Shown here piece after piece: positions 1-34,158 of a stretch of DNA of 34,158 bases; position 1 is the stretch's first letter; each line of letters opens with the position of its first letter. The stretch lies in NCBI GenBank assembly GCA_022865275.1, contig JALIDQ010000005.1:1-34158 (forward strand), in the 5' to 3' direction. This DNA comes from Candidatus Nanohalarchaeota archaeon QJJ-9 (GTDB lineage: Archaea; Nanohalarchaeota; Nanosalinia; Nanosalinales; Nanoanaerosalinaceae). A model generated the notes under the pieces. That model searched no databases. It saw only the letters and a program-made list of their open reading frames with translations, and had not been told where the DNA came from. The position numbers and the translations under genes are program-made.

Positions 1-110
1 GCTCCTTAGCCTCTCTTCTCCTAAGATTTAGAAACTGCAGAATGTCTCTCATCTATCAAGTTATTCGGGTCGGAGACTTAAAACAGCTGGTCCGAACGCT
101 CGGAGAAAAA

Positions 111-1115
111 TCATCCTTTGGACTTATAGACCCTCCACCTTCCTTCTCCCTCCGAATCTATCAGTCGGTAGTGTTCCATCTTGTTGAGGTATTTCCTCAA
201 CATCCTCTTCGTCCTAGGCTCGTCAACCTTTTTCCCGTATTTTTCGTAGAGCTCGCCGGGCTTTATCTTCCCTTCCTCGTTTACAATATCATACAAAGCT
301 TTCTGGTGCTTGTTGAGCTTTTCCACATTCTTCTGCTTCTGGTTCTCCTTAGCGTCAGGAACTGATTCCTGTATCATCTCACGGGTGATCTCTTCTTTAC
401 TCTCCTTCTCAGCCTTCCTGGCCGCAGATCTCAGTATCCCTATAGCTATCCTAGCGTCACCATCAGCCGACAAAGCAACCTTCCTAAGCCTCGATCGGTC
501 TATCGCATCTCTATACAGACCCCATTCCACTCTGTCGCTGAGGATATCGGTAAGCTCATCCGCGGAGTATTTCGAAAACTCTATCCTCTCAGAGTCCATA
601 AGCCTTGAGCGAACTCTCTGGTCCATATTGAAGAACTCGGACTCGCTGTTGGTAATCATTATCATGGTTATGTTAGGCGCGGAGTAGAGATCGTAAAGAA
701 CCTTCTCATCCTCAAGCTGGTCTACTTCATCCAGAATCAAAACATAGGGCAACTGATCGTAGTCCCTCAATCGTTTAAGCAGCTCATCGGTAGGGGTAGA
801 CTGCCTGTGGACGTTCAAAGTCTTTCCTATACCCTCCAAAGCTTTGTATAGGACTTTGAAACGGTTGTAGTTCTCCCAGCAGTTTATGTAGTGGTACTTG
901 ACATCAAGCTGCTCTTTTTCCAGTTTCTCCAAAGTATGCTGAGCTATACAGGTCTTTCCCGTACCTGGCGGCCCAAATAACAAGGAATTATCCGCTTTAT
1001 CTCCCTGGGTTATAGGTTCCAGAGTCTCTGCTAGCCTTTGGACTTCCGCATCTCGATGAACAACTTCCTTAGGGATGAACTCGTCCCGAAGCACTCTTGC
1101 GTCTTGGATAACCAT
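111..1115 (-). CDS. cdc6: Orc1/Cdc6-family AAA+ replication initiator
   Basis: Walker A LLFGPPGTGKT, Walker B VLILDEVDQLED, sensor-2-like ARIAIGILRSAARKAEKE, and a C-terminal region consistent with a winged helix; 334 aa intact ORF. Confidence 0.93.
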   Translation of the reverse strand: MVIQDARVLRDEFIPKEVVHRDAEVQRLAETLEPITQGDKADNSLLFGPPGTGKTCIAQHTLEKLEKEQLDVKYHYINCWENYNRFKVLYKALEGIGKTLNVHRQSTPTDELLKRLRDYDQLPYVLILDEVDQLEDEKVLYDLYSAPNITMIMITNSESEFFNMDQRVRSRLMDSERIEFSKYSADELTDILSDRVEWGLYRDAIDRSRLRKVALSADGDARIAIGILRSAARKAEKESKEEITREMIQESVPDAKENQKQKNVEKLNKHQKALYDIVNEEGKIKPGELYEKYGKKVDEPRTKRMLRKYLNKMEHYRLIDSEGEGRWRVYKSKG

Positions 1116-1276
1116 CTCGTCTATCTATTGTTACTGGAGATATTTAAAGGAACTTGGCTGTTTCCGGTAGCGTAGTATTCCGGTTAAAAACCTTCTCTCT
1201 TGAGAGGAAATTTCCAAGGTTTAAAGCTTAAATTGCCGGAATTCCGGAACTCTGTCTATCAGCCTATAAAGGGAGC
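1116..1276. promoter_or_regulatory. Candidate replication origin / cdc6 control region
   Basis: Intergenic region upstream of cdc6 with perfect palindrome CCGGAATTCCGG (1236-1247), palindrome GGAAATTTCC (1206-1215), further TTCCGG copies at 1162-1167 and 1178-1183, and AT-rich stretches. No canonical ORB recognised. Confidence 0.35.
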
Positions 1277-1588
1277 GTGAGCAAGGATAATACAGGTGGT
1301 AAAATGACTAGAGTCACAACCCAGGAGGTAAATCAGAAGGTAAAGGACTGGTCAAACTTCCAAGCAAACCTTAACAAGGACAAGAGGATGATGTTCAACC
1401 AGCTTGTAAGCCAGGTACAGAGAAACAGGCCTAAACTAGGCTTTGGAGCAGAAAGACCTGGAGAAAAAGTGATTCTCTCAATGATGCTGGAGCTCAAGAG
1501 AGACCTGGAAGACTTAAGAGACCAGCTTGAGCTGGAAAGGATCTATAGAGAAAAAGGTAAAGGTTTAGAAGAAGATGCGTCCGCTTAG
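1277..1588 (+). CDS. Small hypothetical helical protein (GTG start at 1277, or ATG at 1304)
   Basis: 103 aa ORF, charged and helical; ATG at 1304 has GGTGG upstream; T-rich tract follows the stop. Confidence 0.65.
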   Translation: MSKDNTGGKMTRVTTQEVNQKVKDWSNFQANLNKDKRMMFNQLVSQVQRNRPKLGFGAERPGEKVILSMMLELKRDLEDLRDQLELERIYREKGKGLEEDASA

Positions 1589-1661
1589 ACCTCTTTCCAT
1601 TTCTTCTTTTTTCTTTAAAAACTGGAACACTTTAAACAGTTGAAGGATAAGAGTTTGCTAG

Positions 1662-1892
1662 GTGAAAAATATGGGAGACAAGAACCTCGAAGACCAGTTG
1701 AAGAGTATGGACGAAAGGATGCAGGAGCTGGAGAGCCGCATATCCAAACTCGAAGACCAGAATGAGACTAAAGTTCGTGTAGTCGATACGGACAACGGGA
1801 AGAAGATGGTACTAGAGAACCGCCAGCAGACCTGGTTCAGTCCAAACTACTTCCGCAAGATACTCGAAAGAATGGACGAAGAAGACGAGTAA
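1662..1892 (+). CDS. Small acidic coiled-coil protein
   Basis: 76 aa with heptad-like MKNMGDKNLEDQLKSMDERMQELESRISKLEDQ; ATG start; its last 49 nt (up to the first base of the stop) are repeated downstream. Confidence 0.65.
   Translation: MKNMGDKNLEDQLKSMDERMQELESRISKLEDQNETKVRVVDTDNGKKMVLENRQQTWFSPNYFRKILERMDEEDE
1842..1890 (+). repeat. 49-bp direct repeat, copy 1 (3' end of the coiled-coil ORF)
   Basis: CCAAACTACTTCCGCAAGATACTCGAAAGAATGGACGAAGAAGACGAGT, identical to 1938-1986. Confidence 0.97.
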
Positions 1893-1920
1893 GATAGCAT
1901 AAAAGTCCGGGATACTGGGT

Positions 1921-1954
1921 TTGCGGGAGTAGTTTGCCCAAACTACTTCCGCAA
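1921..1954. repeat. Quasi-palindrome, 16-bp arms with 2-nt loop; possible bidirectional terminator hairpin
   Basis: TTGCGGGAGTAGTTTG-CC-CAAACTACTTCCGCAA, one mismatch (G-U in RNA), between convergent genes. Confidence 0.9.
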
Positions 1955-1986
1955 GATACTCGAAAGAATGGACGAAGAAGACGAGT
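1938..1986 (+). repeat. 49-bp direct repeat, copy 2 (intergenic)
   Basis: Exact copy of 1842-1890 at an offset of 96 nt. Confidence 0.97.
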
Positions 1987-1988
1987 GA

Positions 1989-2789
1989 TCAGCTTCCTGT
2001 CGAGCTGTAGTGCTGGAGGCCGAACTTCCAGAATCTGTAGGCTAGGAAGAATATTACAGGACCTATAACCAGGGTTAAAGTCTTCATTTGGGAGTAGCCG
2101 GGCTTTTGTAGCAGATAGGTTGCGGGGAAGAAAGAGGCAAAGGCTATAGGGATCAAGGTGGTTAGGAGGATTTTTATCCCTCCAGCATAGATCGAGAGAG
2201 GATACTTCCTGAAGTTGGAGAACTCGAAGATTATGCGGGTCATCGCGTCAGACCTCCCTGACCAGAAGGAAACGGTTACAAAGGCTAGGAAAAGCCCGCA
2301 TAGAACCATTACACCACTTAATATAGATAGAATTCCATAAGCTAAGGTTATAGGAGATAAAGTAATACCTAACCTTGAACCAGCCCAGATAAGAAGTGCA
2401 GTCTGTATGAAAAGGCTTGAAACGTCGTCGTCCGATAAGTGTTGCGAATAGAGCTGGAACAAAACGTCTAAAGGCCGTAGTAAGAGGCGGTCGAACCTCC
2501 CAGTTCTTATATGGTCGCCTAAAAAATGGGTTCCGAAGAAGAAAATGTTATGGAGCTGGAATATTATTCCTCCATAGCCCAGGAGGAACAGAACTTCATA
2601 GTACGACCATCCTGCTACAGTACGGGTTTGAGAGTAGATGATGGAAATAAATGCGATGCTTGTCGCTGTAGCTATGGTCTGAGCAATAAGACCTGTTACA
2701 AAGTCTCCTTTGTAGACCAGACGGGACTTCCAGTACTGCTTGAAGTATCTCCAGTAGATTGTAAGGTAGCGCTTAGCTCTTTTTATCAT
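1989..2789 (-). CDS. ABC-2 type exporter permease
   Basis: Multi-TM protein paired with a second permease and an ATPase. Start chosen at MIKRAKRYL (2789), just after the upstream stop; the longer ORF runs to 2870. Confidence 0.82.
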   Translation of the reverse strand: MIKRAKRYLTIYWRYFKQYWKSRLVYKGDFVTGLIAQTIATATSIAFISIIYSQTRTVAGWSYYEVLFLLGYGGIIFQLHNIFFFGTHFLGDHIRTGRFDRLLLRPLDVLFQLYSQHLSDDDVSSLFIQTALLIWAGSRLGITLSPITLAYGILSILSGVMVLCGLFLAFVTVSFWSGRSDAMTRIIFEFSNFRKYPLSIYAGGIKILLTTLIPIAFASFFPATYLLQKPGYSQMKTLTLVIGPVIFFLAYRFWKFGLQHYSSTGS

Positions 2790-2791
2790 GT

Positions 2792-3580
2792 TTAGCCTCC
2801 TTGCACGGTTAGCTTCTCCTTTGCCCGTCTCCAGATAAGACTGCTGGCTAGGAATAGAATTCCCAGCCATACAAGCTGTTTGAAAAGTATGTTAGGGATG
2901 TTTGATAAAGCAACTTCTCCTACAAAGATAGAGGCAGGAGTGTATATCATGCTCTTGAACGGAAGGAAGGAAAAAGCGTTCTGGAGGAAAGGCGGTAGGA
3001 TATAGAGAGGAAACAGTCCACCACCGAAGAATCTGGTGAGGAAGTCCCGTATAAAGGCGAGGCTCCATCCGACCTTTGTCCAGAACACAAACATCGCCAT
3101 AGAGTATGAGAATAGGAATACAAGACAGTAAGCTAGGCCTAGGCTAAAAAGAAATCCTAGAAATCGTAAGGAACCAGGTAGAGGTATTTCTATAAAGAAG
3201 AGCATAACTAAGAATACAGGGATAGATCTTGTCAAAGTCTTAAAGACTGATACACCTAGTTCCCCGAAAAACATCTGTGTTCTAAGTGAGACCGGTCTCT
3301 TGAGCTCGTTTACAACGTTTCCCCGCCTTACAAGAGTTCCTATACGGTTTTCTACGCTTATAGATACTGTAGAAGCCACTATCCGAGCCATCACAAGATA
3401 TGTAAATATCTCCATGAACGACCTTTCAAGCGAACCACTAGCCGCTATAGCTTTCCAAAGGTAGTAGAGTACCGCTAAAAAGATAAAAGCGGATAAAAAC
3501 CTTGCAAGAGCGTTGAATCGGTACTGAGAGTACTTGGAAAACCCTTTGTGCATGAGCTGGTAGTATTTTTTGAGATACAT
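2792..3580 (-). CDS. ABC-2 type exporter permease
   Basis: 262 aa, multi-TM, adjacent to the ATPase and the other permease. Confidence 0.85.
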   Translation of the reverse strand: MYLKKYYQLMHKGFSKYSQYRFNALARFLSAFIFLAVLYYLWKAIAASGSLERSFMEIFTYLVMARIVASTVSISVENRIGTLVRRGNVVNELKRPVSLRTQMFFGELGVSVFKTLTRSIPVFLVMLFFIEIPLPGSLRFLGFLFSLGLAYCLVFLFSYSMAMFVFWTKVGWSLAFIRDFLTRFFGGGLFPLYILPPFLQNAFSFLPFKSMIYTPASIFVGEVALSNIPNILFKQLVWLGILFLASSLIWRRAKEKLTVQGG

Positions 3581-3584
3581 AGCC

Positions 3585-4574
3585 CTAGCCTTCTATTCCT
3601 TCCTTATAGATGCGTTTGACTACTTCCTTTATATCCGGCTCCTTTATCTGGAAATCCGCCACATCGTACTTCCCAAGTATCTCAGAAATCAATTCTGCAG
3701 CATTGGTTCGTTCCTTGTCGAATACCACTTCTACCTGGCCATCCTGGAGCTCTATATCTATTATGCCCGGGTTGTTGAGCTGTATAACCTCCTGAGTCCC
3801 TTTCACATCTAGAACTATCCTCCTCTCTGAGAAACGGGACATAAGCTCTTCAATACTGCCGTCAAATATCTTTTTACCCTCATCCAGTACGATTATCCTC
3901 TCACAAAGGTCTTCTATGTCACCTAAATCGTGCGAGGTGACCATCACTGCTATATCCTTCTCCTGGTTTATCTCCTTTATGAACTCGCGTATCTTCTCTT
4001 TTACAGAAACGTCCAAGCCTATAGTAGGCTCGTCCAGGTAGACTACCGGAGGCATGTGGAGGAAGGCTGCGGCGAGCTCGCATCTCATCTTTTGACCCAG
4101 CGAAAGCTTTCTTACCGGCTTTTCCATAAACTCCTCAAGGTCAAGTACCTCTGTAAAGCGTTGGATTCTGTCCTCGTACTTCTCATCTGGTACCTCGTAT
4201 ATCTCCTTCAGAAGCTTGAACGACTCTTTTACAGGTAGATCCCACCATAGCTGGGTTTTCTGGCCGAAAACCACGCCTATATTCATCGCGTTCTTTATAC
4301 GGTTCTTATGAGGGTCTCTACCGTTCACTGTTACCTTCCCGGAGGTAGGTTCAAGTATACCTGTCAGCATCTTGACTGTTGTAGACTTTCCTGCTCCGTT
4401 CGCTCCTATGTAGCCTACTATCTCGCCTTTTTCTATCTCCAAATCTAAATCCGCGACTGCATGGATCTCTTCGTAGTCTCTGTGGATGAAAGACTTCAGG
4501 TATCCGGTTATCCCTTCTCCCTTCTTGTAGACCTTAAACTTCTTGTTCAGGCCTTCTGCTTGTATAATAGGCAT
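3585..4574 (-). CDS. ABC transporter ATP-binding protein (drug/viologen exporter type)
   Basis: Walker A GYIGANGAGKSTT, signature LSLGQKMRCELAAA, Walker B VVYLDEPTIGLD. Confidence 0.93.
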   Translation of the reverse strand: MPIIQAEGLNKKFKVYKKGEGITGYLKSFIHRDYEEIHAVADLDLEIEKGEIVGYIGANGAGKSTTVKMLTGILEPTSGKVTVNGRDPHKNRIKNAMNIGVVFGQKTQLWWDLPVKESFKLLKEIYEVPDEKYEDRIQRFTEVLDLEEFMEKPVRKLSLGQKMRCELAAAFLHMPPVVYLDEPTIGLDVSVKEKIREFIKEINQEKDIAVMVTSHDLGDIEDLCERIIVLDEGKKIFDGSIEELMSRFSERRIVLDVKGTQEVIQLNNPGIIDIELQDGQVEVVFDKERTNAAELISEILGKYDVADFQIKEPDIKEVVKRIYKEGIEG

Positions 4575-4677
4575 AAGCGCGTTTAACTCCGTAAAATTTT
4601 TAAATCTCAGGGTCTAACAGGAAGGTTTTCAATTCTCGGAAGGGAATCTGGAAAAACCTGGCCAGCAGTTTCTGGAA

Positions 4678-5226
4678 CTAGGTTAGAAGGTTGTAGAAAC
4701 GTTCCTCCAGCATCTTAAACTCCTCTCCAATCCTATCTATATATTCTTCTAGGAGAAAAGTTATTCCGAAGCCTACAAGAGAAGCGATTACTCCTCCAAG
4801 TATGTCTAAAGGAAAATGTAGGCCTGTGTAGATTCTTGCAAACCCGGTTAATACCGCACCTATTCCTACAACTGCGGAAAGCTTCTTTCTTTTTCTATAC
4901 ACCAGAGGCCATACCAGCGAGAAGATTACAGCAGTGTGCTGGCTTGGGAACGAGTTCTCCGGAGCCTCGGTTAGAATGGTTTCAAACCCCTGCATGTAAG
5001 GTGTAGGATGGGAATAGATCATTCCTAAAGCATAAGCAACAGCCAGACCTATAATTACGGATGAAAATCCGAAAAAAGAATCAGACTTTCCTTCCTCACC
5101 CCTGAATAGCCATAAAAAGACTAGAGCCGCTGGAACCAGGAATACAAGATATTCCGCGCAGATTATCATAAGTTCGTCGACTATAGCGTTTCCTGTTAAA
5201 GACTGAATCGCTGTAAATATGGACAT
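4678..5226 (-). CDS. PAP2-superfamily membrane phosphatase
   Basis: PSQH motif (ENSFPSQHTAV) and R-x5-H-x3-D motif (ARIYTGLHFPLDILGG). Start placed at MSIFTAIQ (5226); the longer ORF to 5289 overlaps the upstream gene. Confidence 0.85.
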   Translation of the reverse strand: MSIFTAIQSLTGNAIVDELMIICAEYLVFLVPAALVFLWLFRGEEGKSDSFFGFSSVIIGLAVAYALGMIYSHPTPYMQGFETILTEAPENSFPSQHTAVIFSLVWPLVYRKRKKLSAVVGIGAVLTGFARIYTGLHFPLDILGGVIASLVGFGITFLLEEYIDRIGEEFKMLEERFYNLLT

Positions 5227-5275
5227 AGGCTGGAATCGGTTGGCTAGGTTAAAAAAACTGTTGATACAGGTAGAG

Positions 5276-5590
5276 CTATATACCCGCACCTATCATAGCG
5301 CCTGAAAGAAGTATAAGAGAGTCTATAGCCGCTATTATGGTTGCAAAAGGCCCAAACATAGATCCTAGCACAGGCATACCTGTTATAGCCGATCCGAAAA
5401 CAGCTATAAATATTCCTATAATGATAGCAGGCAATAGTGCAGCTATAAATGCGTTCTTAACTCCTCCAGCGTTTCTTCCACCTACGAATCCAGCGATAAA
5501 AGGTCCTACTACAGGCATCCAGAAAAGCAGGATGTTTAGACCCAGCATCCAGAAGAACGCCGAGGTTATACTGCCTTCTTTTTCAGACAT
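5276..5590 (-). CDS. Small glycine-rich multi-TM protein (DUF5518-like)
   Basis: 104 aa, hydrophobic segments with AGFVGGRNAGG. Confidence 0.7.
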   Translation of the reverse strand: MSEKEGSITSAFFWMLGLNILLFWMPVVGPFIAGFVGGRNAGGVKNAFIAALLPAIIIGIFIAVFGSAITGMPVLGSMFGPFATIIAAIDSLILLSGAMIGAGI

Positions 5591-5693
5591 GTTTACCAGT
5601 TAATAGAGAAGAAAGAGTTATAGAAGCTTCGGAAAGTGTATATCTACCCTGCCGTCATAAATATTCAAAAATCTTGTTTCTTTACTCCTTTGT

Positions 5694-6437
5694 ATGGAAC
5701 AGAAAGGGATTGCAGAATACACAGAAAGACTTCGAGAAAAAGAAAAGATAGGTCTGGACGTGGACGAGACTCTTGTCCAGCTTCTACCAGACTTCCTGCA
5801 CTACTACAACAGCAAGTACGGTACAAAACACCGATTAGAAGATTTCAACAGCTACCGCTGGTGGAAAGTTCTTGACACAACAAATAAACAGAGTTACAAG
5901 GAGATGGAAAACTACGCGAAGCAGTTCAGGACTAAGGAAGACAAGCTAGACTTTTACCAGGTAAAATCCGTCCCAGGAGCTATACAAGGACTGGCTGAAC
6001 TGGAAGAAAACTACAAAGCCTATCTTATAACGAACAGGATAGACGTGATGAGTAAAAACACCAGTAAGATTCCTGAAGCGTTTTCAAGACATTCAAAGAA
6101 TTTAGGAGCTGGAAAACTAGGCAATATCCTTTCAGAAGATAGAATATACTATACAGCTGGAGAACTTAGCAAAACAGAGGTATGCAAGAAAGAAGGAATC
6201 GATAAAGTTATCGAAGACAACGCTGAAGAAGCTTTAGAGCTTGCAAAGGAAGATATCAAAGTCTTCCTCCTCGACAGATACTGGACACAAGACTACGAAG
6301 AACACGAGAACATCGTGAAAGTAGAAGGAGAAGGAAAACTACCCTATCCAGGAGACGACTGGGAAAAAGTAGTCAAGCTCCTCTCGGATAAAACTACAGG
6401 ATTTACTGAGGATCCTAAAGCAAAGATTCTATTCTAA
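5694..6437 (+). CDS. HAD-superfamily 5'(3')-deoxyribonucleotidase-like protein
   Basis: HAD motif I GLDVDETLVQLLPDFLHYYN and later IEDNAEEAL motif; resembles NT5C-type enzymes. Confidence 0.75.
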   Translation: MEQKGIAEYTERLREKEKIGLDVDETLVQLLPDFLHYYNSKYGTKHRLEDFNSYRWWKVLDTTNKQSYKEMENYAKQFRTKEDKLDFYQVKSVPGAIQGLAELEENYKAYLITNRIDVMSKNTSKIPEAFSRHSKNLGAGKLGNILSEDRIYYTAGELSKTEVCKKEGIDKVIEDNAEEALELAKEDIKVFLLDRYWTQDYEEHENIVKVEGEGKLPYPGDDWEKVVKLLSDKTTGFTEDPKAKILF

Positions 6438-6468
6438 GTTGACAAAGTAGCTGACTATAGAAATTTAG

Positions 6469-6641
6469 CGTCGGGGGCGGGATTTGAACCCGCGAGGGCT
6501 AAACGCCCAGTGGCTATTTGGCCTCAAGGAAGGGTAAAAGGACCTGAGCCGAAGGCGAAGGTGGAACCTTACCTTCTAACTGGGAAGGGCTTCCTAGTTA
6601 GCTAGCAAGCCACCGCAATGGCCAGGCTATGCGACCCCGAC
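6469..6641 (-). tRNA. tRNA-Ser(GCU) with intron (exons 6603-6641 and 6469-6515; intron 6516-6602)
   Basis: Acceptor GTCGGGG/CCCCGAC, anticodon stem GTGGC/GCCAC, loop TTGCTA|A, long variable arm GGGC/GCCC, T arm GCGGG-TTCAAAT-CCCGC, discriminator G, no encoded CCA; interrupted at canonical 37/38. Confidence 0.9.
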
Positions 6642-6720
6642 TTTTCGCTAGTAAAACCTGAAACATAGATTTTTATAACCCTTTCTCAACGTTCAGGCAA
6701 CGAAAAACAGCGGACACGAG

Positions 6721-6735
6721 ATAAATTTATTTAAA
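6721..6735 (+). promoter_or_regulatory. Archaeal TATA-like promoter of the PRC-barrel gene
   Basis: ATAAATTTATTTAAA about 32-46 nt upstream of ATG 6767. Confidence 0.5.
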
Positions 6736-6766
6736 CTTTCCACGCCAAACTTTTCGTGTGATAGAC

Positions 6767-7072
6767 ATGCCTTCCCAAAACGTATTAGACATGCAGGACC
6801 TAGTCGACAAGGACGTATTCACTTCGAAAGGAGCATACTGCGGAAAAGCAAGAGACATAGAACTCAACCTACCCAACTTCAAAGTACAGGCAGTAGTCGT
6901 CGAGGCAGCAAAAGGCTCTTATCTAGCCAACAAGGTAGGAGGAAAGAAACCAGTAATCGTACCATACAACATGGTCAACGCAGTATCAGACGTAGTAATG
7001 ATCAAGCACTTCTCAGGCCAGGCAGTAGGCACTGAAGAAGGACCAGAGGAAGGAGAGGAGCTAGAAGAGTAA
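6767..7072 (+). CDS. PRC-barrel domain protein
   Basis: VLDMQDLVDKDVFTSKGAYCGKARDIELNLPNFKVQAVVVEA pattern; ATG at 6767 preferred over GTG at 6758. Confidence 0.85.
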   Translation: MPSQNVLDMQDLVDKDVFTSKGAYCGKARDIELNLPNFKVQAVVVEAAKGSYLANKVGGKKPVIVPYNMVNAVSDVVMIKHFSGQAVGTEEGPEEGEELEE

Positions 7073-7073
7073 T

Positions 7074-8093
7074 CTAGCGCTCATAAATCCTCTTCTCCCC
7101 TGTTAGTCTTACCGCTTCCTCTTTCTTCATAACCAAGCTATCCTCTATTCTCACCCCTCCTACCCCAGGAACGTAAAGACCTGGTTCGATAGTAAAAACC
7201 ATACCTTCCTCAAGCAAATCATCAGACTCCGCCTCGATAGACGGATACTCGTGAATATCAATACCAACACCGTGGCCAACCCCGTGCAAGAAATGCTTCT
7301 CAACAGAAAAGCCCTGCTCCTCAACCATAGACCTCGCATACTCCGCTAACTCGGACGCTTCAATACCTGGCTCCACATAGGCTATAAGCTTCTTCTGTAT
7401 ACGTGATACCGTATCAATCAAATCCTTCCTCTCACCTTCAACGTGGTTAGGAACCATCCTAGTCATATCAGAACAGTAATTATCAACTCTACAGCCCTGG
7501 TCGACAAGAAAAAGGTCTCCTTTCTCTATCTCCTCGTGCGAAGGATGGCGGTGCGGTTCTTTAACATTGGAATGGACAAGAGGATTGAACGCGTGGTAGA
7601 CCCCCTCCTCCCTAAAAGTCTTGTCTACCTGGTTCACCGCCTCCCATTCAGACATCCCAGGAGAAAAGTTGGACAAGAGGTTTCTAAACGACTTAGAAAG
7701 GATTTCGCAACCTCTCCTTATTCTCTTAACCTCATAGCCTTCCTTGTACTTTCTCGCCTCCTCCAAAACTTCAGAACCATTCAAATCAAAATTTTCAAAC
7801 CTTCCAGGAGCGTCCGCAAAGCCATCCTGTCCAAGACCAGCTTCCTTGAGAAGCTCCTCCTTCTCATCTCCTCCAGTGTACACTTCAATGTTGGATAGTT
7901 CTCTAGTAGAGTAGCGGGAAAACTTCGAGGCCAGGATATCAAAAGAATCCTGGTGCAACACAACCACGCCAGACAACTCGGTTATACCTGTCAGATATTC
8001 AATATTAGACTGTTTAGAGACCACAAGCGTAGGAATATCCTCCCTCCGCATCTCGTCCTGCACCTTCTCTACAGCTTTCTCTTCCATAACCAA
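7074..8093 (-). CDS. M24-family metallopeptidase (Xaa-Pro aminopeptidase-like)
   Basis: Metal ligands in DQGCRVDNYCSDMTR, HGVGHGVGIDIHE, FTIEPGLYVPG, VRIEDSLV; creatinase-like N-terminal domain. Confidence 0.92.
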   Translation of the reverse strand: MVMEEKAVEKVQDEMRREDIPTLVVSKQSNIEYLTGITELSGVVVLHQDSFDILASKFSRYSTRELSNIEVYTGGDEKEELLKEAGLGQDGFADAPGRFENFDLNGSEVLEEARKYKEGYEVKRIRRGCEILSKSFRNLLSNFSPGMSEWEAVNQVDKTFREEGVYHAFNPLVHSNVKEPHRHPSHEEIEKGDLFLVDQGCRVDNYCSDMTRMVPNHVEGERKDLIDTVSRIQKKLIAYVEPGIEASELAEYARSMVEEQGFSVEKHFLHGVGHGVGIDIHEYPSIEAESDDLLEEGMVFTIEPGLYVPGVGGVRIEDSLVMKKEEAVRLTGEKRIYER

Positions 8094-8159
8094 AGATAGT
8101 TCCGGAAGGATTTAAAGCAGGCGGTGGGATTAATAACCTCCAGAGACAAAGACTAAAAC

Positions 8160-8621
8160 ATGGCAGCGATACCGGTAACAGAGATACTGGAGCATATATG
8201 GCAGCTACTCACCACAACCTCGAAATTCCTAATACTAATCCTCCTAGGGTTCACTGCCTATAAGAAAAATCCAGAAAGCGGCAGATGGATTAACATGCTT
8301 AAAACAAGCATAGAATCCACTATACCTAATTTTCAGAGACATATAACCTACGGAGCAGTAGTAGGAGGGATTTTAACCTATATATCCGGAGAAAAAATCA
8401 TAGGAATCGCATCGATCCTAGGGATTTTAGGTTACGGCCTCTACAAGAAAAAAGAAGACAAAATTCAGGAAAAAGAGATAGACGGGTGGAAATCATATAT
8501 AGGAGTCCTTTTTGCGGTTTTTATCTATGCACTAGCAGCCATAGGAGTCTTCACAAACCTTCCAATAATTGAAAACCTCGTAGCGCTAGGAATAATAGGC
8601 GTTATATTCTGGAAGCTGTGA
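8160..8621 (+). CDS. Small multi-TM membrane protein of unknown function
   Basis: 153 aa with about four hydrophobic segments; directly upstream of threonine synthase. Confidence 0.65.
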   Translation: MAAIPVTEILEHIWQLLTTTSKFLILILLGFTAYKKNPESGRWINMLKTSIESTIPNFQRHITYGAVVGGILTYISGEKIIGIASILGILGYGLYKKKEDKIQEKEIDGWKSYIGVLFAVFIYALAAIGVFTNLPIIENLVALGIIGVIFWKL

Positions 8622-8625
8622 TAGG

Positions 8626-9747
8626 ATGTTCGAGGAAAGCCTAAAGTGCGTGGAATGCGATAAAGAATACAGTCCTGACAAACCAAGGTTCCGGTGCGAG
8701 TGCGGAGGAGCATTAGACGTAAAGTACGACTATAAAGCGGTACAGGACAGGATAGACTGGGAAACCCTAGACAAAAGAAACTTCGACCACAACCGGTACA
8801 GAGAACTCTTCCCAGTAGTAGAAAAAGAACACCTCATAACCCTTGGAGAAGGAGGCACACCACTGATAAGAGCGGAAAAACTAGGCGAGGAGCTAGGACT
8901 GAACAACCTATACATAAAATTCGAAGGCATGAACCCTACAGGAAGCTTCAAGGACCGCGGAACCGCTGTAGAGATAGGAAAAGCTTTGGAATTCGGGGCT
9001 GAAGAGATAATCGTAGCTTCTACAGGGAACATGGGCGCATCGATCTCCGCATACGCGGCAAAAGCCGGAATAAAGGCGAACATTTTCATCCCAAACCAGG
9101 TACCCGACATAAAGTTCAGACAGATGAAGAAACACGGAGCAGAGATACACCAGGTGGACGGAGACTACGCCAAAGCCGCAAAAAAAGCCAAAAAAGCCTC
9201 GAAAAACAACGACTGGTATCTCATGGGAGACTATCCCTACCGAGGCGAAGGAGAGAAATCTGTAGGCTTCGAGATAGTCGACGAGATCGAAGCAGACAAG
9301 GTAATCCTTCCCGTAGGGAACGGAACACTTATGCACGGAACGTATAAAGGGATAAAGGAGCTGGAAAGGTTGGGGATGGTTAATCGGGTTCCAGAAATGA
9401 TAGGAATACAGGCAGAAGACTGTAACACAGTAGCAAAAGCGTACAAAGAAGGCTTAAGCGAAGTTCCTGAAGCGGAAGAAGTCGACACAGTTGCAGGAGC
9501 AATAGCATGCGCCGATCCACTAGATGGAAAGTTCGCTCTTGAGGCGATAAGAGAGTCAGAAGGTTTTGCAGACACGGTGAGCGACAAGGAAATCAAGGAA
9601 GGGGTAGACATGCTTGCCGAGAAAGAAGGGATCTACGCGGAAGAATCGTGCGGAACAGTTCTCGCAGGCCTGAGAAACAACCTTGAGAAGTTTGATAAAG
9701 GAGAAGTCATCGTCCTAGTAGTTACAGGACACGGACTCAAGACCTAA
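8626..9747 (+). CDS. thrC: Threonine synthase (PLP-dependent)
   Basis: N-terminal zinc-finger-like CVECDKEYSPDKPRFRCECGG, PLP motif NPTGSFKDRGTAV, PVGNGTLMHGTYKG. Confidence 0.9.
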   Translation: MFEESLKCVECDKEYSPDKPRFRCECGGALDVKYDYKAVQDRIDWETLDKRNFDHNRYRELFPVVEKEHLITLGEGGTPLIRAEKLGEELGLNNLYIKFEGMNPTGSFKDRGTAVEIGKALEFGAEEIIVASTGNMGASISAYAAKAGIKANIFIPNQVPDIKFRQMKKHGAEIHQVDGDYAKAAKKAKKASKNNDWYLMGDYPYRGEGEKSVGFEIVDEIEADKVILPVGNGTLMHGTYKGIKELERLGMVNRVPEMIGIQAEDCNTVAKAYKEGLSEVPEAEEVDTVAGAIACADPLDGKFALEAIRESEGFADTVSDKEIKEGVDMLAEKEGIYAEESCGTVLAGLRNNLEKFDKGEVIVLVVTGHGLKT

Positions 9748-9787
9748 ACTCAAAGAGTTTATATCCGAGAAAGACCAAGGTTTAACC

Positions 9788-10465
9788 ATGAAGCTCAGAG
9801 AAAAGTTTGGAAAGGCGAACGTTACAGAACACCAGGCAAAGCATCTATTGCAAAAAGAAGGGCTGGACGTAGTAGAGAACCGCCTAGCAGAGACAGAAGA
9901 AGAAGCGGAAAAAGCAGCAGAAAAGATAGGAACGCCTGTAGTTCTCAAAGTAGATTCAAAAGACATACATCACAAGACCGACATAGGTGGGCTAAAGATA
10001 GTTAACAGAGAAGAAAAAATAGGCGAGGCGTTCAGAGAGATAAGAGAAAACGTAAAAGAAGAGAAAGAAGATGTAGATATCCGAGGTATAATCGTAGAGG
10101 AAAAAATAGAAGGGCAGGAATTTATCGCAGGGATAAACACCGATCCACAATTTGGAAAGGTCCTAATGTTTGGTCTAGGAGGTATATACGTAGAAGTTTT
10201 CAAAGACGTCTCTTTTAGAGTTATACCAGCAGAAGAGAAAGACATCGTTTCAATGGTAGACGAGCTGGAATCCAGGCCTCTGCTTGAAGGAGTAAGAGGG
10301 CAGGAAAAGGCTGACATGGAAAAACTCGTAGAGACCTTGAGAAAGCTGTCCAAAATAGGAGAAAAATACGGAGACCTGAATAGCTTGGATATAAACCCTA
10401 TATTCATAAAAGGCGACCAGATAAAGATAGGAGACGCTTTAATAACACTGGAGGAAGAAGAATGA
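9788..10465 (+). CDS. acdB: ADP-forming acetate-CoA ligase, beta subunit (ATP-grasp)
   Basis: TEHQAKHLLQKEGLDV, VVLKVDSKDIHHKTDIGGL, DINPIFI; overlaps the alpha gene by ATGA. Confidence 0.9.
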   Translation: MKLREKFGKANVTEHQAKHLLQKEGLDVVENRLAETEEEAEKAAEKIGTPVVLKVDSKDIHHKTDIGGLKIVNREEKIGEAFREIRENVKEEKEDVDIRGIIVEEKIEGQEFIAGINTDPQFGKVLMFGLGGIYVEVFKDVSFRVIPAEEKDIVSMVDELESRPLLEGVRGQEKADMEKLVETLRKLSKIGEKYGDLNSLDINPIFIKGDQIKIGDALITLEEEE

Positions 10466-11832
10466 GCATAGATAAGCTTTTCAACCCCGAGACAGTCGCT
10501 ATAATAGGAGCTTCGAGAGAAGAAGGTAAGGTAGGTCATACAGTACTAAGAAACTTTGTAGAAGGGGGTTTTAGCGGTGAAGTATACGCGGTAAACCCTA
10601 AAGCCGACAAAGTACTCGGCAAAAAATGCTACGACTCTATAAAAGATATTCCAGAGAAAATAGATCACGCGATAATATCAGTTCCACCTAAAGTCGCTAA
10701 CAAGGTAGTAGAGCAAGCCGTAAAGGAAGAAATACCTTTCGTAACCCTCATAACCGCAGGCTACAAAGAAATAGGAGAAAAAGGAGAGAAGAGAGAAGAA
10801 GAGCTCAAGGAAAAACTTGAAGGAGAAGACACTAGGCTACTCGGACCTAACTGCCTAGGAGTGTGGGACGCGTATTCCAAGGTCGATACGCTCTTCCTCC
10901 CGGACTACAAGCTAGAAAGACCTCCAAAAGGTTCTATAGCGATAATCTCGCAGAGCGGTTCGTTCGGAAGCTCTACGCTGGACAAAGCGGCAGAGATCGG
11001 TATAGGGGTTTCAAGGTTCGTTAGCTACGGTAACCAGGCAGATATAACCGAAACCGACCTACTGGAATGGCTTGCAGAGGACGAGGAGACTGAGGCGATA
11101 GCCGCATATATAGAAGGTGTAAAAGACGGTAGAAAGTTCTACGAGAAAGCGAAAGAGTTAGCGGAAGAAAAGCCTATAATAGTCTTCAAGGCAGGGAAAT
11201 CGGAAAGCGGTTCAGACGCGGCAAGCTCGCATACAGGTTCGCTTGCAGGAAGCTACCAAGTGTATCAGGGCGCGTTCAAGCAGTCCGGAGTGGTTGAAGC
11301 AGGGGATGTGGAAGAGTTTTTCGACATCACGCGAGAGCTAGCTTATGAAAACCCTCCAGAAGGTAACAAAGTCGCTGTTATAACCAACGGAGGAGGTTAC
11401 GGAGTATCTGCCGCAGACCATATAGACGAGTCTGACTTAGAAGTAGCAGAGTTCACAGAGGAAACCAAAGAAAAGCTTAAAGACATACTTCCCGACTACG
11501 GCTCACCAAACAACCCTATAGACGTTATAGGGGATGCAGACGCAGAAAGGTACGAGAAAGCTCTTGAGATAGTTTCAGAAGATCCTAACGTAGACATGCT
11601 TATGCCTATAGTTTTGCTTCAGACCATAACCATGGACTCGGGGATAGTAGAAGTTTTGAAAGAGTTTAACAACGAACTAGACAAGCCTCTCGCCGCTTCG
11701 ATGGTGGGAGGAGACTACACAAATTTGCATCTCCAGAACCTCGAGCACAACCAGGTCCCGACCTTCAGGACGCCTAAGAGAGCTGTAAAGGCGCTAGAAG
11801 GATTGTACCAGTACAAGGAGAGGAACAAATGA
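10462..11832 (+). CDS. acdA: ADP-forming acetate-CoA ligase, alpha subunit
   Basis: VAIIGASREEGKVGHTVLRN, LLGPNCLGVWD, SQSGSFGSS, SHTGSLAGS. Confidence 0.93.
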   Translation: MSIDKLFNPETVAIIGASREEGKVGHTVLRNFVEGGFSGEVYAVNPKADKVLGKKCYDSIKDIPEKIDHAIISVPPKVANKVVEQAVKEEIPFVTLITAGYKEIGEKGEKREEELKEKLEGEDTRLLGPNCLGVWDAYSKVDTLFLPDYKLERPPKGSIAIISQSGSFGSSTLDKAAEIGIGVSRFVSYGNQADITETDLLEWLAEDEETEAIAAYIEGVKDGRKFYEKAKELAEEKPIIVFKAGKSESGSDAASSHTGSLAGSYQVYQGAFKQSGVVEAGDVEEFFDITRELAYENPPEGNKVAVITNGGGYGVSAADHIDESDLEVAEFTEETKEKLKDILPDYGSPNNPIDVIGDADAERYEKALEIVSEDPNVDMLMPIVLLQTITMDSGIVEVLKEFNNELDKPLAASMVGGDYTNLHLQNLEHNQVPTFRTPKRAVKALEGLYQYKERNK

Positions 11833-11837
11833 GAAAG

Positions 11838-11877
11838 TCTTTATAAAGGTTACATCTCATTCTCTCAAGAGGAGGAT
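11838..11877 (+). promoter_or_regulatory. TATA-like box and Shine-Dalgarno for the FkbM gene
   Basis: TCTTTATAAAGG at 11838-11849 and AGGAGGAT at 11870-11877 before ATG 11881. Confidence 0.5.
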
Positions 11878-11880
11878 ACA

Positions 11881-12696
11881 ATGCCCGGATCCGCGGATTT
11901 CAGCTGGCTTAAAGCAAATACCGACAACGAAGAAAGCAGAAAATGGGTTGAGATGATCCAGGAATGGCATGAAAAAGCGTTCGAAGGCGAATTTATCGAT
12001 AGCGAGGAGCTCTTCTCCATTGATCTGGATGGAAGGACTATCTGGCTCAGAAAGGCCTCCGCCTATTCTTCTGTAGACATACTTACCGAGATAATGAAGG
12101 ACAACGATCACTTTAAAGCAGAAGGTTTCTCAGGTGAAGGTGCAGATGTTATAGTAGACCTTGGAGCCAACGAAGGATACTATCTCCTCAAAGTAAAGGA
12201 AAACAACCCTGAAGCCAAGATTGTCGCGGCGGAACCTAATCCTCTCGCATATGAAATACTGGAGAAAAATGTAGAGTCCAACAAGATTAGCAACGTAAAA
12301 CTTGTAGACAAGGCCGTAGGCCCTGAGAAAGATACCCAAGAATTCGAGTTCGTAACCCAATCCACTGCGGTAGGAGCAAAGAACCTTGATACAGTTGACC
12401 GGGACTGGGTGGACAAGGAGATGGTAAACCAGGTCAAGGTAGAGACCGTAACTCTTGAACAGCTTCTGGAAGAGGAAGGGATAGAGAAAATCGATATTCT
12501 AAAGCTTGATGTGGAAGGTATGGAATACGATATCCTGAAAGAAAGCGAAGACTTGCTTGACAGAGTCGAAAAAATAGTCGTAGAATGCCATAGCGAAAGC
12601 ATCCAGAAAAAGGTAAAAGAAATTCTCAAGGGAAGGTTTGAAACCGTTAAAGAGGAAAACAAAAGCTGCGGAGACCTCTACCTAGTGAAGAACTAG
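11881..12696 (+). CDS. FkbM-family methyltransferase
   Basis: SAM motif VIVDLGANEGYYLLKVKENNPEAKIVAAEPNP, KLDVEGMEYDIL. Confidence 0.9.
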   Translation: MPGSADFSWLKANTDNEESRKWVEMIQEWHEKAFEGEFIDSEELFSIDLDGRTIWLRKASAYSSVDILTEIMKDNDHFKAEGFSGEGADVIVDLGANEGYYLLKVKENNPEAKIVAAEPNPLAYEILEKNVESNKISNVKLVDKAVGPEKDTQEFEFVTQSTAVGAKNLDTVDRDWVDKEMVNQVKVETVTLEQLLEEEGIEKIDILKLDVEGMEYDILKESEDLLDRVEKIVVECHSESIQKKVKEILKGRFETVKEENKSCGDLYLVKN

Positions 12697-12747
12697 AAAG
12701 TTGGGAAACAGTTAAATCGTTTGGTCGATAAGACCCTCCTGGTAGCC

Positions 12748-13002
12748 ATGACAGGAGAACATGAAGGACGTGAAAATCTTTCTGAGGAGACAAAAACTCT
12801 AGAGAGAGCGAGACAATCCTTAATAGAAGAGCTTGAAGCGGTAAACTGGTACCAGGAAAGGGTTGAAAACGTCGAAGACGAGGAACTGAAAGATATACTT
12901 GAACACAACCGCGACGAGGAGAAGGAGCACGTAGCGATGCTTATGGAGTGGATAAGAGAGAACGACCCGCAGCAGGACAGGGAGTTCGAAGACCACGACT
13001 AA
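12748..13002 (+). CDS. EncFtn-like (encapsulated-ferritin family) ferritin-like protein
   Basis: SLIEELEAVNWYQERV...LKDILEHNRDEEKEHVAMLMEWIRENDP matches the EncFtn core with Glu/Glu-x-x-His ligands. ATG at 12748 preferred over the ORF-track TTG at 12721. Confidence 0.82.
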   Translation: MTGEHEGRENLSEETKTLERARQSLIEELEAVNWYQERVENVEDEELKDILEHNRDEEKEHVAMLMEWIRENDPQQDREFEDHD

Positions 13003-13066
13003 TCCCCTCTTCTTTTTCTTTTATCTGTAGGAAAAAATCAAAAACCTGGGTAAGGAAAGATAAGAC

Positions 13067-13993
13067 ATGGACCTCTTCGGAAAGAAAAGGCTAGAGAAGA
13101 AGATAGAAGAGCTAGAAGATAGGCTGGAAAAGGCGGAAAAAGAGAAAGAACAGCTCAGAGAAAAATCAGAAAGAGAAGAGAAAAGAGCAAAAGAAGCGAT
13201 AACCCGGAGACAGGAGCTTGAAAAAAATATAAACAGGAAAGAAGACAAGATAAAAGAACTGGAAGACAAGCTGGAGAAAGACGAACCCATAAAAGAGACA
13301 GAGCCCGAAACAAAGATAGTTAACGTCTCCGAAGCAAAAAATGTTCTAAAAAACCTCAAAAAGCTTGAGTTCGGCTCAAAAAAAGCATTGACACGATTCA
13401 GGAAAAAAACAAAGCTTTTCCGAGAAAAAGGTGGGGAAGTAGTTTTTATAGACCCTACACTCGTACAGAAAGCGATATATACGCCTATAAGCCTTGAAAA
13501 AGGAGAGTACAGAGAGGAAAAATTTGAGGTAGACCGGTTGGAAGAGATGATAGATCGGAGATACTGCCTGGTTCACGCCTCTATCGGAGGTTCTGGCACT
13601 GCTTTGATAGATAAAAAAGAGTTGAAAGACTCTAAAATAGTTAAAGCAGATATAAAATCCAAGCACAAGAAAGGTGGGTACAGCCAGAAAAGGTTTGATA
13701 GAGTAAGAGAAAAACAGCTCGACGAGCATGTAGATAAGCTTGCTGGAGGGGTAGAAGAACTCCTTGAAAAAGGGTTTGAGGACATACTAGTCTCAGGAAA
13801 CAGCAAGGCTATCGAAAAACTGGAGGAAAGGCTTGGATACCCTATAAAAGAGATAAAAGCGGACGTTTCGAAGGTAGAAGAGGAGAAAGACTTGAAAAAA
13901 GCCTTCGAGACCGGGCTATCATTCAAGATAAGAGACCTGACAGATGAGGAAGCAAGGAAAGAGAAAGAAGAAAACCCAAACCAACCTGTATAA
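13067..13993 (+). CDS. Vms1/ANKZF1-like (VLRF1-type) peptidyl-tRNA hydrolase with N-terminal coiled coil
   Basis: Catalytic-loop-like KHKKGGYSQKRFDRVREKQLDEHVDKLAGGVEELL; eRF1-domain-2-like fold pattern; charged N-terminal coiled coil. Confidence 0.75.
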   Translation: MDLFGKKRLEKKIEELEDRLEKAEKEKEQLREKSEREEKRAKEAITRRQELEKNINRKEDKIKELEDKLEKDEPIKETEPETKIVNVSEAKNVLKNLKKLEFGSKKALTRFRKKTKLFREKGGEVVFIDPTLVQKAIYTPISLEKGEYREEKFEVDRLEEMIDRRYCLVHASIGGSGTALIDKKELKDSKIVKADIKSKHKKGGYSQKRFDRVREKQLDEHVDKLAGGVEELLEKGFEDILVSGNSKAIEKLEERLGYPIKEIKADVSKVEEEKDLKKAFETGLSFKIRDLTDEEARKEKEENPNQPV

Positions 13994-14017
13994 AAGACTA
14001 AAGAGGAAGTTAAAGAT

Positions 14018-14686
14018 ATGCCAACATTTGAATGCGATGAATGTGGGAAAAAGTTTAACTCAAAGAAAAAGAAGGATGAACACGTTGAAACCGCTCACGG
14101 GAATAAACAAGCTACTGGAGGTATTTCCGGACTTCCCACAAGAATAATGAACAACAAGAAGCAGTTCATAACTCTGATATTCGGTGGGATGATGGTCTTT
14201 GGACTGATGTTCGGAGCTACAATCTTTTACTCAAGTATAGGGCCTGAAAGAAATCCTGGAAACTATACAACCAATCCTCCAACAGGAAGAAATATCAGAT
14301 CGGTCTCAGAGGTCGAGGACATAGAGCTGCCCAATCAAACAATAGTTTATTCCCCCCTATCAAAGGACGAACAGGTCGCTACACTTCTTAGAGGCGGACC
14401 TGTAGACATGGGAGAAGGACTTAAGCCCGCGGTACTGATCCAGTACTCCTGCATGACCTGTAAAGAACAGATAAAGAAGATTGCAAACTTTACAGGAAGG
14501 TTTAACCAGGGTAGGAACTGGGTATACTTGGCTCCGTATCCTGACATGAATTCTTCAATATCGCTGACGTCCTACGGAAGGATACAGGAGTACGAAGAGT
14601 TCGATAGAAACGATACGAAAAAATTCGCCTGTGGAAGTCTTGGGAACGAACCGATTTCATGTATAGAAACCGATATAGGGAGCTAG
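14018..14686 (+). CDS. Membrane protein with N-terminal C2H2 zinc finger and C-terminal CxxC domain
   Basis: FECDECGKKFNSKKKKDEHVETAH finger, TM segment FITLIFGGMMVFGLMFGATIFY, then YSCMTCKEQ motif. Confidence 0.75.
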   Translation: MPTFECDECGKKFNSKKKKDEHVETAHGNKQATGGISGLPTRIMNNKKQFITLIFGGMMVFGLMFGATIFYSSIGPERNPGNYTTNPPTGRNIRSVSEVEDIELPNQTIVYSPLSKDEQVATLLRGGPVDMGEGLKPAVLIQYSCMTCKEQIKKIANFTGRFNQGRNWVYLAPYPDMNSSISLTSYGRIQEYEEFDRNDTKKFACGSLGNEPISCIETDIGS

Positions 14687-15045
14687 CAAGACTTTTCCAC
14701 GAGAGAGTTAAACTCTTCCCTGTACTTTTCTACAACTTTTTCATTCCATTCCTCCATCCCAAGCCTTGACTCCATCTCATTCGCCGATTTTTCCAGCACT
14801 TTACAGTTAAGCCCACCTAAATCCTCTCTGTAACGGGCTATAACATCCCTCAACTGTTCCTGTATAACAGATGTTTCTTCCTCAGAGCTTAAAGAACTTC
14901 CAAAGGACTTCTCAATAGATCCAGGATTCCTATTCCTCTGCTCCTCAACAGCGTTAAGGATAGAAGCCAGAATTCCTCTCTCCGCCTCTATAAGGCTTAT
15001 CGAACTCTTGGAAGAAAGCCTTTTCAAGACTTTTTCTGGTTTCAT
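14683..15045 (-). CDS. Small helical hypothetical protein
   Basis: 120 aa, acidic, mostly helical composition; overlaps the convergent upstream gene by 4 nt. Confidence 0.6.
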   Translation of the reverse strand: MKPEKVLKRLSSKSSISLIEAERGILASILNAVEEQRNRNPGSIEKSFGSSLSSEEETSVIQEQLRDVIARYREDLGGLNCKVLEKSANEMESRLGMEEWNEKVVEKYREEFNSLVEKSC

Positions 15046-15083
15046 GTTCAGTTCTTTCTCCTCCAGATTAAAGTAGTTTTAGC

Positions 15084-18000
15084 CTATCCACACTCGGAAT
15101 AGCCACAGTTCTCGCACTTGACACATCCTTCCGAATAGGTAAGTATAGCCCCACATTCAGGACATTCAGGATTCTTACCATCCTCCACAAGCTGTTCAGC
15201 GTTATTCTCCGAACTTTCCTCCTTATTGTCTTCTAGCTCCTCTTCTTCCTCATCTGATCCTCCTTCTTCGGAAAAACTGGAGACGTTTGCCTGGACCTTT
15301 TTCGCCTCTCCTTCTACATAGCGGTTTATAGCTTTTGCAATACCGTCTGGAATAGACAGAACCTTCTCAGAATTGTCCCAAGAAATCTTAGGCGAACGGA
15401 TACCTTCTAGCTGGTCCACAACCCTTTCAGGGTCAACCCCAGACCTTAAAGCGAGGGAAGAAAGGCGGGAAATTCCTTCAGTAAGGGAATGTGTAAAGCC
15501 CCCAGACTTACCCATCTGGGTGAAAAGCTCAAATACCCCTTCCTCATCCTCATTTATCGTAACATAAAGGCTTCCATACCCTGTATCTATCTTCTGAGTC
15601 GTTCCTGATATTATAGAAGGCCTGTCCCTAGGTTCATCAGCCTCACCTCTATCAAAACCGATTGAGACATCTGCCTCATCTAAAAAGTCCTTTACACCAC
15701 CGTAATTCTCCTTTATTTTGTCCAATACCTCTTCCGCGTCCATATCTTCTAACTTGTTGTCCTTTCTTGTAGTCATTACCTGAGTCTCTCGGGAGCCATC
15801 CCTGTATACGGTCAGGCCTTTACAGTCCTCATCGTACGCCAGCATATAGGCTTCCGCGATATCGTCCCTTGTAGCGTCATTAGGAAAGTTGCAGGTCTTT
15901 GATATGGCCGCATGGTTGTACTCCTGGAAAGCAGCCTGTATATTCACATGTTCCTTCGCAGAAACGCTGTCTGCTGTAACAAAAAGCTCCTTAGCCTCTT
16001 CAGGCAGAACCTCGTCAGGCAGGGACTCAACACCCTCCCACTCATTGCTTTCCATGAGACCTACAGCCTCTTCTTTCACTTTTTCCACGTCTATATCGTT
16101 CTCTTCCAGAGTCTTGAGGAAATAATCGTCAAACTCTACAAGCATATCCTCGCCCTGGATATCCTTACCAACATTCTTGAAGTAGGCTAGGCTAAAGATA
16201 GGCTCGCATCCTCCAGAGGTATTAGCTATCATAGAAGTCGTTCCAGTAGGAGCGATAGTCGTGGTCTTATGGTTTCGGAGCTCAAACCCGTCCTTGTACT
16301 CTTCAGGATCCTTTCCTCCAGTATGATTCCTAAACCATTCCGGATAATCGGTAGGAGAAGCCCATTTACTATCCTCCCACTCAGCGAACCTCCCGCGTTC
16401 CTCCGCAAGTTCATGCGACTTCTCTACGCTGAACTTGACAAGAAGTCTCTGAATCTCTTTTGCCGCAGCATAAGACTCCTCACTTCCGTAAGGAATTCCT
16501 AACTGAATCAATAGTTGTGCGAAGCCCATTAATCCCAGTCCAATCTTCCTTGTACTAGAGACTTTCTCCTCTATCTCCTCAAGAGGAAAGTTACTCATGG
16601 TTGCGACGTTGTCCAAAAACCTTGTAGCGAGCTTGGCAACCCTTTCCAGCTCATCCATCCTTATCGCATCTTGCAGATAATCCTGCATCGCTTCTTCCAG
16701 GCCGCCTCTATCATCGTAGTCATAGTCATGCTTTTTCTTCCAGTCGTTGAACTTTAGAGCAGAGCCATCTCCTTTGTCCTCAACCATCAAAGAAAGGTTT
16801 ATATGGCCTAAATTACACGCTTCGTAGTTTTCCAACGGCTCCTCCCCGCAGTTGTGGACTACAAAGCCATTGGCTATGAATGAATGGGTGCCAGGTTCTT
16901 TCAGGTCGTAAACATTCTCCTCACCCAGCTCTTCGAAGGACTCGACCGTAGCCTTGAATTTCTGCGTATAAGGTCCTCTATCATATTCCTCAAGAAGCTC
17001 CTCAAGCCTCTCCTGCTTTCTATCGAGAAGGAATCCTATCTCTTCACGGAAGGTCTCTAACGAGTCCTTGCTTACAACCAGATCATGCTGCGGCTTTGTC
17101 CTGTACTCCTTGCTTCCTCCCTTGCCGTCAGGCATCTCTCTCATCTGTTCGTCTCTCCTGTTGCTATAGATTTTGCTGTATATACCATAATTAAGAAGCA
17201 GCTTCTGAACCTGTTCAAGGAGACCTAGCTCAGAGCTTGAAAGCCTTACAGATACTCCTTTTTCAACAGTTCCCTGTACAGAGCCGTCAGCTGTAAATAG
17301 TCCCTGAAGGAAACCTGTAGCAAGCTCTCTGCTCGACCTGAACAGCTTACCAGGAACCTGGACCTTGTTCTCGACCAGATCGTAGTCTTCCAACTGTTCG
17401 TAGAACCTTGCAGATCTTACTCTTTCCTCGACTGGCTCACTGTTCTCCACCTCCATAACACCTATCTCATAGTCTCCATTGCCTTCAGGCTCTCTAACAA
17501 TCTGGTTCATATAACCTGCAAACTCCTCAGAAAGCTCTCTATCATCACCGTAAAACCTTAGAACAGCTCTTTCTTCAGAGTTTTTGACCTGCCCGTCTCC
17601 TACAAGCCAACCTAGAACTCTTCCTTCTTCAACAGTTCCTCCCTCACCGAAGAAGTCTTTCCTGTCGGATATAAATACTTCTTCACCTTCAGAAAGCTCC
17701 CCTGCTTCCTTCCAGCCTTTCTCCGTCCTGAAGCGGTGGTCTTCTGTAACCTTTATAGAGTATCCTTCTCTCGTCTTCAGTCTGTAGACTTCTTTTGTTC
17801 CGGTTTCAAAAATCTCGGAAGCCTTTCCGAACTTCTTATCGCTCAAGCGAGAGTCCAGAAGTATTTTTTCCTCCTCGCCAACCAGTTCCACTATAGGAAC
17901 CATGCCTTTCTCAGTGGATACTAGAGTATCACCAGTCACGCAGGGATTAGTGGACTCCATCCTATGGTCTGGCTGCTCCTCTACATCAAAGCTGTGCCTT

Positions 18001-18992
18001 CTATTCGCCTCGTCTATCATGAACAAGCCTGGTTCACCGTTCCTCCATGCTGAATCAACCATAGCGTTCCAGACAAGTTTGGCGGGAAGCTCCATTACCT
18101 CTCCTTTTTCCAGCTCTATATCGAAATCATTAACTCCTTCAAAACTATCCGCATAGTCTCTCCAGAAGTTCTTGTCCTGCTCTATATCGCTTCCCTGTGC
18201 CTGAGGATAGTATTCCTCGTCTGTATTGTAGAACTCCTGGTTCGCCTCCGTAACCTTGTGAGGCTCCCCATCCTGCGGATTGTAGAAAGTATAGGTCTCA
18301 TCGTTCCTTACCGCCTCCATAAACTCGTCAGTTACTCCTACAGATATGTTGAAGTTTGAAAAATCTCCTTCCTCTCTTTTAGAAACAATAAAGCGCAAGA
18401 TATCTGGATGTTCAACCTTCATTACCGCCATCTGGGCTCCTCTACGCTTTCCTCCTTGCTTTACCGTACCGCACATCTCGTCGTAAACCTGCATGAATGT
18501 TAAAGGGCCAGATGCGACTCCTCCAGTAGAGCTTACCGCATCCCCTTTCGGCCTAAGCAGATGGAAAGGGTAGCCTACTCCTCCACCGCTCTGAAATATC
18601 TTCGCTGCCTCCTTCACAGTGGAAAAGATACTGTCCATCGAATCCTCAGGATGTAAGACAAAACAGGCAGAAAGCTGCTGCAGGTGGTTTCCTGCGTTCA
18701 TAAGAGTCGGGGAGTTAGGCATAAACTTCAGATCAGCCATAAGATTCTTGTACTGTTCAACCGCTTTTTCATAGTCTATATAGTCCTTGTCAGCCTTTGC
18801 AACGTTTTTAGCAACTCTATCAAACAGATCTTCAGGATCTTCAACAACATTTCCTTCTTCATCCCGCTTGAGGTATCGGGCAGGAAGTATTCTCTCGTAA
18901 ACATTATCTGTAAGTTTCTCCTCCAATTTTTCTCCTTCAACGCGTTTAACAGGTAATTTAAAACTTTCTGAATCTTCTTGTGAGCTGTTCAT
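15084..18992 (-). CDS. nrdJ: Class II (adenosylcobalamin-dependent) ribonucleotide reductase, intein-containing
   Basis: [14 protein letters not shown]-like segment ([14 protein letters not shown]), [17 protein letters not shown] split by an intein, [10 protein letters not shown]-like segment ([10 protein letters not shown]), C-terminal zinc ribbon CPECG...[10 protein letters not shown]. Start at MNSSQ (18992). Confidence 0.93.
   Translation of the reverse strand: [1302 protein letters not shown]
16851..17942 (-). mobile_element. Intein (364 aa) with LAGLIDADG/DOD homing endonuclease, inside nrdJ
   Basis: Starts [13 protein letters not shown], has VTEDHRF block B, [10 protein letters not shown] and [12 protein letters not shown] endonuclease motifs, ends [15 protein letters not shown]; removal restores [24 protein letters not shown]. 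Confidence 0.95.
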
Positions 18993-19002
18993 GATTTTAC
19001 CT

Positions 19003-19452
19003 CTATATATCTGAAAGCTGCTTGAGTTCTTCCTGGAAAGATTCCAAGTTGTCAAAAGACTGGTATACCGAGGCAAACCGTAGATAGGCTACCTCATCTT
19101 TTTCCTTCAGCTTCTCCATAACTAAGCGGCCTATCTCCTCAGAACTTACCTTATCCTTTCCTAAATCAATTATTTCTTTTTCAACCCCATCAACTAGCTT
19201 CTCAAGCTCCTCCTCGCCTATCGATTTTTTTTCAAAAGCCTTCTCAATACCTTCGCGAAGCTTTTCGCGTTTAAACGACTCTATAGACCCATCCTTTTTC
19301 ATAACCTCAATGTCAGGAGAGCTTACCTGCTCATAAGTGGTAAACCTCTCCTCACACGTGTTGCATTCCCTTCTACGCCTGACTCTATTGTTAGATGTTA
19401 GGCGGGTATCGACTACCCGGGTATCGTTAGTGGAACAGTAGGGGCATCGCAT
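19003..19452 (-). CDS. nrdR: Transcriptional repressor NrdR
   Basis: Zinc ribbon MRCPYCSTNDTRVVDTR...RRRECNTCEERFTTYEQ followed by an ATP-cone; directly upstream of nrdJ. Start at 19452. Confidence 0.93.
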   Translation of the reverse strand: MRCPYCSTNDTRVVDTRLTSNNRVRRRRECNTCEERFTTYEQVSSPDIEVMKKDGSIESFKREKLREGIEKAFEKKSIGEEELEKLVDGVEKEIIDLGKDKVSSEEIGRLVMEKLKEKDEVAYLRFASVYQSFDNLESFQEELKQLSDI

Positions 19453-19476
19453 AGATATCCGAAGATATGTTAGATT

Positions 19477-19488
19477 ACTATATCTAGT
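19477..19488. promoter_or_regulatory. Candidate NrdR-box-like operator upstream of nrdR-nrdJ
   Basis: Near-palindrome ACTATATCTAGT about 25 nt before the nrdR ATG, adjacent to a TATA-like TTTTTATA (minus strand, about 19490-19497). Confidence 0.35.
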
Positions 19489-19555
19489 ATAAAAAGTATT
19501 TCTGAACCCCAACATATAGACACGAAACCAACCTTTCCAAAACAAGGGAAACCAA

Positions 19556-20134
19556 TCAACCATTCCTATCCATAAAAATATTTAAATAAGACACGACCTG
19601 CTGCGCCTGGTAGGATTCTTCACCTAGAGAAAGCCTCTTGCCTCCTTTTTCCTCAATCAGATCCATGTCTTTATCCTTCAAGCCTTTGTTGTCTCCTATA
19701 ACGAAAAAAGGTGTTTTATCAGACTCAAAAGAAGAAATATCTTCACTATCTTCCTTCAGAAGGATAGGTACGCCTTCGTGGTCCTCTATTATCTCTTCCA
19801 GTCCTCTCTTGTCTATAGAAACTCCTTGGTTAGCAGTCACTCCGCGGTTCTCAAAGCTCGAGATATTTTTCTTAATGTAGCCGGCGATAGACCTCTCGTC
19901 AGGATGCAAACCGTTTATCTCCTCTCCTCTAAACATTAAATGTAGGCTTTCCCTGGGCGGACCTCTCAGAAGAAGGTGGGCTTCAACATCAGTCCTAAGA
20001 GAGTAGGAGTTAAACAATGAGGAATTGATAAACCGGCATCCTATATCAAGCCTTCCGTTGTTAGCTGCACCGTTGACAGTAAACTCGGAATCAGTTCTTG
20101 CGCGATCCAGTATCAGCAGGAAGGTTCTATTCAT
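19556..20134 (-). CDS. trmY: tRNA pseudouridine(54) N1-methyltransferase
   Basis: N-terminal MNRTFLLILDRARTDSEFTVNGAANNGRLDIGCRFINSSLF and LHPDERSIAGYIKK characteristic of TrmY. Confidence 0.88.
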   Translation of the reverse strand: MNRTFLLILDRARTDSEFTVNGAANNGRLDIGCRFINSSLFNSYSLRTDVEAHLLLRGPPRESLHLMFRGEEINGLHPDERSIAGYIKKNISSFENRGVTANQGVSIDKRGLEEIIEDHEGVPILLKEDSEDISSFESDKTPFFVIGDNKGLKDKDMDLIEEKGGKRLSLGEESYQAQQVVSYLNIFMDRNG

Positions 20135-20248
20135 AGGATAAACCCGGGAAGAAAGATATAATAATCCTGTGCAGAAGCTAGTTTAGACTCATCAAAAAAG
20201 AAGAGAAAAACGGCTGGCTAAAACAAAAAACGTGGGAAGAGACGGTTT

Positions 20249-20431
20249 TTAAACGTCTCTTGCTTTGACTGTCTTCCGACCGTTCTCCTTTGCTCTCTCA
20301 ACAGCCCTATCGACTAGTTCCTGAACCTTGTCGTCGAGAGCTGTGTAAAAGTCGGAACCGACATTTACGTCGTCAGCAGCGTCACGTACTCCAGACTTTT
20401 TCAGTACTTTTACCATTTTGACATCCACCAT
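20249..20431 (-). CDS. Short single histone-fold protein
   Basis: 60 aa: MVDVKMVKVLKKSGVRDAADDVNVGSDFYTALDDKVQELVDRAVERAKENGRKTVKARDV; histone-fold pattern with NGRKTVKARD end. Confidence 0.85.
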   Translation of the reverse strand: MVDVKMVKVLKKSGVRDAADDVNVGSDFYTALDDKVQELVDRAVERAKENGRKTVKARDV

Positions 20432-20451
20432 AGACCGGTTGTAACTGCTAG

Positions 20452-20466
20452 TTTTTAAATATATAG
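20452..20466 (-). promoter_or_regulatory. TATA-like promoter of the histone gene (near-leaderless)
   Basis: Minus-strand CTATATATTTAAAAA 21-35 nt upstream of ATG 20431. Confidence 0.5.
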
Positions 20467-20509
20467 GTTGTTTACCCCACAAATCACGCGTAAAGAACGT
20501 TTGGAAACA

Positions 20510-20842
20510 CTATTCCAGTTTATCCTTAACATCCTTGTACCAAGAATCGATTATCTTTGATACCTTCTCCTCCACTTTTTCGAACGGTACCGCAGTATAG
20601 ACATAATAAACCGTCCTATCAGTCCTCCCCTCCCGCATGACAACACCTTTATTAAGCAAAGACTGTAGAGCTCGTTGAACAACACTTCTAGAACGACCAG
20701 TCTCTCCTACAAGGTCTTTTACAGTAAGCTCCTCACCTCTCAGAGAGAAATAAATCTCCTCTTCCAACTCATTCAGTCCCAAAGCTTCAGAAACTATTTT
20801 CTCGGGTTCCGCGTCCTTTAAACTCAGGAAAGACATGTTCAA
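20510..20842 (-). CDS. Winged-helix/TrmB-like HTH transcriptional regulator
   Basis: LNELEEEIYFSLRGEELTVKDLVGETGRSRSVVQRALQSLLNKGVVMREGR HTH pattern. Confidence 0.8.
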   Translation of the reverse strand: MNMSFLSLKDAEPEKIVSEALGLNELEEEIYFSLRGEELTVKDLVGETGRSRSVVQRALQSLLNKGVVMREGRTDRTVYYVYTAVPFEKVEEKVSKIIDSWYKDVKDKLE

Positions 20843-20869
20843 ACATTACGAACATCGCGGATAAAAAAG

Positions 20870-21070
20870 TTACTCCTCCTCGTACTTGAAGAAATCAGTG
20901 CCCTTCTCCTCATCAGGCTTTTTCTCCTCAACTTTAGCCTTCCTCCTCTTATAGCTCCTACCGCACCTCCTGCAGACTATCGTCTCCTCTGCCTCAGACC
21001 TCTGCTTGAAACCGCATTCAGGGCAGACATAGTACTTCTCCATCACGTAGACTTTCTCCTCAAGATACAA
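20870..21070 (-). CDS. Small zinc-ribbon protein
   Basis: CPECGF...CRRCGRSYKRR; start may be MEKYY at 21043. Confidence 0.7.
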   Translation of the reverse strand: MYLEEKVYVMEKYYVCPECGFKQRSEAEETIVCRRCGRSYKRRKAKVEEKKPDEEKGTDFFKYEEE

Positions 21071-21143
21071 AAACCCTCTACCTGTTCAAGAAATAGTCGT
21101 AGATGGGAGAGACAATTCTCCAGGCAAACTAGTTAGAGAGTGA

Positions 21144-23801
21144 CTAATGCTTCTCCTGGAAGATATGGTCCTCCAGTTTGACAAACACGTAAGTCAGGGT
21201 GATAAACCCTACCAAGCTCCCAGCGATCTGATACCAGCCGCTAAGTGCTATAGGAACAACTCCGAAATACGAGTTAAGAGGTGAGTAGACCACCAGTAGC
21301 TGTAGAGCTAGAGAACCTAACAACGCAGCGATAAGCCACTTGTTAGTCAGGATAGACTGATCGTACCGCGTCCTTATAGCCTGAATCCTCACAAACTCGA
21401 ATATAACCAGTCCCGTAAACACAAGAGTCCTAGCCTGCTGTAAATCTCCTCTATTAAAGTAAAACAGAGGTAAAAGCGTTACAGCCATCAAAACACCTAT
21501 CCCTCCTATAGAAGTAAGCATCCTCTTGGTTATCACACCCTCAGACTTAGGCCTAGGCGGTCTCTGCATGATACCCTCAGACTTAGGATCCGCGCCTAAA
21601 GCCAGGGCTGGAAGACCGTCAGTAAGCAGATTAATCCACAAAAGCTGAACCGCTGTAAGAACCAAACCCAGGCCAAATATAGAGCCTAGGAAGACAAGCA
21701 AAACCTCACCAGCGTTTGCAGACAAAAGATAGTTCACAAACTTCCTAATATTATCGAAAATACCTCTTCCCTCGGATATAGCGTCGCGTATAGAAACAAA
21801 GTTATCATCCAGCAAAACCATATCCGAAGTCTGCTCCGTGACATCCGTACCTCTTTCACCCATAGAAATACCTACATCCGCGTCCTTTACCGCGGGAGCA
21901 TCGTTTACACCGTCCCCAGTCATCGCAACGTTGAATCCCTTAGACTGGAGCGCTTCAAGAATCCTTACCTTATGCTGAGGAGAGACTCTCGCGAATATCT
22001 CTACACCTTCAACCTCCTCAGCAAGCTCTTCTTCGCTTAAATCGTCTATATCGCTTCCTGTCAAAGCCTTGTCAGACTTAAATCCTATCTCACCACCTAT
22101 CGCCTTTGCAGTCTCCTTGTTGTCCCCGGTAACCATCACAACCTTTATCCCCGCGTTCCTACAGTCGTCTATCGCATCTTTGACCTCTTCTCTAGGCGGG
22201 TCAATCATACCCTGGAGTCCTAGGAAGACCATATCGTTTTCCACTTCGGGGTTGGCTTCATCCACCCCTTCTCTATAAGCGAACCCTAGAACCCTTAGAG
22301 CCTCGCCTGCAAACTCTTCAACCCTATCCAAAACTTCTTCACGCCTTTCCTCGGTTAATTCCTTCTCCTTTCCGTCAAGCTTTATCCGGTCGCATCTGCC
22401 AAGAACTTCTTTAGGCGCTCCTTTCATAAACGCGACGTTCCTATCATTCTCCTTATCGTGGTTGACCGTAGTCATCCTCTTCCTATCTGAGGAGAAAGGT
22501 ACTTCTCCAAGCCTATCGTAACGGTTGTCTAACTCCTCTTTGTCTAAACCTGCCTTCTCCGCGGAAACAAGTAGAGCGTTCTCAGTCGGACTTCCAAGAT
22601 AAGTCTTACTTCCTTCCTCGTCCAAACCTTTCTCCGCGTTATTGCATACCGCACCACAGGTCAGAAGCTCCTCTATCCTAGAGCTATCGAACTCCTTTCC
22701 GCCCAAAGTAAACTCGCCTTCAGTCGAATAACCGGTTCCGGATACATCGACCTCCATGTTGTCGTAGAAAACCTTCCTCACAGTCATACGGTCCTCAGTC
22801 AAAGTTCCGGTCTTATCCGTACATATAGCATCGACAGAACCCAGGGATTCAACCACAGGAAGGCGCCTTACAAGAGCGTCTTTATCAACCATCTTCCTCG
22901 AACCCATCGCTAAGGCGAGAGTGACTACAGCGGGAAGTCCTTCAGGTACCGCCGCGACAGCCAAGCCTATCGAAGCGAGAAAAATATCTATAAGCTGGGA
23001 ATTACCTACAGTAAACTCTGCAAGACCGACTAGTGCTGAAACAATAAGGATGATTATACCTATCTTCTTACCTAACGCATTGACCTCTTCCTGGAAAGGT
23101 GTGTCTTTACGTTCAGACTCCTGTATAGATTCTGCGATCTTACCTACCTCAGTATCCATGCCAGTAGAAGTTACGAGAAACTTACCAGACCCTCTTTGAA
23201 CCGTAGTATTCCTGTACACCATGTTTTTCCTTTCAGCAAGAGGAGTATCTTCTTCCAAAACACTGTTATGCTTATCCACGCCTTCGCTTTCCCCTGTAAG
23301 AGCTGACTCGTCTACCTTAAGGTTTTCCTGGCTAAGAATCCTTCCGTCAGCAGGCACTGCATCTCCTGAGGAAAGGAAGACAATATCGCCAGGGACCAGT
23401 TCTGTTGCGTCGACCTTCCTTTTCTCACCGTCTCTCAGAACGAAGGTAGACGGGGTGGACATATCCTTCAAGGCTTGAATGCTCTCCTCCGCCTTATAGT
23501 CCTGTACAAAGCCGAAAATCCCGTTAGCGATCAGTATTATGAATATCAGCGTAGCGTCTACAACCTGTCCGAGGAAGATAGAAACAACAGCCGCCGCCAA
23601 AAGTATCCAGATAAGAAAGTCCTTGAACTGGGATACAAGGATTTCAAGAGGTGAGATAGCTTTGCCAGACTCTATCTCATTCTTCCCGTATTTTTCACGC
23701 CTTTCTTCAGCCTTATCCTCAGACAATCCGCTATCCAGAGACGTATCAAGCTCTTTTTCCAAGTCATTTTCCTCCCTAGAATACCAGGTTTCCTGCACCA
23801 T
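21144..23801 (-). CDS. P-type cation-transporting ATPase (Ca2+-type, P2A-like)
   Basis: DKTGTLTEDRMT phosphorylation site, TGES, PEGLPAVVT in TM4, MTGDGVNDAPA. Confidence 0.93.
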   Translation of the reverse strand: MVQETWYSREENDLEKELDTSLDSGLSEDKAEERREKYGKNEIESGKAISPLEILVSQFKDFLIWILLAAAVVSIFLGQVVDATLIFIILIANGIFGFVQDYKAEESIQALKDMSTPSTFVLRDGEKRKVDATELVPGDIVFLSSGDAVPADGRILSQENLKVDESALTGESEGVDKHNSVLEEDTPLAERKNMVYRNTTVQRGSGKFLVTSTGMDTEVGKIAESIQESERKDTPFQEEVNALGKKIGIIILIVSALVGLAEFTVGNSQLIDIFLASIGLAVAAVPEGLPAVVTLALAMGSRKMVDKDALVRRLPVVESLGSVDAICTDKTGTLTEDRMTVRKVFYDNMEVDVSGTGYSTEGEFTLGGKEFDSSRIEELLTCGAVCNNAEKGLDEEGSKTYLGSPTENALLVSAEKAGLDKEELDNRYDRLGEVPFSSDRKRMTTVNHDKENDRNVAFMKGAPKEVLGRCDRIKLDGKEKELTEERREEVLDRVEEFAGEALRVLGFAYREGVDEANPEVENDMVFLGLQGMIDPPREEVKDAIDDCRNAGIKVVMVTGDNKETAKAIGGEIGFKSDKALTGSDIDDLSEEELAEEVEGVEIFARVSPQHKVRILEALQSKGFNVAMTGDGVNDAPAVKDADVGISMGERGTDVTEQTSDMVLLDDNFVSIRDAISEGRGIFDNIRKFVNYLLSANAGEVLLVFLGSIFGLGLVLTAVQLLWINLLTDGLPALALGADPKSEGIMQRPPRPKSEGVITKRMLTSIGGIGVLMAVTLLPLFYFNRGDLQQARTLVFTGLVIFEFVRIQAIRTRYDQSILTNKWLIAALLGSLALQLLVVYSPLNSYFGVVPIALSGWYQIAGSLVGFITLTYVFVKLEDHIFQEKH

Positions 23802-23841
23802 GTCCCTATTTGAGGGCTGGGGATTTAAGAAACTCCTGAAG

Positions 23842-24243
23842 CTAGGCCTTGCTGAGACCTACCAGCTTATCTCTAGGGTAAGATATTCCTGCAAACGAGT
23901 CACCAAACCTTCTCCTCACCGATACAAGATTCTCAGTCATTCGAACCTCCTTCGCCTCGAAATTCGTGTCTTCCATCTCAACCATCCAAAGATCCGGTGA
24001 AAAAACTTCTTTCAAGCGATCAATACCAAAAATATGCTTCATCCTCGGCCTATCAAACCCTTCCGAGTGTTCAAGAAAAGCTTTCCTATACCCGATAACC
24101 CCGCCTAGAAGACATACAAACCCGTAAAGGTAGAGTATGGATGTAAGGACTTTAAAGCTAGTTCCAAAAGTTTTCAAAATCATCAAAGCCACCGAAGAAA
24201 AGACAAATCCTGTAAAAAGCGTGTACTTCGCAGTTCTTCTCAT
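23842..24243 (-). CDS. Small membrane protein, two N-terminal TM segments
   Basis: 133 aa with hydrophobic N-terminal half and soluble C-terminal half. Confidence 0.65.
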   Translation of the reverse strand: MRRTAKYTLFTGFVFSSVALMILKTFGTSFKVLTSILYLYGFVCLLGGVIGYRKAFLEHSEGFDRPRMKHIFGIDRLKEVFSPDLWMVEMEDTNFEAKEVRMTENLVSVRRRFGDSFAGISYPRDKLVGLSKA

Positions 24244-24252
24244 AATACCACC

Positions 24253-24282
24253 AAAAAAGTAAAAAGAAGGGGCTTTAGCCCC
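24253..24282 (-). terminator. Hairpin plus T-rich tract at the end of the surface-protein gene
   Basis: Minus strand GGGGCTAAAGCCCC followed by TTCTTTTTACTTTTTTGG; the hairpin includes the TAA stop. Confidence 0.6.
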
Positions 24283-27200
24283 CGTAGCTCAGTTCATCTA
24301 CCAGCTCTCCGCCTCTGTTGTAGAGGTAAGCAGTGTCTTCGCCGTTATTCCATGCAATACTGTCCACCGTAACGTTTGCTGTCTCTCCTACCTCCAGTTC
24401 AAGGTCCTCTTCAACATTTTCCTTCTCTAACTTCACTGAATCGTCTTTATCGTACATCGTGTCGTCCGCAATACTCCAGTTCGCTAGACTAATCTGTACA
24501 GGTCCCTTGTTCCTGACTATAAGGTATTCAGGCTCTTCCTCGTGTACTTCAACCACTTCGACCTGCTTTTCTGTGACACCTACCTCTGTAGAAGCTTTTG
24601 CAAGCCTTTCAAGCCCTGTTTCAAGTTTCTCCCTCGCTTCCTTACAGGCATCTTCGACCTTCTCTCTATCGACTCCTTCAAACTCCTTTTCCACGTTGCC
24701 GTGGGTTGTCGTGGTTACTAGTTCACCATTAGAGGTTTCACAGATTTCCACAGACTCTTCAAACGTCTCCTCAATCTCTATACTTGCTTCCGAGCTCTTA
24801 TAAACCTGTCTCTCTGAGTCAGGAGATTCAACCGCTTTCACACTGTACTGAGGAGTCTCAAGCCTTGAAACGAACTCTTCAGACCGAGACTCGAATTTCG
24901 CTGTACCAAAGGCAGTCTCTACCTTCTTAGTCATCGAATCAGAGGTAAGATCTTCCTGCACAGTTCTTGGAAACTCCTCGACCTCTTCCTTTGCTTCTCC
25001 CAGGAACGAAGAAGTCGCTTCGGTAAAGTCTCCTGTAATCGTTGCGGAAGCAGCTGGCACAGACACCATACTCGCCACAATAGAAGCGAGCATCGCAACG
25101 TTTCCAAAGTTCATAGCTACCAACCTATCTGCAGGAGCTTTTTTCCCTCCCGAAACAACAGAATAATCTTTTTCAACAGTGAAAGACTTTGTAAGAGGTC
25201 CGTAACTAGTATCGGAACGGATAAACAGCTCCGCATTGTACCTTCCAGGAGAAAGCGGAACATCCAAGCCAAACCTTCGCCTCTCGGAAAAGTTGTTCTG
25301 TAGAGAGACAACGTTTCTCCAGGAAGAGTTGTAAAGCTTCAACAAGACAGACGCGTTGCCCGAGAAACCCGAACCCTTTACCACGAAGGTCGAGTTTTCA
25401 GGGTTAGGAATTACGTTGAGAGAAGCATGTGCAGGCTGTTCGACCTTCACCTCCAAATCACCATATTCAATAAGCCTTATCTCGTCTGAAGCGTATTGAA
25501 GCGCTAAAACCTTTGCGACCAGTTTCTTCCTACCATCAGGCAACTCGTATATATCTTCCTCAACAACTTCCTCAGGAAATCTATCGTTTACCGTCGTATT
25601 CATAGCTATAGTCTCGTCTTCAACCCTGTAGCCCACATCCTTTATCGATGAGTTGGAAGGAAAGACTTTCTCAAAGGTTTTGTAGTAAACAGTAGGTTTT
25701 CCAGGACGCCTGGCAGTCTCTACGTCCCCTAGCATAATAGTATCGTTTTCAAAAGAGGATTCCATTCCTAAATCGAAACTGTAGTTGCATATTTCGCCTT
25801 TACAGGATCGGTTGTAGTCTGTCTCGTCCTTAATCTCAGGGTCTTTAGGTTCCTTAGGTTGTCCGTACATAACCAGAGACTTTCTCGCCGCTTCTCTCCT
25901 TTTCTCCTGGCGAGGAATAGAATAGTTTCCCACTTCAACGTCCTGCGTGGAAAATGTCCACTCCTTTGTCTCAAGCGAGTTCAGGCTCTTCCTTACCCCT
26001 TGACCCCAGGTAAATCCTTTCTCAGCCACTCCTTTACCTAGCTTGGCGCCGTAAGGGACGTAAGACTTTCCTGTAAAGCCTATAAACCTGTTCGAACCTC
26101 CTTCAACCAACCTTTGGTACAAAGCTCCAGGCTTTGCGGAAAAGCTGGAGCCGTCGAAAACAGAACCGGAAAAACCTCGAGGCCTTATAGAGTTAGAGCC
26201 GTTGTACTGGTTGAATACCGACTTGTTCTGGCCAGGAAGACGAAAACCCTGGTTGTTAGGTAGGATCCAATGCGTGGAGTTTCCTTCCCCGAAGTAAAAG
26301 ACGTTTGACTCCTTGACAGATTCCTGCAAAAGAGTTTCCTCGTCTAGCTCCGGATAGTATTCCACAAGGTTCTTAACAATCCTTGGATTGCTGGAAATAG
26401 GGTTGAAAGTATCCACAGGGTCTTTTATAGCTTCTTCAACTCCTTTCTTATCGACTTCAGGCCTGAACTCGAGGTAGGCCTTTAAAAGATCGCCTACATC
26501 CCTTGTAGCCATCAAACCACCTAGAATCTTCGCCACCTTTCCCGACTTTTTAGAGCGTGTAAGGACTTTTATCTCTCCGGCGACCTTGTCCGAGTCCGCG
26601 GCTAACTTCTTTACTGCAGAAGCAACCCCTTCAGATCTAAGCTTATTCAAAGACTCTATGATTACTTTTTTACCAGATGTAGGGTCTCTAAGACCTAGTG
26701 AAGCGAGTAACAAACCTTTAGAAGCCTTTCTAACGTCTTTATACGAGGTCCGGTTCTCCATAACCATCCTATAAGACTTGTTGTGGTCCTCCATAAAGTA
26801 GGACAAGCCCTTAGCATACCACATCGCTCCGCCGTGAAACGCTACAATCTCAGGCCAGGTGGTCTTCCTGTACTCCGCTGCTATCACCGTTTCTTTAGGA
26901 TATGTATGGTTTTCCAGAAGCTGGAAAGCTAGAGAAATGTCTCCAGGGATTCTACCGTATTTCAAGTCCGCCAGAGAGTTGTTGGTAATATCAAGATAGC
27001 CAAAGTCTGATAGAAAGGTAGCGTTAGGTAAGGAAGATATTTCCTTCTCCTCCATAGGCGTCCCAAAAAGAGTCACGGTAGCTCCCTCAGCCAGATATTC
27101 CTTCGATTCAAATCCTCCTCCTTTATCCGACAAAAGCTCAAAAGAATGGACTAGTTCGTTCTTAAAACGGCTGTATCCCTCATCGATAGAATCAGAGGAT

Positions 27201-28417
27201 TCCGTAGCAATAATCCCATAGTTCTCCTCCGCATAGTCAGCAGCAAGAGCAGAGGAAGGTTTTTCAGTATTCGCTAGGGTTACGTGCGTTATTCCCGACC
27301 TATCATCTAGATAAGCTTCTCTGTAGCCTTTTTTCGAGAGATTGATCTCAGTAAGGTTGGGCTGGGGTAACAGCACTAAAGGAAGACCTTTTGATTCCGC
27401 GTATAATGCAGCGTAAATCATCTTTGAACGGTTTCCTGAAGCCACTACAGCCTTTGATCTGTTCGGAAAAAACAGTTCAGGAATATGGCGCGGTTTTATA
27501 GCGGTAGCATCCTCCAATCCAACCTCTCCTATATGATAGATTCTCGAGTAAGAGTCGAGATCAACTTTATCAAGTTCTGATTCAGGGACAAAGTTTCCTG
27601 TAGCGACAGAAGCCAATAAAAGCTTTCTCCACTCGTTTCTAGCTACCAAAAGAGAGTCCTCCGGAGCAGGTTTAAGATCTTTTTCATCCTCCACCCTCTC
27701 AGGGAATTCCATCTCCTTAAGATCTGCTTCAGAGTTGTATACTAAAAAATCGTCCAAAAAATAGGTGCAATAGTCCTTGAAACCCGAACTATCACCTATA
27801 CGGATCCTTTCAATACTATAGCTTCCTTGAACGTTTAAAGGCTGTGGCTCATAGTAAGGACGAGGATAGCCTGTAAACCTAGGCCTTCCATGTATCTGAG
27901 CGTTTTCCTCAACCAGTTCACCGTCTATATAGATATCCGCTAAAAGAGTCTCGTCTCCAGGTCTTACATTCCTCCATGAAACATTGAACCAGCCATGATT
28001 TTTGTAGTCAAAGTCATAAGTATTGCCTCCAACGTTTAAACCATCTTTCTCAAATTTTAAAGCCCTTACAGGCTCCGTAGCTATTTTCAGATATACTCCA
28101 GCACCACCTGAGGGACTGATCTCCTTCCAACGCGCAGAAAAAGATAGATGTGAAAAATTCTTCACGTTTATACCAGAAGAAGCAGGGGAAGGCGCGTATT
28201 TATAGGTTGCATCACCCATTCGGAGCGAACTACTACCCGAATAAGGGTTTTTCTCCGATAAGGAGGCTCTGTCTGCCGGGTCCCAGTACTCGGACAGGTC
28301 CCCGTCCTCGAAACCCTCGTAGAAAAGATTCTCAGTAGAAGCTTTAGCTCCTGAAGCGACGGTTTGAAAGGTGAATAAAACCAACAGCGCAACCAAAGAA
28401 GCTTTTAGCATTTTCAT
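24275..28417 (-). CDS. Giant secreted/surface protein with C-terminal lamin-tail-like domain
   Basis: 1380 aa; signal peptide MKMLKASLVALLVLFTFQTVASGAKA; N-terminal LamG-like beta-rich region; many N-x-S/T sequons; late hydrophobic segment; C-terminal VRNKGPVQISLANWSIADD...NGEDTAYLYNRGGELVDELSY. Confidence 0.82.
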   Translation of the reverse strand: MKMLKASLVALLVLFTFQTVASGAKASTENLFYEGFEDGDLSEYWDPADRASLSEKNPYSGSSSLRMGDATYKYAPSPASSGINVKNFSHLSFSARWKEISPSGGAGVYLKIATEPVRALKFEKDGLNVGGNTYDFDYKNHGWFNVSWRNVRPGDETLLADIYIDGELVEENAQIHGRPRFTGYPRPYYEPQPLNVQGSYSIERIRIGDSSGFKDYCTYFLDDFLVYNSEADLKEMEFPERVEDEKDLKPAPEDSLLVARNEWRKLLLASVATGNFVPESELDKVDLDSYSRIYHIGEVGLEDATAIKPRHIPELFFPNRSKAVVASGNRSKMIYAALYAESKGLPLVLLPQPNLTEINLSKKGYREAYLDDRSGITHVTLANTEKPSSALAADYAEENYGIIATESSDSIDEGYSRFKNELVHSFELLSDKGGGFESKEYLAEGATVTLFGTPMEEKEISSLPNATFLSDFGYLDITNNSLADLKYGRIPGDISLAFQLLENHTYPKETVIAAEYRKTTWPEIVAFHGGAMWYAKGLSYFMEDHNKSYRMVMENRTSYKDVRKASKGLLLASLGLRDPTSGKKVIIESLNKLRSEGVASAVKKLAADSDKVAGEIKVLTRSKKSGKVAKILGGLMATRDVGDLLKAYLEFRPEVDKKGVEEAIKDPVDTFNPISSNPRIVKNLVEYYPELDEETLLQESVKESNVFYFGEGNSTHWILPNNQGFRLPGQNKSVFNQYNGSNSIRPRGFSGSVFDGSSFSAKPGALYQRLVEGGSNRFIGFTGKSYVPYGAKLGKGVAEKGFTWGQGVRKSLNSLETKEWTFSTQDVEVGNYSIPRQEKRREAARKSLVMYGQPKEPKDPEIKDETDYNRSCKGEICNYSFDLGMESSFENDTIMLGDVETARRPGKPTVYYKTFEKVFPSNSSIKDVGYRVEDETIAMNTTVNDRFPEEVVEEDIYELPDGRKKLVAKVLALQYASDEIRLIEYGDLEVKVEQPAHASLNVIPNPENSTFVVKGSGFSGNASVLLKLYNSSWRNVVSLQNNFSERRRFGLDVPLSPGRYNAELFIRSDTSYGPLTKSFTVEKDYSVVSGGKKAPADRLVAMNFGNVAMLASIVASMVSVPAASATITGDFTEATSSFLGEAKEEVEEFPRTVQEDLTSDSMTKKVETAFGTAKFESRSEEFVSRLETPQYSVKAVESPDSERQVYKSSEASIEIEETFEESVEICETSNGELVTTTTHGNVEKEFEGVDREKVEDACKEAREKLETGLERLAKASTEVGVTEKQVEVVEVHEEEPEYLIVRNKGPVQISLANWSIADDTMYDKDDSVKLEKENVEEDLELEVGETANVTVDSIAWNNGEDTAYLYNRGGELVDELSYGG

Positions 28418-28440
28418 ACCGGGTTAATCGAACCCTAAAG

Positions 28441-28450
28441 TTTTATAAAG
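28441..28450 (-). promoter_or_regulatory. TATA-like box of the surface-protein gene (leaderless spacing)
   Basis: Minus strand CTTTATAAAA 24-33 nt upstream of ATG 28417. Confidence 0.5.
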
Positions 28451-28568
28451 TCCTTATATTTCCCTAGAATAGATTTTTGGAACTATTAAAGGTTTTTAGG
28501 CAATTGGAAGCGTTAAAAGTTATCTAGAAATGGGAAAAAGTAGAGAAGTTTTTCTACACGAGGATTAA

Positions 28569-28934
28569 CTAAACCTCTCTTAAATCAAGCCTATCCAGTT
28601 CCAAGCTATCATAGATAGAGTCCGAGCTTATAACCTTTTCCTGGGAAAGAGCAGCGTGGAACGCGTCGAAGACGTTTGAGCCTTCTTCCATGTAGAATAC
28701 AGCGTGGAAAAGCTTTTCCTCTGGGACATAGATAGGCTCAGCTATCTCAAGCAGGTCCTGTAGAACTGCCTCAGGCCTCTCTATCTCATCCTCCAGGACC
28801 AGCATAACCTCGATGAAAGCTGTTACAGAACTGGTTATCTCGCCTTCATACTTCTCGTACACCTTTTCAGCATTAGACTTCAGCCAGTCGTCCTCCTTTA
28901 CCATCGCGAGAAGGAAGTCGGTATCAGCGTACAT
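28569..28934 (-). CDS. PIN-domain protein (VapC-like toxin)
   Basis: MYADTDFLLAMV, conserved E in TAFIEVML, NVFDAFHAAL and late SDSIYD acidic residues. Confidence 0.8.
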   Translation of the reverse strand: MYADTDFLLAMVKEDDWLKSNAEKVYEKYEGEITSSVTAFIEVMLVLEDEIERPEAVLQDLLEIAEPIYVPEEKLFHAVFYMEEGSNVFDAFHAALSQEKVISSDSIYDSLELDRLDLREV

Positions 28935-29180
28935 CTAACCAGCCTCCTCCTTTAGTTTTTCTCTCGCCTCCTCTTTTAGTTCCTCTACAGACTTGTCAGA
29001 CTTTCTCAAGGTCTTTGTTCTCTCTCTAAGATCGGATACAGGGTCTTCAGCCACCGGTATAAGCCTTATCTCTCCTTTGAAAGGAACTATCCTATACTTC
29101 TCCCCGTACTCCTCCCTTAGCTCCTTAGGAAGATAGAGTCTTCCCTGCTGGTCTGTCTCGGTTTTTGTCATAACTTTCAT
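28935..29180 (-). CDS. AbrB/MazE-family antitoxin (VapB-like)
   Basis: KTETDQQGRLYLPKELREEYG swapped-hairpin pattern; immediately upstream of the PIN gene. Confidence 0.82.
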   Translation of the reverse strand: MKVMTKTETDQQGRLYLPKELREEYGEKYRIVPFKGEIRLIPVAEDPVSDLRERTKTLRKSDKSVEELKEEAREKLKEEAG

Positions 29181-29305
29181 TTTTTTCCACCAGTTAAGTA
29201 TTTTTGGTAAAAATTCAGGAAGTTTCCATAAAGCTCTGGAGAAAAAGGAACTCTCGAGAGTTAAAAACCATGTACGTATTAAAATCTGGATAGGAATTGG
29301 GAAAC

Positions 29306-30421
29306 ATGACCCTCGACATACTAGTCTATCACCCCTGGATAAAAGGGAAAGGAGGGATCGAAAGAGTTCTTCTAGAATACGCGGATAAATCCAAGCATAA
29401 CATCGACCTGGTTACACACTACAAAGAAGAAAGCTTCGAAGACTATAGCATAGAGATAGAAGCATTGACGGATAAAGACGTTCCAGAAGGATTCCTGAGG
29501 AAAGGTCTAAAAGCAGGTTACGAGATCTCCTCTACAAAGCTTGACCTGGAAGGCTACGATCTTCTTCTTGTCTCAGAAGCAGGGATAGGATCGCTTATCA
29601 CTTTGCGTAACAACAGCCTTCCTACAGCAGCCTACTGTCATACAGTCCTGAGAGCAGCGCACGGGTTCAAGAAGCACTATCTTGATAAATATTCTCTCGC
29701 AGGAAGCCTTGCCTACATCCTAGGCTCAACAGGATACCGTTTTCTGGAAAAGATTGCTTGGAGGAGGTTTGACAGGGTCGTATGCAACAGCTTCAACACC
29801 AGAGACAAGATAGTCGAGGCAGGGCTGGACAGGATGCCTCTTAAGGTAGTCCACCCAGGAGCTGATATAGGGAAGTTCAAGGAAGGAGAGAAAGGAGACT
29901 ACTTCTTCTATCCAAGCAGGTTCAAAGGATACAAAAGACAGGAACTGGCTGTAGAAGCTTTTGAAGAGTTTAATCAACAGGACGAGGACTACAGGCTCGT
30001 ACTTGCAGGGTTCCCGGACGACGAGGGATACCTGAGAAAGGTGGAAAAAAAGGCTAGAGGAACAGGAGTAGAGGTAAAGGAGGACATTAGTGACGAAGAG
30101 CTTGTAGAGCTTTATTCGAACTGTCTAGGAGTACTGTTTACAGCTAAAGACGAGGACTGGGGGATAGTTCCTATAGAAGCGATGGCTTCAGGAAAGCCTG
30201 TAGTAGCTGTGAACGAAGGAGGTCCTACAGAAAGCATCACCCATGGTGAAACAGGATTTCTAACAGACTCAGAGCCTGAGAAGATTGCTTCAGAGATGGA
30301 GAAGCTGTTGGATGATAACCTATACGACAAGATGAGTAAAAATTGTAAAGAAAGAGCTGAAAAGTTTACATGGGAGAGCTTTGCAGAGAAGCTTGATGGA
30401 GAGGTGGAACAACTTGTCTGA
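29306..30421 (+). CDS. Glycosyltransferase family 4
   Basis: KVVHPGADIGKF, FYPSRFKGYKRQELAVEAF, EDWGIVPIEAMASGKPVVAVNEGGPTE. ATG at 29306 preferred over TTG at 29297. Confidence 0.9.
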   Translation: MTLDILVYHPWIKGKGGIERVLLEYADKSKHNIDLVTHYKEESFEDYSIEIEALTDKDVPEGFLRKGLKAGYEISSTKLDLEGYDLLLVSEAGIGSLITLRNNSLPTAAYCHTVLRAAHGFKKHYLDKYSLAGSLAYILGSTGYRFLEKIAWRRFDRVVCNSFNTRDKIVEAGLDRMPLKVVHPGADIGKFKEGEKGDYFFYPSRFKGYKRQELAVEAFEEFNQQDEDYRLVLAGFPDDEGYLRKVEKKARGTGVEVKEDISDEELVELYSNCLGVLFTAKDEDWGIVPIEAMASGKPVVAVNEGGPTESITHGETGFLTDSEPEKIASEMEKLLDDNLYDKMSKNCKERAEKFTWESFAEKLDGEVEQLV

Positions 30422-31428
30422 AGACTTCAAGAACATCGTTGTCTTTGTATCGGATTCGCTTAGATATGACTTTTTCCCTGAAGAATTAGCAGAAGAGTCT
30501 GAATCAGGAATTATACCTACATTAGCACCGTCTCTACATACTCCGACCTCGTTCGCGTCTCTTTTCACAGGCCTGTCTCCGGAAAACCATAATGTAAGAG
30601 GTTTCATAGAGGAACTTGACAGTGAAGAAAAGCTGTTTTGAGGCCTTTAAAAACGCAGGATACTACGACGGACCGGATAGCTCCTCGATAAACAATTATA
30701 TAGCAAAAACCGAGACAAAAGACCTGGAAGAGATAGAGCCGCCTTTTATCTGGGCTGAGAGAGTTATGTTGACACATCTACCCTATGGAAAGATAGACCA
30801 TGAAAGAAGATATGAGTTCGAAATATCCGGTAAAGAATACATAGAGAAAGGAAGGAAAGGAGAGATAGACCTGGAAAAAGAGTACAGGGAAGGATGTACA
30901 AAGATGGGAGAATACGTTAAAGAAAGGATAAACGAACTGGAGGAGAGAGGGATACTGGGCGAGACACTGGTCATAATAACCTCAGACCACGGAGAATGCC
31001 TTGGAGAAAAGTTCTTAGGTAGGAAAAGATACGACCACAACTTTCCTGCAGTCGAGGAAATCGCGCAGGTTCCGACAGTTTTCTACAACTACGATTTAGA
31101 AGCAGAGTCGATGAGGCTTATAGACGTCATCCCGACAGCGCTGAGCATAGTCGGGAAAAAAGGTATAGGGGACGGAGTCGACGTCAGGGAAACAGAAATC
31201 AGAGAGGGAAGAAACATAATGGACGATCCAAAAGTATTTCTAGATACAGAATGGAAGTTTAACGAAGGATGGAAGATAGAGAACAAGCTCTACAGGCTCT
31301 ATAGAACTCTCTGGGGAGACCTGAAAAAGACAGCATACAACCTCCTAGGTAGAGAACTCTCCGAAAAACTGAGAGAAAAAATCGAAAGACAAACTGCGGA
31401 TAAGGAAGTTATGGATATAGATGTTTGA
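30396..31428 (+). pseudogene. Alkaline-phosphatase/sulfatase-superfamily hydrolase or transferase, interrupted by a +1 frameshift
   Basis: Frame 1 VFVSDSLRYDFF...HTPTSFASLFTGLSPENHN ends at TGA 30639-30641; the other frame continues EAFKNAGYYDG...VIITSDHGECLGEK. Removing one T from TTTT 30636-30639 joins them as EEKLFEAFKNAGY. Confidence 0.85.
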
Positions 31429-31440
31429 CGGTGTTTTCAG

Positions 31441-32373
31441 ATGAAGATATCTGTAGTAATTCCTACAAAAGACGATGAGAAGATTTTCAAAGCTATAGAA
31501 GAGGTTAAGGAACAAAATCCATATGAAATAATCGTTGTAAACGATTCAGAATCTTCAGAGAATTACAAGCGAAAATTAAAAGAACTAGAGGGTATAAAAT
31601 ATCTAGAAGTGGAAGGAGGACTCGCTAAGGCAAGGAACAGAGGCGCCGAAAGAGCTGAAGGGGAGAAAATCCTGTTTTTAGACTCTGACTGTTATCCTAC
31701 AGAGAACTGGAAGAAAAAAATGTCAAAGGCTCTGGAGGAATCAGATATAGTGGAAGGAGAAGTAGAGTATATAGGAGAAAGATGTCCCTTTTCTAGGATC
31801 GTAGAGAACAGAGGGGAAGAAGGAAGGTTTCTTACAGCGAATCTTGGTGTAAGGAAGGATGTTTTTGAAGATATAAAGTTCGATGAAGACTACGAAATAT
31901 TTAGAGAAGACACAGATTTTGGGCTCAGAGCCTTAGAAAAAGGATATACATCAAGCTTTGTAGAAGCTAAGGTAGAACACGATGCAGGAAGAAGAACCTC
32001 TGCAAAGTTTATAGAAGACCAGCTCAGATACGACACAGAACCTTACTTCTACAAAAAATTCAAAAACAACGAAAAACTTGGAGACCATCTCTCAAGCCTC
32101 GGACCAATACTCTACCCAGAAGAACTGTTCTTCACCGCAGTAATACTACTTGGCTTAGCAGCCTCATTTTTCAAACCTGAAATAATACTAGGGCCTTTAA
32201 TGGCGGCCGTCTTTCTAACAACTTACTATACAGCTAGCTCGATGAAACAGAAAGACGCAAGCTTCAGCCCAAAAGACTGGATACAGGGCCTCTATATTAT
32301 ACCAATTGGGATGGTTGCTAAAAGATACGCTATATGGAAAGGAGGGTTTAAACATAGAATCCTTGTAGTATAG
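31441..32373 (+). CDS. Glycosyltransferase family 2 with C-terminal TM segments
   Basis: KISVVIPTKDDEKIFKAI, AKARNRGAERAEGEKILFLDSDC, REDTDFGLRALEKGY; C-terminal hydrophobic segments. Confidence 0.9.
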   Translation: MKISVVIPTKDDEKIFKAIEEVKEQNPYEIIVVNDSESSENYKRKLKELEGIKYLEVEGGLAKARNRGAERAEGEKILFLDSDCYPTENWKKKMSKALEESDIVEGEVEYIGERCPFSRIVENRGEEGRFLTANLGVRKDVFEDIKFDEDYEIFREDTDFGLRALEKGYTSSFVEAKVEHDAGRRTSAKFIEDQLRYDTEPYFYKKFKNNEKLGDHLSSLGPILYPEELFFTAVILLGLAASFFKPEIILGPLMAAVFLTTYYTASSMKQKDASFSPKDWIQGLYIIPIGMVAKRYAIWKGGFKHRILVV

Positions 32374-33471
32374 TTACAACTCTCTGTAAATTTGTTCAGT
32401 CCTCCGAGCTATCTCGGACCAGGTGAAGTCTTCTACAACCCATTCCCTACCTGCTTTACCCATTTCTTCAATATCCTCCGGGCTGGAGAGAAGTTTTCTC
32501 AACGCCTCCTCTACCGCTTCAGTACTTCTATCAACCAGGTAGCCTGTTTCACCGTCTTTTATAACCTCTGGAACAGCAGAGTTTCTACATCCTATCACAG
32601 GCGATCCGCAGGACATCGCCTCCAGATACACCATTCCCAGACCTTCATACGAAGAAGGAAGCACGAAGACAGAGGTTGAATAAAGCTCTATCAACTTTTC
32701 CTCGGAGATATCTGAGAGAAACCTTGTCCTATCCTCCAGACCTTTCTTTCCCACCTTGTTCTTAATTTCCTCCAGATCTCTCCCTTCACCTACGAACACT
32801 AAATCCGTGTCATTGAAGTCTTTTGCAACATTTTCGAAAGCCTCAAGAAGTATGTGAGGGCCTTTCCTAGAGTTCATATGGCCTACAAAGAGTACCTGGT
32901 TCTTGAAGCTTCCTTTAGAGGTAAAATTTTCTGTATCTACTCCGTTGTATACCACCTCTACTTTTTCAGGTTTTAAATCATAGTAGTCTGCGGCGCGTTC
33001 CTTGGCATCCTTGGAGACTGCTATAAGCTTATCTGCTTCATCCACATTCCAGTCCTCAGGCTTGCTGACAAGTTCTGCTAGAGGTTTCAACCATTTACGG
33101 CTAATATGCTGGGATGAAACACCATGCAGAGTATATACAAAAGGAGTATCAGTAGAGTGGAACTTCCTGAAGAGAGGATATACAACACTTATCCATCCAT
33201 GCCCATGCACCACATCAAATTCATCTATGCGTTTTTTGAGCGCTTTGTAGACTCCTGGCATAGCTGAATAGACATTCAATGCAGGATGTTGAAGTTCTGG
33301 GGAGGAAACCTCCACAACCTCAGCCTTCGCCTTCTCACAGCTGTATCCTTCTCTGGTGATAACCGTCACATCATGGCCTCTCTCCACTAGAGAATTAGTA
33401 AGCTCAAGGACATGTCTTCCTAAACCCCCAGTCTTGGGATCTATAGTCTTCGCCAAAAAGCAGATGTGCAT
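32374..33471 (-). CDS. Glycosyltransferase family 4
   Basis: KTGGLGRHVLELTNSLVERGHDVTVITR, VVYNGVDTENF, PSSYEGLGMVYLEAMSCGSPVIGC. Confidence 0.93.
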   Translation of the reverse strand: MHICFLAKTIDPKTGGLGRHVLELTNSLVERGHDVTVITREGYSCEKAKAEVVEVSSPELQHPALNVYSAMPGVYKALKKRIDEFDVVHGHGWISVVYPLFRKFHSTDTPFVYTLHGVSSQHISRKWLKPLAELVSKPEDWNVDEADKLIAVSKDAKERAADYYDLKPEKVEVVYNGVDTENFTSKGSFKNQVLFVGHMNSRKGPHILLEAFENVAKDFNDTDLVFVGEGRDLEEIKNKVGKKGLEDRTRFLSDISEEKLIELYSTSVFVLPSSYEGLGMVYLEAMSCGSPVIGCRNSAVPEVIKDGETGYLVDRSTEAVEEALRKLLSSPEDIEEMGKAGREWVVEDFTWSEIARRTEQIYREL

Positions 33472-33525
33472 ACAGAAGAAATATTCTGGAAGAGAAATTT
33501 AAAGATGTAAGTGAAATCGTTCAAT

Positions 33526-34158
33526 ATGGCGTCCTGGAACATCCTGCATAAGGACTGGAAAGCAATCTGGAAGAATATCAGAAAAGGTCGATGGCAGAGG
33601 ATTTGGGAAGGAATCCTAAGGTATTTCTACCGGATCATACCTCACGACGGTGTAAAGGTAGTCGATGAGGAATGGGATTATCTGATAATACTTGACGCCT
33701 GTAGATACGATATCTTTAAAGAAGTTAATGAGATAGAAGGCGAGCTTAAGAAGAAGACAAGCAGAGGTTCCACTACAATCGAGTTTCTGAACAGGAACTT
33801 TACAGATTACTACGATGATATTGTATACATATCGGGGAACGGTTTTGTAAATCCATTCGATATACATGAGGAAAACTATCAGAGAGAGAACTTCGACTCC
33901 AGTAAACATTTCTATAAGGTCGTTCCTACCTACCTTGAAGAGGAAAACTATGAATACGATAACGTTGGTCTAAAACCTGAAGCAGTAATCGATAAAGCCT
34001 TAGAAGCTGAAGAAAGATTTCCTGAAAAAAGAAAGATAATCCATTTCATGCAGCCGCACACACCGTTTATTGGAGAATATCAGCTGACTAAGGAGAACAA
34101 CGGATATCTTGAGTTGATAGACAAAGGATTTTCCAGAGAAGAAATCAGGAAGGCGTAT
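33526..34158 (+). CDS. Alkaline-phosphatase/sulfatase-superfamily protein, 3'-truncated by the window edge
   Basis: Open frame from ATG 33526 to the window end, absent from the ORF track: MASWNILHKDWKAIWKNIRKGRWQRIWEG...EWDYLIILDACRYDIFKE...SRGSTTIEFLNRNFTDYYDDIVYISGN...HFMQPHTPFIGEY. Confidence 0.85.
   Translation, partial: MASWNILHKDWKAIWKNIRKGRWQRIWEGILRYFYRIIPHDGVKVVDEEWDYLIILDACRYDIFKEVNEIEGELKKKTSRGSTTIEFLNRNFTDYYDDIVYISGNGFVNPFDIHEENYQRENFDSSKHFYKVVPTYLEEENYEYDNVGLKPEAVIDKALEAEERFPEKRKIIHFMQPHTPFIGEYQLTKENNGYLELIDKGFSREEIRKAY

Follow-up and report, generated by a model that had tools for sequence, protein, structure and literature searches.

The window, by which we mean the whole stretch of DNA analysed here (34,158 nucleotides of the salt-lake archaeon Candidatus Nanohalarchaeota archaeon QJJ-9, from an archaeal (Nanohaloarchaeota) bin of 625 kb in 34 contigs), carries a small coiled-coil gene of unknown function (1671-1892, plus strand; 73 aa; stop TAA at 1890-1892) whose 3' end is duplicated. 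Near it lies an Orc1/Cdc6-like AAA+ gene (111-1115, minus strand), and an ABC-2 permease gene (1989-2870, minus strand; Pfam ABC2_membrane_6) converges on it from the other side. Our repeat search confirmed that a 49-nt segment recurs exactly (1842-1890 and 1938-1986; 49/49 identical, offset 96). The preliminary description of this locus had called the segment the last 49 nt of the ORF; the position of the repeat stands, but the block takes in the final 48 coding bases together with the first base (T) of the stop.

Read 5' to 3', copy 1 (1842-1890, plus strand), which sits in the ancestral gene context, is followed by a 30-nt filler (1891-1920), an inverted copy of 1843-1858 (1921-1936, minus strand; 15 of 16 bases identical, with one A to G change), a single C (1937), copy 2 (1938-1986, plus strand; 100% identical to copy 1) and the permease gene from 1989. 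The insert between the two 49-nt copies measures 47 nt, and copy 2 ends in a TGA (1986-1988) that adjoins the opposite-strand permease stop (1989-1991). The inverted piece matches 1939-1954 as well as it does 1843-1858 (94%, 15/16), and with a gap of 2 nt it completes the 16-2-16 quasi-palindrome at 1921-1954 (plus strand) that had been described previously; as plus-strand RNA this would form a hairpin in which all positions are paired. Within the window, the two copies are the sole exact direct repeat of at least 16 nt within 500 nt, and 1921-1954 is the top quasi-palindrome. When the 47-nt insert was shuffled 5,000 times, the longest inverted match with the duplicated segment came to 14 nt, short of the 16 nt in the actual sequence, and a chance origin of the direct and inverted repeats is excluded. 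That a stop codon directly follows both copies (TAA and TGA) is weak evidence, since it would happen by chance in about 3 of 16 cases. The copies differ at 0 of 49 bases, which limits their divergence to about 6% at most (95% bound). This limit is of the order of the 3.4% by which strains differ at the cdc6 end on contig C14, and so the duplication appears to be recent. Because copy 1 retains its immediate stop codon, the annotated product of the small gene is unaltered.

Two further features of this DNA are recorded here as separate observations. Contig C14 (L050:1-954) starts with 119 nt that are a variant, 96.6% identical, of the 3' end of the window's cdc6 gene (window 1-234 region), continues for about 730 nt with ORFs that by eye resemble a toxin of the PIN-domain type with a small antitoxin, and then carries 104 nt identical to window 1-104; it and the window may represent strain variants with and without a toxin-antitoxin-like cassette. 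In addition, a long minus-strand ORF at window 15084-19076 looks, by eye from its translation, like a ribonucleotide reductase with an intein (CVTGDTLV ... VVHNC).

Relatives of the locus and the rest of the genome

No Pfam family scored over its cut-off for the 73-aa protein, and its C-terminal motif (VRVVDT..GK..VLE.R.QTWFSPNYF..ILE) is conserved across relatives, where it is invariant. The nearest gene-carrying relatives in the genome collection are the Candidatus Nanohalarchaeota / Nanoanaerosalina metagenome bins NHA22-NHA25, which belong to a published bin set (PMC9765267). The small gene lies beside an Orc1/Cdc6-like gene in three same-family genomes too, and at a different location in a fourth, more distant genome. 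All four of the relatives that carry it have a single 3' end with the conserved residues and no second copy, which argues that the duplication is lineage-specific. These relatives belong to other genera or families that are too distant for intergenic alignment, and in all four the 3' flank of the small gene is unrelated to the window's flank. A search of viral contigs for the gene end (other strains) gave no match. On the other side of the locus, permease relatives within the order align to the last residue, and the C-terminus compared in detail has the same YSSTGS; because the alignment runs through this last residue, the sequence to the right of copy 2 is taken as ancestral. Both outer flanks are thus ancestral, and the material between them is new to the lineage.

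We sampled ~256 kb of the genome, comprising the window and 13 other stretches (12 contig stretches plus a portion of C14), and found no other quasi-palindrome with arms of at least 14 nt. BLAST against the organism's own genome returned the region without a second copy, and a reading of the duplication as a repeat or mobile element was rejected when neither BLAST nor the ~256 kb sample yielded further genome copies. For the filler, a pattern search with its 20-nt core (up to 3 mismatches) detected no source in the window or elsewhere in the assembly, and its best local match in the sample (11, against 10-14 for shuffles) was not above chance. The remaining short-distance exact repeats in the ~256 kb were a masked N run, low-complexity coding repeats on one contig, and two tRNA-associated repeats; the coding repeats (L059:13982-16007) have periods of 81, 129 and 210 nt.

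Origin of the second gene end

As the best explanation of the locus, and a fairly probable one, we take a recent rearrangement that arose locally in this lineage while DNA was being synthesised, by foldback or template switching. It is best supported because the arrangement is absent in relatives, is unique in the sampled genome, and combines direct and inverted copies of one source. Synthesis would have passed through the gene end; the nascent strand would then have changed template, or folded back on itself, and picked up a reverse copy of 16 bases (1858 to 1843) before resuming at position 1842 and reading through the gene end a second time. A second junction, by deletion or by an additional switch, would then have joined copy 2 directly to the permease end. 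The template switch proposed in the preliminary description is in this respect incomplete. One switch is insufficient, since it predicts the filler (1891-1920) after copy 2, and GATCAGC of the permease end is found there instead. Two orders of events could be envisaged. In one, the filler and additional sequence would have lain between the ancestral gene end and the permease, and the switch would have been followed by deletion of the second filler; in the other, gene end and permease would have adjoined at TGATCA in the ancestor, with the filler, the inverted piece and another gene end entering through a complex event. The data favour neither order. Counting against a template switch are the filler, for which no template was found in the assembly, and the one mismatch between the inverted piece and its source. 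If real, the locus would be a clear small scar of the template-switch type in an uncultured, reduced-genome archaeon. The rearrangement was probably neutral; gene content is unaltered, no new system is indicated, and the probable consequence is none.

The alternative that survives best, although we regard it as unlikely, is that the second gene end was added artificially, either by an in-vitro foldback chimera during amplification or library preparation or by a wrong join between strain variants. Inverted junctions are a product of foldback chimeras, and the assembly does mix strains, as is seen on contig C14, where the variant cdc6 3' end occurs together with an exact stretch of the window's left end. 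Against this, no comparable quasi-palindrome occurs elsewhere in the ~256 kb of assembly, the inverted piece carries a substitution that a fresh in-vitro copy usually lacks, and common assemblers finish with a k-mer longer than the 49-nt repeat. The published family relatives, moreover, are Illumina metagenome bins and not amplified single cells (PMC9765267), which may not hold for this genome. Uniqueness in the sample and the substituted inverted piece mildly favour a real event.

An improbable alternative is an element-like short insertion with target duplication, in which the 47-nt insert would be flanked by the two gene-end copies. A similar layout does exist at three tRNA genes, two in this genome and one in a genome of another family, each with a copy of its own 3' end 77-89 nt downstream. 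The window's insert, however, has no other copy in the genome and no recognisable sequence in common with the tRNA-associated element, its right end derives from the gene itself, and a target duplication of 49 nt would be very long.

The tRNA loci constitute an observation in their own right. At all three (L058:15095-15204 and L061:2858-2969, minus strand, in the same genome as the window, and L064:41-191 in a genome of another family, G009), the 21-23-nt 3' end is repeated directly behind a shared 19-nt sequence, CTCTGNCGAGAATCTCAGG. Two of the three genes carry insertions of 79 and 91 nt in the anticodon loop region according to the Rfam model, and L064 has an additional partial tRNA 3'-end copy at about 364-387. 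The tRNA copies resemble attachment-site remnants of a tRNA-integrating element, here a candidate element, and are perhaps more interesting than the 49-nt duplication. The 19-nt sequence had one match in viral contigs, within coding sequence and with no tRNA, which we took as chance. That one shared activity duplicates tRNA and protein-coding 3' ends a short distance downstream in this lineage, with the 49-nt copy and the tRNA copies as examples, seems to us very improbable.

It had also been suggested that the hairpin, lying as it does between convergent stop codons, could terminate both genes, and more broadly it might be a working 3'-end element (a terminator or mRNA stabiliser) common to the two; this we find distinctly improbable. 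The plus-strand fold is very stable (-32.7 kcal/mol for 1885-1990, z -4.15; second run z -4.48), and the single stem change is compatible with a G-U pair on this strand. A stable plus-strand fold is inevitable given the palindrome, and the minus-strand fold is weaker (z -2.2). Apart from the stable fold, nothing supports termination of the two genes at the hairpin: there is no T-run of at least 5 close by on either strand, the next being at 2171 (plus strand) and 1665-1669 (minus strand), and hence none at or after the stem as a U-tract terminator would have; a terminator scan gave no match at the site, and no Rfam families were found in the window. Relatives do not share the fold, their 3' flanks being unrelated and folding with z -1.1 to -2.4, and T-runs of at least 5 lie downstream of the small gene in 3 of 3 same-family relatives. 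A study of archaeal termination reports a correlation of its efficiency with U-tracts and with aCPSF1 (PMC8716108).

Read-through of the TAA, also raised earlier, would extend the protein by a second tail (DSIKVRDTGFAGVVCPNYFRKILERMDEEDE) and can be set aside as highly improbable: the frame is indeed open as far as the TGA at 1986, but a run of about 15 codons free of stops in a given frame has a chance of roughly half, and a duplicated tail is absent from every relative.

Comparison with known rearrangements

The preferred reading, a local foldback or template switch, has several described counterparts. Quasi-palindrome correction (the Ripley model) likewise involves a template switch in or around an inverted repeat; in the window, by contrast, the inverted repeat would have been created and not corrected by the event, and relatives show no older quasi-palindrome. 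Palindrome extension with amplification in rad27-deletion yeast (PMC5677150) is similar in that foldback of the nascent strand produces a larger palindrome together with a duplication, although it concerns another organism, no replication defect is known here, and the window provides one instance. The four-point short-range template switch (PMC7954356) differs in that a single event, which predicts filler after copy 2, does not account for all differences from the ancestor, and the window requires an extra junction. It resembles the window in two respects: a reverse-complement fragment is taken from a nearby source, as with 1921-1936 and 1843-1858 (15/16), and a return point before the departure point generates direct plus inverted repeats, as with copy 2, which restarts at source position 1842, one base past the inverted piece.
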